64,000 bases of DNA from contig NZ_JAKVRD010000009.1 of NCBI RefSeq assembly GCF_022814865.1, positions 1 through 64,000 on the forward strand. The letters run 5' to 3'. The first letter of the stretch is position 1, and every line of letters starts with the position of its first letter. This stretch comes from Shimia aestuarii. Lineage in GTDB: Bacteria > Pseudomonadota > Alphaproteobacteria > Rhodobacterales > Rhodobacteraceae. The position numbers and the translations under genes are program-made. The notes beneath the pieces are model-generated. The model was not told where the DNA came from. It saw only the letters and a list, made by a program, of their open reading frames with translations, and made no database searches. Below are positions 1 through 64,000 of the stretch, one piece after another.

Positions 1-899
1 GGCGGGACTGCGGCGGCGCTGGGCTGCGGTGCGGGGCGGGCCCCCCCGGGGCCTTGGTTCGCCATTTGTTGCGCCATGGCCATGCCGACGCCCATGCCCA
101 TGCCTGCGCCCATGCCGGAATTGGGGGTGGCAGCGGCGGCGGTCATGGCTTCGGCGGCGGAGAACTGGGTATATTTGCCGAGGTCGCCCACGACGCCCAT
201 GGAGGTGCGTTTGTCCATCGCTTCCTCGACCGCGGGGGGCAGGGAGATGTTCTCGATGTAAAGCTCGGGCATTGACAGGCCGTATTCCGCGAGCGTGCCT
301 GAGATTTCGGCGGCGACGAGCTTGCCGAGGTCGGCGGTGTTGGCGGCCATGTCGAGAACCGGGATGCCGGACGAGGCGATGACGCGGGAGAATTCCTGCA
401 CGATGATGTTGCGGATCTGGTAGGAGATCTCGTCCATGGTGAATTCGCCATCGGTGCCGACGATCTCGGTCAGGAAGCGGGCAGGATCGGTGACGCGGAT
501 CGCGTAGGTGCCATAGGCGCGCAGGCGCACGGGGCCGAATTCCGGGTCACGGCAGATGATCGGGTTCTTGGTGCCCCATTTCAGATCGGCAAAGCGCGTC
601 GTGTTGACGAAGTAGATTTCCGATTTGAAGGGCGATTTGAAGCCGTGATCCCAATGGTTCAGCGTCGTCAGCACCGGCATGTTGTTGGTCTCGAGCATGT
701 AGAGACCGGGGGTGAAGACATCCGCCAGTTGACCCTCATGGACGAAGACGGCGGATTGCCCTTCGCGCACGGTCAGCTTGGCGCCATATTTGATCTCGTG
801 GCCTTCACGTTCGAAACGCCAGACCATCGTGTCGCGCGTGTCGTCGACCCAGTGGATGACGTCGATGAATTCGCCGGTGAGGAAATCGAAGATACCCAT
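1..899 (-). CDS. SPFH-domain (virion-core-like) protein, C-terminus cut by window edge
   Basis: An open frame of 299 codons runs from an ATG at 899 to the window edge without a stop. An AGGAAAAG ribosome site precedes the ATG. The protein begins MGIFDFLTGEFIDVIHWVDD and continues as a band-7/SPFH-like domain (about residues 30-230), then a Met/Gly/Ala-rich linker (GMGAGMGMGVGMAMAQQM) and a Pro-rich stretch. This is the pattern of the soluble 'virion core' SPFH family, which usually ends in a zinc ribbon or GYF-like domain, here outside the window. The biochemical role is unknown; the family forms oligomeric scaffolds at membranes. It is followed in the same direction behind DUF4160, DUF2927, TelA and XpaC genes, so an envelope-stress job is a reasonable inference. 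Confidence 0.85.
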   Translation of the reverse strand, partial: MGIFDFLTGEFIDVIHWVDDTRDTMVWRFEREGHEIKYGAKLTVREGQSAVFVHEGQLADVFTPGLYMLETNNMPVLTTLNHWDHGFKSPFKSEIYFVNTTRFADLKWGTKNPIICRDPEFGPVRLRAYGTYAIRVTDPARFLTEIVGTDGEFTMDEISYQIRNIIVQEFSRVIASSGIPVLDMAANTADLGKLVAAEISGTLAEYGLSMPELYIENISLPPAVEEAMDKRTSMGVVGDLGKYTQFSAAEAMTAAAATPNSGMGAGMGMGVGMAMAQQMANQGPGGARPAPQPSAAAVP

Positions 900-907
900 G
901 TCTTTTC

Positions 908-1279
908 CTAGTTTTTTGTTTGAATTGACTTGGCAAGCTTTACCTTGCCTACAGTGCAATCGGATGGTCTTGAGTTGTTCCAGAATTCTATCAGATCGTT
1001 CTGCATTGCCGGGAAATGCCGTCTGACGTGTTTTACGACTTTTCGATCATTTCGCCCTGATAGGGGTGCGCCTGTAGTCAGATCGAATCGAGCGGATGCT
1101 CCTGAATTTGATACATGAAAGTGTGGTGGAGGATGTTCATTCGCAAATATCTCGAATTTGAAACCGCGCTGCAAGCATACAACGTTCTCTATCACTAGCT
1201 GTCGCGTTACACTGCCCTCTAAGCTTGAACGTAGCTTCGCGACAATTTTCTCAGGAACTTCAAGGATAGTCTGCGTCAC
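908..1279 (-). CDS. DUF4160 domain small protein
   Basis: The frame encodes about 123 residues containing NEHPPPHFHV, the hallmark of DUF4160, followed by ASARFDLTTGAPLSGRN and a C-terminal helix. I place the start at a GTG (1277-1279), because an upstream start would run into the end of the DUF2927 gene; a TTG at 1285 is the alternative. DUF4160 proteins are often encoded beside a DUF2442 partner and have been suspected of toxin-antitoxin-like behaviour, but no DUF2442 gene is present. The segment from about 905 to 1290 is clearly richer in A/T than its neighbours, which suggests recent acquisition. Function is not known. Confidence 0.75.
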   Translation of the reverse strand: MTQTILEVPEKIVAKLRSSLEGSVTRQLVIENVVCLQRGFKFEIFANEHPPPHFHVSNSGASARFDLTTGAPLSGRNDRKVVKHVRRHFPAMQNDLIEFWNNSRPSDCTVGKVKLAKSIQTKN

Positions 1280-1292
1280 GTGCAAAATCCTT

Positions 1293-2219
1293 TTAGTAAT
1301 AGCGGCCCGCGAGGGAGCGGGCGAGGGTTTTGATCGTCGGGCGCGCGGCGTCGAGGGACATGCCAATAGAGAGCGCGGGGTTGTAGAGCATTTTCAGCAG
1401 CGCCTCGTCATGCGAGGTCAGGAGCGCGAACTCGTCATCGTCGTTGAAGATCGAGGGCCGGGCCTCGGGGCTGTCATTGGCGAGGCCAAGGCCTTGGGCG
1501 ATTTCCTCGTGGTAGCAGGATTTGCGCAAGAGATCGGGGTGTTCTGCGCGCACCATGGCAATGGCAGTGCGGTAGGCGTTGGTATTGGTCTCGTCAGAGA
1601 AGGCCACCACAAGGCAGTGAATCTCGCGCGGGGTATGACGGAAGAGGCTCAGGGTCGCGTGGCTTGCACCGGGGATGATCTCGCGCACGCGGGCGAGCAT
1701 CTCGGCACGGTCATCGGCGCCCATGACGAGCACATGAAAGTTCGCGCGGCGCGCGGCGGTGACAGAGATCGAATGGCCCGAGGCAGAGGCGAGGCGGGCG
1801 ACGTAGTCCTTGACGGTCGCGGTATCGGCGCTGCGCATTGCGGCAGGCACGCTGGCGCCGAATTCGACCCCGACACGGACCGGCACATCCCAGCGGCGCA
1901 GCCCCCCGGCGCGGCCATTGGAGCGGCGCAAGCCACCGCCGCGCGCGTATTCATCGTAGAAAACGATATTTTCGAAGTTGCGTGCGAGCATGTCGGGGGT
2001 CACGGGCGTATCCGGCCCGCCGCCATCCTGACGCAGCAGACCACGGGCGATCAGGTCGGCCTGCACGCCCGAGTAGTAGTCGGCCAAGGCTTCGGAGCGC
2101 GCAGAGGGGCGCGGGGCCAGATCAGGCGCGGGTTTCTCCTGCGCAGGCGGCATAAGGCCTTCGCAGGCCGCAACCAGCGTCACGGCAGCCAGACATAGGA
2201 GACCCCGCAGGCGCGTCAT
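1293..2219 (-). CDS. DUF2927 domain lipoprotein
   Basis: A 308-residue protein with a lipoprotein signal peptide: MTRLRGLLCLAAVTLVAAC, lipobox VAAC with Cys19. After a Pro-rich linker comes a DUF2927 domain (about residues 70-290) with the family's SCYHEEIAQGLGLAND and NDDDEFALLTSHDEALLKML motifs. The HEE...E arrangement resembles a zinc metalloprotease active site, but activity has not been shown for the family as far as I know. It should be anchored to the inner or outer membrane facing the periplasm. It lies 6 bases downstream of the TelA-like gene and is probably co-transcribed with it. Confidence 0.85.
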   Translation of the reverse strand: MTRLRGLLCLAAVTLVAACEGLMPPAQEKPAPDLAPRPSARSEALADYYSGVQADLIARGLLRQDGGGPDTPVTPDMLARNFENIVFYDEYARGGGLRRSNGRAGGLRRWDVPVRVGVEFGASVPAAMRSADTATVKDYVARLASASGHSISVTAARRANFHVLVMGADDRAEMLARVREIIPGASHATLSLFRHTPREIHCLVVAFSDETNTNAYRTAIAMVRAEHPDLLRKSCYHEEIAQGLGLANDSPEARPSIFNDDDEFALLTSHDEALLKMLYNPALSIGMSLDAARPTIKTLARSLAGRYY

Positions 2220-2225
2220 CGTGGT

Positions 2226-3425
2226 TCAGCCTTTCGGTACAGCGGTGCCGGCGGTGTCGCCGAGACCGGTTTGTTTCGCCTTGGCCGCGGCGAGCGTGTC
2301 GCGCAGATCGGCCTCCATCTTCTTGAGGTCTTCCTCGGCGGCGGCGCGTTTGGCCTTGCCTTCGTCGGCGATCTGGAGGCTTTCCTCGATCGTGCCGATG
2401 AGGTCGGCATTGGCCTGTTTCACGGCTTCGATGTCAAAGACGCCGCGTTCCATTTCTTCGCGGATCATCTTGTTGCTTTCGCGCAGGTTCTTGGCGTTGG
2501 ACGTCAGAAGTTCGTTGGTGAGGTCATTGGCGTCACGCACGGCGGCGGCGGCCTCGGCAGAGCGCTGGATGGTGACAGCCTGAGCCAATTGGGTTTCCCA
2601 GAGCGGCACGGTGTTGACCAGCGTCGAGTTGATCTTGGTCACCAGCGATTTGTCGTTTTCCTGTACCAAGCGGATCGAGGGCAGGGATTGCATCGTCACC
2701 TGACGGGTGAGTTTCAGGTCATGCACCCGGCGCTCGAGATCGTCGCGCGCGGCGCGCAGGTCGCGCAGTTCCTGCGCTTTCATCACCTGATCGTTCTCGG
2801 CGGCCGCTTCGACTTCGGCCTCCTTGGCGGGGATGTCCTTTTCGTCGAGTTCGGCGATCTTGGCTTCGCCGGCAGCGATGTAGAGGGCCAGCTCGTCATA
2901 GAAAGAGAGGGTCTTCTCGTAGAGCAGATCAAGCGATTTGATGTCCTTCAGGAGCGTGTGCTCGTGGGTCAGGAGATTGTCGGTGATGCGGTCGATCTGG
3001 CTCTGGACTTCTTCGAAACGCGCGGTGAATTTTGCAAACGGCGCGGCGCGGCCCAAGAGTTTCTCCCAGAAGGAGCGCTCGCGGCGCACGTCCAGTTCGG
3101 AGACGGAAAAGCCGCGGATCGTGGTGACGATGTTGCGCAGCGAGTCACCCGCCGGGCCGACATCCTTGTTGCGCACGTCCTGCAGCATGGCTTGCGAGAT
3201 TTCCTGTAGCTCTGCCTGAGCGGCGGAGCCGAAATGCACGATTGAGCCGGTATCCGACATGTCGAGTTCGGCCATGCGTTTGGTGATCTCGGCGCTCAGG
3301 GGGGCGTCGGCCTCGGCAAGCGGCACCACAGCGGTGGCCTCGGTCGGTTCGGGCAGGATCACGGCGGTGACCTTGTCCGCTTCGGCAAGCGCGGCTTCGG
3401 CCTTCTGGCGGATGGTGTCGGACAT
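2226..3425 (-). CDS. Toxic anion resistance protein (TelA/YaaN family)
   Basis: A 399-residue, strongly helical protein (MSDTIRQKAEAALAEADK...) matching the TelA family in length and in motifs such as SFWEKLLGR, LTRQVTMQSLPSIRLVQEND and STLVNTVPLWETQLAQAV. I chose the ATG at 3425, which has AAGAGG 8 bases upstream, over a more upstream in-frame ATG. TelA proteins are linked to tellurite and cell-envelope stress tolerance; the mechanism is unknown. The xpaC homologue lies immediately upstream, the same pairing as xpaC-yaaN in Bacillus, which supports the call. Confidence 0.9.
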   Translation of the reverse strand: MSDTIRQKAEAALAEADKVTAVILPEPTEATAVVPLAEADAPLSAEITKRMAELDMSDTGSIVHFGSAAQAELQEISQAMLQDVRNKDVGPAGDSLRNIVTTIRGFSVSELDVRRERSFWEKLLGRAAPFAKFTARFEEVQSQIDRITDNLLTHEHTLLKDIKSLDLLYEKTLSFYDELALYIAAGEAKIAELDEKDIPAKEAEVEAAAENDQVMKAQELRDLRAARDDLERRVHDLKLTRQVTMQSLPSIRLVQENDKSLVTKINSTLVNTVPLWETQLAQAVTIQRSAEAAAAVRDANDLTNELLTSNAKNLRESNKMIREEMERGVFDIEAVKQANADLIGTIEESLQIADEGKAKRAAAEEDLKKMEADLRDTLAAAKAKQTGLGDTAGTAVPKG

Positions 3426-3445
3426 GGCAGTATACCTCTTGGGGG

Positions 3446-4333
3446 TCAAAGGGATTGGCGGTGAATGCCCTCACGCGCAAGACGGTCGCGCAGCACGTCG
3501 ATTTCGACGGTCAGGTCGCTATGGTCGTCAAGCAGCAGTTTCTCGGTGCGGGCGGCAAAATTCTGTTCGAGGTCGTCAAGCAGCGCTTCGTAGTCAGCGC
3601 GGGCCTCGGGGCTTCGGTTGTGGGCGTAGATATCGGCAAACTTGGCCGTCGCGTCGCGTGCGCCAAGGAGATAGACGCTCAAGTATTTGCGCGCGGCGGT
3701 GAGGTCGCGGGGGTCGTTCTCGACCGTGCGGAAGAGTGTGCGTGCGGCCTGTTGGAAACGGCCAACGCGGGCCTCGAGGCCGCGATCGCCACAGCGCAGG
3801 ATGGCGTCATTCATGGCGGTGAGGTGTTTTTCGGCCTCGTCCACGGCGCGGGCCACGCGGTCGGTCTGATAGAGGTCGACGCCTTCAAGCCCCTTATCCT
3901 TGAGCGGGTCGAGGCCAAAAGCCAGCCCGTGCAATGCGGTGCCGACCACGGCGTAGATCACAGGCGCGCCGATCCCGCCGGTCGCGGCCCAGCCTGCAAG
4001 CGCCAAGCCTGCGCCGGTCAGCACGGAGCCAAGCATCTTGCGCGGCAGAGTGGGGCGGCGGGCGACTTTGCGCGCCTCATACGCCTCTTCGGCAAGCAGC
4101 CCTTCGCGTGTCAGCCATGCCGCGAGCAGCAGGAGGCCAAGGGCGGAGAGGTTCAGCGCCATTTGCACCGGGCCATTGCCGAACGCCTGCCAGATCAGGG
4201 GTAGGGGCGCGAGAAAGAGGAGATTGACGCGTCCGCCCGCACGGGTCCGGCGCGCGCCCTGAAAGGACGTGCTGGGCGTCGTGGTGTCGGATGTGCCATC
4301 GGGGCTAAACTTGCCGCCATATCGTTGTGCCAT
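3446..4333 (-). CDS. XpaC-like 5-bromo-4-chloroindolyl phosphate hydrolysis family protein
   Basis: A 295-residue membrane protein. Two hydrophobic hairpins (about residues 37-75 and 95-135) precede the conserved LAFGLDPLKDKGLEGVD motif and a soluble helical domain with ARDATAKFADIYAHN and LLLDDHSDLTVEIDVLRDRL. This is the XpaC architecture. The name comes from a phosphatase phenotype in Bacillus; a true hydrolase activity is doubtful. Its ATG follows the stop of a 27-codon ORF by one base, and TelA starts about 20 bases after it, so translation is probably coupled across the three. Confidence 0.85.
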   Translation of the reverse strand: MAQRYGGKFSPDGTSDTTTPSTSFQGARRTRAGGRVNLLFLAPLPLIWQAFGNGPVQMALNLSALGLLLLAAWLTREGLLAEEAYEARKVARRPTLPRKMLGSVLTGAGLALAGWAATGGIGAPVIYAVVGTALHGLAFGLDPLKDKGLEGVDLYQTDRVARAVDEAEKHLTAMNDAILRCGDRGLEARVGRFQQAARTLFRTVENDPRDLTAARKYLSVYLLGARDATAKFADIYAHNRSPEARADYEALLDDLEQNFAARTEKLLLDDHSDLTVEIDVLRDRLAREGIHRQSL

Positions 4334-4334
4334 G

Positions 4335-4418
4335 TCACACGCCTCCTGCGATGGAGACGTAGACGATCAATATGACAAGCAGCCCAAAGGCCAGTTTTTG
4401 CAATCCGGTGCCGGACAT
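4335..4418 (-). CDS. Possible 27-residue single-pass membrane peptide upstream of xpaC
   Basis: A short frame reads MSGTGLQKLAFGLLVILIVY followed by VSIAGGV and TGA. It has an AGGAAAG ribosome site about 9 bases before the ATG, a strongly hydrophobic central segment, and its stop lies one base before the XpaC ATG. This is the geometry of a translated leader or small membrane subunit. I know no family for it. It could be a partner of XpaC/TelA or a translational coupler. Confidence 0.55.
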   Translation of the reverse strand: MSGTGLQKLAFGLLVILIVYVSIAGGV

Positions 4419-4544
4419 TTGGCGTTCTTTCCTGCGAAACCTGCCAAAAATCTAGGGTTTTTATCGGCGGGGCGCTAGGGGGAAGAAGGGGCCACGCGCG
4501 TCAATTCGCCGGTTTTGCCGGGCGCGGGCGCGCTGGTGCGGGGT

Positions 4545-5471
4545 CTAGCGGCGACGGGAGCCGGGTTTGCCGGTTGGTTTGCCGGTCGCTTTGGCCATAG
4601 GTTTGCCTGTGGGTTTACCTGTGGCCTTCCCCGACGGTTTCCCGGCGGGCTTCGCCGTTGGTTTGCCTTTGGGCGGACCAGGGTTGCGGCTTCGGGTCGG
4701 CTTGGGGCGGGTCTCGGCCGGTTTGGCGCCGTCGAGGCCAAGCTGGTCGCGCACCACGCGGCGGCGCACTTCCTCGACCTCGCCGGATTTCAGATTGCCA
4801 AGCTGGAACGGGCCGTAGGAGACGCGGATCAGGCGGTTCACCGAAAGGCCCACGGCCTCCATCGCGCGGCGGATTTCGCGGTTGCGCCCTTCGCGGATGC
4901 CGACGGTCAGCCAGGCATTCGCGCCCTGTTGGCGGTCGAGACTCACGTCCATCGGCTGAAACTTTTCGCCCTCGAGGATGATCCCCTTGCGCAGCGGCGC
5001 GAGGGTTTTTTCCTCGGGGCGGCCATTGACGCGCACGCGATATTTCCGCAGCCACCCTGTTGAGGGCAATTCGAGCTGACGTTTCACACCGCCATCATTG
5101 GTCAGAAGCAAGAGCCCTTCGGAGTTGAGGTCGAGCCGTCCGACGCTCATCACGCGGGGCATGCCCTCGGGCAGGGCGTCAAAGATCGTCTCGCGGCCCT
5201 GTTCATCCTTGTGGCTTGTCACGAGGCCGGTGGGCTTGTGGTAGAGCCAGAGGCGTTCCGGCTCTGGTTCGGCAAGCGGTTTGCCATCGACCGTGATCCG
5301 GTCCTTTTCGGTCACGTTCAGCGCCGGGCTGTTGATTTTCTTGCCATTGACCGTCACGCGGCCCGCTTCGATCATACGTTCGGCTTCGCGGCGGCTTGCA
5401 AGGCCAGCGCGGGCAAGGACCTTGGCGATCCGGTCGCCCTTGGGGGCGTCTTTGGGTGTGTCTTGGCTCAT
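4545..5471 (-). CDS. rluB: Large-subunit rRNA pseudouridine synthase (RluB/RsuA family)
   Basis: A 308-residue enzyme. An N-terminal S4 RNA-binding domain (about residues 12-65, KVLARAGLASRREAERMI) is followed by the RsuA/RluB catalytic domain with SVGRLDLNSEGLLLLTNDGG, whose Asp114 is the expected catalytic residue. It would isomerise a uridine in 23S rRNA. The last 60 or so residues are a basic low-complexity tail built from repeated GKPTGKP/AKATGKP units, probably an RNA-binding extension. It is divergent from tadA, with 61 bases between the likely starts. Confidence 0.9.
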   Translation of the reverse strand: MSQDTPKDAPKGDRIAKVLARAGLASRREAERMIEAGRVTVNGKKINSPALNVTEKDRITVDGKPLAEPEPERLWLYHKPTGLVTSHKDEQGRETIFDALPEGMPRVMSVGRLDLNSEGLLLLTNDGGVKRQLELPSTGWLRKYRVRVNGRPEEKTLAPLRKGIILEGEKFQPMDVSLDRQQGANAWLTVGIREGRNREIRRAMEAVGLSVNRLIRVSYGPFQLGNLKSGEVEEVRRRVVRDQLGLDGAKPAETRPKPTRSRNPGPPKGKPTAKPAGKPSGKATGKPTGKPMAKATGKPTGKPGSRRR

Positions 5472-5532
5472 AGACTGCTCCTAGCGCGGTTTGGGGGATT
5501 GCGAAAGGGCAATGGCACAGGCAGGAAGAGGT

Positions 5533-5982
5533 ATGGTGTTTCGCAGCTACATGGATATCGCGCTGGATGAGGCGCGCGCCGCCGCAGAGCGCGGCGAGGT
5601 GCCGGTTGGGGCCGTCATCGTCTCGCCCGAGGGCGCGGTGGTGGCGCGGGCCGGGAACCGCACGCGGGAACTCTCAGACCCGACGGGCCATGCCGAAGTG
5701 CTCGCGATCCGGGCGGCTTGCAAGGCGGCGGGGAGCGAGCGGCTGCCGGGGCATGATCTCTATGTGACGCTGGAGCCCTGTCCGATGTGCGCGAGCCTGA
5801 TCTCGCAGGCGCGGATCGCGCGGGTTTACTATGGCGCGGCGGACCCCAAGTCGGGCGGCGTGGCGCAGGGACCGCGGGTCTTTGCCCACCCCCAGAGCCA
5901 TCACGTCCCCGAGGTCTATGACGGGATCAGCGCCCCGGAGGCCGAGGCGCTGCTCAAGGATTTCTTTGCCGAGCGGCGTTAG
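5533..5982 (+). CDS. tadA: tRNA-specific adenosine deaminase TadA
   Basis: A 149-residue cytidine/deoxycytidylate deaminase-fold protein. HAEVLAIRAA carries the zinc ligand His53 and proton-shuttle Glu55; PCPMCA carries Cys83 and Cys86. Length and motifs fit TadA, which makes inosine at position 34 of tRNA-Arg. I chose the ATG at 5533, which has AGGAAGAGG just upstream; an earlier in-frame ATG at 5491 would add 14 residues not expected in the family. Guanine deaminase-like enzymes share these motifs, but the C-terminal pattern GVAQGPRVF...H fits TadA-type proteins. Confidence 0.88.
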   Translation: MVFRSYMDIALDEARAAAERGEVPVGAVIVSPEGAVVARAGNRTRELSDPTGHAEVLAIRAACKAAGSERLPGHDLYVTLEPCPMCASLISQARIARVYYGAADPKSGGVAQGPRVFAHPQSHHVPEVYDGISAPEAEALLKDFFAERR

Positions 5983-5992
5983 GGTCAGGACC

Positions 5993-6688
5993 CTAGATCT
6001 CGATCGCTTCCATGATTTGCGGCTCGATCACATCGACGCCGGGCAAGCCCTCGGCCAGCGCCTTGGCGTCCTGTTCGAGGATCGGGAAGGTGCGGTAGTG
6101 GCAGGGGATCACCGTCTTGAAATCGAAATAGCGTTTGGCGGCATAGGCCGCGCCTTTCATGTCCATGGTGAAATGGCCGCCTGCCGAGAGAATGCCGATA
6201 TCGGGTTTGTAATAGTCTCCCATCCAATCCATGTCGGCCATGATCGCGGTGTCGCCGGAGATATAGACCGTGTGGCCTTCTGCCATGAGCATGAAGCCGA
6301 CCTCGGAGCCGGCGGCCTTGGGGCCATCGGGCGTGCCGAAGGTCGAGCTATGCGAGGCGGGCACCATGGCGAGCGAGACGCCTTCGCCAAGGGACACGGT
6401 GCCGCCCTTGTTGAAGCCGACGGTGTCGAGATGCTCATGCTCGTTCCAGAAGGACATCAGGTCATATTGTCCGACAATCGGCACACCGAGTTTGCGCGCC
6501 AGCGGCAGCATGTCGGCGACATGGTCGAAATGGGCATGCGTCAGGATCAAATGCGTTGCGCCGGCGGTGGCGGTGTCGTGGTGTTCCTCCGGCAAGACGG
6601 GGTTACCGGTCAGCCAGGGATCGACAAGAAGCACGAGATCCGAGACCTCGATGCGAAAAGAGCCATGTCCGAGCCAGATGATTTTCAT
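5993..6688 (-). CDS. UPF0173-type metal-dependent hydrolase (metallo-beta-lactamase fold)
   Basis: A 231-residue protein with the MBL metal motif THAHFDH (His51, His53, Asp55, His56), a downstream metal ligand in ASHSSTFG, the SGDTAIMADM aspartate and the terminal CHYRTFP histidine. It matches UPF0173 over its whole length; the substrate is unknown. It converges on tadA with 10 bases between stops and has its own start region next to the repeat-rich spacer 6689-7059. Confidence 0.88.
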   Translation of the reverse strand: MKIIWLGHGSFRIEVSDLVLLVDPWLTGNPVLPEEHHDTATAGATHLILTHAHFDHVADMLPLARKLGVPIVGQYDLMSFWNEHEHLDTVGFNKGGTVSLGEGVSLAMVPASHSSTFGTPDGPKAAGSEVGFMLMAEGHTVYISGDTAIMADMDWMGDYYKPDIGILSAGGHFTMDMKGAAYAAKRYFDFKTVIPCHYRTFPILEQDAKALAEGLPGVDVIEPQIMEAIEI

Positions 6689-7059
6689 GTGAGCCTCCCG
6701 TTTTTTCGTGTTGGAAAGAGGAGACTAGCACGCGCGCGACATAAAGAAAGAGGCCGTGGCGTCTGCGCCTTCACGGGTTTGGCGTATTTGAGCAGAGAAG
6801 ACGCCGGGGCTGCGCTTCCGTCTTCCTCTTGCCGGAAATATCCCGGGGGGTCTGGGGGGCTGGCCCCCCAGTTGAAGATGAGGTCTGGGGGGGCTGGCCC
6901 CCCAGTTGCCCCCCAATCTAAGGCGAGGTCTGGGGGCAGCTTTGCTGCCTCTGGAAGGGGCGAGAGCACGCCCTTGCCAGCGTCCGTGCCGGGTCAGTGC
7001 TTGCACCACTCCAAGGAGGGCGCTAAACGCTGGGGCCAAGTTGCAACCGGAGAAGCCCC
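6689..7059. repeat. Intergenic hairpin repeats (371-base gap without a gene)
   Basis: Two near-identical units follow each other: GAGGTCTGGGGGG, loop CTGG, CCCCCCAG, then TTG. Their hairpins are at 6852-6871 and 6885-6905. A third, partial unit with a GGCAGC/GCTGCC stem spans about 6926-6950. The block is preceded by GAAATATCCCGGG, a sequence often seen before such hairpins in Rhodobacteraceae. They may act as transcription barriers between the minus-strand hydrolase and gatC. I see no credible coding frame here. Confidence 0.7.
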
Positions 7060-7347
7060 ATGTCGATTGACAAGGACACCGCCGCCCGCGTGGCCAAGCT
7101 CGCGCGGATCAAGGTCGAAGAAGATGCGCTGCCCGCGCTGGCGCAGGAATTCAACACCATCCTCGGCTTTATCGAACAGCTGAACGAGGTTGATGTCGAC
7201 GGCGTCGAGCCGATGACCTCGGTGACGCCGATGCGTCTCAAGCGTCGTGAGGATGTGGTCACCGACGGGGATCAACAGGACAAGGTTCTCGCCAACGCGC
7301 CGGATGCGCGCGAGGGGTTCTTTGCGGTGCCGAAGGTGGTGGAATAA
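7060..7347 (+). CDS. gatC: Aspartyl/glutamyl-tRNA amidotransferase subunit C
   Basis: A 95-residue protein matching GatC end to end: [19 protein letters not shown], then [26 protein letters not shown] and the C-terminal [22 protein letters not shown]. GatC tethers GatA to GatB in the complex that converts Glu-tRNA(Gln) or Asp-tRNA(Asn) to the amidated forms. Its TAA overlaps the gatA ATG by one base, so the two subunits are translated together. gatB is not in the window. Confidence 0.96.
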
Positions 7348-8834
7348 TGACTGAACTGAATACGCTGACCCTGGCCGACGCACGCGACAAGCTGCGCAGC
7401 AAGGATGTGACCTCGGTCGAGTTGACCGAAGCCTGCCTCAAGGCGGCAGAGGGCGCAGGCGCGCTCAATGCTTTCGTGCATCACACCCCCGAGATCGCGC
7501 TGGAGCAGGCCAAGGCCGCCGATGCGCGGATCGCGGCGGGCGATGCGCCGGCGATGTGCGGTCTGCCGCTTGGCATCAAGGATCTCTTCTGCACCAAGGG
7601 CGTGCCCTCTCAGGCGGCCTCCGGCATCCTTGAGGGGTTCAAGCCACAATACGAATCGACCGTGACCCAGAACCTGTTCGATGCGGGCGCGGTCATGCTC
7701 GGCAAGCTCAACATGGACGAGTTCGCGATGGGCTCGTCGAACGAGACCTCTGTCTATGGCAACGCGATCAGCCCGTGGCGGCGTGGCAATGATGACGCCG
7801 CGCTGACGCCGGGCGGCTCGTCCGGTGGCTCGGCTTCGGCCGTGGCGGCCGATCTCTGCCTTGCTGCGACCGGCACCGATACCGGCGGCTCGATCCGCCA
7901 GCCTGCCGCCTTTACCGGCATTGTCGGCATCAAGCCGACCTATGGCCGTTGCTCGCGCTGGGGCATTGTCGCCTTCGCATCGTCGCTCGACCAAGCCGGG
8001 CCGATGACGAAATCGGTCCGCGACGCGGCGATCATGCTCGAGGCGATGTGCGGCCATGACCCGAAGGACAGCACGAGCGCCGAGCTTGCCGTGCCGAATT
8101 TTGAGGCCATGCTGACCGGTGATATCAAGGGCAAGAAGATCGGTATCCCCAAGGAATACCATATGGACGGTATGCCCGATGAGATCGAGGCGCTTTGGGC
8201 CGAGGGACGGGCGATGCTCAAGGCGGCTGGAGCCGAGATCGTCGATATCTCGCTGCCGCATACGAAATACGCCCTGCCGACCTACTACGTGATCGCGCCC
8301 GCCGAGGCATCGTCGAACCTCGCGCGCTATGACGGGGTGCGCTTTGGCCATCGCGCCAGCCTCGCGGCGGGTGACGGCATCACCGAGATGTATGAAAAGA
8401 CCCGCGCCGAAGGTTTCGGCGACGAGGTCAAACGCCGGGTGATGGTGGGGACTTATGTGCTCTCGGCCGGGTTCTACGACGCCTATTACAACCGCGCCCG
8501 CAAGGTGCGCGCGCTCATCAAGAAGGACTTTGACGACGCCTTTGCCGCCGGGATCGATGCGATCCTGACGCCTGCAACGCCGTCTTCGGCCTTTGGTCTT
8601 GGCGAGATGAACGACGAAGATCCGGTCAAGATGTACCTCAACGACGTCTTCACCGTGACTGTGAACCTTGCCGGTCTGCCGGGCATCTCGGTGCCGACCG
8701 GTGTCGACCATCAGGGGCTGCCGCTCGGGCTGCAGCTCATCGGGCGTCCGTGGGAAGAAGGCGATCTGCTCAATACCGCCTATGCGCTGGAGTCCGCCGC
8801 CGGGTTTGTAGCCAAACCGGGAAAATGGTGGTAA
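7347..8834 (+). CDS. gatA: Aspartyl/glutamyl-tRNA amidotransferase subunit A (amidase)
   Basis: A 495-residue amidase-signature protein of normal GatA length. The catalytic triad is visible as Lys in [10 protein letters not shown] (about residue 78), the cis-Ser in [13 protein letters not shown] (about 158) and the nucleophilic Ser in [13 protein letters not shown] (about 182). It releases ammonia from glutamine for the GatB kinase/transamidase. It is directly coupled to gatC. A small inverted repeat (GCTCA/TGAGC, 8839-8857) follows the stop and may attenuate transcription into the next gene. Confidence 0.96.
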
Positions 8835-8868
8835 AACCGCTCAAAACAAAACTGAGCAGGTCCGCGTC

Positions 8869-9717
8869 ATGCGAGCATTTCTGACCGGCTGCGCCTTGGT
8901 GGCGCTGGCCGCGTGCCAACCGGCGATCCCCGACAGTGCTGCGGGGGTCGGGTTCGACAACGCCAATCTTTCGCCGCGTCCGGCGCCGAACAACGATACC
9001 GTGACGGCGGCGTTGCCACCGGCCTCGTCGGTTTCGGGCGAGCGGTTGGACGCGCCTGCAGGACAGGCTGTCGGGGCGCCGATGGCAACGACCGCACTGG
9101 CCGCAACGCCGAGCGCCCAAACCCGTCCCACTCAGGCCCGTCCAACCCCACAACCCGGATCCGAGGCGACCGCCGCTGCGGCAGCGGCGCTGGGTGCGTT
9201 GGAGGCACAAGAGGCCGGAGAACCCGCCGCGCCGCGCGTGCGCGCCCCCGGACAGGCCCAAACCACGCCGGACGGCATCGTGCACGCCAGCCCGAGCAAC
9301 CCGGCGCCGACGCTGATGGACAACCCCGGCATCTCCGACGAGAACGACTTTGAAGCGGTCGGATCGCGGCGGTCGATTCAGGACGATGCGGCACGGCTTC
9401 AGGCCAATCGCGACAGCTATCAGGTGATCCAGCCCACAGCCGTGCCCAAGCGCACGGATACAGGGCCGAATATTGTCGCCTATGCGCTGAGCCTGACACA
9501 CCCGGTCGGCACCAAGATGTATCGCCGGATCAATCTCTTGCCCAAGTCGCATACCGCCAAGGCCTGCGCGGGGTTCCCATCGTCAAACGATGCGCAGGCG
9601 GCTTTTCTTGCCAGTGGCGGGCCGAAACGCGACCGCAAGGGGCTTGATCCCGATGGTGACGGCTATGCCTGCGGCTGGAACCCGGAACCCTACCGGCGTG
9701 CGGCGCGCGGCGGGTGA
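8869..9717 (+). CDS. Excalibur-domain lipoprotein
   Basis: A 282-residue lipoprotein: signal MRAFLTGCALVALAACQ with lipobox LAAC. A long Ala/Pro/Thr-rich disordered region fills roughly residues 25-175. The C-terminal domain has KACAGFPSSNDAQAAFL and GLDPDGDGYACGWNP, the Asp-rich calcium-binding loop and paired cysteines of an excalibur domain. It probably sits at the cell envelope; the exact role is unknown. It overlaps the amidase gene by 4 bases (GTGA), so both products likely act on or near peptidoglycan. Confidence 0.85.
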   Translation: MRAFLTGCALVALAACQPAIPDSAAGVGFDNANLSPRPAPNNDTVTAALPPASSVSGERLDAPAGQAVGAPMATTALAATPSAQTRPTQARPTPQPGSEATAAAAAALGALEAQEAGEPAAPRVRAPGQAQTTPDGIVHASPSNPAPTLMDNPGISDENDFEAVGSRRSIQDDAARLQANRDSYQVIQPTAVPKRTDTGPNIVAYALSLTHPVGTKMYRRINLLPKSHTAKACAGFPSSNDAQAAFLASGGPKRDRKGLDPDGDGYACGWNPEPYRRAARGG

Positions 9718-10397
9718 GCGGCGGGCCGGATATCCGGCAGCATCCTTGCGAGAGCCATGGGCCGCGCCGAGAGGGCGCACGGCCCGACATGATTGTCCTG
9801 CATTACACAGGTATGGAAAACGCCGAGGCGGCGCTTGAGCGGCTGTGCGATCCGGAGGTCGAGGTTTCGGCGCATTACATGATCGCCGAGGATGGACGCA
9901 TCTGGCAGATGGTCGACGAAGCGGCGCGCGCGTGGCACGCGGGCGCGGGGGAGTGGCGCGGGATCACGGACGTCAATTCCCGCTCCATTGGGATCGAGCT
10001 CGTCAACCGGGGCGATCATCCCTTTGCCGAGCCGCAGATGGCGGCGCTCGAGGCGTTGATGCGGGGCATCATGGCACGCTGGGCTATCGCGCCGGAGGAT
10101 GTCATTGGCCATTCCGACATGGCGCCCGCGCGCAAATGCGATCCGGGCCCGCGCTTTGATTGGGCGCGGCTGGCGCGGGAGGGGCTGGCCTTGGCATTGC
10201 CCGAGGCGGCGAGGTCCGAACCGGACGCGGAGGCGTTTCGCTCCGCGGCGCGGGGCTTTGGCTTTCCTGATGTGGCGGATGATCTGTTGTTGCAGGCGGT
10301 GCGGCTTCGGTTCCGCCCTTGGGGGCGCGGTGATCTTGCGCCCGAGGATATGCGCCTCGCCGCCGCCATGGCGCAGGTCTGCTCTTCTTCTCTGTGA
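9714..10397 (+). CDS. N-acetylmuramoyl-L-alanine amidase (AmpD-like)
   Basis: The 227-residue frame opens with a GTG overlapping the previous stop. The amidase_2 fold shows IVLHYTGM, SAHYMIAEDG, RAWHAGAGEWRG, SIGIELVN and IGHSDMAPARKCDPGPRFDW, which contain the zinc His residues, the Cys-Asp near the third ligand and the catalytic Glu. The C-terminal 60 residues resemble the peptidoglycan-binding-like tail of AmpD/AmiD proteins. No signal peptide is visible, so a cytosolic role in recycling anhydro-muropeptides is likely. Confidence 0.9.
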   Translation: MSGGPDIRQHPCESHGPRREGARPDMIVLHYTGMENAEAALERLCDPEVEVSAHYMIAEDGRIWQMVDEAARAWHAGAGEWRGITDVNSRSIGIELVNRGDHPFAEPQMAALEALMRGIMARWAIAPEDVIGHSDMAPARKCDPGPRFDWARLAREGLALALPEAARSEPDAEAFRSAARGFGFPDVADDLLLQAVRLRFRPWGRGDLAPEDMRLAAAMAQVCSSSL

Positions 10398-10471
10398 AAA
10401 TACTCAAAACTCCGAACCGTGCCGCGCGCGCCGTCGATTGACGGGCCGGGCGCAAGCGCCTAAGTCGGGGG

Positions 10472-10867
10472 CGCGCAGGGGGCTGGATGGCCGCGGGGGC
10501 CGCAAGGTTCGCGAGGAAAGTCCGGACTCCACAAGGCAACGGTGCCGGGTAATGCCCGGCCGGGGAAACCCGAGGGAAAGCGCCACAGAGAACAAACCGC
10601 CTCCGTTTGCGGGGGCAAGGGTGAAAAGGTGGGGTAAGAGCCCACCGCGCCGCTGGTAACAGGGGCGGCATGGCAAGCCCCACCGGGAGCAATGCCGAAT
10701 AGGGACCTCGCGCGGGATTGATCCTTCGGGATATCACCGCAGGGATGCTTTGGCCCAGAGGTCCGGGTTGGCAGCTAGAGGGGGCGCGGTAACGCGCTCT
10801 TTAGAAGAATGGTCATCCAGAGGGGGCAACCCCTTGGACAGAATCCGGCTTATAGGCTCCCTGCGCG
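10472..10867 (+). ncRNA. rnpB: RNase P RNA, bacterial type A
   Basis: The strand contains the universal GAGGAAAGTCCGGACTCC element near the 5' end, the GGTAACAGGGGCGGCA region, and ACAGAATCCGGCTTATAGG near the 3' end. These are the P4-forming and 3' conserved blocks of RNase P RNA. The ends are set by the P1 helix: CGCGCAGGG (10472-10480) pairs with CCCTGCGCG (10859-10867). The length of about 396 nt is normal for alphaproteobacteria. The 3' end is one base from the stop codon of the convergent ATP-grasp gene, with no clear T-tract. Confidence 0.95.
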
Positions 10868-10868
10868 T

Positions 10869-11957
10869 TTATTGCCCACCCGTCGCCAAGCGGGGATCGT
10901 CTGGCGCGTAGTGGCCAAAGCTGGTCTCTGTGGGCCAGCCAAGATCGGCGGCGATACGGCGGCCGTTCTCAAGACCGTCTGGCAGCTTCGAGAAATCATG
11001 CAGGTTCATGCGCAGGGCTTCCTTGGCGGGCGAGTCATAGTGAATGATCAGGGCGCCAGACGATATGGTGATTTCCCCAAGAAAGATGCGGTCGCCTTGG
11101 AACATGAAATCAACCCGGCAACTGGGAAGGTGCGCCGCGAGACGGCGCGTGGTTTCAAACATGGCGTCGCGATGCCTGTCCGGCAGGGCCTGTTCAAGGG
11201 AGGGGGTGTGGTCGCTGACCTTGCGTTCGATTGGTTTGAGGTCATCGTCCAGAACGCGGAAACCACCGAGGGTCGCGATCGGGTTCGACGCGCTATAGCC
11301 ATGCGTGGTGAGGATCATATAGGGCTCGCCGAAGGCGCAAAAAATGTCGGTTTCGGTGATCGTCTCCACTGGCAGCACCGCTTCTTCCACCACGAGGCGG
11401 CGGGGAATGTCGCGATAGTGCAGCTCTCCATGGCGGCGCCAATGTTCGATATGCCAATAGCGACGCAGGAAACGGCGATAGGCGAAGGGGGTGACGGGCA
11501 TGCCGGGACCGTGCAGGATATTCATCTTACAGCCGTCCGCGACCTTCAGCATCGCGGTCTGCGGAAGGTCGGAGAGATCAGCCGCCCAAGGATCGTCGTA
11601 GCCAACGATGAGCGCCGGGGGCTTGATCGGCGTATCGAGGTAGTCGCAAAGATGATGCATATCGACCTTGTCGGCGGCCAAGGGCATGAGCGGGTTTGGG
11701 TGGGTGAGGTAAAGCCCGCGCATCATTTCGCAATAGGCGGTGGGGTTGATGAAATCGGGAATGCGGCCCAAGGCTTGGGCCAAGGGAAAGGCCACGGCCT
11801 CGATATCGTTGCGGAAGGTGTTGTCGTAGATAAACGCCTGCCGCTCAGTGCGGGGCAGTGTGCGGGCGGCGCGTTCGGCGGCACGCGCGCGGGCTTCGAT
11901 CTCGGCGATGTAGTCGCGGCAGTCCGCGGTCATGTCAGGCGTCATAGTTTGGGTCAT
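10869..11957 (-). CDS. TupA-like ATP-grasp ligase, paralogue 1 (last of the array)
   Basis: A 362-residue single-domain protein. The shared family core is visible: [97 protein letters not shown], and the C-terminal tag TETSFGHYAPDDPRLATGG. This matches the TupA-type ATP-grasp family (amide-forming ligases tied to surface polymers). The Lys of MLKVADG and the DFM/GEIT acids are the likely ATP/Mg ligands. Its N-terminal third is nearly identical in DNA to paralogue 5. It starts 14 bases after the preceding paralogue and stops one base from rnpB. Substrate unknown. Confidence 0.82.
   Translation of the reverse strand: MTQTMTPDMTADCRDYIAEIEARARAAERAARTLPRTERQAFIYDNTFRNDIEAVAFPLAQALGRIPDFINPTAYCEMMRGLYLTHPNPLMPLAADKVDMHHLCDYLDTPIKPPALIVGYDDPWAADLSDLPQTAMLKVADGCKMNILHGPGMPVTPFAYRRFLRRYWHIEHWRRHGELHYRDIPRRLVVEEAVLPVETITETDIFCAFGEPYMILTTHGYSASNPIATLGGFRVLDDDLKPIERKVSDHTPSLEQALPDRHRDAMFETTRRLAAHLPSCRVDFMFQGDRIFLGEITISSGALIIHYDSPAKEALRMNLHDFSKLPDGLENGRRIAADLGWPTETSFGHYAPDDPRLATGGQ
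11621..11936 (-). repeat. Near-identical 316-base block, copy in ATP-grasp paralogue 1
   Basis: This segment, coding for the N-terminal third of paralogue 1, matches 16000-16315 in paralogue 5 with about four substitutions by eye. Similarity drops sharply on both sides. The rest of the two genes is only moderately similar, so the block was copied recently. Confidence 0.85.
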
Positions 11958-11971
11958 GCCAGAACTTTTCC

Positions 11972-13030
11972 TTATTGCCCACCCGTCGCCAGACGGGGAT
12001 CGTCGGGCGAGACATGGCCAAAGCTGGTCTCGGTCGGCCAGCCGAGTTTGGCGGCGATGCGGCGGCCTTGTGCGAGCGTGTCGGGCAGCAAGCCGAAATC
12101 GTAGAGTTCTGCGCGGCGGCGTTCGAGGCTGGGTGTCTTGTGCAGTTTGAAAAACCCCGAGGGCGATAGCGTCAGTTCGCTTAGGTAGCAGCGATCACCA
12201 ATCAGCATGAAGTCGATGCGGCAATGTGGCAGCGGGGCGGAAAGACGGCGAGCGGTTTCGAGCATTGCCTCGCGCCACGGCTCGGGGAGGACTTCGCAGA
12301 GGGGTGCGATGGGGCGGTCATAATCGCGTGCGAAGGGGAGTATCTCGTCCTGTAGTGGGGTGAAGCGGCGCTCGGGGAAGGAGCGCACGAGATAGGGTTT
12401 CCCAAAGGCGCAATGGATGCCGGGTTCGCGGATGGTGTTTGCGGGAAGAAGTGCCTCTTCGACGAGGATACGCTTGGGAATATCGCGGTAGTGCAGCTCT
12501 CCGTGGCGGCGCCAATGGTCAATATGCCATTGTTCGCGCAGGAAGCGGCGGTAGGCGAAGGGGGTCACGGGCATGCCGGGACCGTGCAGGATATTCATCT
12601 TGCAGCCATCGGAAACCTTGATCATTGCGGTTTGCGGCAGGTCCGAGAGGTCGAGGTCGTGCGGATCGTTATGCACGGCGACTAGGCGCGGGGGCTTGAT
12701 CGGGGTGTCCATGTAGTCGCAGTAGCGGCGCATCTCGATCTTGTCGGCCGCCAGCGACATCAGGGGGTTGGGATAGGTCAGATACAGGCTGCGCAGTTTC
12801 TCGCTATAGGTCGAGGGATTGCGGAAGTCCGGTATGCGGCCAAGGCCTTCGGCCAACGGATGTGCGACGGATTCGATGTCGTTCTGGAACGTCTGGTCGT
12901 AGATGAAGGCCTGTCGTTGCTGCCGTGGCAGGAACCGTGCCCGCCGACGCGCCTTGTTTGCGCGGGCTTTGATCCTTTCGAGAAAGAGCGCGCAATCCGG
13001 GGTCATTGTCGTGGCGGATGTGGTCATCAT
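11972..13030 (-). CDS. TupA-like ATP-grasp ligase, paralogue 2
   Basis: A 352-residue member of the same family: [99 protein letters not shown]-terminal TETSFGHVSPDDPRLATGG. One change stands out: SELTLS replaces the usual GEITLS. The start overlaps the stop of paralogue 3 by ATGA. The last 83 bases are almost the same as those of paralogue 3, which points to gene conversion. No signal peptide or membrane segment is visible, so it should be cytosolic. Confidence 0.82.
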   Translation of the reverse strand: MMTTSATTMTPDCALFLERIKARANKARRRARFLPRQQRQAFIYDQTFQNDIESVAHPLAEGLGRIPDFRNPSTYSEKLRSLYLTYPNPLMSLAADKIEMRRYCDYMDTPIKPPRLVAVHNDPHDLDLSDLPQTAMIKVSDGCKMNILHGPGMPVTPFAYRRFLREQWHIDHWRRHGELHYRDIPKRILVEEALLPANTIREPGIHCAFGKPYLVRSFPERRFTPLQDEILPFARDYDRPIAPLCEVLPEPWREAMLETARRLSAPLPHCRIDFMLIGDRCYLSELTLSPSGFFKLHKTPSLERRRAELYDFGLLPDTLAQGRRIAAKLGWPTETSFGHVSPDDPRLATGGQ

Positions 13031-14133
13031 GTTGCGTGTCGCTCCTCGTGCCCACCTGTCGCCAGACGGGGATCGTCGGGCGAGACATGGCCAAAGCTGG
13101 TCTCGGTCGGCCAGCCGAGTTTGGCAGCGATGGCACGCCCTTGGGCAAGGCAGTCGGGGAGCTTGGAGAGGTCGAAGAGATCGCTATCCATCTTCTGTTG
13201 CTCCGGTTCATGGAAGAAATCGCGCAGGGCGACGGGCGAAATGGTGATTTCGCCGAGGAAACAGCGCCCTTCCGAGAGCATAAAATCGACCCGGCAATGC
13301 GGTAAAGGCGCGGCGAGACGGCGCGTGGTCTCGAGCATGGCGTCTCGGAACGGGTCGGGGAAGGCGGTCTCGAATGGGGGCGGGCGCATGTCTTCGTAGC
13401 GTTCGAGCGGTTTGAGACTGTCTTCGAGGGCAAGGATGCCGTCCACCGCGCCATAGAACCGGTCGGCGGCGTAGCCCGATTTGGTAATCGCCATATAGGG
13501 CCGCCCAAACGCACAGAAAACGCCTGTCTCCGAGAGGCGCTCGATGGGCAGGAGCGCCTCTTCCACCATGAGGCGGCGGGGAATATCGCGGTAGTGTAGT
13601 TCGGCGTGACGGCGCCAGTGGTCGATATGCCAGAACTGGCGCAGAAAACGGCGGTAGGCAAAGCGAGTCACAGGCATGCCGGGGCCGTGCAGCAGGTTCA
13701 TCTTGCAGCCGTCGGAAATCTTGAGCATCGCGGTTTGTGGCAGCGATGAGAGGTCGAGATCCGCGGGGTCGTCATGCACGGCATGGATCTTGGGCGGGCG
13801 GATCGGCGTGTCGAAATGGGCGCAGTAGCGGGGCAGGAACACCTTGTCGGCGACCAGCGACATCAAGGGGTTGGGGTGCGTGAGGTAGAGGCTGCGGAGT
13901 TTTTCGGCATAGAGGAAGGGATCGCGGAAATCCGGCACCCGGTTGATCGCGGTTGCGAGGTGATAGGCGACGGCCTCAATCTCGTTGGTGAAGGTATGGT
14001 CATAGATGTAGGCCTGTCGCGCGGTGCGGGGCAGGGCGCGGGCCTCTTTCTCGGCGGTCCGTGCGCGGGTTTCGACCGCCTCAATCAGCGCGCGGCAGTC
14101 CGCTGTTGGCCTATCCGGGACGTAGGATTTCAC
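13027..14133 (-). CDS. TupA-like ATP-grasp ligase, paralogue 3
   Basis: About 368 residues. I start it at the GTG at 14131-14133, which overlaps the TGA of paralogue 4 (GTGA); the open frame continues upstream, but only as out-of-frame sequence of that neighbour. The core reads [98 protein letters not shown] and TETSFGHVSPDDPRLATGG. It has a slightly longer C-terminal tail (HEERHAT) than its siblings. Same predicted ATP-dependent ligase chemistry; substrate unknown. Confidence 0.82.
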   Translation of the reverse strand: MKSYVPDRPTADCRALIEAVETRARTAEKEARALPRTARQAYIYDHTFTNEIEAVAYHLATAINRVPDFRDPFLYAEKLRSLYLTHPNPLMSLVADKVFLPRYCAHFDTPIRPPKIHAVHDDPADLDLSSLPQTAMLKISDGCKMNLLHGPGMPVTRFAYRRFLRQFWHIDHWRRHAELHYRDIPRRLMVEEALLPIERLSETGVFCAFGRPYMAITKSGYAADRFYGAVDGILALEDSLKPLERYEDMRPPPFETAFPDPFRDAMLETTRRLAAPLPHCRVDFMLSEGRCFLGEITISPVALRDFFHEPEQQKMDSDLFDLSKLPDCLAQGRAIAAKLGWPTETSFGHVSPDDPRLATGGHEERHAT

Positions 14134-15233
14134 CCTGAGAGGGCCTCGTCTTGCCCAGCCGTTGCCAGACGCGGATCGTCGGGCGAGATATGGCCAAAGC
14201 TGGTCTCGGTCGGCCAACCAAGGTTGGCGGCAATGCGCTTGCCCTCTGCGAGGAGGTCGTCGAGGCGCGACATATCGAGGAGGTTGCCGCGGATGATCTC
14301 GACCTCGGGGTCATCGGGCAGGAGCATCAGTGCGCCGGGCGAGAGGGTGATTTCGCCCACGACTGTGCGGTTGCCGAGGCGCATGAAGTCGATACGGCAA
14401 TCGAGGAAGGGTTGGGAGAGGAGGCGCGACGTTTCGATGATGGCGTCGATTTGATCGGGTGGGCCGAGATCGTAAAGAGCGCGGGTTTCGCGAGCACCGC
14501 CCACAAGGCAATCGAGGCCGTCCTCGAGCGGAATATAGGCGCGGTCCTGAAGCCGTCCGTACCTATCGTGGGTCTTGGTGAAGAACATATAGGGCTTGCC
14601 CATGGCGCAATAGACGCCGCAATCGCGAAGCTCGTGGGACGGGAGCATGGCCTCTTCCAGAAGCAAGCGGCGGGGAATGTCGCGATAGTGCAATTCGCCG
14701 TGGCGGCGCCAATGGTCGTAGTGCCACAACTCCCAACGGAAATGACGCAGTGCGAATGGGGTGATCGGCATGCCGGGGCCTTGTTGCAGATGCATCTTGC
14801 AGCCGTCGTTCACCTTCAGAAAGCACGCCGGTGGCAGGGTCGCGAGATCGACCTCGCGGGGATCTTCGTAGGTGGCGAGGAGATCGAGCGGGGCAAGCGG
14901 CAGGTCGAACAGGTCGCAATAGGCGCGCAGGCCGATCTTATCGGCAACGAGGGGCATCAACGGGTTGGGGTGGGTCAGGTAGAGGCTGCGCAGTTTTTCG
15001 AGGTAGGTGCCGGGATTGGCGAAATCCGGGATACGCCCGAGCACGCGAGCGAGGGGGTAGGCGACGGCCTCGATGTCGTTGCGAAAACTCGCGTCATGGA
15101 TATAGGCCCCTCGTTTGACCCGCGGCAGCCACTGCGCCCTGCGCCGGGCGCGCCGCCTGCGTGTCTCGACGCCTTGGACAAAGGCGCGGCAGGCGTCGGT
15201 CATCTTGGTGGCGGGCGGTGGGCTTTTCGACAT
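14130..15233 (-). CDS. TupA-like ATP-grasp ligase, paralogue 4
   Basis: A 367-residue paralogue (MSKSPPPATKMTDACRAFVQ...). It keeps [79 protein letters not shown] and TETSFGHISPDDPRLATAG. It differs at the conserved loop: CFLKVNDGCKMHLQQGPGMP in place of AMLKI.DGCKMN.LHGPG, and the helix after it (RHFRWELWHYDHWRRHGELH) is altered. These changes may shift substrate choice. It starts 14 bases after paralogue 5 and overlaps paralogue 3 by 4 bases. Confidence 0.82.
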   Translation of the reverse strand: MSKSPPPATKMTDACRAFVQGVETRRRRARRRAQWLPRVKRGAYIHDASFRNDIEAVAYPLARVLGRIPDFANPGTYLEKLRSLYLTHPNPLMPLVADKIGLRAYCDLFDLPLAPLDLLATYEDPREVDLATLPPACFLKVNDGCKMHLQQGPGMPITPFALRHFRWELWHYDHWRRHGELHYRDIPRRLLLEEAMLPSHELRDCGVYCAMGKPYMFFTKTHDRYGRLQDRAYIPLEDGLDCLVGGARETRALYDLGPPDQIDAIIETSRLLSQPFLDCRIDFMRLGNRTVVGEITLSPGALMLLPDDPEVEIIRGNLLDMSRLDDLLAEGKRIAANLGWPTETSFGHISPDDPRLATAGQDEALSG

Positions 15234-15247
15234 GGTCTATCTTCGTC

Positions 15248-16336
15248 CTAGCGCCCGCCCGTGGCCAAGCGGGGATCGTCTGGCGCGTAGTGGCTAAAGC
15301 TCGTTTCCGTCGGCCATCCGAGGTCGGCGGCGATCTTGCGTCCCTGTTCCAGACAGTCCGGCAGTTTGGAGAAATCGAACAAGGACATGCGTAGATCCTC
15401 CTGAGCCTGGGTTTCATAGGGGCTGGCGAGGGCCGCAGAGGAGACGGTGATCTCGCCAAGGAAACAACGATCGTCAAGGATCATGAAATCGACCCTGTAA
15501 TTGGGTAAAGAATGACCGATAAGCCGCGCTGTTTCCAGCATATCTTTTTCAAAGCGGGCTGGCATCGCGTCGGTGTAGCGCGGCCGTCCAAGGTGTTTGT
15601 CGCGCTCAAGGAGTTGCAGGCGATCTTCCATCGCGCGGTAGCCGCCGATCGTGGCTTCGGGGCGATTTGGGGCATATCCGGCCTTGGTCAGGATCATATG
15701 TGGCTTGCCAAAAGCGCACATGAGACATGTCCCGGTGATGCGTTCAATAGGCAGGATGGCTTCTTCGATGACGAGGCGGCGGGGGATGTCGCGATAGTGC
15801 AATTCGCCGTGGCGGCGCCAATGTGCGAGGTGCCAGTTTTGACGCAGGAAACGGCGATAGGCGAAGGGGGTCACAGGCATGCCGGGACCGTGCAGAATAT
15901 TCATCTTACAGCCGTCCGCGACCTTCAGCATCGCGGTTTCCGGCAGGTCGGAGAGATCGAGGGACCAAGGATCGTCCGTTGCACCATAAAGCGCCGTGGG
16001 CTTGATTGGCGTATCGAGGTAGTCGCAAAGATGATGCATGTCGACCTTGTCGGCGGCCAAGGGCATGAGCGGGTTTGGATGGGTGAGGTAAAGCCCGCGC
16101 ATCATTTCGCAATAGGCGGTGGGGTTGATGAAATCGGGAATGCGGCCCAAGGCTTGGGCCAAGGGAAAGGCCACGGCCTCGATATCGTTGCGGAAGGTGT
16201 TGTCGTAGATGAACGCCTGCCGCTCAGTGCGGGGCAGTGTGCGGGCGGCGCGTTCGGCGGCACGCGCGCGGGCTTCGATCTCGGCGATGTAGTCGCGGCA
16301 GTCCGCGGTCATGTCGGTGGTGGTGCGTGAGGCCAT
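15248..16336 (-). CDS. TupA-like ATP-grasp ligase, paralogue 5
   Basis: A 362-residue paralogue. Residues from about DMTADC (position 8) to LDTPIKP (about 117) are identical to paralogue 1, and the matching DNA differs at only about four places in 316 bases. The rest has diverged: CLMCAFGKPHMILTKAGYAP, YRVDFMILDDRCFLGEITVS, TETSFSHYAPDDPRLATGG. Ser replaces Gly in SFSHYAP. This mosaic shows recent duplication or conversion of the N-terminal half only. It lies 4 bases after paralogue 6. Confidence 0.82.
   Translation of the reverse strand: MASRTTTDMTADCRDYIAEIEARARAAERAARTLPRTERQAFIYDNTFRNDIEAVAFPLAQALGRIPDFINPTAYCEMMRGLYLTHPNPLMPLAADKVDMHHLCDYLDTPIKPTALYGATDDPWSLDLSDLPETAMLKVADGCKMNILHGPGMPVTPFAYRRFLRQNWHLAHWRRHGELHYRDIPRRLVIEEAILPIERITGTCLMCAFGKPHMILTKAGYAPNRPEATIGGYRAMEDRLQLLERDKHLGRPRYTDAMPARFEKDMLETARLIGHSLPNYRVDFMILDDRCFLGEITVSSAALASPYETQAQEDLRMSLFDFSKLPDCLEQGRKIAADLGWPTETSFSHYAPDDPRLATGGR
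16000..16315 (-). repeat. Near-identical 316-base block, copy in ATP-grasp paralogue 5
   Basis: Partner of 11621-11936. Both copies are in the same orientation and about 4.4 kb apart, so recombination between them would delete or amplify four of the eight genes. Confidence 0.85.
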
Positions 16337-16340
16337 GGTC

Positions 16341-17423
16341 TTACTGCCCGCCCGTCAGGAGGCGCGGGTCGTCCGGGGCGATGTGTCCGAAGCTCGTATC
16401 GACCGGCCAGCCAAGGGAGTGGGCAATGGCGCGGCCTTTCTCGAGGAAGTCTGGCAGGCGGGTGAGGTCATAGAGGCTTCCGAGGAGGTTTTCCTGATCG
16501 AGGCTGTCGTAGGGTTTGGTGAACGCCGCAGAGGAGATGGTGATCTCGCCAAGGTAGCAGCGATCGTCGATGAACATGAAATCAATTCGACAGTTGGGCA
16601 GCGGTGCAGAGAGGCGGCGCGCGGTTTCGAGCATTGCCGCGCGGTGGCGCTCGGGCCAGGCGACCTCATAGGGGGGCGTGACGAAATCGGCATAGCGTTC
16701 GAGTGGTTTCAGGCGCTCTTCGAGGGCGATGTAGCCGCCGTTCCTACCGGCATGCACATCCGCGCTATAGCCGGTCTTGTTGAGAGACATGTAGGGCGTG
16801 CCAAAGGCGCAGAAGACACAGGTTTCGGTCAGGCTTTCGATCGGCAGCAGCGCCTCTTCGACGAGGAGGCGGCGCGGGATGTCGCGGTAATGCAGCTCGG
16901 CGTGGCGCCGCCAGTGATCGACATGCCAATAGCGGTTCAGAAAGCGGCGCAAGGCGAAGGGTGTGACCGGCATACCGGGGCCGTGCAGGATATTCATCTT
17001 GCAGCCATCGGAGATCTTCAGCATGGCCGTCTGCGGCAGGTCCGAGAGGTCAAGCTCTGACGGGTCGTCAAAGGCGGCATAGAGCTTGGGCGGGCGGATT
17101 GGCGCGTCCATGAGATCGCAGTAGCGGTGCATCTCGACCTTGTCGGCGACCAGCGACATCAGCGGATTGGGATGGATGAGGTAGAGGCTCCGCATCTTTT
17201 CGCAGTAGGTTGTCGGGGTGGCGAAGTTCGGCACCCGGCCTATCGCCAAGGCGAGTGGATAGGCGACGGCCTCGATCTCGTTCTGGAATGTCGCGTCGTA
17301 GAGGAAGGCTTGCCGTGCGGTGCGGGGCAGGGAGCGCGCCTGTTTCTCTGCCAGAGCCTTGCGCCGTGCCACACCGTCGACAAGGGCGTGGAACGCAGTG
17401 TCGGAGGGAAGGCAGGTGGTCAT
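16341..17423 (-). CDS. TupA-like ATP-grasp ligase, paralogue 6
   Basis: A 360-residue paralogue: [98 protein letters not shown], then VDTSFGHIAPDDPRLLTGG. All expected ATP-grasp residues are present. The C-terminal tag has VDTSFGH where most siblings have TETSFGH. It starts 2 bases after paralogue 7 and ends 4 bases before paralogue 5, so it is very likely part of one transcript. Confidence 0.82.
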   Translation of the reverse strand: MTTCLPSDTAFHALVDGVARRKALAEKQARSLPRTARQAFLYDATFQNEIEAVAYPLALAIGRVPNFATPTTYCEKMRSLYLIHPNPLMSLVADKVEMHRYCDLMDAPIRPPKLYAAFDDPSELDLSDLPQTAMLKISDGCKMNILHGPGMPVTPFALRRFLNRYWHVDHWRRHAELHYRDIPRRLLVEEALLPIESLTETCVFCAFGTPYMSLNKTGYSADVHAGRNGGYIALEERLKPLERYADFVTPPYEVAWPERHRAAMLETARRLSAPLPNCRIDFMFIDDRCYLGEITISSAAFTKPYDSLDQENLLGSLYDLTRLPDFLEKGRAIAHSLGWPVDTSFGHIAPDDPRLLTGGQ

Positions 17424-17425
17424 AT

Positions 17426-18478
17426 CTACTGTCCGCCGGTGGAAAGCCTTGGGTCGCCAGTGAAATGGCCAAAGCTGGTCTCGGTGGAGTAGCCAAGCTC
17501 CTGCGCAATCTTGCGACCGCGCTCGACGAACTCCGGCATGCGGGATGGGTCGAGCAGCGCTGTGCGCACGCGTTCATGTTCGGGCGTGTCGAGCATGTGG
17601 TAATATCCCCCCGGCGAGAGCGTGATCTCGCAGAGCGCAAGGCGATCACCGTTGCGCATGAAATCAATCCGGCAATGGTAGAAGTTCTGCGACAAGAGTC
17701 GTGCGGTCTGAATCATGGCGTCGACCTCAGCATCGGTGCCAAAGGCAGAACGGGGCGCGGAAAAGTATTTCCCGTTGAGCGTTTCAAGCGGCCTAAGGCC
17801 GTCCTTGAGCGCCGTGCGGTGGGTTTCGTCGAGAATGATATAGGGCTCGCCCATGACGCAGAAGATGCAAGGATCCTTGATCGTCTCAGCCGGTAGAAGC
17901 GCTTCTTCGACGAGGATGCGTTTGGGGATGTCGCGGTAGTGCAATTCAGCGTGGCGGCGCCAGTGGTCGACATGCCAGAACTGGCGCAGAAAGCGCCGAT
18001 AGGCAAAACGGGTCACAGGCATGCCGGGGCCGTGCAGCAGGTTCATCTTGCAGCCATCCGCGATCTTGATCATCGCGTTCTGAGGCAGGTCGTCCGGCAC
18101 CAGATCATCGGGATCATCAAACACCTCGAAGAGGCGGAGCGGGCGGATCGGAAGGTCGAACAAGTCGCAATACTCACGCATGGCGATTTTGTCGGCCGCG
18201 ATCGCCATGAGCGGGTTCGGATGGGTGAGGAACTGTGCGCGCAGGTGTTCGGAATAGGCGGTCGGGTTTGCGAAATCCGGGAGTCTGCCGAGGCTTTCGG
18301 CAAGGAAGAAGGCGACGGCTTCGATCTCGTTCTCAAAGCTTTGTTCGTAGATATAGCGGTGTTGATCCGCGCGGGGCATCCATTTGGCGCGCTTCTCTGC
18401 CTGTTGGCGGCGCGTGCCGATGCGCTCCAGAAATGCGCGGCATTCGGGTGTCATAGTTGGGGGATCCTGCGTCGTCAT
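17426..18478 (-). CDS. TupA-like ATP-grasp ligase, paralogue 7
   Basis: A 350-residue paralogue from a more divergent branch: [117 protein letters not shown]. Cys replaces Gly in CEITLS, and the C-terminal tag is one residue shorter (FTGDP versus the usual xxPDDP). It shares these traits with paralogue 8. Spacing is 12 bases from paralogue 8 and 2 bases to paralogue 6. Confidence 0.82.
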   Translation of the reverse strand: MTTQDPPTMTPECRAFLERIGTRRQQAEKRAKWMPRADQHRYIYEQSFENEIEAVAFFLAESLGRLPDFANPTAYSEHLRAQFLTHPNPLMAIAADKIAMREYCDLFDLPIRPLRLFEVFDDPDDLVPDDLPQNAMIKIADGCKMNLLHGPGMPVTRFAYRRFLRQFWHVDHWRRHAELHYRDIPKRILVEEALLPAETIKDPCIFCVMGEPYIILDETHRTALKDGLRPLETLNGKYFSAPRSAFGTDAEVDAMIQTARLLSQNFYHCRIDFMRNGDRLALCEITLSPGGYYHMLDTPEHERVRTALLDPSRMPEFVERGRKIAQELGYSTETSFGHFTGDPRLSTGGQ

Positions 18479-18490
18479 CTTCGGCCTTCT

Positions 18491-19531
18491 TTATTGCCCC
18501 GCGGTCGTCAAGCGCGGCTCTCCTGCGAAATGACCATAACTTGTATCGGCGGAAAGATTGAGAGCCTTGGCGATGGTGCGACCCTTTTCCACGTATTCAG
18601 GCAGGCGTGACATATCGAGGAGATCGCCGCGCATCCTTTCGAGGGCAAAAGGCTCGAGCCAATCATGGTGGCCGCGGGGCGAGAGGGTGATCTCTCCGAG
18701 GTAGAGGCGCCCGCCGACGCGCATGAAATCGACGCGGCAATGGAACAGCGCGGCGGAGAGCTTGCGAGCGGTGTCGAGCATGCGCTCGAGTTCCTCGGGG
18801 CTTGCGAGATCGCTAAGCGGGGTCGAGACACGGCCGTTCTGTCGTTCGAGTGGAGCGAGCTCGGGGCGTAGGGCGGCCATGCGCGAGGGTGGGGCGAAGA
18901 TCATGTAGGGCGTGCCCGTCACACAATAGACGCCAAGCTGGGGGATGTCCTCGGCTGGCAAAAGGGCTTCTTCGACGAGGAGACGCTTGGGGATGTCGCG
19001 GTAATGCAGCTCTGCGTGGCGGCGCCAATGGTCGATATGCCAGAACGTTCTCAGAAATCGGCGGTAGCGGCGGCGGGTGACCGGGGTCTTGGGGCTATGC
19101 AGCAGGTTCATGGCACAGCCGTCGGAGATCTTGATCATCGCCGCCTCGGGCAAGTCACGGGGATCGAGCGTATGCGGGGAATCATGCACCGCAAGCAGCC
19201 TTGGGGGCTGGATGGGCAGGTCGAACAGGGCGCAGTAGTCGCGCATGGCGACCTTGTCGGCCGCGATGGCCATGAGCGGGTTGGGGTGCGTAAGGAATTG
19301 GCCGCGCAGCTTTTCGGTGTAGGTCTTGGGGGTGGCGAAGTCGGGAATCTCGCCGGTCTTTTCGGCCAGAAAGAAGGCCACGGCCTCGATATCGTTGTGG
19401 AAGGTCTGGTCATAGATGAACCGATCGCGTTCAGCGCGGGGGCGCAAGGCGGCGCGCAGATGAGCCCGCAGCGCCCGACGACGCACGTCAGAGAGGACTT
19501 TCGCGCAGGCTGGGGTCATATCGGTCGGCAT
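18491..19531 (-). CDS. TupA-like ATP-grasp ligase, paralogue 8 (first of the array)
   Basis: About 346 residues from the ATG at 19531, which has GAAGGGG a few bases upstream; an earlier in-frame ATG at 19615 would add 28 residues with no counterpart in the siblings. The core is conserved ([79 protein letters not shown]). The loop is altered: [17 protein letters not shown] instead of DGCKMN.LHGPGMPVT. The usual Lys is Ala and the GPGM turn is lost, so activity or substrate may differ. As first gene it should carry the promoter, in the 208-base gap shared with rpmG. Confidence 0.8.
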
Positions 19532-19739
19532 TGCGACCCCTTCTTTCGGTTCTTCTGCAGCAGCATTTTCTCCTGTATACACCTCGGAGAACAGCCAAAT
19601 CGCCTTTTCCGTCACGGATTTTTTGCATTTCGCCGCTTTTCCGCGAAGAGGCCCATTGACTCGCAGCCTAGCATCCTTAAAAGGCAGGCTTCATGAGATT
19701 TTCACGGGCACATCTGCTGCCCGGCGCAGGAGAAGAACA

Positions 19740-19907
19740 ATGGCGAAGCCGACGACCATCAAGATCCGTCTGAACTCGACCGCGGGCACGGGCCATTTCT
19801 ACGTGACCAAAAAGAACGCGCGCACCATGACCGAAAAGATGGTCGTACGAAAGTACGACCCGGTGGTGCGCAAGCATGTCGAGTATAAAGAAGGCAAGAT
19901 CAAGTAA
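19740..19907 (+). CDS. rpmG: 50S ribosomal protein L33
   Basis: A 55-residue protein: [20 protein letters not shown], then [20 protein letters not shown] and a basic tail ending EGKIK. It is the zinc-free (C-minus) form of L33, lacking the CxxC pairs. An AGGAGAAG ribosome site precedes the ATG; the open frame reaches further upstream, but that part is not L33. It is transcribed divergently from the ATP-grasp array and followed by a strong terminator. Confidence 0.96.
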
Positions 19908-19926
19908 GATCCCCCTTCAGACACAT

Positions 19927-19960
19927 GCAAAAGCCGCGCCACCCTGGCGCGGCTTTTTGC
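19927..19960 (+). terminator. Rho-independent terminator after rpmG
   Basis: The stem GCAAAAGCCGCGCC pairs with GGCGCGGCTTTTTGC around a 5-base loop, with a T-tract at the 3' side, 20 bases after the rpmG stop. Confidence 0.9.
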
Positions 19961-20019
19961 TTTAGAGGGCATCCAGTCGCGCCGACTCTCCCCAAGATCG
20001 ACGCCAAAGGACGCCCCAC

Positions 20020-20526
20020 ATGTCTTCAGAAATCCATATCCGCCCTGCACGCCCCGCCGATCGGTCGGCGGTCACGCAGCTCTTTCGCCGCGCCTATCCG
20101 CCGCTCCTTGCCCCGGATTATGATCCTGGCGTGTTGCGTGCGGCCTTGCCGCTCATCACCACGGCGCAACCTGCGCTCTTGGATTGCGGCACCTATTTTG
20201 TCGCCGAGGACGCGGCTGGGCGTGTTGTGGGGGCGGGCGGATGGACCGATGTCAGCCCGGCGCGCGGCGTGGGGGCAGAGCGGCAAGGGCATGTGCGCCA
20301 CGTGGCGACCGATCCCGGGCGGTTGCGTCAAGGCGTGGCGCGGCGGCTTGTCGAGACGTCGCTCGCGTCGGCGCGGGAGTTTGGCATGGAGCGCCTTCAC
20401 TGCATGAGCACCCGCACGGCGCAGAGTTTCTATCACGCGATGGGGTTCGAACCTGTGGGCGAGATCGAATTGACACTGGCGCCGGGGGTGTATTTCCCGG
20501 CGGTGCAGATGCAGCGCGGCCTATAG
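20020..20526 (+). CDS. GNAT family N-acetyltransferase
   Basis: A 168-residue GNAT protein. It opens with IHIRPARPADRSAVTQLFRR, has the central strand VVGAGGWTDV, the acetyl-CoA loop RHVATDPGRLRQGVARRLVE (motif A, here with RLRQGV instead of the usual Q/RxxGxG/A), and the C-terminal CMSTRTAQSFYHAMGFEPVG. It would move an acetyl group from acetyl-CoA to an amine; the acceptor cannot be told from sequence. It stands alone between the rpmG terminator and a convergent gene. Confidence 0.85.
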   Translation: MSSEIHIRPARPADRSAVTQLFRRAYPPLLAPDYDPGVLRAALPLITTAQPALLDCGTYFVAEDAAGRVVGAGGWTDVSPARGVGAERQGHVRHVATDPGRLRQGVARRLVETSLASAREFGMERLHCMSTRTAQSFYHAMGFEPVGEIELTLAPGVYFPAVQMQRGL

Positions 20527-20535
20527 ACGGGGGGC

Positions 20536-20979
20536 TTAGTCGACGATGGTGGCGTTCTCGAGGATGGCAGCTTGCCATGTCTCGGGATCGGTCACCGGGG
20601 TCAGGGTGCCGCGCAGGGTCACGCGGCGGCTTTCTTCGAAGCTCGGGATAGTGTCGTTGAGCGCGACCTGAAGGGAGGCACCGTGGTCGGCGCTGCCGCA
20701 GAGGGGGCAGAGGCCCATGTCGGAGACGAGGATCAATTCGCGGATGGTTTCACCGGGGAGCGCGGGCACGGCATAGCCAGTGATCTCGACCTCGAGCGCG
20801 CCTTTGCGCAGCGCCTCGGGGAAGGATTTGCGCACTTCGTAGGAGTTTTCGGTCACGATCTCTTCGATCTCGATCTGGTCGAGGACCTGCCACACATCCT
20901 TGGGCGCGGCGGTTTCTGCCGTGGCGCCATGGGCGGTGCTTGCAAAGGTCGCGGCGAGGGCGAGGCGGGTGATGGTCAT
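20536..20979 (-). CDS. Secreted hypothetical protein with CPLCG motif
   Basis: A 147-residue protein with a likely Sec signal peptide (MTITRLALAATFASTAHGAT, cleavage around residues 18-22). The mature part contains EVEITGYAVPAL, ILVSDMGLCPLCGSADHGAS and VTLRGTLTPV, which suggests a small beta-rich periplasmic domain with a CxxC pair that could bind metal or form a disulfide. It resembles periplasmic DUF3299-type proteins in layout, but I cannot assign a family firmly. It is convergent with the GNAT gene. Confidence 0.7.
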   Translation of the reverse strand: MTITRLALAATFASTAHGATAETAAPKDVWQVLDQIEIEEIVTENSYEVRKSFPEALRKGALEVEITGYAVPALPGETIRELILVSDMGLCPLCGSADHGASLQVALNDTIPSFEESRRVTLRGTLTPVTDPETWQAAILENATIVD

Positions 20980-21077
20980 GGAGAGGCTCCCGAAACATAC
21001 GTCGCGCGCACTATGCCTTTGGGGGACGGAGATGGGAATCCCCTATTTCGACGCGGTTGCGGGAATCTGCCGATGCA

Positions 21078-21108
21078 AAGAAAAGGGCCGATCCCGAAGG
21101 ACCGGCCC
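21078..21108 (-). terminator. Rho-independent terminator after the Bax-inhibitor-like gene
   Basis: On the minus strand GGGCCGGTCC pairs with GGATCGGCCC (one G-U pair) around a TTCG loop, followed by TTTTCTTT. It lies just after the stop of the minus-strand gene ending at 21134. Confidence 0.85.
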
Positions 21109-21133
21109 GATGTCTTAGGTCATGTTGCGAAGG

Positions 21134-21871
21134 TTATTCGCGATTGCCGAAGAGCTGCAGCAGGAACATGAACATGTTGATGAAGTCCAGGTAGAGGCTC
21201 AGCGCGCCCATGATGGCGGCCTTCCCAAGCCATTCCTGATCGCCCGAGTGGGCGTGCTGCAGGTAGGTGTTCTTGATCTGTTGAGTGTCATAGGCGGTCA
21301 GGCCAGCGAAGATCAGCACACCGAGGATCGACACGGCGAAAGCAATCGCGGGCGAACCAAGGAAGATGTTGATGATCGAGGCGACGAGGATACCGATCAC
21401 ACCCATGATGAGGAACGACCCCCAGCCAGAGATGTCTTTTTTCGTGGTGTAGCCCCAGAGCGAGAGACCCGCAAAGGCGATCGAGGTCACGAGGAACACT
21501 TGCGCGATGGAGTAGCCGGTGAAGGCCACGAAAATCCACGACATCGACAGGCCCATCACGGCCGCGAAAACCCAGAAGAAGAGCTGGGCGCCAGCGGCGG
21601 AGAGGCGGTTGATCGCAGCGCCGAAGGCAAAGACCATGATCAGCGGGGCAAACATGACGATCCAGCCGAGGATGTTCGGCTGCAGCGTGGCGGGATCACG
21701 GAAGACCGACAGAAGCGCCGGCGACGTGCCCACGGCCCAAGCCACGAGGAAGGTCACGAAAGTGCCCACGGACATCGTGCCGTAGACCTTGTTCATATGG
21801 GCGCGAAGCCCTTCATCAATCGCAGCCGTGCGGGTGCCCGCAGCGGTCCGGATCGTATTAAAGTCAGCCAT
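21134..21871 (-). CDS. Bax inhibitor-1/YccA family membrane protein
   Basis: A 245-residue protein with a hydrophilic N-terminus (MADFNTIRTAAGTRTAAIDE) and seven hydrophobic segments, including FVTFLVAWAVGTSPALLSVF, MVFAFGAAINRLSAAGAQLF and LGVLIFAGLTAYDTQQIKNT. The AYDTQ and C-terminal LSLYLDFINMFMFLLQLFGN are typical of bacterial BI-1/YccA proteins. Homologues act as pH-sensitive calcium leak channels or interact with FtsH; which applies here is unknown. It is a single-gene unit with its own terminator. Confidence 0.93.
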   Translation of the reverse strand: MADFNTIRTAAGTRTAAIDEGLRAHMNKVYGTMSVGTFVTFLVAWAVGTSPALLSVFRDPATLQPNILGWIVMFAPLIMVFAFGAAINRLSAAGAQLFFWVFAAVMGLSMSWIFVAFTGYSIAQVFLVTSIAFAGLSLWGYTTKKDISGWGSFLIMGVIGILVASIINIFLGSPAIAFAVSILGVLIFAGLTAYDTQQIKNTYLQHAHSGDQEWLGKAAIMGALSLYLDFINMFMFLLQLFGNRE

Positions 21872-22013
21872 TCAAGCCTCCGATGGTTAAACTTTTCGAG
21901 CCGCCCGAACGCATCGGGCGGCCTTCAAGGAAAATATCGGGGAGGTTGGCCCCTTTTTCAAGTCACGCTCATGCAAAATCGTGCGAAATTCTGCGAGAGG
22001 ATCCGTGGCTTGA

Positions 22014-22235
22014 TCAGCAGCGCCAAGCGGCGGGAACGTCCCAGACCGGGCGACGGGCTTCTGCGTCGGCGGCGCGGCGCGAAATGCCCATATCTTCAAG
22101 GCTGCGGCTGTCGAGCTTGGCGAGCGCACGGCGCTGGCGGGAGAGCTCGGCAAAATCGGTCAGCGAGAGGCTTTTGCGCGCGGTGGAGCGGAAAGAGAGG
22201 CCGACTTGGCGACCCAGGCTGGTAAGAATAGTCAT
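22014..22235 (-). CDS. DUF1127 small protein
   Basis: A 73-residue protein ending in the DUF1127 pattern: ALAKLDSRSLEDMGISRRAADAEA. Members are basic, tryptophan/arginine-rich small proteins; several bind RNA and influence phosphate or RNA turnover. It is divergent from a LysR gene across 132 bases that contain a candidate LysR operator, so the regulator may control it. A second DUF1127 gene at 39387 is linked to an sRNA array; this one is not. Confidence 0.88.
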   Translation of the reverse strand: MTILTSLGRQVGLSFRSTARKSLSLTDFAELSRQRRALAKLDSRSLEDMGISRRAADAEARRPVWDVPAAWRC

Positions 22236-22287
22236 CGTCTGGTCCTTTCTTCGATGTATTTGCGATGGATTTCTTTGCTTCCATCAG

Positions 22288-22302
22288 TATGCTTGATGCA
22301 TA
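22288..22302. promoter_or_regulatory. Candidate LysR-type operator
   Basis: TATGC-TTGAT-GCATA is a perfect inverted repeat containing T-N11-A. It is centred between the divergent DUF1127 and LysR genes, where an autoregulatory site would be expected. Confidence 0.4.
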
Positions 22303-22367
22303 TGCCAATTCGTGGTGTATATTGAAGGCGAATGTTTGTGACATAAAGCATCACGGAAATTGATGAT

Positions 22368-23285
22368 ATGCGAAATCTTGACGTCACCACCCTGCGCAGT
22401 TTTGTGGCCGTAGCCGATCTCGGCGGGGTCACGAAGGCAGCCGGGTTTCTGCATCTGACCCAATCGGCGGTCTCCATGCAGTTGAAAAGGCTTGAGGAAT
22501 TGATCGGTGTCGGCCTTCTTGACCGATCCGGGCGCGGCATTGCCCTGACCGCCGAAGGCGAACAGCTTCTGGGGTATGCCCGGCGGATGGTGACGCTCAA
22601 CGACGAGGTGATTCGACGGCTCACCCATGAAGAATTCGAGGGCGAGATCACGCTTGGGGTGCCGCATGACATCGTTTACCCGGTGATTCCGCGTGCGATG
22701 CAGCAGTTCGCAGCCGCCTATCCGCGTGTCAAAGTCCATCTGATCTCGTCGTACACGCGCGATCTCAAGCCGCGGTTCGACAAGGGCGAGATGGATATCA
22801 TCCTCACCACCGAAGGCGAAACCGGTGCGGGGGCGGAAGGTCTTTGTTCCTTGCCGCTGGCCTGGATCGGGGCGCCGGGCGGGGCGACATGGCGGCGGCG
22901 TCCGTTCCGCTTTGCCTCGGGAGACAATTGCCTCTTCCGGGCCAAGGCGATCCGGGCGCTTGATGATGCGGGGATTGAATGGGAGATGGCTGTTGCCACC
23001 TCCTCGGAGCGCACGGTCGAGGCAACGGTGAGCGCCGATCTCGGGGTGATGGCGATGATCGAGGGCACGCAGGCGCCCTATTTCGAAGTCATCGAGCATG
23101 GCGGCACGCTGCCGGATCTTGGCGAGCAGCATATCAACATGTATGGCGCCGACCCGAGTAAGGGCGAGTTGGTCAACTTCCTCGCGGGGCTGCTGCGCAC
23201 CGGGTTCAAGCCGATGCGGGGGCGCTATGAGCTTTCGACAGCCGAGAAGCGCCTTGTCGCAGGCGCGGGGGTCGGTGCGATCTAG
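22368..23285 (+). CDS. LysR family transcriptional regulator
   Basis: A 305-residue regulator. The N-terminal winged HTH is clear (LRSFVAVADLGGVTKAAGFL, then SAVSMQLKRLEELIGVGLLD), followed by a periplasmic-binding-like effector domain starting near GEITLGVPHDIVYPVIPRAM. The effector is unknown. It is divergent from a DUF1127 gene. Its TAG and the stop of the convergent quinone reductase gene overlap in the palindrome CTAG. Confidence 0.93.
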   Translation: MRNLDVTTLRSFVAVADLGGVTKAAGFLHLTQSAVSMQLKRLEELIGVGLLDRSGRGIALTAEGEQLLGYARRMVTLNDEVIRRLTHEEFEGEITLGVPHDIVYPVIPRAMQQFAAAYPRVKVHLISSYTRDLKPRFDKGEMDIILTTEGETGAGAEGLCSLPLAWIGAPGGATWRRRPFRFASGDNCLFRAKAIRALDDAGIEWEMAVATSSERTVEATVSADLGVMAMIEGTQAPYFEVIEHGGTLPDLGEQHINMYGADPSKGELVNFLAGLLRTGFKPMRGRYELSTAEKRLVAGAGVGAI

Positions 23286-24244
23286 TCGATCGTCACAACG
23301 ACTTTGCCGGTCGATTTGCGGGTGCGCAGGAGGTTCATCGCCTCGCCCGCCTGTTCCAGCGGCAGGGCGTGGCTGACGTGGGGCTTGAGGCGCCCGTCTG
23401 CGTACCAGGACAGGAGCGTGGCAAGGCTCTCGGTGATGACCGAGGGTTTGAAGGCGAGGTAGCCGCCCCAGTAAAGCCCCATGACCGTCAGGTTTTTCAC
23501 AAGCAGGTGGTTCGCAGGCACTTGCGGGACATCGCCGCTTGCAAAGCCGATGGGCAGCAGGCGGGCCTCGGGGTTGCAGGCGCGGAAGGCGGCCTTCCAT
23601 TGTTCGCCGCCTACTGGATCATAGACCACGTCGGCCCCGCCAAGCGCTTTGACCTCGGCGCGGATGTCGGCGGTCGTGGCATCGAGCAGGTGGTCGGCAC
23701 CGGCCTTTTCTGCCACGGCGAGCTTGTCCGCACCGCGCGCGCAGGCGATCACATTGGCGCCCATGAGCTTGCCGATCTCCACCGCCGTCAGGCCCACGCC
23801 TCCGGCCGCACCAAGGACGAGGAGCGTCTCTCCCGGTTGTAGGCGGGCGCGGTAGTCGAGCGCGACGTGGCTTGTGCCATAGGCGACCATGAAGGCGGCG
23901 GCGTCCGCATAGGGCATGTCATCGGGGAGAGGCACCGCGCGGCGGGCTTCGAAACAGCCATATTCCGCGAGGCCGCCATGCCCGGCAAAGACCGCAACGC
24001 GTGTGCCTGGTGCCGGGCCGTCCGTGTCGGGGCCAAGCGCATCTACGACACCAGCGATTTCCATGCCGCCCACGAAAGGCAGGGCGGGCGTATCCTGATA
24101 CGTGCCTTTCTGCATCAGAAGATCGGCGAAATTCAGACCACAAGCGTGGATTCGCACCCGAATCTCTCCGGTGCGCGGTTCCGGCATCGGCAAGTCTGCA
24201 AGGGCAGGGGGCGTGTCGTGGGACGTGATCTGGTAAGCGCGCAT
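23282..24244 (-). CDS. NADPH:quinone oxidoreductase family protein (zinc-free MDR)
   Basis: A 320-residue medium-chain reductase. It has GroES-like N-terminal motifs (ACGLNFADLLMQKGTYQDTP, FVGGMEIAGVV), the Rossmann cofactor loop LVLGAAGGVGLTAVEIGKL, and YDPVGGEQW. The zinc ligands of alcohol dehydrogenases are absent, which points to a quinone/enone reductase using NADPH. In this clade similar genes appear near fatty-acid or xenobiotic genes, but here it stands alone, convergent with the LysR gene. The physiological substrate is unknown. Confidence 0.88.
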   Translation of the reverse strand: MRAYQITSHDTPPALADLPMPEPRTGEIRVRIHACGLNFADLLMQKGTYQDTPALPFVGGMEIAGVVDALGPDTDGPAPGTRVAVFAGHGGLAEYGCFEARRAVPLPDDMPYADAAAFMVAYGTSHVALDYRARLQPGETLLVLGAAGGVGLTAVEIGKLMGANVIACARGADKLAVAEKAGADHLLDATTADIRAEVKALGGADVVYDPVGGEQWKAAFRACNPEARLLPIGFASGDVPQVPANHLLVKNLTVMGLYWGGYLAFKPSVITESLATLLSWYADGRLKPHVSHALPLEQAGEAMNLLRTRKSTGKVVVTID

Positions 24245-24547
24245 ATCTTCCTCCGTGGCAACCTTAAGGGTTGGTTTACCGAGAAACGGATTTTTGTCAA
24301 AAAATCCATGGCAGTCAGTTAGTTTCCGTAGGGGAAGGTATGGACACAGATCAGCTTTTGATTGAAATCTTCTCTATTCGATTAGCCGCTCACTTGTGCA
24401 AATATTCTTGATTAAAGGGCGGAAAGCACTAGTGTTGAGGCACCAAGGTAGTCACCCTATGGTTACGGACATTGTCCGGAACGGTTCGCTGACTGAGCGT
24501 TGCGTGAAGCAAGTGAACCGTAGCCAATTGAGAAAAGGAGACGTTCT
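24245..24547. other. 303-base spacer between quinone reductase and XRE gene
   Basis: This spacer is AT-richer than its surroundings and should hold the promoters of both flanking genes. I see TTGATT, 16 bases, TAGTGT around 24408-24435 as a possible promoter for the XRE gene, but nothing firm. A 23-codon frame from 24341 has a ribosome-site-like GGGAAGG but no other support. Confidence 0.4.
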
Positions 24548-24916
24548 ATGGCCCATCCAGTGGACGTGCATGTCGGTAAGCGTATTCGCCAAAGGCGTTG
24601 GCTTACGGGTATGACCCAACAGCAGCTGGCCCAGAAGGTCGGAATTAAGTTCCAACAGATTCAGAAATATGAAACCGGCGCCAACCGCGTCAGCGCGTCC
24701 CGCCTCTGGGATATTGCAGATGCCCTTGATGTGCCGGTGAGCTTCTTCTTCGAAGGTATCGAAGCGGAAGAAACCGAAGAGAGCACAGCAAGTGTTCCTG
24801 CCGATATCATGGGAGACAAGGAAGCCCTTGATCTCGTCCGGTCGTATTACTCGATCCCTGAAAACCAACGCCGTCGCCTGTTCGAGCTGGCCCGGGTCTT
24901 ATCTGACGTCGCTTGA
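24548..24916 (+). CDS. XRE-family HTH regulator (conserved alphaproteobacterial type)
   Basis: A 122-residue protein: MAHPVDVHVGKRIRQRRWLT, then the helix-turn-helix TQQQLAQKVGIKFQQIQKYE and SASRLWDIADALDVPVSFFF. The C-terminal tail has LVRSYYSIPENQRRRLFELA, as in a family found throughout alphaproteobacteria. It has a good AAAGGAG ribosome site. The family includes regulators of polysaccharide, stress and cell-cycle genes, so the regulon cannot be named. hisN follows 58 bases later in the same direction. Confidence 0.9.
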   Translation: MAHPVDVHVGKRIRQRRWLTGMTQQQLAQKVGIKFQQIQKYETGANRVSASRLWDIADALDVPVSFFFEGIEAEETEESTASVPADIMGDKEALDLVRSYYSIPENQRRRLFELARVLSDVA

Positions 24917-24974
24917 GTTCCACGCGGCCCTACGCTAGCGGTTGATGCAAGCGAGTAGTGGCCGGAGGTCTCGG

Positions 24975-25769
24975 GTGACGGGAAATTTTCATAAAGACAT
25001 TCAACAGGTCGCGTTTGCCATGGCAGATGCGGCCCGTTTTGCGATTCTCCCCTATTTTCGTGCAGATGGCCTTGTCGCCGAGAACAAGCTCGCCAGCGGG
25101 TTTGACCCGGTGACCGAAGGCGACCGGGCAGGCGAAGCCGCGATGCGCGCCGTGCTGGCCGAGAGGCGCCCCGAGGACGGGATTTTCGGCGAAGAAATGG
25201 GGCGGAGTACCGGGACGAGCGGCCTGACCTGGGTGCTTGATCCGATTGATGGCACGCGCGGGTTCATGAGCGGCACACCGACCTGGGGCGTATTGATCGC
25301 GCTCTCTGATGAGACCGGGCCGATCTTTGGCATCATTGACCAGCCGTTCATCGGTGAGCGCTTTGCCGGGGGGCTTGGGCTCGCACAGGTCGAGGGGCCG
25401 CAGGGTCGCCGCGCCTTGCAGACCCGCAAGGGCAGCTGCCTTGCAGAGGCGACGGTCTTCACCACTTTTCCGGAAGTTGGCAGCGCTGAGGACGCCGCCG
25501 GGTTCCGCGCGGTGTCGGAAAAGGCGCGGCTTACGCGCTATGGCATGGATTGCTATGCCTATGCGCTTGTCGCGGCGGGGCAGGTGGACCTCGTGATCGA
25601 GGCGGGCCTCAACGATTATGACGTGCAGGCGCCGATTGCCGTGATCGAAGCGGCAGGCGGTATCGTCACCGACTGGCAAGGCGGCAAGGCGCATGAGGGT
25701 GGGCGCGTCCTCGCGGCGGCGAATCCGCAGGTTCATGCCGAGGCGCTTGAGATTTTGCGGCAGTATTGA
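24975..25769 (+). CDS. hisN: Inositol-monophosphatase-fold phosphatase, probably histidinol-phosphatase
   Basis: About 264 residues. I start at the GTG at 24975, which has GGAGG 6-7 bases upstream; a TTG/ATG pair at 24942-24945 is less well placed. The metal-binding motifs are present: KLASGFDPVTEGDRAGE, GEEMG, WVLDPIDGTRGFMSGTPTWG and DYDVQAPIAVIEAAGGIVTD. The GTRGFMSGTP form is typical of HisN-type histidinol-phosphatases rather than inositol monophosphatases. It would catalyse the penultimate step of histidine synthesis. No other his gene is nearby. Confidence 0.85.
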   Translation: MTGNFHKDIQQVAFAMADAARFAILPYFRADGLVAENKLASGFDPVTEGDRAGEAAMRAVLAERRPEDGIFGEEMGRSTGTSGLTWVLDPIDGTRGFMSGTPTWGVLIALSDETGPIFGIIDQPFIGERFAGGLGLAQVEGPQGRRALQTRKGSCLAEATVFTTFPEVGSAEDAAGFRAVSEKARLTRYGMDCYAYALVAAGQVDLVIEAGLNDYDVQAPIAVIEAAGGIVTDWQGGKAHEGGRVLAAANPQVHAEALEILRQY

Positions 25770-25889
25770 TCGCATGGCGCGGGGCGGGTAAACCTTGCCC
25801 TGCGTCGAGTCCTTTGCCCGTCTTCTGTCGGCGCGTTCACACTTCATCAGACCGAAACGGGCCCTTGGGAAGTGTGAAAGGACAGCGAC

Positions 25890-27224
25890 ATGCCCGAAAT
25901 TCTTATCCGCAATGCCAGCCATGTTCTGACGATGGACGATGCGCGCCGTGAACTCGGCGGTGCCGATCTTCGCCTGAAAGACGGCCAGATCGTCGAGATC
26001 GGCGCAGGCCTTCGGAGCGATGGCGAGGTGGTCGAGGCGGCGGGGTGCGTTGTCACGCCGGGCCTCGTCAACACGCATCACCACCTTTACCAGACCCTGA
26101 CGCGGGCCGTGCCGGGGGGGCAGGATGCGCTCTTGTTTGGCTGGCTTCAGACGCTTTATCCGATTTGGAGCCGGTTTGGGCCGGAGGAGATGTTCACCTC
26201 GGCGCAGGTCGGGATGGCGGAGCTGATGCTCTCGGGCTGCACGCTGACCTCGGATCATCTCTATCTGTATCCCAACGGTGCGACGCTCGACGATACCATC
26301 CACGCAGCGCACGAGATTGGCATGCGGTTCCATCCGACGCGCGGCGCGATGAGCATTGGCGAAAGCGATGGCGGCTTGCCGCCCGACAGCCTTGTCGAGC
26401 GCGAGGAGGACATCCTCAAAGACGCGGCACGGGTCGTGGATGCGTTTCATGATGCGGGCGAGGGGTCTATGTGCCGGGTCGGGATCGCGCCCTGCTCGCC
26501 CTTCTCGGTCAGTCGCGAGCTGATGCGGGATGCGGCGTTTCTTGCCCGAGAGCAGGGCGTCATGCTGCATACCCATTTGGCCGAAAATGATGAGGATATT
26601 GCCTATAGTCTCGAGAAATTCGGCTGTCGTCCGGGGCAATACGCGGAAGACCTTGGCTGGACCGGGGACGATGTTTGGCACGCGCATTGTGTCAAGCTGG
26701 ATGGGCAGGAGATCGACCTTTTCGCGCGCACCAAGACGGGTGTCGCGCATTGTCCGTGCTCCAACTGTCGGCTTGGGAGCGGTATCGCGCCGGTGCGGGC
26801 GATGCGCGATGCGGGTGTGCCTGTGGGGCTTGGCGTTGACGGGTCGGCGAGCAACGACGCGGGCAACCTTGTTCTTGAGGCGCGACAGGCGATGCTTTTG
26901 CAACGGGTGGCGCGCGGGGCGGATGCGATGAGTGCGCGTGAGGCGCTTGAGATCGCGACGCGGGGCGGGGCCGAGGTTCTTGGGCGCAGCGATTGCGGGC
27001 AGATCGCGGTCGGCAAGCGGGCCGATATTGCCATCTGGGACGCGCGTGGCATCGAAAGCGCCGGGAGCTGGGATCCGGCGGCGCTCTTGCTGGCAGGTCC
27101 GGTACAGGTCCGGCATCTGTTCATCGAAGGACGTCAGACGGTGCGCGATGGGCGCGTGACGACGATCGACCTGCCGCGCGTGATCGAACGGCAGAATGCG
27201 ATGGCGAAGGTCTTGGCGGGATAG
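25890..27224 (+). CDS. Amidohydrolase, probably 8-oxoguanine deaminase
   Basis: A 444-residue metal-dependent amidohydrolase with VNTHHHLYQTLTRAVPGGQD near residue 65 (metal His pair), LHTHLAENDED, VWHAHCVKLD, GVAHCPCSNCRLGSG and GLGVDGSASNDAGNL (metal Asp). The HCPCSNCRLGSG and VDGSASND signatures fit 8-oxoguanine/isocytosine deaminases of the ATZ/TRZ group. It would remove the amino group of an oxidised purine, giving urate. Atrazine chlorohydrolase-like activity is the main alternative. A strong terminator follows. Confidence 0.85.
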   Translation: MPEILIRNASHVLTMDDARRELGGADLRLKDGQIVEIGAGLRSDGEVVEAAGCVVTPGLVNTHHHLYQTLTRAVPGGQDALLFGWLQTLYPIWSRFGPEEMFTSAQVGMAELMLSGCTLTSDHLYLYPNGATLDDTIHAAHEIGMRFHPTRGAMSIGESDGGLPPDSLVEREEDILKDAARVVDAFHDAGEGSMCRVGIAPCSPFSVSRELMRDAAFLAREQGVMLHTHLAENDEDIAYSLEKFGCRPGQYAEDLGWTGDDVWHAHCVKLDGQEIDLFARTKTGVAHCPCSNCRLGSGIAPVRAMRDAGVPVGLGVDGSASNDAGNLVLEARQAMLLQRVARGADAMSAREALEIATRGGAEVLGRSDCGQIAVGKRADIAIWDARGIESAGSWDPAALLLAGPVQVRHLFIEGRQTVRDGRVTTIDLPRVIERQNAMAKVLAG

Positions 27225-27249
27225 GGTAAAGACACCTCCCCGAAAACGC

Positions 27250-27280
27250 GAAAAGCGCAGGGAAGACCCTGCGCTTTTTC
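27250..27280 (+). terminator. Rho-independent terminator after the amidohydrolase gene
   Basis: AAAAGCGCAGGG pairs with CCCTGCGCTTTT around an AAGA loop, with a trailing T-tract. Confidence 0.9.
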
Positions 27281-27291
27281 GTGTGACCTTC

Positions 27292-27366
27292 TGGAGCGGG
27301 CGATGAGATTCGAACTCACGACCCTAACCTTGGCAAGGTTATGCTCTACCCCTGAGCTACGCCCGC
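27292..27366 (-). tRNA. tRNA-Gly (GCC), copy 1
   Basis: The minus strand folds as a standard cloverleaf: acceptor GCGGGC.., D-arm AGCTCAGGGGTAGAGC, anticodon arm AACCTTGCCAAGGTT with anticodon GCC, T-arm GTGAGTTCGAATCTCAT, encoded CCA. Confidence 0.97.
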
Positions 27367-27388
27367 ACCGGAAAGGTTATGTCTTCAA

Positions 27389-27463
27389 TGGAGCGGGCGA
27401 TGAGATTCGAACTCACGACCCTAACCTTGGCAAGGTTATGCTCTACCCCTGAGCTACGCCCGC
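27389..27463 (-). tRNA. tRNA-Gly (GCC), copy 2
   Basis: Identical in sequence to the copy at 27292-27366 and separated from it by 22 bases, so the two are probably cut from one transcript. Confidence 0.97.
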
Positions 27464-27624
27464 GTCATTGAGTGAGGCGTGAGATATAAAGACTCGTGCG
27501 CAGCCGCAAGAGGAAAAACGCCCCTGCCGGTAAAAAAATCCAAGCAATGCGACGGGAATTGCAGGCCCATCCGTAGAAGAGACATGCGCCCACCCCAGAG
27601 AATGTGGCGAAGATGGGAGGACAG

Positions 27625-27792
27625 ATGGTGTTTGCGAAGCGAGAGACCTTGCGGATTGCGGTTCTTGTGCTGCTGATTGCGGGCGGTTTTGCCGCCAAAC
27701 AGGAGATTTCGCTTGAGCGCGGCTTTGTGGGCGAGACGCTTGATCTGAGTGCTGTTCCCTCGATTGAGGTCGAGGCGCTGCCTTCGCTTTGA
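27625..27792 (+). CDS. Small single-pass membrane or secreted protein
   Basis: A 55-residue frame from the ATG at 27625, with GGGAGGA just upstream. It reads MVFAKRETLRIAVLVLLIAG, then an acidic C-terminus ending PSIEVEALPSL. The N-terminal hydrophobic segment (residues 9-21) is a membrane anchor or uncleaved signal. I know no family. The gene precedes the glycosyltransferase pair by about 55 bases in the same direction and could be in the same transcript. Confidence 0.5.
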   Translation: MVFAKRETLRIAVLVLLIAGGFAAKQEISLERGFVGETLDLSAVPSIEVEALPSL

Positions 27793-27846
27793 CCTTCGTG
27801 GCTGCCGTGCTAGAGGACATTCGGAGAAGTGCCGAGGAGACCCTGC

Positions 27847-28707
27847 ATGGGCGATTATGTCATTACCCTGTCGTCTATTCCGCCGCGGTTTGCAGGGTTG
27901 GGTCGAACATTGGAGAGCCTGTTGGCTCAGAGTGTCAAACCCGCACGAGTCATTCTTTATCTGAGCCGAGAGTACCGCCGGTTTCCGGACTGGGACGGCA
28001 CGTTGCCAGAGGTGCCGGACGGCGTTGAAATACGCCTTGTGGACGAAGATTTCGGGCCGGCGACCAAGGTGTTGCCCGCGCTGCGGGATTTCGCGGGGCA
28101 GGATATTGATATCCTGTTTTGTGATGACGATCAGGTCTATCGCCCCTGTATTGCCGAGCGCCTCTTGGCGGCCCGTGCGAAGCGGCCCAACGATTGTATC
28201 GCGATCAACCCCATGGCGGATTTTGAGCCGCCCGAGGGCGCGCACAAGCGTCAGGATGTCAAAAGGCCGAAACTCTTGCGCCTATGGAAGGTGACGCATG
28301 TGCCGTTCCATATCCGTCGGCATTGGCGCGGCCTTGTGTGTTGGATCACTGGTGCGCCTTACAAAGACCCGCCGCGCAGGCTCTTGATGCGGTCTGGATA
28401 TGGGGATGCGTTCGAGGGGTGGATGGGCGTTCTTGTGCGGCCCGAGTTCTTTCCCGAGGAGGTTTTTGATATTCCAGATTTCGCCTGGCCCGTGGATGAT
28501 GTCTGGCTGTCTGGCCAAGCGACACGGATGGGGCACCCGGCCTGGATCATCGGCGGCTTTTTCGAGCCGATCTTGATGCCCGAGAACCAAGAGTCGCATT
28601 TCAGCGACTCGGCCCTGCACAATCAGGTCTTCAGCGGTGCGGGCCGGGACGATTCCAACGTGAAAGCCGTGCGATATTTTCAGGAGACCTATGGGATCTG
28701 GAGATGA
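27847..28707 (+). CDS. GT-A type glycosyltransferase, copy 1
   Basis: A 286-residue protein from the ATG at 27847 (GAGGAG upstream). It starts YVITLSSIPPRFAGLGRTLE and has YRRFPDWDG, DFGPATKVLPAL, the acidic motif ILFCDDDQVY (DxD-like metal and nucleotide-sugar site) and PVDDVWLSGQ near the C-terminus. These features fit a GT-A fold transferase of the GT2-like type. The sugar donor and acceptor are unknown. It overlaps copy 2 by ATGA, and the two are clearly paralogues. Confidence 0.82.
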   Translation: MGDYVITLSSIPPRFAGLGRTLESLLAQSVKPARVILYLSREYRRFPDWDGTLPEVPDGVEIRLVDEDFGPATKVLPALRDFAGQDIDILFCDDDQVYRPCIAERLLAARAKRPNDCIAINPMADFEPPEGAHKRQDVKRPKLLRLWKVTHVPFHIRRHWRGLVCWITGAPYKDPPRRLLMRSGYGDAFEGWMGVLVRPEFFPEEVFDIPDFAWPVDDVWLSGQATRMGHPAWIIGGFFEPILMPENQESHFSDSALHNQVFSGAGRDDSNVKAVRYFQETYGIWR

Positions 28708-29531
28708 GGCGGCACATCATCACCCTTACGGCGATCCCGCCGCGGTTTGACCGGCTTGGACCGGCGCTGCGCTCTCTCCTGCGCCAATCTGTGCCCGCCG
28801 AGGCGATCCGGCTCTATATCCCGATGCGCTATCGACGCTTCCCTGACTGGGACGGGCGTTTGCCCGAGGTGCCGGACGGTGTCGAGATCCGCCGGGTTGA
28901 AGAAGATTTCGGGCCAGCGACCAAGCTTCTTCCTGCCTTGAAAGAGTTCGCAGGCGAGGATGTGGAGATCCTGTTTTGCGACGATGACATGATCGCGCCG
29001 AAACACTGGGCGCGTCGGTTCCTGAGGGAGCGCGAGGCGCAGCCTGATGCTTGTCTTTGTGTTTGTGGCTGGGACACGCCCGAAAGTGCGGGCGCCGACC
29101 GTCCCATGCCTCGTGCCGAGCGCAATCCGGTGACGTTCGACATGCTCTACCATCTGCGCTGGATGATACGCTGGACCGCTCTCAAGATGGGGGCGGAGCG
29201 CGGTTTCATTGGGCGCTATCAGTTTCGAAAGGGTGGCCATATCGACGTCTTTGAAGGCTTCGGTGGGGTTATGGTGCGGCCGGATTTCTTTGGTGACAGG
29301 GTGTTCGATATCCCGGCCGAGGCCTTTGCGGTCGATGATGTCTGGCTATCGGGCATGGCGATGGTTTCGGGACATCCGACATGGGCAATGGCCCATGCAC
29401 CACAGCCAAGCGCAGGTCCGGGATCCGGTCGCGCAGCGTTGCTCACGACGGTGATCGAAGGCGCGGGGCGTGACGAGTCGAATTTGGCGGCCGTCACTTA
29501 TCTCCAGCGTGAATTCGGGATCTGGTCCTAG
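28704..29531 (+). CDS. GT-A type glycosyltransferase, copy 2
   Basis: A 275-residue paralogue of the preceding gene: HIITLTAIPPRFDRLGPALR, YRRFPDWDG, DFGPATKLLPAL, ILFCDDDMIA and AVDDVWLSGMAM. The middle section (residues 110-170) differs most and includes a possible membrane-surface helix, YHLRWMIRWTALKMG. Two enzymes with the same core but different centres would suit transfer of two different sugars, or successive steps, on a surface glycan. That is inference from paralogy only. Confidence 0.82.
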   Translation: MRRHIITLTAIPPRFDRLGPALRSLLRQSVPAEAIRLYIPMRYRRFPDWDGRLPEVPDGVEIRRVEEDFGPATKLLPALKEFAGEDVEILFCDDDMIAPKHWARRFLREREAQPDACLCVCGWDTPESAGADRPMPRAERNPVTFDMLYHLRWMIRWTALKMGAERGFIGRYQFRKGGHIDVFEGFGGVMVRPDFFGDRVFDIPAEAFAVDDVWLSGMAMVSGHPTWAMAHAPQPSAGPGSGRAALLTTVIEGAGRDESNLAAVTYLQREFGIWS

Positions 29532-29946
29532 GGCGTCGATCTATTCCCTGGTGAGACCCGCGCGTATTCCACAAAGGCGCGCGCCTTGCAGTTTTCCATA
29601 TACCCATAGTGATTCGTTTCTCTGCCGTAGTAATTCCGGTTCTCGGTATTCTTTTCCTTATTGCGATATGGCGCGGTCACTCCTTTCCATTTGTCGCGTT
29701 TATTTCGGCTTTGGAACTTCCCCAAATCCGGCTCGATCGCGTGCTTTTGGAAAAAGATGCGGTTTACTGATATGTTTTAAGTATCTGAAACAGAACGATA
29801 ATATTCCGGTAATTGCGATAACATGTATTTCCCTGCCGTATTTAAGACATATTCTTTTCGCCAGATTGGAAGAGGAGAAAGAGAACGAGTGAACATCCAA
29901 TTCAACGAGTGACTGTTGGCTTTGGTACGAGTGGTAGAGGGTAAGA
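29532..29946. other. 415-base AT-rich spacer upstream of the Hint/RTX gene
   Basis: This stretch is markedly AT-richer than the rest of the window and has no frame that looks like a protein. It presumably contains the promoter and a long 5' leader of the Hint-domain gene at 29947. I see no clear operator or terminator. Its composition suggests foreign origin or an extended regulatory region. Confidence 0.5.
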
Positions 29947-31572
29947 ATGCCTGAATTTGCGATTTCAAATGTGTATCGGTACGACGGCAGTCTTGCCTCT
30001 CTCAACCTCGGGTCTTTGCTCGATACCAATCTGTTGAATCTTGGGAGCGAGCAGAGCGGCGTATTCAATGATGACGACGGTCAACTTGATCTCGGCGATA
30101 GCGGGACGACCACGTTCTCTTTCGATGGCTCGGGCACGGCAAGCCCGATCACCTATCTTGGCTCGGGAGAGATTTACACGCTTGGCATTTTGGGGCTTCG
30201 CGTGGACCCGAGGCCGGTCATTGCCTTTCAAGTCGATGACGAGATTTATTTCTATGCAGAAGACGGTCTTCCGATCCTGAGCGCTGTATCGTTCGGGATT
30301 GACGTGGATGTGCTTGAGCCGGGTGTCCTTCCGCCCGACAGCCAGTTGCCAGATGGAAAGGTCGATGGGCTTGAGACCGGGGAAGTCATGGATGTCGGTT
30401 ATGCCGACGAACAAGGCGATCTGATCACCGACGGCGACGATACGATTTATGGCAATGGTGGCGCCGATGTGATCATCGCAGGCGACGGGGATGATGTTGT
30501 CCATGGTGGCGACGGGGGCGACCTCATCTTTGGCGGTGACGGCGACGACACGCTTTATGCCGATTCCGGTGTCGATGCGCTTTATGGTGGCGCGGGTGCG
30601 GATGTGTTCGTGGTCGAGGGCGAAGGCGAGCTCATTGCGGATTTCGACACCAGCACGGGCGTCGGGGACGGCGATAGTTCCAACAATGATTTCGTTGACC
30701 TCTCGGAATTCTATAATCAAACCTCTCTGGATGCCTGGAACGCGGCCAATCCGGGGCAGACCTATGATCACCCTTTGGAATGGTTGCGGGCGGACCTTGC
30801 CGACAATGGTATTCTCGAACAGGCCGGTGGTGTGCGGATCGAGGATGGTGGTATTTCGGTCAACCCGGCGCTTCTTGATATTGAGAACACCAACGTCGTT
30901 TGTTTCGCAGAAGGGACGATGATCGAGACGGATCAGGGGTTGCGACCGGTTGAACAGCTCGGGGTTGGGGATAGGGTTCTGACTTTGGACAACGGCTTTC
31001 AGGAGGTGCGTTGGATCAACATGCGCGCGCTGTCGCCGCTTGATCTTGTGTTGCGACCGAACCTCAAGCCGATCCATATTCCAGCAGGGGCGCTTGGCGA
31101 GGGGATGCCAACCGAGATGCTTGTGGTCTCGCCACAACATCGCATTCACGTGCACTCTCCGATCCTCATGCGGATGATCGAAAGCAAAGAGGCGTTGGTG
31201 CATGCGAAGTCTCTGGTCGGGGTCAATGGAATCTCGGAGATGCAGGACATGATGGGGGTGCGCTATTGGCATTTCATGTGCGCCCGCCACGAGATCGTGC
31301 ACGCCAATGGTGCCTTGGCCGAGAGTTTCTATGTCGGTGCCTACGGTGTCAGCACGCTGGACGCCGAGGCCTATGAGGAGATCGTGACGCTTTTTCCGGA
31401 ATTGCGGCTTGGAGCCGAGGAGGTGCCACCAGTCATGCGTGCGGCGCGCCCGTTCCTCAAGCCCCGCACTGCGCGCAGTTTCGTGCGCCGCTCTTTGAAA
31501 AACGACAAGCCTTTGTCTGTGCCAGCCGAGAAGGCAGAGCGAGGAAGCGTTTGCAGAGAATCCACCCGCTGA
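29947..31572 (+). CDS. RTX/Hint-domain protein, probably secreted by a type I system
   Basis: A 541-residue acidic protein. There is no Sec signal. Residues 1-130 are beta-rich and unassigned. Residues 155-215 hold four to five RTX calcium-binding nonapeptides (GNGGADVIIAGDGDD, GGDGGDLIFGGDGDD). A Hint domain follows from CFAEGTMIETDQGLRPVEQL, with a histidine in SPQHRIHVHS and HEIVHANG later on. This layout is common in roseobacters, where Hint domains cap adhesins or cleave themselves. Export by an ABC-type I secretion system is expected, but none is encoded here. The last 60 residues are basic, which is unusual for RTX proteins. Confidence 0.85.
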   Translation: MPEFAISNVYRYDGSLASLNLGSLLDTNLLNLGSEQSGVFNDDDGQLDLGDSGTTTFSFDGSGTASPITYLGSGEIYTLGILGLRVDPRPVIAFQVDDEIYFYAEDGLPILSAVSFGIDVDVLEPGVLPPDSQLPDGKVDGLETGEVMDVGYADEQGDLITDGDDTIYGNGGADVIIAGDGDDVVHGGDGGDLIFGGDGDDTLYADSGVDALYGGAGADVFVVEGEGELIADFDTSTGVGDGDSSNNDFVDLSEFYNQTSLDAWNAANPGQTYDHPLEWLRADLADNGILEQAGGVRIEDGGISVNPALLDIENTNVVCFAEGTMIETDQGLRPVEQLGVGDRVLTLDNGFQEVRWINMRALSPLDLVLRPNLKPIHIPAGALGEGMPTEMLVVSPQHRIHVHSPILMRMIESKEALVHAKSLVGVNGISEMQDMMGVRYWHFMCARHEIVHANGALAESFYVGAYGVSTLDAEAYEEIVTLFPELRLGAEEVPPVMRAARPFLKPRTARSFVRRSLKNDKPLSVPAEKAERGSVCRESTR

Positions 31573-31643
31573 CGGGGCCATAGTGCCTTGGCCGCAAGAG
31601 ACGGCGGCCAGTCACGGCCAATCGAAACGCTAGGGTGGGGGCA

Positions 31644-31675
31644 GGGAAAGGCGTCACGGGTGTGACGCCTTTCCC
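31644..31675. terminator. Bidirectional terminator between the Hint gene and pyc
   Basis: A perfect 14-base-pair stem (GGGAAAGGCGTCAC / GTGACGCCTTTCCC) with a GGGT loop lies between two converging genes. Confidence 0.85.
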
Positions 31676-31680
31676 ATCAA

Positions 31681-34600
31681 TTACTCAAGCTCGACAAGGA
31701 GGTCTTTGGCGTCGATCTGGCCGCCGGGGTGGGTATGGACGGCCTTGATGGTCGCATCGCGCTCGGCGTGGATACCGGTTTCCATCTTCATCGCCTCGAT
31801 GGTGAGGAGGAGGTCACCCTCCTTGACGCTTTGGCCCGCAGAGACCGCCACAGAGGCCACCACGCCCGGCATCGGCGCGCCGATGTGGTTCGGGTTGCCG
31901 GCTTCGGCTTTGGGACGCTGGGCCGTCGAGGATTTCACCAAACGGTTCGGCACGCGGATCACACGCGGCTGGCCGTTCAGTTCGAAGAACACCTTTACTT
32001 CGCCATCCTCACCGGTCTCGCCCACGGCCTGAAGCCGGATTTCCAGCGTCTTGCCGGGGTCAATCTCGGCGGTGATCTCGTCGCCGGGCTCCATCCCATA
32101 GAAGAAGGTGCGCGTTGGCAGGGTGCGCACGGGGCCGTATTGGCGGTGGCGCCCCATGTAGTCGAGGAAGACCTTGGGATACATCAGGTAGCCGTTGAGA
32201 TCCTCATCGTCGATCGCAAGCCCTTCGAGCTGTTGGCTGAGCTCGGTGCGGGTTGCGTCGAGGTCGACCGGGTCGAGGTGCTTGCCCGGGCGTTCGGTAT
32301 TGGGCGCTTCGTCCTTCAGCACTTTCTTGACGATCCCCGCGGGGAAGCCGCCGGGTGGTTGGCCGAGATTGCCGCGCATCATGTCGATCACGGAATCGGG
32401 GAAGGCGACGTCGGTCTTTGGGTCTTCGACTTGCGCGCGGGTGAGGCCTTGGGAGACCATCATCAACGCCATGTCGCCCACAACCTTGGAAGACGGCGTC
32501 ACCTTGACGATATCGCCGAACATCTGGTTCACGTCCGCATAAGTGCGCGCAACTTGGGTCCACTTCTCTTCGAGGCCGAGGCTCCGGGCCTGGGCCTTCA
32601 GGTTGGTGAACTGGCCGCCGGGCATCTCGTGCAGGTAGACTTCGGAGGCGGGGGCGGCGAGGCCGGATTCGAAGGCAGTATATTGCGCGCGCACGCCTTC
32701 CCAGTAATCCGAGATCTCGCGGATGGCATCGATATCGAGGCCGGTGTCGCGATCGGTGTGACGCAGCGCTTCGACGATAGAGCCGAGGCAGGCCTGCGAG
32801 GTGCCGCCTGAGAAGGCGTCCATGGCAGCATCGACCGCGTCGACACCGGCGTCGGCGGCGGCAAGGATCGTCGCCCCGGCGATGCCAGAGGTGTCGTGGG
32901 TGTGGAAGTGGACCGGGAGGTCGATTTCTTCCTTGAGCGCCTTGACGAGGATGCGGGCGGAGGCGGGCTTGAGCAGTCCGGCCATATCCTTGAGGCCAAG
33001 CACATGGGCGCCTGCGGCCTCGAGTTCCTTGGCCATGCCAACATAGTATTTGAGGTCATATTTGGCGCGGTCGGGATCCAGGAGATCGCCCGTGTAGCAG
33101 ATCGTGCCCTCGCAGATCTTGCCGCTCTCGACCACCGCATCCATCGCGACGCGCATGTTTTCGACCCAGTTCAGGCTATCAAAGACGCGGAACACGTCGA
33201 CGCCGGTCTCGGCGGCTTGGCGCACGAAGGCTTGCACCACGTTGTCGGGGTAGTTCGTATAGCCGACACCGTTTGAGGCGCGCAGGAGCATCTGGGTCAG
33301 GAGGTTCGGCATCGCGGCGCGCAGGTCGCGCAGGCGCTGCCACGGACATTCCTGCAAGAAGCGATAGGCGACATCGAAGGTCGCGCCGCCCCAGCATTCG
33401 ACCGAGAAGAGCTGTGGGATATTGGCGGCGTAGGCGGGCGCAACCTTAATCATGTCGATGGAGCGCATCCGCGTTGCCAAAAGCGATTGGTGCCCGTCAC
33501 GCATGGTCGTGTCGGTCAGAAGGAGTTGTTTCTGGTCCTTCATCCAGTCGGCCACGGCCTTGGCGCCTTTGTCCTCGAGCAGGTTGCGCGAGCCGTAGGA
33601 CGCCTCGCCGCGCCGCGCGGGCGCGACCGGGGCCTTGAGATCGGCAGGCGGCTCGGGGCGGTCGGCGGTCTCGGGGTGACCGTTGACGGTAATGTCCGCG
33701 ATGTAGGTCAAGACTTTGGTGCCGCGGTCCTTGCGCTTGGCGAACTGGAACAGCTCGGGCGTCTCGTCGATGAACTTGGTCGTGTACTGGTTGTTGAGGA
33801 AGGTCGGGTGCTTGAGCAGGTTCTCGACGAAGGCGATATTGGTGCTCACGCCACGAATGCGGAATTCGCGCAGGGCGCGGTCCATGCGGGCGATGGCCTT
33901 TTCGGGCGTGGGCGCCCAAGCGGTCACCTTGGTCAGAAGCGAGTCGTAGTAGCGCGTGATGACGCCGCCTGCATAAGCCGTGCCGCCATCGAGACGGATC
34001 CCCATGCCTGTCGCCGAGCGATAGGCCGTGATGCGGCCATAGTCGGGGATGAAGTTGTTCTGCGGATCTTCGGTGGTGATCCGGGTTTGCAGGGCATGGC
34101 CGTTGAGGCGGATATCATATTGCGAGGCCTTGCCGGTCGCCTCGGCAATGCTCTTGCCTTCTGCGATGAGGATCTGGGCCTGCACGATGTCGATGCCGGT
34201 CACTTCTTCGGTGACGGTATGTTCGACCTGCACGCGCGGGTTCACCTCGATGAAATAGAACTTGCCGGTTTCCATATCCATCAGGAATTCGACGGTGCCC
34301 GCGCATTCATAGTTCACATGGGCGCAGATCTTGCGGCCAAGCTCGCAAAGCTCTTCGCGCTGGGCCTCGGAGAGGTAGGGCGCGGGCGCGCGCTCTACGA
34401 CCTTCTGGTTGCGGCGCTGAACCGAGCAGTCGCGTTCGTAGAGGTGATAGATATTGCCCTGCGTGTCGCCGAGGATCTGCACCTCGACGTGACGGGCGCG
34501 GATGATCATCTTTTCGAGATAGCCCTCGCCATTGCCAAAGGCCGCTTCGGCCTCGCGGCGGCCTTCGAGCACTTTCTCCTCAACCTCGTCCTCCGACAGG

Positions 34601-35121
34601 ATCGGGCGCATCCCACGCCCGCCGCCGCCCCAAGACGCCTTGAGCATCAAGGGATAGCCGATCTCTGCGGCCTCGGCCTTGATTGCGGCCATGTCGTCTC
34701 CGAGGACTTCGGTCGCCGGGATCACCGGCACGCCAGCCTCGATCGCGACCTTGCGGGCGCTGGCCTTGTCACCAAGCGCACGCATGGTTGCGGCCTTGGG
34801 GCCGATGAAAGTAATGCCGTTTGCGGCACAGGCATCGACGAAATCGGGGTTCTCGGACAGAAGCCCATAGCCCGGATGGATCGCGTCTGCACCACATTCC
34901 TTGGCGACGCGAATGATCTCGTCAATCGACAGGTAGGCCGCGACCGGCCCCATGCCCTCGCCAATGCGATAGGCCTCGTCCGCCTTGAACCGATGGAGCG
35001 ACAGCTTGTCCTCTTCGGCAAAGACCGCGACGGTGCGTTTCCCCATCTCGTTGGCGGCGCGCATCACGCGGATGGCGATTTCGCCCCGGTTGGCGATCAG
35101 GATTTTCTTGAAGTCAGGCAT
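31681..35121 (-). CDS. pyc: Pyruvate carboxylase
   Basis: An 1146-residue three-part enzyme of normal length. The biotin carboxylase part (1-460) begins FKKILIANRGEIAIRVMRAA and has the ATP-grasp core SWGGGGRGMR and EVNPRVQVEHTVTEE. The carboxyltransferase part (about 530-1000) has DTTMRDGHQSLLATRMRSID and VHFHTHDTSG. The biotinyl domain ends with IEAMKMETG, biotinylated at Lys1112. It makes oxaloacetate from pyruvate and bicarbonate to refill the TCA cycle. It is monocistronic and next to a lactate dehydrogenase pseudogene that would feed it pyruvate. Confidence 0.97.
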   Translation of the reverse strand: MPDFKKILIANRGEIAIRVMRAANEMGKRTVAVFAEEDKLSLHRFKADEAYRIGEGMGPVAAYLSIDEIIRVAKECGADAIHPGYGLLSENPDFVDACAANGITFIGPKAATMRALGDKASARKVAIEAGVPVIPATEVLGDDMAAIKAEAAEIGYPLMLKASWGGGGRGMRPILSEDEVEEKVLEGRREAEAAFGNGEGYLEKMIIRARHVEVQILGDTQGNIYHLYERDCSVQRRNQKVVERAPAPYLSEAQREELCELGRKICAHVNYECAGTVEFLMDMETGKFYFIEVNPRVQVEHTVTEEVTGIDIVQAQILIAEGKSIAEATGKASQYDIRLNGHALQTRITTEDPQNNFIPDYGRITAYRSATGMGIRLDGGTAYAGGVITRYYDSLLTKVTAWAPTPEKAIARMDRALREFRIRGVSTNIAFVENLLKHPTFLNNQYTTKFIDETPELFQFAKRKDRGTKVLTYIADITVNGHPETADRPEPPADLKAPVAPARRGEASYGSRNLLEDKGAKAVADWMKDQKQLLLTDTTMRDGHQSLLATRMRSIDMIKVAPAYAANIPQLFSVECWGGATFDVAYRFLQECPWQRLRDLRAAMPNLLTQMLLRASNGVGYTNYPDNVVQAFVRQAAETGVDVFRVFDSLNWVENMRVAMDAVVESGKICEGTICYTGDLLDPDRAKYDLKYYVGMAKELEAAGAHVLGLKDMAGLLKPASARILVKALKEEIDLPVHFHTHDTSGIAGATILAAADAGVDAVDAAMDAFSGGTSQACLGSIVEALRHTDRDTGLDIDAIREISDYWEGVRAQYTAFESGLAAPASEVYLHEMPGGQFTNLKAQARSLGLEEKWTQVARTYADVNQMFGDIVKVTPSSKVVGDMALMMVSQGLTRAQVEDPKTDVAFPDSVIDMMRGNLGQPPGGFPAGIVKKVLKDEAPNTERPGKHLDPVDLDATRTELSQQLEGLAIDDEDLNGYLMYPKVFLDYMGRHRQYGPVRTLPTRTFFYGMEPGDEITAEIDPGKTLEIRLQAVGETGEDGEVKVFFELNGQPRVIRVPNRLVKSSTAQRPKAEAGNPNHIGAPMPGVVASVAVSAGQSVKEGDLLLTIEAMKMETGIHAERDATIKAVHTHPGGQIDAKDLLVELE

Positions 35122-35296
35122 GGGCAGGCTCCCCTCTTTCGTGCTCTGTCCAAAGTGTAGTCACGGGGTAAGGCACCGGCGAGTGCCTGCGCAATACCAA
35201 GGACTGCGTAAATCTGTAACTTTTGTGAAAGGATTTGTTCCTTTTTTTAACGCGCTTTGCGTCCAATCTTTCTGCGGTTGCGACATGTTTGCGCAA

Positions 35297-36426
35297 TCAG
35301 GGGAAAGTCTTCGAAATCTCGCGTAGATCGCGCGCGCCGATCTGGCCCATATTGGCGGCCATGTCCTTGGCCAAGATGTCCACGAGATGATCCGGTCCGC
35401 GCGCGCCCAAGGCGGCGAGAGCGATGTGGAACCCACGTCCCATCATCACGAAATCCGCGCCGCGCGCACGGGCGCGCAGAATGTCGAGGCCGGTCTCGAT
35501 GCCGCTATCGAGGATCAGGGGCAGGGAGGTTGCGGCGCGGATGGCGGGCAGGGCCTCGATGCTGGCGGGGGCGGCGTCGAATTGGCGTCCGGCATGGTTC
35601 GAGACCCAGAGCGCGTCCACCCCGGCCTCTTCAAGCTTGACGGCGTCCGAGGCGCGCAAGACGCCTTTGACGATAAAGGGGCCGTCCCAATTGTCGCGCA
35701 GCCAGTGGAGATAGTCCCAGTCAGGTGAGGTGCGCAGGAGGTATCCGGCGTGGGCGGTCGAACTCATCCCCGTGAGGTTGCCCGCGTATTCGTCGATCAG
35801 GCGCATGCGGGGCATACCCATGCGCGCGGTGCCAAGCGCCCATGCGGGGCGCAATGCCACCTGAGCCATGAGGCGCGGGGTCAGGCGGGGCGGTGTTGTG
35901 AGGCCTGAGCGCACCTGACGTTCGCGGCGGCTCGCCACCGGGACATCGACGGTCAGGACGAGCGCCTTGAATCCGGCGGCTTTCGCGCGGGAGAGCATGT
36001 CGGCGCGAATTTCGGGATCGCGGGGCGGATACATCTGAAACCAGCCATGGGTGCCGAGATGGGGTGCGACGGTCTCGGGCGTCTGGCTCGCGACGGTGGA
36101 GAGCGTATAGGGAATGCCGAGCCGTTTTCCGGCGGCGGCGAGGAGGCGTTCGGCGTCGGGCCAGATCAGGCCAGACATGCCAACGGGCGCGATGCCGAGG
36201 GGCAGGGGGTAGTCCTCACCGAAAAGCCGGGTCGAGAGGTCGGGCTCGAACTCGCCATGCAGGATCGAGGGGCAAAGAGAATCTCGTCGAGTTTCGCCCG
36301 GTTGCGCGCCTTTGTGGCCTCGGTGCCTGTTGCGCTGTCGAGGAATTCCCAGACGAATTTCGGCAAGCGCCTCTGCGCGCGGGTGCGCAGGTCGGAGAGG
36401 GCGGGATATTTCGCGTGCAGGTCCAT
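35297..36426 (-). pseudogene. lldD: L-lactate dehydrogenase (alpha-hydroxy-acid oxidase family), frameshifted
   Basis: The N-terminus (MDLHAKYPALSDLRTRAQRR, then FVWEFLDSATGTEATKARNR and KLDEILF) is in one frame. From SILHGEFEPDLSTRLFGEDY to the C-terminus the protein continues in another frame. The break lies at the GGGG run 36269-36272; adding one base there would restore a complete FMN-dependent LldD of about 376 residues. Downstream motifs are intact: GMSGLIWPDAERLLAAAG, GWFQMYPPRD, FIVKGVL and WVSNHAGRQFDAAPASIEAL. A homopolymer slip could be a sequencing error or a true mutation. If intact it would oxidise L-lactate to pyruvate. Confidence 0.85.
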
Positions 36427-36545
36427 GATGTATTTGTTGGGCGCGGGCTGGGATTTGTCCAGACACCGATTTCCTGGCAAGAAACGTAGGCTTGGAACAT
36501 AAAGCGAACTTTTCAACGCGGAACGGGCAGGCTAGATTGCCCGCC

Positions 36546-38897
36546 ATGAGCAGTTTTGACGAATCCGACGCTTTCGAGAGCGCCTCTCTCGCCGCCCGCG
36601 CGATGGCCGCGCGGCCGATGCCTTATCTTGACGAGTTGAACCCCGCACAGCGTGAGGCGGTGGAAAAGATGGACGGGCCGGTGCTCATGCTGGCCGGGGC
36701 GGGCACAGGGAAAACCAAGGCTCTCACGGCGCGGATCGTGCATTTGCTCAACACCGGGCGGGCGCGACCCAATGAAATCCTTGCCGTGACCTTTACCAAC
36801 AAGGCCGCGCGGGAGATGAAAAACCGGGTGGGCCGGATGCTTGGCGAGACAGTCGAGGGGATGCCGTGGCTCGGCACCTTCCATGCGATCTGTGTCAAGC
36901 TTTTGCGGCGGCATGCGGAATTGGTCGACCTGAAGTCGAACTTCACGATCCTCGATACGGATGATCAGATCCGCCTTTTGAAACAACTCATCGCAGCGAA
37001 CAATATCGACGACAAACGCTGGCCCGCGCGGATGCTCTCGGGGCTAATCGACGGTTGGAAGAACAAGGCGCTGACGCCGGATCGCCTCCCGGCTGCGGAT
37101 GCGGCGGCGTTCAACCATCGTGGCGGGGAGCTTTATGAGCAATACCAGACCCGCCTGCGGGAGTTGAACGCGGTCGATTTCGGCGACCTCCTCTTGCACA
37201 TGGTGACGATTTTTCAGCGTCATGAAGACGTGCTTGCGCAGTATCAGCGTTGGTTCAAATACATCCTTGTCGACGAATACCAAGATACCAACGTGGCGCA
37301 GTATTTGTGGCTCCGCCTCCTTGCGAGCGGGCATAAGAATATCTGTTGTGTTGGAGACGATGACCAGTCGATCTATGGCTGGCGTGGGGCCGAAGTTGGC
37401 AACATCCTGCGGTTTGAAAAGGATTTTCCCGGCGCGCATGTGGTGCGGCTTGAGCAGAATTACCGCTCGACAAAGCATATCCTTGCGGCTGCGTCGAATG
37501 TCATTCGGGGCAATGAGAAACGCTTGGGAAAAGAGTTGTGGACCGCTGCCGAGGACGGCGAAAAGGTGCGCCTGATCGGTCATTGGGACGGTGAGGAAGA
37601 GGCGCGCTGGATCGGCGAAGAGATCGAGGCGATGCAGCGCGGCACACGGGGCATGCGGGCGCTGTCGCTTGACGATATGGCGATTCTCGTGCGCGCCTCG
37701 CACCAGATGCGGGCGTTCGAAGATCGGTTTCTGACCATCGGCTTGCCCTATCGCGTGATCGGCGGGCCGCGATTCTACGAGCGTTTGGAAATCCGCGATG
37801 CGATGGCCTATTTTCGCCTTGTGGTCAGCCCGGATGACGATCTTGCCTTCGAGCGGATCGTGAACACACCCAAACGCGGGCTCGGCAATGTGGCGCAGCA
37901 GAAGATTCAGACCTGCGCACGGGCCAACGGGGTGTCGCTCCTCGAAGGCGCGCGCATCCTGCTTGAGGAAAAGGGGATCGGCGGCAAGGGTGCGAAGGAG
38001 TTGGGCCTTCTTGTCGAAGGGCTTGCGCGCTGGGGCCGTATGGCGGGCGATGATGACCTCACCCATATGGAACTGGCCGAGATCATCCTTGATGAGTCCG
38101 GCTACACGACCATGTGGCAGAACGACAAGACGCCGGAGGCGCCGGGGCGGCTCGAGAACCTGAAGGAATTGGTTAAGGCGCTGGAAAGCTTTGAAAATCT
38201 GCAAGGGTTCCTCGAGCATGTCAGCCTCATTATGGACAATGAGAGCGACGATGCGGAGGCCAAGGTCTCGATCATGACGCTGCACGCGGCCAAGGGGCTC
38301 GAGTTTCCGGCGGTGTTCCTGCCGGGCTGGGAAGACGGGTTGTTCCCGTCGCAGCGCAGCATGGACGAGAGCGGCCTCAAGGGCCTCGAGGAAGAGCGGC
38401 GGTTGGCTTATGTGGGGATCACACGGGCCGAGGAGATCTGCACGATTTCTTTCGCGGGCAACCGGCGGGTCTATGGGCAATGGCAGTCGCAGATGCCGTC
38501 GCGGTTCATTGACGAGCTGCCCGAGGATCATGTCGAGGTGCTTACGCCGCCGGGACTATATGGCGGGGGATATGGGGCTGCCAGCGGGCAGGTCTCGAGC
38601 ACGCGCGTGGATGAGCGCGTCGCGCAGGCGAACACCTATAACTCGCCGGGCTGGAAGCGGATGCAATCGCGCAGCGCAGAGCGGGGACTGTCGCAGCCGC
38701 GCGAGAGCCGCAACACGATCATCGACCTTGAGGCCGTGTCGAGCTTTACCCTTGGCGAGCGCGTCTTTCATCAGAAATTCGGCTATGGGATCGTGCAGGA
38801 TATCGAGGGTGACAAGCTCGAGATCGCGTTCGACAAAGCCGGGGTGAAGAAGGTCGTGGCCAAGTTCGTATCGCCTTCGGACGACATCCCCTTCTAG
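36546..38897 (+). CDS. uvrD: UvrD/PcrA-type DNA helicase
   Basis: A 783-residue superfamily 1A helicase from the ATG at 36546. The motifs are in order: LNPAQREAV (Q motif), LAGAGTGKT (Walker A), LAVTFTNKAAREMK (Ia), FKYILVDEYQDTN (II), CCVGDDDQSIYGWRGAE (III), LEQNYRS (IV), IMTLHAAKGLEFPAVFLPGW (V) and EERRLAYVGITRAE (VI). The C-terminus ends with the Tudor-like FHQKFGYGIVQDIEGDKLEI, the region that contacts RNA polymerase in PcrA/UvrD. It unwinds DNA in nucleotide excision and mismatch repair. An upstream in-frame ATG at 36492 is less likely. Confidence 0.95.
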   Translation: MSSFDESDAFESASLAARAMAARPMPYLDELNPAQREAVEKMDGPVLMLAGAGTGKTKALTARIVHLLNTGRARPNEILAVTFTNKAAREMKNRVGRMLGETVEGMPWLGTFHAICVKLLRRHAELVDLKSNFTILDTDDQIRLLKQLIAANNIDDKRWPARMLSGLIDGWKNKALTPDRLPAADAAAFNHRGGELYEQYQTRLRELNAVDFGDLLLHMVTIFQRHEDVLAQYQRWFKYILVDEYQDTNVAQYLWLRLLASGHKNICCVGDDDQSIYGWRGAEVGNILRFEKDFPGAHVVRLEQNYRSTKHILAAASNVIRGNEKRLGKELWTAAEDGEKVRLIGHWDGEEEARWIGEEIEAMQRGTRGMRALSLDDMAILVRASHQMRAFEDRFLTIGLPYRVIGGPRFYERLEIRDAMAYFRLVVSPDDDLAFERIVNTPKRGLGNVAQQKIQTCARANGVSLLEGARILLEEKGIGGKGAKELGLLVEGLARWGRMAGDDDLTHMELAEIILDESGYTTMWQNDKTPEAPGRLENLKELVKALESFENLQGFLEHVSLIMDNESDDAEAKVSIMTLHAAKGLEFPAVFLPGWEDGLFPSQRSMDESGLKGLEEERRLAYVGITRAEEICTISFAGNRRVYGQWQSQMPSRFIDELPEDHVEVLTPPGLYGGGYGAASGQVSSTRVDERVAQANTYNSPGWKRMQSRSAERGLSQPRESRNTIIDLEAVSSFTLGERVFHQKFGYGIVQDIEGDKLEIAFDKAGVKKVVAKFVSPSDDIPF

Positions 38898-38978
38898 AGC
38901 CCTCTCTTTGAAACAGGCAGTGCGCTGCGCCCGATTGGGTGCGGCGGGGTTTGGCATGTCCTGAGAAAACAGTCTCCC

Positions 38979-39024
38979 AAAAAGAAAAAACGACGGTGCC
39001 AGGGAGGAGGAAGGCACCGCCGTT
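38979..39024 (-). terminator. Terminator of the DUF1127-sRNA transcript
   Basis: On the minus strand the 12-base stem AACGGCGGTGCC / GGCACCGTCGTT (one G-U pair) encloses the CUCCUCC loop and is followed by TTTTTTCTTTTT. The last sRNA hairpin therefore doubles as the terminator. Confidence 0.85.
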
Positions 39025-39386
39025 CTTTGTCACAGAAGCGCCAATGGGAGGAGGGGCGCCCTGATCTTTGGTGGCCCGAGGGCCGATGTTCACGACGCTC
39101 TCCAGGGAGGAGGAGAGGAGATCGCCGCGTCTTTACAAGGCGCATGGGAGGAGGAGAGCGCCTTGATCTCTTTGGGCTATCGGAGCCCGTTGTTCTTGTG
39201 CGGCGACACCCAGGGAGGAGGAGAGGGTGCCGCCGCTAGTCCAAGTCGCCCAGGGAGGAGGAGAGGGCGGCTTGTTCCGGTTGGACCTTGCGGTCCGGTG
39301 TTTTTGGCGACGGCAACAGGGAGGAGGAGAGTTGCCGTCGCAGTTCCGGGAAACAAAAGGGAGGAGGCGTTTCCCGGAGCTATTCC
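38979..39386 (-). ncRNA. CcsR/cuckoo-type sRNA array: eight CUCCUCC-loop hairpins, four pairs
   Basis: Eight stem-loops lie at 39345-39378, 39307-39341, 39243-39273, 39200-39236, 39137-39164, 39094-39131, 39038-39059 and 38989-39024. The stems differ in sequence, but every minus-strand loop shows CCTCCTCCC or TCTCCTCCTCCCT. Three short hairpins (39283-39296, 39174-39188, 39073-39084) separate the eight into four pairs. The last is followed by TTTTTTCTTTTT, a terminator. The array directly follows a DUF1127 gene, as in the CcsR1-4 locus of Rhodobacter sphaeroides, whose stress-induced sRNAs carry CCUCCUCCC loops. The loops resemble an anti-Shine-Dalgarno sequence. I infer processing into four two-hairpin sRNAs. 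Confidence 0.88.
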
Positions 39387-39602
39387 TTAGTTTTCGTAGG
39401 CCGCCTGATAGGCGATCCGACGGATCATCGACCGGTTCAGGCCCATGTCGCGCAGTTGTGCATCCGGGAGCGCAGCCAGTTCGTTGTAGGCGCGGCTAAA
39501 GGCGCGGGCCTTGCGAAGGCGCTCGACCAGATCGGTGGCCAGGGCGGAAAGACGGTCGGTGAAACCGTGCTTGCTTGCGATGAAGTCAGTGGCGAGTGCC
39601 AT
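39387..39602 (-). CDS. DUF1127 protein linked to the CcsR-type sRNAs (CcaF1-like)
   Basis: A 71-residue protein (MALATDFIASKHGFTDRLSA, then ELAALPDAQLRDMGLNRSMI and RRIAYQAAYEN). The LRDMGLNRSMI segment is the DUF1127 signature. The ATG at 39602 follows GAGGATACATC; longer frames upstream are not conserved-looking. In Rhodobacter sphaeroides the equivalent gene (RSP_6037, CcaF1) is co-transcribed with CcsR sRNAs, binds RNA and affects their maturation. The stop is followed at once by the first hairpin, so co-transcription is very likely here. Confidence 0.9.
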   Translation of the reverse strand: MALATDFIASKHGFTDRLSALATDLVERLRKARAFSRAYNELAALPDAQLRDMGLNRSMIRRIAYQAAYEN

Positions 39603-39655
39603 GATGTATCCTCGGTTTGTCGTCGTGAGCGAGACTGTGTCGCTGTTATGAAAGG

Positions 39656-39683
39656 GATATAGGGTCATGCTGCAGGTGCACAA
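39656..39683 (-). promoter_or_regulatory. Candidate promoter of the DUF1127-sRNA unit
   Basis: On the minus strand TTGTGC (39683-39678) and TATATC (39661-39656) are 16 bases apart, about 55 bases before the ATG. CCCTATAT around the -10 element would also suit a heat-shock sigma factor (RpoH). The assignment is by eye. Confidence 0.4.
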
Positions 39684-39849
39684 TGGATAGCTCTGCAATG
39701 CTGCTATGCAGCAATGGAATAGGGGAAGCTACGTCAACCGCCACCTGCACAGGGATTGTGCAACTGACTGAATTCATGTTCAAAAGGGCGCATTGGACCG
39801 TGTTCAGCCAAGAGGTTCGCCCCATCTCGAAGGGTATGAGGAGACAAGA

Positions 39850-40923
39850 ATGACCGTGAAAGAAAATGACGTTCTCGGCGCTTTGGCGCGTCTGACCCTG
39901 CCGGATGGTGGCTCGCTCGTGGACCGGGATATGGTGCGCGCATTACATATTGATGGGGCCACCGTGCGCTTTGTGATCGAAGCGCCCAACCCCGATGTGG
40001 CGCGCAAGATGGAACCTGTGCGACAGGCGGCGGAGAGCGCTGTGGCGGCCCTTCCGGGGGTCGAGAATGTGTCGGTCGCGCTTACGGCACATGGCCCGGC
40101 ACCGGCGCAAAAAGCCCCGCCGAGCCTCAAGGTTGGTGGCCACCCGAAGCCGCAGCAGGGGCCTCTGAAGGTCAAAGGCGTCAAACGTATCATCGCCATT
40201 GGATCGGGTAAGGGTGGCGTCGGAAAATCCACCGTTTCCAGCAACTTGGCCGTCGCCTTGGCACGCAAGGGCAAGCGCGTTGGGCTTCTTGATGCGGATA
40301 TCTATGGGCCTTCGCAGCCGCGGATGATGGGGGTCAACAAGCGACCGGCGTCGCCGGATGGAGAGACGATCATCCCGCTCGAGGCGCATGGGGTGACGAT
40401 CATGTCGATCGGGTTCATGGTCGATGAGAACAAGCCCGTGGTCTGGCGTGGCCCGATGCTCATGGGGGCGTTGCAGCAGATGCTTGGCCAAGTGCAGTGG
40501 GGCGAGTTGGATGTCTTGCTCGTGGACCTGCCGCCGGGGACGGGCGATGTGCAACTGACCCTCTGTCAGAAGACCGAGTTGAGCGGGGCCATCGTTGTCT
40601 CCACGCCGCAGGATGTGGCGCTTATTGATGCGCGCAAGGCACTGGGAATGTTCGAGCTTTTGAAGACGCCTGTTCTGGGACTGATCGAGAACATGTCGTC
40701 CTATGTCTGCCCGAAATGTGGGCACGAGGAGCATATCTTCGGTCATGGCGGCGTTGCGAAGGAGGCCGAGAGCCTTGGAGCGCCGCTTCTGGGCGCGTTG
40801 CCGATCGACCTAGAGACGCGACTCGCCGGGGATTCGGGGGTGCCGGTGGCCGCTGGAGACGGGCCAATGGCCGAAGCCTATGGTCGAATCGCGGAGGGAT
40901 TGATCGCGGGGGGGCTCGTTTAG
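39850..40923 (+). CDS. mrp: Mrp/NBP35-type iron-sulfur carrier ATPase
   Basis: A 357-residue protein from the ATG at 39850 (GAGGAGACAAGA upstream). It has an N-terminal MIP18-like domain (about 1-85), then the deviant Walker [12 protein letters not shown] (about 118), [28 protein letters not shown], and the cluster-binding pair [14 protein letters not shown]. It would carry an Fe-S cluster to apo-enzymes in the cytosol. It is followed by a hairpin terminator. Confidence 0.94.
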
Positions 40924-40985
40924 GGGCGAAAAACCAACGTCGGTATCACGTCGGTATTGCGTCTGTATCGCGGTGGTGCGAACTC

Positions 40986-41025
40986 TGAGGCGGCTCGAGC
41001 GGTGGTTCGAGCCGCCTCATGCGTT
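40986..41025 (+). terminator. Rho-independent terminator after mrp
   Basis: TGAGGCGGCTCGA pairs with TCGAGCCGCCTCA (13 base pairs), followed by TGCGTTTTT. The 3' arm includes the stop codon of the convergent DUF2244 gene. Confidence 0.85.
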
Positions 41026-41502
41026 TTTGAGGAAGTCCTGCAACTCGCCGTAGAGCACCTTGCGCTCGTCCTCGGAGAGAAAACGCCCGATTTCGACGGT
41101 GCGGCCATTGCCGGTCAGCGTCACGTAGTGCGGCACCGGTCCCCCATGAATATGCATCTCGGGCCGGGCCCAGTAGATATTGCAGTCCCATGATTGGGTT
41201 TGTCCGCGCGCGGGGCGGTGGGTCAGGGTCAGGATGTCATCGTCAAGGCGCAGTTCCTCGAGGATGTCGCCATCCTTGTAGGAGCGCTCCAACCCCCACC
41301 AAAGCGCCGCAACCATCAACATGATGAAGGGCAGGAGACCCCAGAGGAACACAGTGCCCAAGAGTCCGTAGAGCGGCACCGTGCCAAGCAAGAATGCCAT
41401 CAATACCATCGCGGCGAACCCCTTGCGAGGGAGCGAGCGATAGGGCCAGAGGGTCAACACGACCTTGGTGTCAGGGGCGTTCTGGGTCCAGGTGTGGGGC
41501 AT
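41017..41502 (-). CDS. DUF2244 domain membrane protein
   Basis: A 161-residue protein with WPYRSLPRKGFAAMVLMAFL and two transmembrane helices (about residues 29-70), then a soluble beta domain (LRLDDDILTLTHRPARGQTQ, VPHYVTLTGNGRTVEIGRFL). This is the DUF2244 layout, often found next to cytochrome oxidase genes in alphaproteobacteria, as here (ctaD is 1.4 kb away). The name 'integral membrane protein' is all that can be said. It follows the methyltransferase gene after 9 bases. Confidence 0.85.
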   Translation of the reverse strand: MPHTWTQNAPDTKVVLTLWPYRSLPRKGFAAMVLMAFLLGTVPLYGLLGTVFLWGLLPFIMLMVAALWWGLERSYKDGDILEELRLDDDILTLTHRPARGQTQSWDCNIYWARPEMHIHGGPVPHYVTLTGNGRTVEIGRFLSEDERKVLYGELQDFLKNA

Positions 41503-41511
41503 GGTGCGGGT

Positions 41512-42183
41512 CTAGCCTTGTTGATCCGGGCGAAATCCGGTCGCCAGAAGGACACATCTTCCAAGGACAGAAGCGTCATTCGGCGTGATCGATACGTGCT
41601 GAAAGCCGGTGGCTTTCAGGGTTGCGATATAGTCCGGGGTGGACAGGCTTGCGTGATAGACGGTTTCGCTATTGACCGTGCCCGTCACGGCGCCTTCGCC
41701 ATATCCCACTGTGAGCATCATCGCGCCGCCGGGGCGAAGCAGGGCGGCCATGCGGGGCAGCGCGGCACGCTGTTCCTCGGGGCTGAGATGAAAGACCCCG
41801 TCCCAACTTAGGATCCCATCAAAGCGCGGGCCTTCGGGGAGGGCGCGCATATCGGCCACCTGCCAGTTTGCGTTGGGCCAGTCCTCTGTGGGGAAATGTT
41901 GTTTGGCGAGGGCAATCATCTCGGGGCTGTAGTCATAGCCCGTCAGATGGTGGCCCTGCTGGAGGAGAAAGGGGGCGATAGGGCGTCCCGAGCCACAACC
42001 GAGATCGAGAAGGCGCGCGGGGCGAGGAAGAGTGTCGAGCCAGCGCTGCAGCCAAGGCTGTTCATAGAGACCAAGTGTGTCGTGGTGCTCTTGCCGTGAC
42101 CTGTCCCATGCCGCGGCCTGTCGCGCGTAGACAGCTTGGGTCTGGGACTTGATCTCGTCGAGACGGGGAGGGCGTGCGGTCAT
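41512..42183 (-). CDS. Class I SAM-dependent methyltransferase
   Basis: A 223-residue Rossmann methyltransferase. Motif I is LLDLGCGSGRPIAPFLL, the acidic end of strand 2 is GYDYSPEMI, motif II is FDGILSWDGVFHLSPEEQ, and motif III is LRPGGAMMLTVG. The substrate is unknown; the fold is shared by small-molecule methylases. It overlaps the upstream membrane protein gene by ATGA and precedes DUF2244, forming a three-gene unit. Confidence 0.87.
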   Translation of the reverse strand: MTARPPRLDEIKSQTQAVYARQAAAWDRSRQEHHDTLGLYEQPWLQRWLDTLPRPARLLDLGCGSGRPIAPFLLQQGHHLTGYDYSPEMIALAKQHFPTEDWPNANWQVADMRALPEGPRFDGILSWDGVFHLSPEEQRAALPRMAALLRPGGAMMLTVGYGEGAVTGTVNSETVYHASLSTPDYIATLKATGFQHVSITPNDASVLGRCVLLATGFRPDQQG

Positions 42184-42743
42184 TCTAGGCCTGCTCCGGT
42201 TCGTCTGCGGCCGAACAGGTAACTCAGCAAGAGCAGACCGAGTATCGAGAGGACCGCGACAAGAGCCGCCCCATTTACAAGCTCTTGGAGGTTCTGGCTT
42301 TGCGCTATTGTAGCTTCGAAGTCGATAAGCCTTCTTGGCGTCGCCTTTGGAAAGACCTGATTCAAGGCTGGAATTAGAACCAGAATTGCGAGTGTCTTTA
42401 GTGCGACGGGAAACCAGAGCTGTCTGGTTCTATTGACCCAATAGGCCGATACGGCAAACCCAAGAAAGACGCCTCCAGTAATCAGGAGAAGCCGCCAGGT
42501 CACGTGATGAAAGGCATCACTCGGATACGCGCGATCATCGCTTGGTGCCATCGATGTTGGCAGAGGTGCGTCGAGCCAATTCAGAACGAAGAGACCGAGA
42601 GTTGGGGCGATAAGTGATGCACCAATTAGCGCATAGCTACGGGACGGAGACGTTCGGTGACAGATCGTATAGGCGACAAGGCAGAAGGCTACGGTAACGA
42701 TCATGATATTGAGGGCGTCTGCCTGAGACGTATTCGTCGACAT
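42180..42743 (-). CDS. Hypothetical membrane protein, five hydrophobic segments
   Basis: A 187-residue protein from the ATG at 42743. Hydrophobic segments are visible at ALNIMIVTVAFCLVAYTICH, YALIGASLIAPTLGLFVLNW, LLLITGGVFLGFAVSAYWV, FPVALKTLAILVLIPALNQV and AALVAVLSILGLLLLSYLFG, ending with a basic tail GRRRTG. I recognise no family. GC content is lower than in its neighbours. It is translationally coupled to the methyltransferase. Confidence 0.65.
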   Translation of the reverse strand: MSTNTSQADALNIMIVTVAFCLVAYTICHRTSPSRSYALIGASLIAPTLGLFVLNWLDAPLPTSMAPSDDRAYPSDAFHHVTWRLLLITGGVFLGFAVSAYWVNRTRQLWFPVALKTLAILVLIPALNQVFPKATPRRLIDFEATIAQSQNLQELVNGAALVAVLSILGLLLLSYLFGRRRTGAGLE

Positions 42744-42800
42744 GGTCGTGTTCTCCGCTCGCCTCACAGCCGAGCGCTGTTCGGGAAGACTACTCGTGTA

Positions 42801-42832
42801 AGAAAAAGGCCCCGGCGGAAAACCGGGGCCTC
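42801..42832 (-). terminator. Rho-independent terminator after ctaD
   Basis: On the minus strand AGGCCCCGG pairs with CCGGGGCCT around a 7-base loop and is followed by TTTTCTT. Confidence 0.88.
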
Positions 42833-42858
42833 TTTGGCGTTTCAGAGGCGGACAGCGC

Positions 42859-44532
42859 TTAGTGCGCGTGGCCCTTGTCCCAGTCTTCCTGTTTCGGAAG
42901 CTGCTCGAACGTGTGTTCGGGCGGCGGGGAGGGCAGGGTCCATTCCAGAGTATCCGCGTATTCGTTCCAGTAGTTGTTTTCGGTCACGCGGGCGCCACGC
43001 GTCAGCGCGTAGATCACGATACCGAAGAACAGAACGAAGGAGGCAAACGAGAGCAGCGCGCCGTAGGAGCTGATCTTGTTGAAGTAGGCGAAGGCCTCCG
43101 GATAGTCGATGTAGCGACGCGGCATGCCCTGACGGCCCAGGAAGTGCTGGGGGAAGAAGGTCAGGTTGACGCCGATGAAGAACATCCAGAAGTGGAGCTT
43201 TGCCGCGACTTCGGGGTACTGACGGCCCGTCATCTTGCCGAAGTAGAAATAAATCCCGGCAAAGATGGTGAAGGCGGCCCCCATCGACATGGTGTAGTGG
43301 AAGTGCGCCACGACGTAGTAGGTATCGTGGTAGGCACGGTCGACACCCGCCTGCGAAAGCACGATGCCGGTCACACCACCGATGGTGAAGAGGATCAGGA
43401 AGCCGAGGCCAAAGAGCATCGGTGCCTTGAACTCGAGCGAGCCGCCCCACATGGTTGCGATCCACGAGAAGATCTTCACCCCTGTGGGCACCGCGATGAC
43501 CATTGTCGCGAGCATGAAGTAGCTCTGCTGGGTCAGGGACATGCCGACGGTGTACATGTGGTGCGCCCAGACGACGAAGCCGAGTGCGCCGATCGCGATG
43601 ATGGCCCAGACCATCGGCAGGTAGCCGAAGACGGGTTTGCGCGAGAAGGTGGCGAACACGTGGCTGACGAGGCCGAAGCCGGGCAGGATCACGATGTAAA
43701 CCTCGGGGTGGCCGAAGAACCAGAGAATGTGCTGGTACAGGATCGGGTCACCGCCGCCGGCGGGGTCAAAGAAGGTCGTGCCGAAGTTACGGTCGGTCAG
43801 CAGCATGGTGATCGCGCCGGCCAGAACGGGCAGCGACAGAAGGATCAGCCAAGCGGTGACGAAGATCGACCAAGAGAAGAGCGGCACCTTGAACAGGGTC
43901 ATGCCGGGGGCACGCATGTTCAGGAAGGTGGTGATCATGTTGATCGCGCCGAGGATCGACGAGGCACCCGAGACGTGCACCGCGAAGATCGCGAGGTCCA
44001 TCGAATAGCCCGCTTCCGAGGTCGAGAGCGGCGGGTAAAGCACCCAGCCCACGCCGGACCCCAGCTGGCCGTTGCCGCCGGGGCTCAGGAGCGAGGCAAC
44101 ACCAAGGGAGACGCCGGTCACATACATCCAGAAGGACAGGTTGTTCATGCGCGGGAACGCCATGTCCGGCGCGCCGATCTGCAGCGGCATGAAGTAGTTG
44201 CCAAAGCCGCCGAACAGGGCCGGGATCACCACGAAGAACATCATCAGGACGCCGTGATAGGTAATCATCACGTTCCAGAGGTGTCCGTTCGGGGTACATT
44301 CCGCGGAGGCGTCTGCGATAAAGCGCGCACCTTCGAGGCACATGTATTGCACACCGGGTTCCATGAGCTCGAGGCGCATGTAAACGGTGAAGAGAACTGC
44401 GATCAGACCGACGAAAGCCGAGACGATCAGGTAGAGAAGACCAATGTCCTTGTGGTTGGTCGACATGAACCAGCGGGTAAAGAAACCGCGCTCGTCTTCA
44501 TGGTCGTGGCCGTGAATGGCTGCGTCTGCCAT
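42859..44532 (-). CDS. ctaD: Cytochrome c oxidase subunit I (aa3 type)
   Basis: A 557-residue, 12-helix protein. [20 protein letters not shown], the heme a ligand region [37 protein letters not shown] (CuB His and cross-linked Tyr) and [20 protein letters not shown] (heme a3 and a ligands) are all intact. It is the catalytic subunit of the proton-pumping terminal oxidase. Subunits II and III and the assembly genes are elsewhere. Two FNR-type boxes lie 104-151 bases upstream. Confidence 0.97.
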
Positions 44533-44635
44533 TTTTTGCCTCCCTTATGGTGGGTTAAGGACACGGGGGATTCTTCCCGCGCCCAGGTTCATCGTCTTTT
44601 TTAGATGTGTCGGGGGCAGGCCGCAATCACCCTAT

Positions 44636-44649
44636 TTGACACAGATCAA
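44636..44649. promoter_or_regulatory. FNR-type box, proximal, upstream of ctaD
   Basis: TTGACACAGATCAA fits TTGAY-N4-RTCAA with both half sites intact. It is centred about 110 bases before the ctaD ATG. Confidence 0.6.
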
Positions 44650-44669
44650 AAAAAAGTGTCGCACCCCAG

Positions 44670-44683
44670 TTGATTTGGGTCAA
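44670..44683. promoter_or_regulatory. FNR-type box, distal, upstream of ctaD
   Basis: TTGATTTGGGTCAA fits the same consensus. Its centre is 34 bases from the proximal box, close to three helical turns. Confidence 0.55.
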
Positions 44684-44721
44684 ATCCGACCGGGGTTTCG
44701 CGGGGTGGGGGCGCAGAATGG

Positions 44722-44755
44722 AAAACCCCCGCACAACAGGGTGTTGCGCGGGGGT
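44722..44755 (-). terminator. Rho-independent terminator after the cytochrome c gene
   Basis: On the minus strand ACCCCCGCGCAACA pairs with TGTTGTGCGGGGGT around CCC, then TTTTCC. Confidence 0.8.
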
Positions 44756-44792
44756 CTTGGAGCCGGGCGGACCCGGTGAAACAGAGCGTCGA

Positions 44793-45221
44793 TTACTCGG
44801 ACGCGGCTTCCGGTGCCGGGGCGACGGAGGCGAGATAGGCCGCCACGTCTTCGCCGCCTTTGCGGAGTTTGAAGCTCATGCCGGATTTCGCTGCGAAATC
44901 GTTGTCGCCGAGCCATGCCTTGGGATCTTGGACGTATGCGGCGATCGCTTCTTCGGTCCAGACGAAGCCAGCTTCGGCGGCTTCTTCGAGGCCGTCCTTG
45001 TAGCGGAAGCCTTCGACGGAGCCAGCCACACGGCCAACAACACCGTAGAGGTTCGGACCGGTCTTGCCGCCTTTGAAGATGGTCTCACCTTCCGGCGATT
45101 CGATCATGTGGCAGGATTTGCATTTCTTGAAGGCTTTCTCGCCTGCTTCTGCATCGCCTTCGGCGAATGCGGGGGCGGAAAGAGCGATCAGAGCTGCGGT
45201 GGCAACAAAAAGGTTCTTCAT
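44793..45221 (-). CDS. Periplasmic class I cytochrome c (c550/c2 type)
   Basis: A 142-residue protein with a signal peptide MKNLFVATAALIALSAPAFA, cleaved after AFA. The heme motif is FKKCKSCHMIE, and the sixth ligand is probably the Met of AKSGMSFKL. It would shuttle electrons in the periplasm from bc1 to oxidases or reductases. Its neighbour ctaD points to delivery to the aa3 oxidase. An acidic Ala-rich tail (APAPEAASE) follows the heme domain. It matches the roseobacter/Paracoccus c550 family in length. Confidence 0.93.
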   Translation of the reverse strand: MKNLFVATAALIALSAPAFAEGDAEAGEKAFKKCKSCHMIESPEGETIFKGGKTGPNLYGVVGRVAGSVEGFRYKDGLEEAAEAGFVWTEEAIAAYVQDPKAWLGDNDFAAKSGMSFKLRKGGEDVAAYLASVAPAPEAASE

Positions 45222-45519
45222 GAGATTTCCCTTGGCTTAGTGTTTTTCCTTGCTGGAGCGAAACATAGTGTTTCACGGCTTCAAAAGCGATACCTGAAAT
45301 TGCGTCAGGACACCGCAGGCCGGGTTCCGCCGGTTCGCTATGCGGCTGGCTTCACGAGACAATCATTAACATATTGCTTTGTTTGAATTATTCAACCAAA
45401 CCCTGAATTTTTTCAGTGGTTTGATCCAGTCGCTATGTACCGCGGTGCGGGCGTGAGATCATATGACCGTGGACGGCCTTCCTGATTCGAAGGGGGCATC
45501 TGGAAGAAGGAGAGATGAC
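45222..45519. other. 298-base spacer between cytochrome c and outer-membrane protein genes
   Basis: This is an AT-rich divergent promoter region. It contains the palindrome TTGAATTATTCAA (45383-45395) and an interrupted inverted repeat AAACCCTGAA / TTCAGTGGTTT (45398-45422). Either could be an operator. No gene is visible. Confidence 0.4.
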
Positions 45520-46197
45520 TTGAAGCGTATGATTTCAAAGACTGGGGCTGCGGTTGTTACCGCTATCGTTCTTGCATCTTCGGCGACGACCGCAGCAGCC
45601 ACCGATTTCAGCGGGATTTATGGCGGTCTAAGCGCCGGTAAAGCCTTTGGGGATGGGACGCATTACGCGACCGGCTCGGCGACAGCCTACGGCACTGCGT
45701 CGCCGGATACGGCGCTTGTTGGCGGCGTGTTCGGTTGGAACCAGCGAGCCGGGGATTTCGTCTACGGGGTTGAGTTCGGGCTTTCGGCCGGGGTTTCAGA
45801 TGGCAGCGTGTTCAACCATAGCTGTGCCTGTAGCAGCATGCAGCTGAGCTTTGATCGGGCGATTGAAATTGGGCTGCGCGGCGGTTGGGTGAGTGGCGAC
45901 ACGCTTTTTTATGGCGCGCTCGGTGCTGCGCATCTGAGTTTTCAAGAGCGTTACACCACGATCTCAACCCCGAATGCGATCAATATGAAGAACAGTGACA
46001 CAGTACCCTATCTCGGGCTTGGGGTGGAGCATGCGGTTGCGGAGGGATGGTCGATCCGGGGCGAATACCGGCACTACTTCAATGTGACGACTACGAACCC
46101 CGCGACAGCCTATCCTGCAAGCCTATCGACTTTGAGCAGCGGGCGGCGCGACTATGATTTCGGGGTCTTCGCGATCACGTTGACGCGTTATTTCTGA
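45520..46197 (+). CDS. Outer-membrane beta-barrel protein
   Basis: About 225 residues from a TTG at 45520, which has AAGGAG at a good distance; an ATG at 45529 is the alternative. A signal peptide ([20 protein letters not shown], cleaved near AAA) is followed by alternating strands: [68 protein letters not shown]. It ends in Phe (ITLTRYF), as BamA substrates do. It matches the OmpA/Omp25-like porin-family barrel layout. An unusual Cys-Ala-Cys sits in an extracellular loop (NHSCACSSM). It overlaps lipB by 10 bases, tail to tail. Confidence 0.82.
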
Positions 46198-46862
46198 TCC
46201 GGGTTCTGATCGAGGGGGCCAAAGACCGTGTCGAATGTGCGCCGCAGGGCCACGTCGACATCGGTCATGGTCACGGGCAGGCCGAGATCGACCAGCGATG
46301 TGACGCCGTAGTCGGTAATGCCGCAGGGCACGATGCCGTTGAAATGCTCAAGCTCGGGTTCGACATTGATCGAGATGCCGTGGAAGCTCACCCATTTGCG
46401 CAGACGGATACCAATGGCGGCGATCTTGTCTTCGGCGGGCGCACCCGTGGCGGTCCGGGGTTTGTCGGGCCGGGCGATCCAGACGCCGACGCGGCCGTCG
46501 CGGATTTCACCAGTCAGGTTGAACTCGGCCAGCGTTTCAATGACCCAGGTCTCAAGCTGTTCGACGAATTTGCGCACGTCGCGCCCGCGTTTGCCGACAT
46601 CGAGCATGACATAGGCGACGCGCTGGCCGGGGCCGTGATAGGTATATTGCCCGCCGCGCTTGCTCTCGTAGACAGGGAAGCGGTCGGGATCGGTCAGGTC
46701 GGCGGGTTTGGCAGAGGTGCCGGCGGTATAGAGCGGCGGATGTTCGACAAGCCAGATGCATTCCTCGGCTTCGCCCTTAGAGATTGCCTCGGCGCGGGCC
46801 TCCATGAACGCCACGGCGTCGTCATAGGGGAGCAGCCCCTCATGCGTGATCCATTCCACCAT
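46188..46862 (-). CDS. lipB: Lipoyl(octanoyl) transferase
   Basis: A 224-residue enzyme: [40 protein letters not shown], the active-site Lys of [20 protein letters not shown] and the nucleophile Cys of [13 protein letters not shown]. It moves octanoyl groups from acyl carrier protein to the lipoyl domains of pyruvate and 2-oxoglutarate dehydrogenases. Length and motifs are complete. It is convergent with the barrel gene, and no operon partner is visible. Confidence 0.96.
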
Positions 46863-47043
46863 GGCGAAGTCCCCTTCAGCTTAGCCGCGCGCCCTTTGGC
46901 GCAGACATAGGGCGAGCCGAGGCGCACTGTCCAGAGGTCAAGGTCAAGATGGGTTGGCAAAAAACATCACCCGATTCTCACGAATCAGCGTAATCTTGCC
47001 TGCATAAGTTCATTCCAAAGGTGTTTTCTCAGGGAGAGTACAA

Positions 47044-48657
47044 ATGTTTTCACGGTCTTTGAAAACCGGGTTGATCGCCGCTTTCATGGCGACGTCCAGC
47101 ACAGCCGCGATGGCGGATAATCTTGGCGCAGCCATTGTTGGCGGGATCATTGGCGGGGCGCTGATGAACGAGCACAACAAGAGCAAGAAGCGCAGCTCCA
47201 CGACCAGCAGTCGCTATTCCGCGACCCGCGCCCATAATCGCGAAACGCAAGCTTCGCTAAACTATTTCGGGTTCAACGCGGGCACGCCCGATGGCGTTAT
47301 GGGATCGCGCAGCCGCGCCGCCATCACGCAATACCAGATCTATGTCGGTTTTCCGGCAACGGGCCGCCTCACGCAATATGAGCGGGACTTCCTTGTGTCG
47401 TCCTATAACCGTGCTCAGGTTGGAGGACCGCAGGTCATCAAGGCGATGCAAGGGCCGGATGGCACGCGTAGCCTTTTGAAGACGTGGTACGGCGAAGCGA
47501 CCGGCGGGCGCATGGCGGGCAATACCTATAACGGGATGCCGGTCGACGTGTCCGCAGCAGTGGACGAGGTTGCTGCGAGTTCCGACCCGAGTGCAGAGCA
47601 GCTCTTGCAGCGCTCCGGGTTTATCCAGCTTGCCGATCTCAACGGCGACGGCAAGACCGACTATATTCTCGACACCTCCAAGTCGGGGAGTTCCTTCTGG
47701 TGCGGGGCGCAAAGCTGTACCGTGATGGTGTTCGCATCGACACCGCAGGGCTATGCGCGCAATGACTTCCTCAGCCATGATGCGACGCCGGCGCTGTTCT
47801 CCTGTCATCAGGGCGTGTGCCGAATGGGCGGCGCCGCGAGCCAACCGCAGATGGCGGCGGCACCCGCGCCGCAGCCGACACCGCAGCCTGTGCCACAGCA
47901 AGGCGGTACGGTGATGGCCTCGGGGCAGGCGACGCAGGCCGCGCCGCTTGGCGGAATTACCTTGTTCAACACAGGGCCCGCAGAGACGGCGGGACCGTCG
48001 CTGGCCTCGCTTTGCAGCAAGGTGTCTCTCTTGACCAACTCGAACGGCGGTTTCACCACGGTGTCGAATATCAGCGATCCGGAGTTTGCGCTTAACGAAC
48101 AGTTCTGTCTCGCGCGGACCTATGCGATTGGCGCCGGCGAGACGCTGGTCGATGGGCTCCAGGGAGTCACCCCGGCACAGGTTGATGCGCAATGCGATGC
48201 CTTCGGCCCGGCGCTTGAGCCGTTCCTTGCGAAGCTTTCGACCACCCCGGCGGCTGGTGTCGTTTCGGAAGCGCAGAACTTTGTGCTCAAGTCGAATATG
48301 TCGATTGAGCAGCTTTCGGGCACCGCGAAGATCTGTCTCTTCTCGGGCTATCGTCGCGACGCGATGCCTGTGGCACTTGGCTCGGCGCTCTTGATGGTGG
48401 CGATGGGGCAGAAACCCTATGCGGAACTGATCGGTCATCACCTTGCTCAGGGCTTTGGCGTTGGCGCGTCGCAGGATCGCGCGCAGGATTGGTACATGAT
48501 GGCAATCGAGGCGATGGAGGGCGGCGCAGAGCCGGTCTTTGCCCCCGGTCAGCCGGAGCGGGTTCAGCTTTTGCGCGCTGCTGTGACGGCGGGCGAAACG
48601 CCCATGGCTAGCCCGCAACCGGCCGCCGCGCTGCCGAGCTTCAACCTCGGCGACTAA
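47044..48657 (+). CDS. Secreted protein with peptidoglycan-binding-like domain
   Basis: A 537-residue protein with a signal peptide (MFSRSLKTGLIAAFMATSST, cleaved near AMA) and a glycine-zipper-like AAIVGGIIGGALM. Residues 65-115 form a PG_binding_1 repeat (QASLNYFGFNAGTPDGVMGS, then RSRAAITQYQIYVGFPATGR). The middle has LADLNGDGKTDYILDTS (calcium-loop-like), then a Pro/Gln linker and a helical C-terminal domain with SEL1-like character. It probably acts in the periplasm on or near peptidoglycan. No catalytic motif is visible. Confidence 0.75.
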   Translation: MFSRSLKTGLIAAFMATSSTAAMADNLGAAIVGGIIGGALMNEHNKSKKRSSTTSSRYSATRAHNRETQASLNYFGFNAGTPDGVMGSRSRAAITQYQIYVGFPATGRLTQYERDFLVSSYNRAQVGGPQVIKAMQGPDGTRSLLKTWYGEATGGRMAGNTYNGMPVDVSAAVDEVAASSDPSAEQLLQRSGFIQLADLNGDGKTDYILDTSKSGSSFWCGAQSCTVMVFASTPQGYARNDFLSHDATPALFSCHQGVCRMGGAASQPQMAAAPAPQPTPQPVPQQGGTVMASGQATQAAPLGGITLFNTGPAETAGPSLASLCSKVSLLTNSNGGFTTVSNISDPEFALNEQFCLARTYAIGAGETLVDGLQGVTPAQVDAQCDAFGPALEPFLAKLSTTPAAGVVSEAQNFVLKSNMSIEQLSGTAKICLFSGYRRDAMPVALGSALLMVAMGQKPYAELIGHHLAQGFGVGASQDRAQDWYMMAIEAMEGGAEPVFAPGQPERVQLLRAAVTAGETPMASPQPAAALPSFNLGD

Positions 48658-48692
48658 GCCACGGCGTTGCGCAGGTTGCAGTCCGAAATCAA

Positions 48693-48730
48693 CGGCCCCG
48701 GCGGGAAAAATCGCCGGGGTCGAAAATTTT
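48693..48730 (+). terminator. Candidate terminator after the 47044-48657 gene
   Basis: CGGCCCCGGCG pairs with CGCCGGGGTCG (one G-U) and is followed by AAAATTTT; the T-tract is short. Confidence 0.6.
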
Positions 48731-48804
48731 CAAAAACGTCTCTTTTGCCTCTTCACATCCCCGAACGGCTTGTCTATACGGCTCCTCACCAAGTCACAGA
48801 CAGT

Positions 48805-48891
48805 GCGGTCGTGGCGGAATTGGTAGACGCGCAGCGTTGAGGTCGCTGTGGGGTAACACCCGTGGAAGTTCGAGTCTTCTCGACCGCACCA
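48805..48891 (+). tRNA. tRNA-Leu (GAG)
   Basis: An 87-base type II tRNA with a long variable arm: acceptor GCGGTCG, anticodon stem-loop CAGCGTTGAGGTCGCTG (anticodon GAG), T-arm GAAGTTCGAGTCTTC, encoded CCA. Confidence 0.96.
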
Positions 48892-49042
48892 TCTCTCTCC
48901 CAGAGACTGAGAATATCTTTGTCAGGACGGTTTTCGCACCGCCCTGAAGGGCGTTGGCCCGCAAAGCTTTCCCAATGCTGCCCCATCCTTGCCCATTTTC
49001 CCTGATTTCTGGTGCGCAATGAAAGCACAGGAGACAGAATCC

Positions 49043-50098
49043 ATGTCGATACAGGCAGATTATGCACGCAGTTCCCTTTGGGCTTGGCCGCAATGCCTTC
49101 TTAGGAACCGCCTGTTGATCGCCTGTGTCTTGGTGACAGTGGCGGCGGCCACCTATGTGAGCCGCTTGCTCGGGGTGCCGTTCGAGACGGGCACGTTTAG
49201 CGCTTTGATGCTTCTGTTCACGGGGATGTTGCCGCCTTTCCTTCTATTGCTCTTGGTGGGGCGGTTCCTGCATCTCGCTTTTGTGGTGCGCCCACAGCGC
49301 CCGATTCACCAGATGATGACGGATGCCCGACGCGTCTTTCTTGATTTCGAGCGTATCAGCCTTGGGATGGTGGCGCTTGTGGCTTTCATGGTCTTCATGG
49401 GGACGTTCGCCTATCTCAAGTTCGCGATTCCCTTTGTGAACCCATTCTCATGGGACGTGACCTTTGCCGAGTGGGACCGGGCGCTGCATTTCGGGGTCGA
49501 TCCTTACAAGATCGTGCTCGGCCTGATCGGGACTCCGGTGGTCGCGACCGGGGTTAACGCCGCCTATCACGGTTGGCTTTTCCTGATGTATTTCTCGGTC
49601 ATTCTGGCCTGTTTCTCGAAAGAGAACCGGGCCACGCATTACCGCTACCTGATTTCCTTCGTTGTGGTCTGGTTCCTTGGCGGCAATGTGATTGCAACGC
49701 TGCTGTCCTCTGCAGGGCCGGTCTATTACGAGCGCCTTGGCTTTGGCGCAGACTTCGTCGCTCTGACGGAGACGCTCAAGGGCTATGACGCGGTGGGCCG
49801 CATTTGGGCGCTTGATGTGCATGAGATGCTTTGGGAAGGCTATGTGGCCGAGGGGCGCGCGCGGGGGATTTCCGCGATGCCGAGCATGCATGTCGCGTCG
49901 AGCGTGTTGATGATGCTTTATGCCTATACCTATGGCCGCTGGGCCGGACGGATCATGGCGGTGTTTGCAGGGGTCATCATGGTCGGGTCGGTGATGCTTG
50001 CCTGGCATTACGCGATTGACGGCTATCTTGGGGCGGCGATCGCGGTGCTTGGCTGGAAACTCGCCGGGTGGATGGTGCGCAAGGATGGCGCGGCCTAG
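49043..50098 (+). CDS. PAP2-type membrane phosphatase/inositolphosphotransferase-like protein
   Basis: A 351-residue protein from the ATG at 49043 (AGGAGA upstream; an ATG at 49019 is possible). It has six to eight membrane segments. The PAP2 active site is AMPSMHVASSVLM (motif with Ser-Met-His) and WHYAIDGYLGAAI (His...Asp). This C-terminal pattern fits the Aur1/Ipt1-like PAP2 subgroup, which transfers or removes phosphate on lipid-linked substrates at the membrane. Substrate unknown. It is convergent with the AEC transporter gene. Confidence 0.82.
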   Translation: MSIQADYARSSLWAWPQCLLRNRLLIACVLVTVAAATYVSRLLGVPFETGTFSALMLLFTGMLPPFLLLLLVGRFLHLAFVVRPQRPIHQMMTDARRVFLDFERISLGMVALVAFMVFMGTFAYLKFAIPFVNPFSWDVTFAEWDRALHFGVDPYKIVLGLIGTPVVATGVNAAYHGWLFLMYFSVILACFSKENRATHYRYLISFVVVWFLGGNVIATLLSSAGPVYYERLGFGADFVALTETLKGYDAVGRIWALDVHEMLWEGYVAEGRARGISAMPSMHVASSVLMMLYAYTYGRWAGRIMAVFAGVIMVGSVMLAWHYAIDGYLGAAIAVLGWKLAGWMVRKDGAA

Positions 50099-50100
50099 GC

Positions 50101-51030
50101 TTAGGGCAGGGTAAAGAGCCAGAGCCAGATCGTGACGATGGCGCTTGCCGTGCCGATCAGGACGGCCGAGGCGGCGGTGCGCTGGGCACGGCCGTAGAGC
50201 GATGCGAAGAGGTAGCCATTGATGCCGGTGGGCATGGCGGCGGTCAGGACGGCAGAGCGGAACGACGCGATATCCAGCCCGTTCCAAGTCCCGAGTGCCC
50301 AGACGATGGCCGGGTGCAGAACGAGCGAGATCACGCAACAATAGGCAATGGTGCGCAGATCGCCCTCGGGGCGGTAGCGGTAGAGCACACCGCCCATGCC
50401 GAAAAGCGCCGCCGGAAGCGCCGCGCGCGCCATCAGGTCCACGGCCACTGAGACGGGTTCTGGCAGGGTCGTGCCGGAGAGATTCACTAGGAAACCGAGC
50501 GAAATGCCGACGATCAGGGCGTTGGAGAACATTGCCTTGAGTACGGTGGGCAGGATCAGCGCCGGGGATTTGCCACGCGCGCGCAGGATTTCCATGACCG
50601 TGATGCCAAGCCCGTAGCAGAAAGGCGAGTGGATCGCGATGATCGCATAGTTGCCTGCCATGGCGTCGGCCCCGAAGGCGCGCTCAGTGATTGGCAGGCC
50701 AAGGAGGAGCGAGTTGGAGAACAGGCAGACAAAGCCGATTGCGACGGCATCCTCCCAATCCCGGCCAAAGAAATAGTGCGCTCCGAACAGGCCCGCGACA
50801 AAGCACAGGAAGGCCCCGGTATAGAAGCTTCCAAGGAGGGCGAGGTCGAATTCGGCGGAAAGGTCGAGACCCGCGATGGCGCGGAAGAGAAGGACCGGCA
50901 CCGCGAAGTTTGTTGCAAACCGCATCAGCCCGTCGACATTGGCCTCGGAAAAGAGGCCGCGCCAAGCGGCGCCATAGCCAAAACCGATCACGAGGAAGAC
51001 AGGCAGGATCACCGAGATCAGGGTTTGCAT
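50101..51030 (-). CDS. AEC (auxin efflux carrier) family transporter
   Basis: A 309-residue protein from the ATG at 51030. Ten hydrophobic segments are seen (MQTLISVILPVFLVIGFGYG, FAVPVLLFRAIAGLDLS, FVCLFSNSLLLGLPITERAF, ALIVGISLGFLVNLSGTTLP, TAAMPTGINGYLFASLYG). The conserved NSLLLGLP and PTGINGYLFA fit the AEC/malonate-transporter group. It probably exports or imports an organic acid. It is the last gene of the run starting at 56441, 5 bases after the MBL gene. Confidence 0.88.
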   Translation of the reverse strand: MQTLISVILPVFLVIGFGYGAAWRGLFSEANVDGLMRFATNFAVPVLLFRAIAGLDLSAEFDLALLGSFYTGAFLCFVAGLFGAHYFFGRDWEDAVAIGFVCLFSNSLLLGLPITERAFGADAMAGNYAIIAIHSPFCYGLGITVMEILRARGKSPALILPTVLKAMFSNALIVGISLGFLVNLSGTTLPEPVSVAVDLMARAALPAALFGMGGVLYRYRPEGDLRTIAYCCVISLVLHPAIVWALGTWNGLDIASFRSAVLTAAMPTGINGYLFASLYGRAQRTAASAVLIGTASAIVTIWLWLFTLP

Positions 51031-51035
51031 AGGCG

Positions 51036-51836
51036 TCAGACCTCGTAGGTGATCTGCATCCCGTCGTAGGCGGCGCTGATGTGATCGGGGGTTTCGTCCT
51101 CGACGGTGGCGTGGTCGAGGTCGATATGCATGTTGGTGAGCACGGCGCGGCGCGGGGCAGCGCGGGCGATCCACTCAAGCGATTTTTCGAAATGGGCGTG
51201 AGTCGGATGTGGCGTGCGGCGCAGCGTGTCGAGGACCCAGCAATCGAGATCCTGCAATTGCTCCCACGCGTCATCGTAGATTTCGGCCACGTCGGGCATG
51301 TAGCAGAGACCGCCGACGCGGAAGCCGAGGGCGTCGATACTGCCGTGGTTGACTTTGACCGGGGTCAAGACGATGTCACCGCCTGCGCCGGAGATCGTCA
51401 CGTCGCCCTTGATCGTGTGCATGTCGAGGATCGGCGGATAGGGCGAGCCCTCAGGCTGCACGAAGGCATAGCCAAAGCGGGAATAGAGCGCGTCCTGAGT
51501 CGGGCCATCGGCCCAGACGGGGAGGCGTTTGCGCATATTGAAGACGATCATACGCAGATCATCAATGCCGTGCACGTGATCGGCGTGGGAATGGGTATAG
51601 ATCACCGCGTCGAGCGCGCCGACATTGGCATCAAGGAGTTGGCTACGCATGTCGGGCGAGGTGTCGATGAGGAGCGTCGTCTTGCCCTCGCCGGTCTCGC
51701 GTTCGATCAGCATAGAGCAGCGGCGGCGGCGGTTCTTGGGATTGTCGGGGTCGCAATCCCCCCAGTGCCCGCCGAGCCGTGGCACGCCGCCGGACGAGCC
51801 GCAGCCGAGAATGGTAAAGGTCAGGCGGGCGCTCAT
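51036..51836 (-). CDS. MBL-fold hydrolase (PhnP-like)
   Basis: A 266-residue protein: FTILGCGSSGGVPRLGGHWG, TLLIDTSPDMRSQLL, the metal motif THSHADHVHG, and later LTNMHIDLDH. GCGSSGGVP and NRRRRCSMLI are typical of PhnP/RNase Z-like phosphodiesterases that act on cyclic phosphates or nucleic-acid ends. The exact substrate is uncertain; no phn genes are present. It overlaps the TatD-like gene by ATGA. Confidence 0.87.
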   Translation of the reverse strand: MSARLTFTILGCGSSGGVPRLGGHWGDCDPDNPKNRRRRCSMLIERETGEGKTTLLIDTSPDMRSQLLDANVGALDAVIYTHSHADHVHGIDDLRMIVFNMRKRLPVWADGPTQDALYSRFGYAFVQPEGSPYPPILDMHTIKGDVTISGAGGDIVLTPVKVNHGSIDALGFRVGGLCYMPDVAEIYDDAWEQLQDLDCWVLDTLRRTPHPTHAHFEKSLEWIARAAPRRAVLTNMHIDLDHATVEDETPDHISAAYDGMQITYEV

Positions 51837-52639
51837 GCGGCCTCCGCGTAGGCCGCAGCCTTGGAAAAGAGGCGGTCGAAATTGGCCTGAGTTTGGGCAG
51901 CAAAGGCCGGGTAGTCCATACCGAAGACCTCGGCGCCAACCTGCGCGGTGAGCGCGGAATAGGCGGGCTCATTGCGTTTGCCGCGATGCGGGGGCGGTGC
52001 GAGGTAAGGCGCGTCGGTTTCGACGAGGATGCGCTCGACCGGGGCGGCGGCGAAGATATCGCGCACCTCTTGCGAGCGCGGGAAGGTCGCGATGCCGGAC
52101 ATGGAGAGGTAGAAGCCAAGATCCACGGCGGTTTTCGCGAGCTCAGGCCCGGAACTATAGCAATGCATCACGCACGGGTAGGCGCCCTTGGCATGTTCGT
52201 CGGACAGGATCGCGGCCATGTCCTCGTCCGCGTCGCGCGAATGGATGATGAGGGGCAGGCCGGTTTCACGGGCCGCCGTGATATGGATGCGCAGAGACTC
52301 TTTCTGAATGTCCATGCTTTCGGCGGTATAGTGGTAGTCGAGGCCTGTTTCGCCAATGCCGACGAACTTCGGATGCTGGGCGAGGGCGATCAGTTCATCA
52401 ACGCTTGCCAGCGGTTCTTCGGCGGCGCTCATCGGGTGAGTGCCAGCGGCGTAGAAGACCGGCGCATGGGCCTCGGCGATGGCACGCACGGAAGGTTCGT
52501 TGCGCAGGCGTGTGCAGATCGTGACCATCCGCGTCACTCCAGCGCGCTGGGCGCGGGCGATGATCTCGTCAAGTTGGCCGTCGAAATCGGGGAAATCGAG
52601 GTGGCAATGGCTGTCGGTGATCTGGGGAATGTCGGTCAT
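51833..52639 (-). CDS. TatD-family metal-dependent DNase
   Basis: A 268-residue TIM-barrel hydrolase: DSHCHLDFPDFDGQLDEII (HxH metal ligands), GIGETGLDYHYTAESMDIQK (metal Glu), LPLIIHSRDADEDM, VMHCYSSGPE and ILVETDAPYLAPPPHRGKRN. It matches the YcfH/TatD type, 3'-5' nucleases. In many proteobacteria this gene sits next to holB and tmk, as here, which supports the reading. It starts 3 bases after the holB stop. Confidence 0.94.
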   Translation of the reverse strand: MTDIPQITDSHCHLDFPDFDGQLDEIIARAQRAGVTRMVTICTRLRNEPSVRAIAEAHAPVFYAAGTHPMSAAEEPLASVDELIALAQHPKFVGIGETGLDYHYTAESMDIQKESLRIHITAARETGLPLIIHSRDADEDMAAILSDEHAKGAYPCVMHCYSSGPELAKTAVDLGFYLSMSGIATFPRSQEVRDIFAAAPVERILVETDAPYLAPPPHRGKRNEPAYSALTAQVGAEVFGMDYPAFAAQTQANFDRLFSKAAAYAEAA

Positions 52640-52642
52640 GTC

Positions 52643-53770
52643 TCAGCGCGATGCGGTTTCAGTGATCTTGAACACCGTATCTAGGACGAGGGCGGCAGGG
52701 TCAAGGTTGACCGCTTGGCCGTGGCGGGTCCGGTCTGAAATCGTCTGGGCAATCTCGGCCCATGCGCGCGCTTTGTGCGGATTGGGGGCAAGCCGCTGGA
52801 GCAGGTCCGCTTCGCCAGGGGCGGCCTCGGGGGTCGGGGGCTGACCCGTCGCGCCGGTGCGGGCGAGGCGAGCGAGGAACGTGTCGAACATCGTCAGCAG
52901 CAGATCGAACCGCGCTTCGGCGCCGCGTGTCGCTGCGGCCTCAGCCAGTTTCAAGGCGCGGGGCCGGTCGGGGCCGCGGTCGCCACCGTAGATGGCGACG
53001 ATCTCGGCATACATCTCGAGCCCGCCAAGCCGCATCAGGCGCATCGCTTCACCGACCGATCCGGCAGAAAGTGCAGCAAGGGCGGGCGCCTCGCTTCCCT
53101 CACTGGCTCCGGCTTGGGCGAGGGCGCGCTGCATGTCGTCGAGATCAAGCGGCGTCAGGCGCAGTTCGCGACAGCGCGAGCGGATGGTCGGCAACAGGCG
53201 CGAGGGCTGATGCGAGACGAGGAGCATGGTCGTGTTCGCGGGCGGTTCCTCGAGCATCTTGAGAAGCGCGTTGGCAGCATTGACGTTCATCTCATCCGCG
53301 GCGTCGACAATCACCACGCGGCGGCCGCCATCGGCGGCGGACATGGTCAGGAAGTGGGTCAGGCCACGGATGTCGTCGACGACGATCATGTCGCGCAGCT
53401 TACCGGTCTTTTCGTTGATACCGCGTTTGATCGTGAAGAGGCCCGGCTCAGAGCGGGCGAGGATGCGGCGCGCCACCGGGTGTTCGGGAGAAACCTCGAG
53501 GCTTTCATGCGCCGGGGGCGCGTCGCCAAAGAGGCCGTCGCCCGCGTCCATCGGCGTGGCGAGAAGGAAGCGCGCGATGCGCCATGCCAACGTCGCCTTG
53601 CCGGTGCCGCGCGGCCCGGTCAAGAGCCATGCGTGATGCAGTCGGCCCGCATTAAAGGCGTCGAGAAAGCCCGCTTCGGCCGTGTCCTGCCCGAAAAGCC
53701 GCGCGGTTTCGCGCGGGTGGGGGGCGCCTTCGATGCGGTCCGGTTCGGGGAGGTCGTCGTCGGTGCTCAT
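52643..53770 (-). CDS. holB: DNA polymerase III subunit delta'
   Basis: A 375-residue clamp-loader subunit: HAWLLTGPRGTGKATLAWRI (P-loop), IVVDDIRGLTHFLTMSAADG, VVIVDAADEMNVNAANALLK, MLEEPPANTTMLLVSHQPSR and LPTIRSRCREL (sensor 1/SRC). Zinc-finger cysteines of other clamp-loader subunits are absent, which points to delta' rather than gamma/tau. It overlaps tmk by ATGA. Confidence 0.93.
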   Translation of the reverse strand: MSTDDDLPEPDRIEGAPHPRETARLFGQDTAEAGFLDAFNAGRLHHAWLLTGPRGTGKATLAWRIARFLLATPMDAGDGLFGDAPPAHESLEVSPEHPVARRILARSEPGLFTIKRGINEKTGKLRDMIVVDDIRGLTHFLTMSAADGGRRVVIVDAADEMNVNAANALLKMLEEPPANTTMLLVSHQPSRLLPTIRSRCRELRLTPLDLDDMQRALAQAGASEGSEAPALAALSAGSVGEAMRLMRLGGLEMYAEIVAIYGGDRGPDRPRALKLAEAAATRGAEARFDLLLTMFDTFLARLARTGATGQPPTPEAAPGEADLLQRLAPNPHKARAWAEIAQTISDRTRHGQAVNLDPAALVLDTVFKITETASR

Positions 53771-54393
53771 GCCAGTTCGGCCTCGACGATTGCGAGGATA
53801 TCGGCGGCCACGGCGTCGATGCCCTTTGCGCCATCGATCTTGCGGAAGCGGTCGGGGAATTCACGCGCCAGCGCGAGAAAGCCTGCGCGCATCTGTTCCT
53901 GAAGCGCCTGGCCGAAGTCCTCAAACCGTTCTTCCGCGGTTTCGCGCGATTTCGCTCGGGCGAGACCGACGGCGGGGTCCATGTCGATCAGGATCGTGAG
54001 GTCCGGTTCGCGTCCGATCATCAAGGTGTGCAATTGATCCACCACGTCGCGCAGGTCACCGCGAGATAACCCCTGATACATGCGGGTGGAGTCGGCAAAG
54101 CGGTCACAGAGTACGATTTGCCCCCGAGCCAGCGCGGGCAGGATCGTGCGTTCGAGATGATCGCGCCGTGCGGCGGTGAACAGGAGAATCTCTGTTTCTG
54201 CTGACCAGCGGTCGGGATCGCCTTCGAGCACAAGCCGGCGGATTTCCTCGGCCCCCGGCGACCCGCCGGGTTCTCGAGTCAGGACAACGTCATATCCCGC
54301 CACGCGCAAGGAATCCGCAAGGCTTCTGATCTGGGTCGATTTGCCGGAGCCGTCGATCCCTTCGAATGTGATAAAGCGCCCGCCGGCCGTCAC
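53767..54393 (-). CDS. tmk: Thymidylate kinase
   Basis: A 208-residue kinase: FITFEGIDGSGKSTQIRSLA (P-loop), VVLTREPGGSPGAEEIRRLV (DR/TRE motif), LCDRFADSTRMYQG and the LID region SRETAEERFEDFG. It phosphorylates dTMP to dTDP. It overlaps both dacC-like and holB genes by 4 bases, so translation of the three is coupled. Confidence 0.96.
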   Translation of the reverse strand: MTAGGRFITFEGIDGSGKSTQIRSLADSLRVAGYDVVLTREPGGSPGAEEIRRLVLEGDPDRWSAETEILLFTAARRDHLERTILPALARGQIVLCDRFADSTRMYQGLSRGDLRDVVDQLHTLMIGREPDLTILIDMDPAVGLARAKSRETAEERFEDFGQALQEQMRAGFLALAREFPDRFRKIDGAKGIDAVAADILAIVEAELA

Positions 54394-55559
54394 AAGGCAT
54401 CCCCAACGGTCAGGCCAGCAGAGCCAAGGAGTGTTGTGGCTGCCGCGCGCAGGCGCACGAAAAAGCCGCCTTTGCCGATATCCTTGCCAGCCAAGAGCGG
54501 CACGGTGACGGGCGGCAGACCCTCGGGGGAAATCACCAATGTGGCAAGTTCCTGATCCTTGGCGATGGGGGCCTCGATGGGACCGGAATAGATCACCTCA
54601 GAGGGGACCTTCTCGTCAGCGAAGATCGGCAGCAGAAGGTTGATATCCCGTGCCGGGACGAGCGGCACGGTTTTTGCGTTTCCCATCGTCACCTCCGCGT
54701 CAAACACGGTATCGCCAGACCGCACAAGGGTCTTGGGGGTGAATTGACGGAAGGCCCAGTTCACGATGGCCTCGGCTTCTTCAGCGCGGGATTTGGCCGT
54801 CGGCAGGCCGGTGATCGCAAAGAAGACGCGGCGGTCGCCCTGTTTGGCAGAGCCAACGAGGCCATACCCTGCTTCGGATGTGTGCCCGGTCTTGAGCCCG
54901 TCGGCACCGATACCTAGCCCAAGCAGCGGGTTCCGGTTGTAGCGGTTCTGGCTTTCCTTTTCGTCGAAGAGGAATTCCTTCTCGGCGAACATCGGGTAGA
55001 AATCGGGGAAGTCGAGATGCAGGCGGTTCGCCAGCACGGCGAGATCACGCATGGACATACGTTGACCGGGATCGGGCCAGCCATTGGAATTCGAGAAGGT
55101 CGAGTTCTCCATGCCGATCTGACGCGCGCGGCGAGTCATCAGCTGGGCAAAGCCCGCTTCGGTCCCGTCCGGCGAGAGCGCCTCGGCAATCACCGCGCAG
55201 GCATCGTTGCCGGACAGCACGATGATACCGCGCAGGAGGTCTTCGACGCTGACCCGTTCGCCAGCGCGCAGGAAGAGGGTCGAGCCGCCGTAGTTCATCG
55301 CATGTTGCGAGACGGGCAATTCTTCTTTGAGGCTTAGGCGCCCTTCCCGCACCGCCTCGAAAGCCATGTAAACCGTCATCAGCTTGGACATGGACGCCGG
55401 CGGGAGCGGGGTATCGGCGTTCTTGGATAGGAGGACAGAGCCTGTCTCCTGATCAAAGACATAGGCGGCGCGCGCCCCGGTATCGAAAGCCTGGGCCTGT
55501 GTAAGGCCCAGGAGGGTCAAGAGGGCGGCGGTCAGGGCGGCTTTGATGGCCTGTGTCAT
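54390..55559 (-). CDS. D-alanyl-D-alanine carboxypeptidase (PBP5/6 family)
   Basis: A 389-residue protein with a signal peptide (MTQAIKAALTAALLTLLGLT, cleaved at AQA). The serine-peptidase motifs are PPASMSKLMTVY (SxxK), VLSGNDACAV (SxN) and DGLKTGHTSEAGYG (KTG). The C-terminal PBP5_C domain has GKDIGKGGFFVRLRAAAT, an amphipathic anchor. It trims the last D-Ala from peptidoglycan pentapeptides in the periplasm. It follows a SPOR lipoprotein gene after 21 bases. Confidence 0.93.
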   Translation of the reverse strand: MTQAIKAALTAALLTLLGLTQAQAFDTGARAAYVFDQETGSVLLSKNADTPLPPASMSKLMTVYMAFEAVREGRLSLKEELPVSQHAMNYGGSTLFLRAGERVSVEDLLRGIIVLSGNDACAVIAEALSPDGTEAGFAQLMTRRARQIGMENSTFSNSNGWPDPGQRMSMRDLAVLANRLHLDFPDFYPMFAEKEFLFDEKESQNRYNRNPLLGLGIGADGLKTGHTSEAGYGLVGSAKQGDRRVFFAITGLPTAKSRAEEAEAIVNWAFRQFTPKTLVRSGDTVFDAEVTMGNAKTVPLVPARDINLLLPIFADEKVPSEVIYSGPIEAPIAKDQELATLVISPEGLPPVTVPLLAGKDIGKGGFFVRLRAAATTLLGSAGLTVGDAL

Positions 55560-55580
55560 GCGCGTGTCCTTGGGGCTGGC

Positions 55581-56441
55581 CTAGTTCGAGACGGCATAGG
55601 CGTCGGTGAAGCCGGTGCCGTGAATCTTGTTGAGAAGGGTCTTGCGTTCGGCGGCGTTCGTGGCCGGGCCGACGACGACACGCCAGAAGGTCTTGTCCTT
55701 GCTGGTCATCTTCTTGACCAGCGGCACCATGCCGTTGTTGCGCATCGTGCCTGCCGCGTTGTCGGCATTGTCGCGCACCGAGAAGATCCCGATCTGGATA
55801 TAGGGTTTGGAGAGCGACGAGGCCGAGGGTGCGGGCGCGGATTCTGAGGTAACGGTCTGCGCCGGAGGAGCAACGGCCGTGTCGGTGTCGTCTAGTGCGG
55901 CGGTTGCCGCGGCGACGGGATCAAGCGCCTCGGTGTCGACTTCTTCTGCCGCCATCGCGTCGGTTGCGGCGGGAATATCTTCGGCGACTTCTTCCCGGCG
56001 CAGGGCGGTGACGTTCAGTTCCGCCGGCTGTCCGGCGAGCATGCCAAGCGCGGCGGCAGCATCGGCGGAGATCTGAATCCGCGGGCCGGGAATCTCGCGT
56101 TCACGGCGATACAGTGCTCCGATGACGAACTTGCCGTTGCTCTGGTTGCGGATGATGACGCGATCGGGGTCCGCCACATCAGGATGCGCCGCCCAGATGC
56201 CGCCAAGGCTTGGCCGCCCGTCCCAAAGACCGGCCTCCGTGGCCGAGAAAACCTCGGGCGCTTCGACATCGCGTTCGACAAGTTTTGTCGTGCGACTATC
56301 GGTCTGTTCTTGTTTCGGGCCGGATTTGAACATTTCGGAGAAGCTCTGGCCGTCCTGACACCCCGCAACGGCGGCGGCTGTGATCAGAGCGAGGCCAAGC
56401 CTGCGCGCCGGTGATAAATCCGGGAGTGTCATGCGTGTCAT
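55581..56441 (-). CDS. SPOR-domain lipoprotein
   Basis: A 286-residue lipoprotein with signal LGLALITAAAVAGC (lipobox AVAGC). The middle is acidic and Ala-rich. The C-terminal 75 residues form a SPOR domain (KPYIQIGIFSVRDNADNAAG, then FWRVVVGPATNAAERKTLLN), which binds glycan strands lacking stem peptides at the division site. Its N-terminal half resembles RlpA-type proteins (GLWDGRPSLGGIWAAHPDVA), but I see no catalytic Asp to confirm this. It heads the seven-gene run. Confidence 0.87.
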   Translation of the reverse strand: MTRMTLPDLSPARRLGLALITAAAVAGCQDGQSFSEMFKSGPKQEQTDSRTTKLVERDVEAPEVFSATEAGLWDGRPSLGGIWAAHPDVADPDRVIIRNQSNGKFVIGALYRREREIPGPRIQISADAAAALGMLAGQPAELNVTALRREEVAEDIPAATDAMAAEEVDTEALDPVAAATAALDDTDTAVAPPAQTVTSESAPAPSASSLSKPYIQIGIFSVRDNADNAAGTMRNNGMVPLVKKMTSKDKTFWRVVVGPATNAAERKTLLNKIHGTGFTDAYAVSN

Positions 56442-56691
56442 GCGATGCCCTTTGCCTCGTCTCGGGTCCTGTCTTGCCGGGTCTCTGGGGCGTGTCTTGC
56501 GCCGCCTCTCTTGCCCGGGACTGATCTTGGTCTTTGATTAGCACGGCCTGCCTGCGCCGCACGTTGACCGCAGTGTAGCTGCAAGGGCAGGTCAAGAAAA
56601 GTCTGCGCATCAGCGTCGGCGGAATTTCCCACTAGGTCAGTGCGCAAGGGGGCTTTCAGAATCAAACGGCTGGCCTTAGGGAAGATGAACC

Positions 56692-56781
56692 GGAGGAGTG
56701 GCAGAGTGGTTGAATGCACCGGTCTTGAAAACCGACGTGGGTTAACGCCCACCGTGGGTTCGAATCCCACCTCCTCCGCCA
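56692..56781 (+). tRNA. tRNA-Ser (TGA)
   Basis: A 90-base type II tRNA: acceptor GGAGGAG, anticodon arm CCGGTCTTGAAAACCG with anticodon TGA, long variable arm, T-arm GTGGGTTCGAATCCCAC, encoded CCA. A mobile region begins just downstream, so its 3' end is the probable attachment site. Confidence 0.96.
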
Positions 56782-57031
56782 CTATTTTGTTTATGTTGTT
56801 GATATTTAATTATTTTTGTGTAGCGCTATCGTTTGGCCCCACATTCAGCCCCACGCGGTTTGGTCGTTGTCAGATTCTCTATTGACCGAACAGTAACGAC
56901 AAGGTTCATTGGTTCTTGATCCGATTGGATCAGTCGCGTCATGGCAACAGGCCTGATTCCGACCATCAGTAACATACGTTTCTAGATGCAAGACGTGTCG
57001 TGAAACCCTCATTCCGAAGGAGGGTTTTGGC

Positions 57032-57397
57032 ATGTCCAAAGCACCCAAGACTACAAAAGCGATACGTGATCTTTTCCTCGAGGGGGAGCCGCCACGAGAA
57101 GCGGCAGCGCCCCTGAGCGCGAAGACCTCTAGAAAGCAAGCGTTGAGGGGGCATCGGAAGCGTTCCGTGCCTATTCTTCCCGAAGATGAGCGATATCTAT
57201 GTGATCGCGTTGTTGCGGCCCGGTTCGGCGTCTCCCGGCAAACGGTTTGGCGCTGGGCAAAAAGCAGCGCGCGGTTTCCAAAACCAGTTGTGATCAGTCC
57301 TGGAACCACGCGGTGGTTGCTGTCTGACCTCATTGCCTATGAGCTGGAGTTGCAGGAAGCGTCTTCGAGAGACTCTGGTTCGGAGGGCGCGGTATGA
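57032..57397 (+). CDS. AlpA-like/MerR-type DNA-binding protein of an integrative element
   Basis: A 121-residue protein with GAAGGAGG before its ATG. Residues 50-110 hold an excisionase-like HTH: YLCDRVVAARFGVSRQTVWR, then WAKSSARFPKPVVISPGTTR and WLLSDLIAYE. This is the AlpA/prophage CP4-57 regulator pattern. It probably controls excision and integration with the recombinase, which it overlaps by ATGA. The N-terminal 45 residues are basic and unassigned. Confidence 0.78.
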   Translation: MSKAPKTTKAIRDLFLEGEPPREAAAPLSAKTSRKQALRGHRKRSVPILPEDERYLCDRVVAARFGVSRQTVWRWAKSSARFPKPVVISPGTTRWLLSDLIAYELELQEASSRDSGSEGAV

Positions 57398-58356
57398 GCC
57401 GGTCATATCGAAACGTCTGCCTGTCGTTAAACAGGGTCTATACCGTCAATGAAGTGCAGGTGTTGTACGATGTTTGCCGCAACACTGTGTCAAATTGGGT
57501 GCGCGAAGGGTTGCGCCCTTCTGACGATAGTTTTCCGCAGCTGTTCCGCGGGACTGAGCTTAAGCGGTTTCATGATGCCAGAGTGGCGCGCGCACGGAGG
57601 GGCTTGCGATTTGGGGAGTTCAAATGCGTGGGATGCGGGGCTGCTGTGTTTCCTGACGTCCGATCTGTGCGTTTGGAGATCGTGGAGGGCCGTCGAACGT
57701 TTGCTCATGCGACGTGTTGCGACTGTGGGGCAAGGGTGCTGAAGTTCCTGGGTGCGACGGAATGCACCAAGGTGCAGGAATGCCTCGATACCAACACCGA
57801 GCTTTCCGAGATAGACGAATATCAGGCGGCACTCCCGGCTCGTATTGGGAAGGATAAAGGGGGTCAGGATGTGGCGTGGTTCACAAGCAACGATCGAATT
57901 ATTCACGAGTGGCAGATCTATGCGGGGCGATTTAGCGAGAAAACGCAACAGGCTTACCTTGTGAGCATTCGCGAGTTTGAAGAGTTCATCGGTGGCGAGA
58001 GCTTTGACAAAGTCACGACCAAACGGGCTGGGGCGTACCGTGATCATTTGGTTGAACTACACAAGCGCCCCAAGGAAAGCGGTGGTCTCAGCAGCTCGAC
58101 CGTGCGCCACCGCGCGTCTCATCTCAGTGCGTTCTTCAAGTGGCTTAGAGGTCAAACTGGGTATCGGCGTCTGAGCGCGAGCATTCCCGACTACTTTGCT
58201 TTGCCGCGCGCGACATCTGGGGTTGGCCTCAAAGAGCGCCAGAAAATCTACCCGTCCTTGGACGAGGCATGGGCCATGGTCGATGGCATGCCTGCAAGAA
58301 CGCTCACGCAGCGCCGGGATCGGGCGATGGTTGCGTTTGCCTTTGTGTCGGGGTTT
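57394..58356 (+). pseudogene. Tyrosine recombinase truncated by an IS21-family element
   Basis: The frame begins with an HTH (VYTVNEVQVLYDVCRNTVSN), then a zinc-ribbon-like CVGCGAAVF...CCDCGARVL, then a SAM-like core-binding domain (SEKTQQAYLVSIREFEEFIG, STVRHRASHLSAFFKWLRGQ) and the first part of the catalytic domain up to MVAFAFVSGF. The IS begins at 58357, and the Arg/His-x-x-Arg/Tyr residues of the active site are missing. The 3' part is not seen on the other side of the IS. The protein is therefore inactive as a recombinase. Confidence 0.82.
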
Positions 58357-58464
58357 TGTGAATCCCGGAGACAAAATGGGCCACAGAAGCGGTCAGATTT
58401 CCTGATCGTAGCGGAGTAAAATTCCGCCACTTTACGCCTGAGGCAACGATCTGAAGGCGGGGAG

Positions 58465-59964
58465 ATGTATTCTGTGGAACTTTATAATCGGGTGCGCCGG
58501 GCGTGCCATGTTGAGGGTATGAGCGAGCGTGCGGCAGCACGGCATTTCGGGATTGATCGCAAGACTGTGTCGAAGATTTTGCAGCATTCGGTACCGCCTG
58601 GATATCGGCGGCGCACTCCGCCAGCGCGACCGAAGCTTGATCCGTTCATTCCAATCATCGATCAAATTCTGGAAGACGATAAAGCCAGGATCAAAAAACA
58701 GCGTCATACGGCCAAGCACATTCATGCCCGGCTGCGCGACGAGCACGGGTTCACGGGCGGCATTACCATCGTCACGGATTACGTCCGCGAGAAGAAGCGG
58801 CGCTCGAAAGAAGTATTTGTGCCGCTCAGCCACGCCCCGGGTCATGCACAAGTGGATTTTGGCGAGGCTCTGGGCGTGATCGGTGGGGTCGAATGCAAGC
58901 TGCACTACTTCGCAATGGCGCTGCCGCATTCGGATGCGGTCTTCATAAAGGCCTATCCTGCGGAGACCACGGAAGCCTTTTGCGATGGCCACAACGCTGC
59001 CTTTGCGTTCTTTGGCGGCGTGCCGTTGTCGATGCTCTATGACAATACGACTATTGCGGTCGCCAAGATTTGCGGTGACGGCACACGTGAGCGGACCCGC
59101 ACCTTCGCCGAGCTGCAATCTCACTATCTGTTTGACGACAAGTTTGGGCGCCCTGCAAAGGGCAATGATAAAGGGCATGTGGAAGGGGCTGTTGGGTATG
59201 GGCGGCGGAACTTTATGGTTCCCGCGCCGCGGTTCGAGGACTTCGACGCGCTGAATGCCTGGCTGGAAGGCCAATGCCTGCGGCGTCAGAACGACATTGT
59301 GCGCGGCCATTCCGAGATGATCGGCGAGCGCATGTTACGTGATCTGGATGCGCTGATGGCACTGCCGCCCACACCCTATGACGCCTGCGAGAAGGTCAGT
59401 ACGCGGGCGACGTCGATCTCGATGGTGCGCTATCGGAGCAATGATTATTCTGTGCCCGTGGCGTTCGCTCATCACGAAGTTCAGGTTCGTGGATATGTCC
59501 ATGAGGTTGTGATCGGCTGCGGCCCGGATGTGATCGCCCGGCATCAGCGATCCTATGACAAGGCCGATATGATCTTCGACCCGGTGCATTTCCTGCCGCT
59601 GTTGGAGCGGAAGGTCGGTGCCCTGGATCAGGCTGCGCCTTTGCAAGGCTGGGACTTGCCAGATGCATTTGCCACGTTGCGCCGGTTGCTGGAGGCCAGA
59701 ATGGGTAAACCGGGTAAGCGCGAGTATGTTCAGGTCTTACGGCTGTTAGAGACCTTCGAGATGGATCATGTCCATGGCGCGGTGCGCCAGGCCCTTGATC
59801 TCGGCGCAATTGGCTATGACGCAATCAAGCACCTGGTGCTGTGCCGGATTGAGCGCCGCCCGCCTAAACTGGATCTGGATGTCTATCCCTTCCTGCCAGC
59901 AGCCCAAGTCGAGACAACAAAGGCGGCAAGCTACAAAGTACTGATGTCTGGGGTGACAACATGA
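58465..59964 (+). CDS. istA: IS21-family transposase IstA
   Basis: A 499-residue DDE transposase. It has an N-terminal HTH (RRACHVEGMSERAAARHFGI) and the catalytic acids in HAQVDFGEALGV, MLYDNTTIAVAKI and KGHVEGAVGYGRRN. The C-terminal half carries a beta-barrel (YDVPVAF-like NDYSVPVAFAHHEVQVRGYV). It is full length with no frameshift, so it may still be active. Its stop overlaps the istB ATG, as normal for the family. Confidence 0.95.
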   Translation: MYSVELYNRVRRACHVEGMSERAAARHFGIDRKTVSKILQHSVPPGYRRRTPPARPKLDPFIPIIDQILEDDKARIKKQRHTAKHIHARLRDEHGFTGGITIVTDYVREKKRRSKEVFVPLSHAPGHAQVDFGEALGVIGGVECKLHYFAMALPHSDAVFIKAYPAETTEAFCDGHNAAFAFFGGVPLSMLYDNTTIAVAKICGDGTRERTRTFAELQSHYLFDDKFGRPAKGNDKGHVEGAVGYGRRNFMVPAPRFEDFDALNAWLEGQCLRRQNDIVRGHSEMIGERMLRDLDALMALPPTPYDACEKVSTRATSISMVRYRSNDYSVPVAFAHHEVQVRGYVHEVVIGCGPDVIARHQRSYDKADMIFDPVHFLPLLERKVGALDQAAPLQGWDLPDAFATLRRLLEARMGKPGKREYVQVLRLLETFEMDHVHGAVRQALDLGAIGYDAIKHLVLCRIERRPPKLDLDVYPFLPAAQVETTKAASYKVLMSGVTT

Positions 59965-60719
59965 CAGATGCCCCACAGGTTTTGCTCGCACATCACCTCA
60001 AGAAGCTGAGGCTGCCGACCTTCCTAAGCGAATACGACAAGCTTGCCCGGCAATGTGCTGCCGAGGGCAAGGACCATGTCCAATATCTGCTCCGGGTATG
60101 CGAATTGGAATTGATCGAACGCGAGCGCCGGATGATCGAGCGTCGGATCAAAGCAGCAAAGTTCCCGGCAACCAAGAGCCTCGATAGCTTCGACTTCAAG
60201 GCAATCCCCTCGCTGAACAAAATGCTTGTGATGGAGCTGGCCCGGTGTGAGTTCGTGACACGCCGCGAGAACATAATCGCCCTCGGCCCATCCGGTACCG
60301 GAAAGACTCACGCAGCCCTGGGATTGGGCCTGGCCGCCTGCCAGAAAGGTATGCGGGTCAGGTTTGTGACAGCGGCAGCTCTGGTGCATGAGCTGATCGA
60401 AGCCGTCGATGAACGCCGCCTGCAACGCTTGCAGAAACAGCTCGCGGCTCAGGATCTGCTCATCATCGACGAACTTGGCTTTGTGCCGCTGTCCAAGACA
60501 GGTGCGGAATTGCTGTTCGAAGTCATCAGCCAACGCTACGAACGCGGATCGATCATCATCACCTCCAACCTGCCGTTCGACGAATGGACGGAAACCTTCG
60601 GAACAGAACGCCTGACCGGTGCCATCCTCGACCGCCTCACACACCACGTCCACATTCTGGAGATGAACGGCGAGAGCTTCCGCCTGCGCGAAAGCCGAAA
60701 ATCCAAAACCAAAAATTGA
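59961..60719 (+). CDS. istB: IS21-family helper ATPase IstB
   Basis: A 252-residue AAA+ protein related to DnaC: Walker A ALGPSGTGKTHAALGLGLAA, Walker B LLIIDELGFVPLSKTGAELL, sensor IIITSNLPFDEWTETFG. It assembles on DNA and directs IstA to targets. The sequence is complete. Coupled to istA by an ATGA overlap. Confidence 0.96.
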   Translation: MTDAPQVLLAHHLKKLRLPTFLSEYDKLARQCAAEGKDHVQYLLRVCELELIERERRMIERRIKAAKFPATKSLDSFDFKAIPSLNKMLVMELARCEFVTRRENIIALGPSGTGKTHAALGLGLAACQKGMRVRFVTAAALVHELIEAVDERRLQRLQKQLAAQDLLIIDELGFVPLSKTGAELLFEVISQRYERGSIIITSNLPFDEWTETFGTERLTGAILDRLTHHVHILEMNGESFRLRESRKSKTKN

Positions 60720-60893
60720 TCAGAACTGGCCTGCGGCCAGTGCGCCTTGGCATGCGTCAGCTATATTGAAAGCACGCACGCCAAGGCGCCGCATCACTCA
60801 ACCAACATGGCCCAGTTTTACACCGGCGCCTGGCCCAATTTTACTCCGAGATTGACAGGTGCGGATTTTCGATGTCCCGGCATAGGTTCTCCA

Positions 60894-60911
60894 TTAGTGA
60901 GTAATCACTAA
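60894..60911. promoter_or_regulatory. Palindromic operator candidate near the P450 gene
   Basis: TTAGTGA-GTAA-TCACTAA is a perfect inverted repeat of the kind bound by TetR or MarR regulators. It lies between the IS right end and the FNR box. Confidence 0.45.
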
Positions 60912-60932
60912 CTTATTGCATCACATGGTCCA

Positions 60933-60946
60933 TTGACGAAAGTCAA
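60933..60946. promoter_or_regulatory. FNR-type box upstream of the P450 gene
   Basis: TTGACGAAAGTCAA is a perfect palindrome matching TTGAY-N4-RTCAA, about 90 bases before the P450 ATG. Confidence 0.65.
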
Positions 60947-61034
60947 GTTGAGGGCGGCGCGACTCAGTTAGCGTAAGTTCATATGTGGGCGGTGAGGGCC
61001 TCTACGAGACTGGAAAGGTGGAACTGAGGCCTTC

Positions 61035-62426
61035 ATGAGTTGTCCGCATTATCCTAGACCCGAGCCAGTGAAACCCGCCTCACGTCCCGAGCGGGTTTCA
61101 CTACTTTCCTATCTTTGGAGGTTTCGGCAGGATATCCTGTCGGCGCAGCCGGCGCGGCTCTATCGCGCTTGGATGGCGGAGTTTCGCACGCCGTTCTTTA
61201 CGTCTTTCCTGTGCAATGATCCCGAGCTTGTTGATCTTGTCCTGTCGCGGCGATCGGAGGATTTTCCAAAGTCCAACCGGCTCTTTGAGGGGCTCGTCCC
61301 GCTTCTTGGGCATTCCGTCTTCATCACGAATGGCAAGGAATGGGAACGGCAGCGACGGATCATAGATCCTGCGTTCGAAAGTGGCCGGGTGCGAGAGGTG
61401 TTCCCGGTCATGTGGGATGCTGCCGCCGCCGCGGTCGAGCGGCTTGGGCCGGTCGCGGATGGTCGGCCTGTCGATGTCGAGACGGTCACCTCGCATGTCG
61501 CGCTCGACGTGATCTTTCGGGCCATGTTTTCAATCCCGGTCGAGAACGACACCGCCCAATCAGTTTTTAGGGCGTTCCGGGCGCATCAGGCCGCGCGGCC
61601 GCTTCTCAATAGCGGCTCGCTCTTGCCCTTGCCGGCCTGGTTTCCGCGCTGGCGGGGGCGCAAGGCGCGCCGCACGGCCAAACAGATCCGAGCCTTGGTC
61701 GAGGCGCTTGTCGCGACGCGGGCGCAGGAGATCGCAGAGGGCCGCGCGCCGGATGATCTCGCGACGCGGATCATGACGACACCTGACGCGGAAGATGGGC
61801 GGGTTTTTACGGCGCAGGAGATGGTCGATCAGGTTGGTATTTTCCTGTTGGCGGGCCACGAGACCTCGGCTGCGGCACTGGGGTGGGCGCTTTACTTGAT
61901 GGCGCTTTTCCCGGAGTGGCAGGAAAAGGTGGCGCAGGAGGCGGAAGCCACGATTGATCCTGAGAAGATCTATTTCTCGGCAGGGAGCAAGTTGCGCCTG
62001 TCGCGGGCGGTTTTCCGGGAGGCGTTGCGTCTCTATCCGCCGGTGCCGATGTACCTTCGGGAAGCGGCGCAGGAAGAGGTCTTTCGGGGGCGGAAGGTTC
62101 CAAGGGGTGCGCAGGTGATCATAAGCCCGTGGCACCTGCATCGGCATGAGCGGCTTTGGGACAGGCCAGACAGTTTCGATCCCACCCGCTGGGACAGCCA
62201 AGAGGGCAGGGCCAGCGCGCGACAAGCCTATCTGCCTTTCTCGGAGGGGCCGCGCGTTTGTCCGGGATCGGCTTTCGCGATGATGGAGGGGCAGTTGATC
62301 CTGTCGATGATCTTGCAACGCTACCGTGTCGAACTCGTCGAGGGACGGGAGCCCGTCCCCGTTGCACAGCTCACGGTGCGGGGTCGGGATGGGATTTGGC
62401 TCCGATTCCGGCCACGCGGCGACTGA
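61035..62426 (+). CDS. Cytochrome P450
   Basis: A 463-residue P450. I helix: FLLAGHETSAAALGWALYL (oxygen-activation motif AGHETS). K helix: REALRLYPPVP (ExxR). Meander: FDPTRW. Heme loop: LPFSEGPRVCPGSAFAMMEG, with Cys409 as the iron ligand; Ser-Glu-Gly-Pro replaces the usual F-x-x-G-x-R start. No signal or membrane anchor is visible, so it is soluble and needs separate electron donors. Its substrate is unknown; CYP102/CYP4-like fatty acid hydroxylation is one possibility. It precedes feoA by 93 bases in the same direction. Confidence 0.92.
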   Translation: MSCPHYPRPEPVKPASRPERVSLLSYLWRFRQDILSAQPARLYRAWMAEFRTPFFTSFLCNDPELVDLVLSRRSEDFPKSNRLFEGLVPLLGHSVFITNGKEWERQRRIIDPAFESGRVREVFPVMWDAAAAAVERLGPVADGRPVDVETVTSHVALDVIFRAMFSIPVENDTAQSVFRAFRAHQAARPLLNSGSLLPLPAWFPRWRGRKARRTAKQIRALVEALVATRAQEIAEGRAPDDLATRIMTTPDAEDGRVFTAQEMVDQVGIFLLAGHETSAAALGWALYLMALFPEWQEKVAQEAEATIDPEKIYFSAGSKLRLSRAVFREALRLYPPVPMYLREAAQEEVFRGRKVPRGAQVIISPWHLHRHERLWDRPDSFDPTRWDSQEGRASARQAYLPFSEGPRVCPGSAFAMMEGQLILSMILQRYRVELVEGREPVPVAQLTVRGRDGIWLRFRPRGD

Positions 62427-62455
62427 CGGTTCGTTGCGGAAAGGGATGGTCGCGT

Positions 62456-62469
62456 TTGACTTCTGTCAA
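62456..62469. promoter_or_regulatory. FNR-type box upstream of feoA
   Basis: TTGACTTCTGTCAA is a perfect palindrome. Centred 57 bases before the feoA ATG, it leaves room for a class II FNR promoter with a -10-like TATGGT near 62492. Confidence 0.7.
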
Positions 62470-62519
62470 TTCCGATAAAAACAATCGGCATTATGGTGTG
62501 AGGGAATCAGGAGTCCCCC

Positions 62520-62813
62520 ATGTCGGAAATTTCTCCCAACCTTGAGGCCGGTCCGGTCGAAGATGTCTTTCCGCTCGTCGCGGCGCGCGTCGGCATGCGG
62601 TGTTTGATCCACTCGCTTGGCGATACGCTCGAAAGCAGGCTTGAGCTCTTGGCGGCAGGTTTGGCGCCGGATCAGGAAGTGCAGGTCGTATCGGTCTGCG
62701 ACAAGCGCCATTGTGTCTTGGCGTGTGGACAGATCCGGGCCGCTGTCGGTGCGGATCTCGCACGTACGATCTCTTTGCGTAGCTGCCCAAGCTGCGGGGC
62801 AACTCGCTCATGA
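62520..62813 (+). CDS. feoA: FeoA-like protein with C-terminal CxxC
   Basis: A 97-residue protein with an SH3-like FeoA core: FPLVAARVGMRCLIHSLGDT, LELLAAGLAPDQEVQVVSVC, and LACGQIRAAVGADLARTISL. It ends with an added CPSCGATRS, a CxxC pair that FeoA proteins usually lack. FeoA binds FeoB and supports Fe2+ import. It is coupled to feoB by an ATGA overlap, and an FNR-type box lies in its promoter. Confidence 0.9.
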   Translation: MSEISPNLEAGPVEDVFPLVAARVGMRCLIHSLGDTLESRLELLAAGLAPDQEVQVVSVCDKRHCVLACGQIRAAVGADLARTISLRSCPSCGATRS

Positions 62814-64000
62814 GTTGCGGCTCATGTGCCCTTAAGGAGGCAGGAGCCTGCGGGGTCGCCTTGCCGGGGGCGGAGGTGCGTCGGGTCTATCTTCTCGGTC
62901 CGCCGAATTCCGGGAAGTCCACCCTGTTCAATCGTCTTACCTTTTCCAACCAAACCATCGGGAACTGGCCCGGCGTAACGGTGGATCGCAAGGCCGGATG
63001 CGTGCGCCTTGGAACAGTGGATGCGGAGATCGTCGACCTGCCCGGGGTTTCAAGCCTTTCGTCACCTTCGGCGGAGCGCATGGACGAGCGGGTCACGCGC
63101 GAGGCAATCCTGACCACGAAATGCGATCTCATCCTCGTGGCTGTCGACCTGTCGGCGCCGCATCGCGGGCTGTCTATGCTCTTGCAGGCGATGGATTGCG
63201 GGCTTCCGGTCCTCGCGGTGCTGACCAAGGCGGACTATTGGGATCCGGCGGTGATAGAAGCGGCGCGACATAGGCTTGAGCGGTCGCTTGGCATCCAGGT
63301 TCTTACCGTGTCCTCACGCCGTCAGGGCGACATGGTCGAAATGCGCAAAGCGCTGGAGATGCTGCTCCTTTTTCCGCCACAGGTTTCAGGCACCCCGGAA
63401 GGCGCCGTAGAAGAGAGCGCGGCGCTGGTGCGAGCACTTGAGGGAGGGGACAGCTTGCTGTCGGTGAACCCAAGTGCCGCGGCGCGGCGTTTGCTCGAAC
63501 GGGACAAGCTGGCCTCGGACCTCGCGACGCCGGACTTGCGCGCGCTGCGGGACAGGTTGTGTGATGCGGCAGAGAAGCGGGATGGGCTTGTTTTGGACGC
63601 GGCGCTTGTGGAGGCGCCCTTGGCGCGGGCTGGGGCGCTTGTGGCAACGCTCGATATGCCGCCGCCCGTGGGGCGTCGGTTCTGGTCGGACCGGATTGAC
63701 CGGATCGCTTTGTCTCAGCGCTGGGGGATGCTTGTTTTCCTGACGGTGATGTACCTTGTGTTCTTCGTCTCCATCAACCTTGCAGCGGTGTTCATCGACC
63801 TGTTTGACGGCCTTGCGCAGGCAGCATTTGTCGATGCGCCCGCGCTATTGCTGTTTCGCCTCGGGATAGAGGGCGGTTTCCTGTCGGTTGCCCTTGGTGC
63901 AGTGGGCACGGGGCTACAGACGGTGGCGACTTTTGCGCCCGTCGTGGGGTTCCTGTTCTTCTGCCAAATCCTGCTTGAGGAAAGCGGATACATGACCCGC
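62810..64000 (+). CDS. feoB: Ferrous iron transporter FeoB, N-terminal 397 residues (cut by window end)
   Basis: The frame opens MSCGSCALKEAGACG, a Cys-rich head before the usual start of the G domain. The GTPase motifs are LLGPPNSGKSTLFNRL (G1), NWPGVTVDRKAG (G2), VDLPGVSSLSS (G3), VLTKADYW (G4, Thr for the usual Asn) and VSSRRQGD (G5). A helical linker and the first membrane helices (WGMLVFLTVMYLVFFVSINL, TVATFAPVVGFLFFCQILLE) follow, with ESGYMTR at the window edge. It imports Fe2+ across the inner membrane. Confidence 0.93.
   Translation, partial: MSCGSCALKEAGACGVALPGAEVRRVYLLGPPNSGKSTLFNRLTFSNQTIGNWPGVTVDRKAGCVRLGTVDAEIVDLPGVSSLSSPSAERMDERVTREAILTTKCDLILVAVDLSAPHRGLSMLLQAMDCGLPVLAVLTKADYWDPAVIEAARHRLERSLGIQVLTVSSRRQGDMVEMRKALEMLLLFPPQVSGTPEGAVEESAALVRALEGGDSLLSVNPSAAARRLLERDKLASDLATPDLRALRDRLCDAAEKRDGLVLDAALVEAPLARAGALVATLDMPPPVGRRFWSDRIDRIALSQRWGMLVFLTVMYLVFFVSINLAAVFIDLFDGLAQAAFVDAPALLLFRLGIEGGFLSVALGAVGTGLQTVATFAPVVGFLFFCQILLEESGYMTR

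Follow-up and report, generated by a model that had tools for sequence, protein, structure and literature searches.

A tandem array of eight predicted TupA-branch ATP-grasp amidoligase genes between rnpB and rpmG in Shimia aestuarii

Eight adjacent genes within a 64,000-nucleotide stretch of the Shimia aestuarii genome (hereafter the window) are best read as one operon-like array of complete, predicted amidoligases of the TupA branch of the ATP-grasp family. The evidence comes from the layout of the array, the fold and residues of its products, the history of the paralogues, and their occurrence at the same junction in related genomes.

Architecture of the array

The eight open reading frames (T1–T8, numbered in transcription order) are intact and uninterrupted and run head to tail on the minus strand at positions 10869-19531, encoding proteins of 346, 350, 360, 362, 367, 368, 352 and 362 residues. 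The gaps from T1 to T8 are +12, +2, +4, +14, -4, -4 and +14 bases, and the ORFs thereby confirmed what an earlier note on this DNA had described as eight tandem paralogues of 346-368 residues on one strand, spaced by -4 to +14 bases. The features are as follows, with the profile score of each protein against PF14305 (cut-off 25 bits).

10475..10868, plus strand: rnpB, RNase P RNA class A (RF00010, 295.3 bits), convergent left border of the array
10869..11957, minus strand: T8, TupA-like ATP-grasp protein, 362 aa, last gene of the array; 20.5 bits, under the cut-off
11972..13030, minus strand: T7, TupA-like ATP-grasp protein, 352 aa; 35.1 bits
13027..14133, minus strand: T6, TupA-like ATP-grasp protein, 368 aa from GTG 14133; 19.0 bits, under the cut-off
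14130..15233, minus strand: T5, TupA-like ATP-grasp protein, 367 aa; 26.8 bits; the type nearest the single Shimia copy
15248..16336, minus strand: T4, TupA-like ATP-grasp protein, 362 aa; 17.2 bits, under the cut-off; nearest to T8
16341..17423, minus strand: T3, TupA-like ATP-grasp protein, 360 aa; 22.9 bits, under the cut-off
17426..18478, minus strand: T2, TupA-like ATP-grasp protein, 350 aa; 44.2 bits
18491..19531, minus strand: T1, TupA-like ATP-grasp protein, 346 aa, first gene of the array, ORF from ATG; 28.6 bits
19740..19907, plus strand: presumed rpmG, ribosomal protein L33, 55-aa ORF, divergent right border of the array

The start of T6 was set at the GTG at 14133 because the near-identical protein P0003 from another assembly starts there. 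A strain difference was observed at the other end of this gene, where T6 terminates in GGHEERHAT with a 4-base overlap with T7 (13027-13060) and P0003 ends in GGQ. The ORF on the right border, presumed to be rpmG, has a 100% identical protein counterpart adjoining the arrays of loci L009, L010 and L011. On the left, the T8 stop codon lies immediately next to the rnpB 3' end in convergent orientation (window 10860-10875), and the last array gene of L009, L010 and L011 likewise ends at most about 15 bp from rnpB. Since the array genes end at or near rnpB in all four loci, the rnpB terminator may sit within a ligase gene.

T1–T8 were the only matches in the whole genome (3.97 Mb) to a T7 query at E 0.001 and to PF14305 at E 0.01. 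T8 shares 49-75% identity with the remaining seven copies, far above chance, and 93 alignment columns are invariant. A recent import of the array was rejected, given its GC content of 61.8%, close to the 61.4% of the window, and the existence of single relatives in other genera.

Family membership, fold and conserved residues

All eight copies matched the PF14305 profile (ATPgrasp_TupA; NCBI: ATP-grasp fold amidoligase family protein) at some level, and the search of each protein suggested by the earlier note placed T1, T2, T5 and T7 above the cut-off and left T3, T4, T6 and T8 short of it; T8, itself under the cut-off, is 61% identical to T7, which is above it. The conserved residues of the family are common to the array copies: K97, K138, Y181 and E191 are invariant and E178, R270, D272, E284 and T286 near-invariant over 70 aligned relatives, and all are identical in the eight copies, as are all 19 key positions checked. 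What sets the array apart from PF14305 at large is a DGC.M loop, a DPRL.T(G/A)G tail and the tandem octet itself. The motifs previously ascribed to every copy proved slightly less uniform: MxK..DGC.MN is altered in T5 (FLKVNDGCKMH), CR(I/V)DFM...EIT(L/I)S departs in T4 (YRVDFM, EITVS) and T7 (ELTLS), and the C-terminal PRL.TGG gives way to an end in TAG in T1 and T5.

For two copies, AlphaFold models with mean pLDDT of 96.1 and 95.5 matched ATP-grasp enzymes in structure comparison, with D-Ala-D-Ala ligases best and with LysX/ArgX and RimK-type ligases also among the matches, so that the predicted fold is that of ATP-grasp enzymes. In contrast to this agreement in fold, sequence identity to D-Ala-D-Ala ligase and the other ATP-grasp ligases is low (7-16% across all matches listed), and sequence searches of the PDB gave no convincing relative, with no match for T7 and one chance match for A3 (E 0.078). 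The TupA-like ATP-grasp identity put forward in the earlier note is thus upheld by the profile matches, the modelled fold and the 19 residues kept in eight of eight copies; the lack of an ATP-grasp fold, or the loss of ATP ligands, that it had named as counter-evidence was seen neither in the two models nor at any of these positions. T1–T8 are very probably working amidoligases, the amide-forming reaction being taken from the family and the fold and conserved residues from prediction and alignment.

Searched at E 1e-5, the array alignment gathered a narrow branch of 48 proteins, counting those of the window, out of 7995 scored candidates. NCBIfam profiles gave nothing above threshold and only sub-threshold lgt matches for T4 and T8; such LGT matches and Imm5-like matches of single copies, all below cut-off, were judged to be chance. 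A phage or defence origin was also rejected, with T2 and T7, the two copies of the eight that were scanned, having no PHROGs or PADLOC match. In IMG/VR, none of 24 pattern matches could be confirmed as a relative, and a T2 query against plasmids returned two remote matches at roughly 26% identity.

Paralogue history and type-specific segments

The full tree comprised 48 rows, omitting P identifiers that duplicate window or locus copies, proteins shorter than 300 aa, identifiers above P0046 and two pieces from L010. T1, T2, T3, T5 and T6 each grouped, with support, beside a protein of another genome or of a metagenome, including P0030 for T1 (77% identity, support 100/99), P0006 for T3 (86%), and P0016 (100/100) and the L011 group (95/94) for T5, and T4 and T8 were each other's closest relatives. 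T7 was unplaced in this tree. When the variable columns were removed, the resulting loop-free tree retained the T1, T2, T5, T6 and T4/T8 groupings as well as the pairing of T3 with P0006, left the wider T3 group unresolved and joined T7 to P0023/P0024 with modest support (87/80). Since most types group with counterparts elsewhere, those duplications predate the species split. Eight orthologue pairs gave dN of 0.23-0.29 and dS of 1.0-1.5, values in keeping with purifying selection at a dS close to saturation, and the ninth, T5/L011, was far more diverged (dN 0.43, dS 2.85).

Between T4 and T8, identity is 98-100% in windows spanning about nt 50-300 but 44-60% in windows from nt 600-750, which marks a gene-conversion tract in this local pair and shows that array copies exchange sequence. 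Tandem amplification for dosage alone, with functions differing little, would also leave such a tract and a tight head-to-tail array; it is nevertheless very improbable, as the other copies are only 49-75% identical to T8, most types predate the species split and the segments described below are type-specific. Somewhat less remote, though still unlikely, is a recombination store, in which partly redundant copies, through conversion and gain or loss, would alter surface amidation, for example against phages or grazers. The T4/T8 tract would suit such a store, as would a single 100-nt window in which T2 and T6 reach 93% identity, the variable copy number, and the finding that the junction elsewhere holds other inserts or nothing. 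Against it, 100-nt windows of at least 95% identity occur in only one of 28 pairs, T4/T8, most types remain separate across genomes, and all eight copies are intact ORFs.

Two segments, 211-250 and 291-300 (T2 numbering), are among the most variable in the array family, the first corresponding to a pair of strands in the model of T8, the second lying directly behind the EIT.S motif. Variability, segment and loop-free-tree analyses covered 37 of the 48 rows, with the outgroup, the distant singles, P0038 and P0039 dropped. Identity within versus between types was 58% versus 24% in the first segment, 51% versus 19% in the second and 73% versus 59% in the remainder. The within/between ratio of the first segment was reached by none of 80 other windows and that of the second by seven of 137, where the windows overlap one another and the type groups were adjusted to the loop-free tree. 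Because the segments were picked after the entropy profile and the groups came from trees of the same proteins, this comparison is support rather than proof.

The region that follows the equivalent motif in Ddl contacts the substrate, and by analogy we infer that segments 211-250 and 291-300 would face the substrate in the array proteins. Judged from the alignment, T1–T8 probably differ in specificity, because these variable segments are type-specific. The earlier proposal that each enzyme adds a different unit to one acceptor is therefore made likely in its first half, and its second half, a set order and a shared acceptor, found no support.

Occurrence and the rnpB-rpmG junction

Among 25 genomes of the genus (own included), four hold strong relatives, four have weak matches alone and 17 have none. 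The copies per strong genome number eight in the own genome, four in G006 (Pseudopelagicola N1D-Bin_9), at least four in G021 and one in G005 (uncultured Shimia). The count for G021 (locus L010) consists of three whole genes plus at least one at a gap of 100 N, and is given as at least four because the ends of the two gap pieces share 55 identical bases and may belong to one gene. In all four genomes the relatives lie between rnpB and rpmG, and so does the single array-type gene of G390, a member of another genus. Within the stretch examined, rpmG follows rnpB in seven of the 25 genus genomes (own window counted), and in the remaining three of these the junction lacks ligases:

L049 1586-2797 (G009): junction insert, gene with an RsgA GTPase domain
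L055 2335-3972 (G013): junction insert, stretch carrying a sulfatase gene
L053 1506-1693 (G001): junction empty (187 bp)

The site between rnpB and rpmG is variable in content. Gene order also varies: by best match, L009 reads T2-, T8-, T6- and T3-like, unlike the own array, and L010 has a T1-type gene ahead of a T2-type gene, as in the own array.

These comparisons bear on the step-by-step ligation line of the earlier note, in which each ligase would add the next unit to one growing acceptor to give a defined oligoamide. Eight intact, diverged genes in a tight array, their type-specific segments and the T1-before-T2 order shared with L010 would agree with such a line, but the same junction holds 8, 4, at least 4, 1 and 1 copies in the different genomes, types differ between genomes, the order in L009 differs, and no gene for a carrier, for release or for transport lies inside the array. 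With numbers that vary down to single genes, a line of eight ordered steps finds no support, and there is no sign of an order or of an acceptor in common; we regard this line as quite improbable.

Beyond the genus, a family sample of 394 genomes, in which the five best candidates per genome were scored, gave 11 genomes with a match at 1e-20 and five (own included) at 1e-60 or better. Distant relatives occur as one copy each in G164, G268, Phaeovulum (G402) and Tabrizicola, with ETF genes within about 5 kb in all four and a topoisomerase IV/gyrase A gene within about 5 kb in G164, G268 and Tabrizicola. Single orthologues beside unrelated genes, which the earlier note had held to count against its reading, were thus found in part, namely for these distant relatives.

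In a phylum sample of 398 genomes (own included), PF14305 was detected at 0.001 in 37, the own genome and 36 of the 397 others, the latter with up to five genes per genome. Unlike the array, these other genes show no tandem arrangement: among the matches listed for the 397 genomes, none lie closer together than about 11 kb, with a profile that scores half of the array's own copies below its cut-off. TupA-like genes are widespread, and within the reach of the PF14305 profile a tandem array was seen in this lineage alone. No report of a tandem TupA array was found in the literature, an absence that is unproven, as subscription papers were mostly outside the search.

Two minor observations were made at these loci. 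L011 (uncultured Shimia) holds what is apparently another paralogue array, four ORFs of 322-327 aa in tandem whose starts resemble one another (16813-20682), within a few kb of its single ligase gene. In the window, two adjacent tRNA genes with equal scores (27295-27463, minus strand) form a pair that recurs in L009 and L011.

Candidate substrates and proposed function

TupA, the name-giving member, serves the synthesis of teichuronopeptide in alkaliphilic Bacillus, a Gram-positive wall polymer of glucuronic and glutamic acids. TupA-like amidoligases with a known reaction are few, and the literature searched gave one, Cj1438C of Campylobacter jejuni HS:2. Cj1438C is a capsule amidoligase with a TupA-like ATP-grasp domain that attaches serinol phosphate or ethanolamine phosphate to glucuronate of the capsule, at its C6 carboxylate and once this sugar has been incorporated (PMC11800379, PMC11800397). 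In contrast to the array genes, which are likened to it by description, the domain in Cj1438C is C-terminal, fused to a glycosyltransferase domain and encoded inside a capsule cluster.

With Cj1438C as the model, we tentatively propose, at a little under an even chance, that the array encodes a diversified set of parallel amidoligases with different substrates that decorate the carboxyls of an exported glycan. Each ligase would use ATP to convert a carboxylate to an acyl phosphate, which an amine would capture to form the amide. Most copies would be old, separately kept types with differing segments, each probably handling a different amine or acceptor, and the groups would be added in parallel, with no set sequence of eight steps. 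The likeliest targets would be carboxyl groups on an exported surface glycan, namely those of uronic acid or Kdo in a kps-like capsule, and recombination at the rnpB-rpmG junction may make the set grow, shrink and exchange parts.

A surface glycan is the leading, although unproven, target, one that we hold to be possible but not quite probable. The own genome carries genes for a putative exported carboxyl-bearing glycan (UDP-glucose dehydrogenase, GT2, ABC export and the PF05159 capsule genes), which are not specific to array carriers; the first three lie in one locus that is wholly or partly shared with G006 and G021. Strong-class UDP-glucose dehydrogenase (229 bits or more, a cut-off chosen after viewing the list) is present in four of four array genomes and 10 of 21 others. 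PF05159 was found in 25 of 25 genus genomes, own included, and in four of four other carriers, G390 among them, and as a universal gene in the genus was rejected as a partner that tracks the array. PF03721 was likewise rejected, not being specific to array carriers, and is absent at 1e-25 from G390 despite its array-type gene; for this genome, Kdo carboxyls would be a better fit than glucuronate. Among 25 further ORFs scanned in the window, 18 with a Pfam family and seven without, no glycosyltransferase or sugar-nucleotide enzyme was found, so that the co-encoding with glycan biosynthesis genes typical of TupA-type surface polymer amidoligases was not seen among them; flank gene lists are greedy longest-ORF picks made without a gene finder, and some ORFs may not be genes.

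An alternative is that the ligases act on small soluble molecules, such as a peptide-like or other amide-linked metabolite. The structural matches to D-Ala-D-Ala, LysX/ArgX and RimK-type ligases, the array-type single copies not seen within glycan clusters and the lack of PF03721 in G390 point in this direction. The matched folds are, however, generic for ATP-grasp enzymes, the TupA-like enzyme of published activity that was found acts on capsule (PMC11800397), and no biosynthetic partner genes stood out nearby; soluble substrates are accordingly judged unlikely.

The proposal of parallel glycan decoration can be carried further, to an expandable set of up to eight specificities that would write a combinatorial amide pattern on the carboxyls of one surface polymer, with gain, loss and conversion at the junction rewriting the pattern between lineages; this is rather doubtful. 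If a capsule is decorated, it would represent an unusually rich amide-modification system, likely affecting contact with phages and grazers. The eight intact paralogues, with one shared engine and type-specific segments, together with relatives of matching type in other genomes, form a natural panel for working out what governs the choice of donor and acceptor.

Two further genes were noted. G005 carries a second, remote PF14305 gene (L114 13351-14307, 54.7 bits), 19-24% identical to the array copies; its cluster includes UDP-glucose dehydrogenase plus two further sugar-nucleotide genes, the kind of glycan setting that was not seen around the array. The window itself holds, at 29947-31572 on the plus strand, an ORF with a Hint domain of the self-splicing type and RTX calcium-binding repeats.
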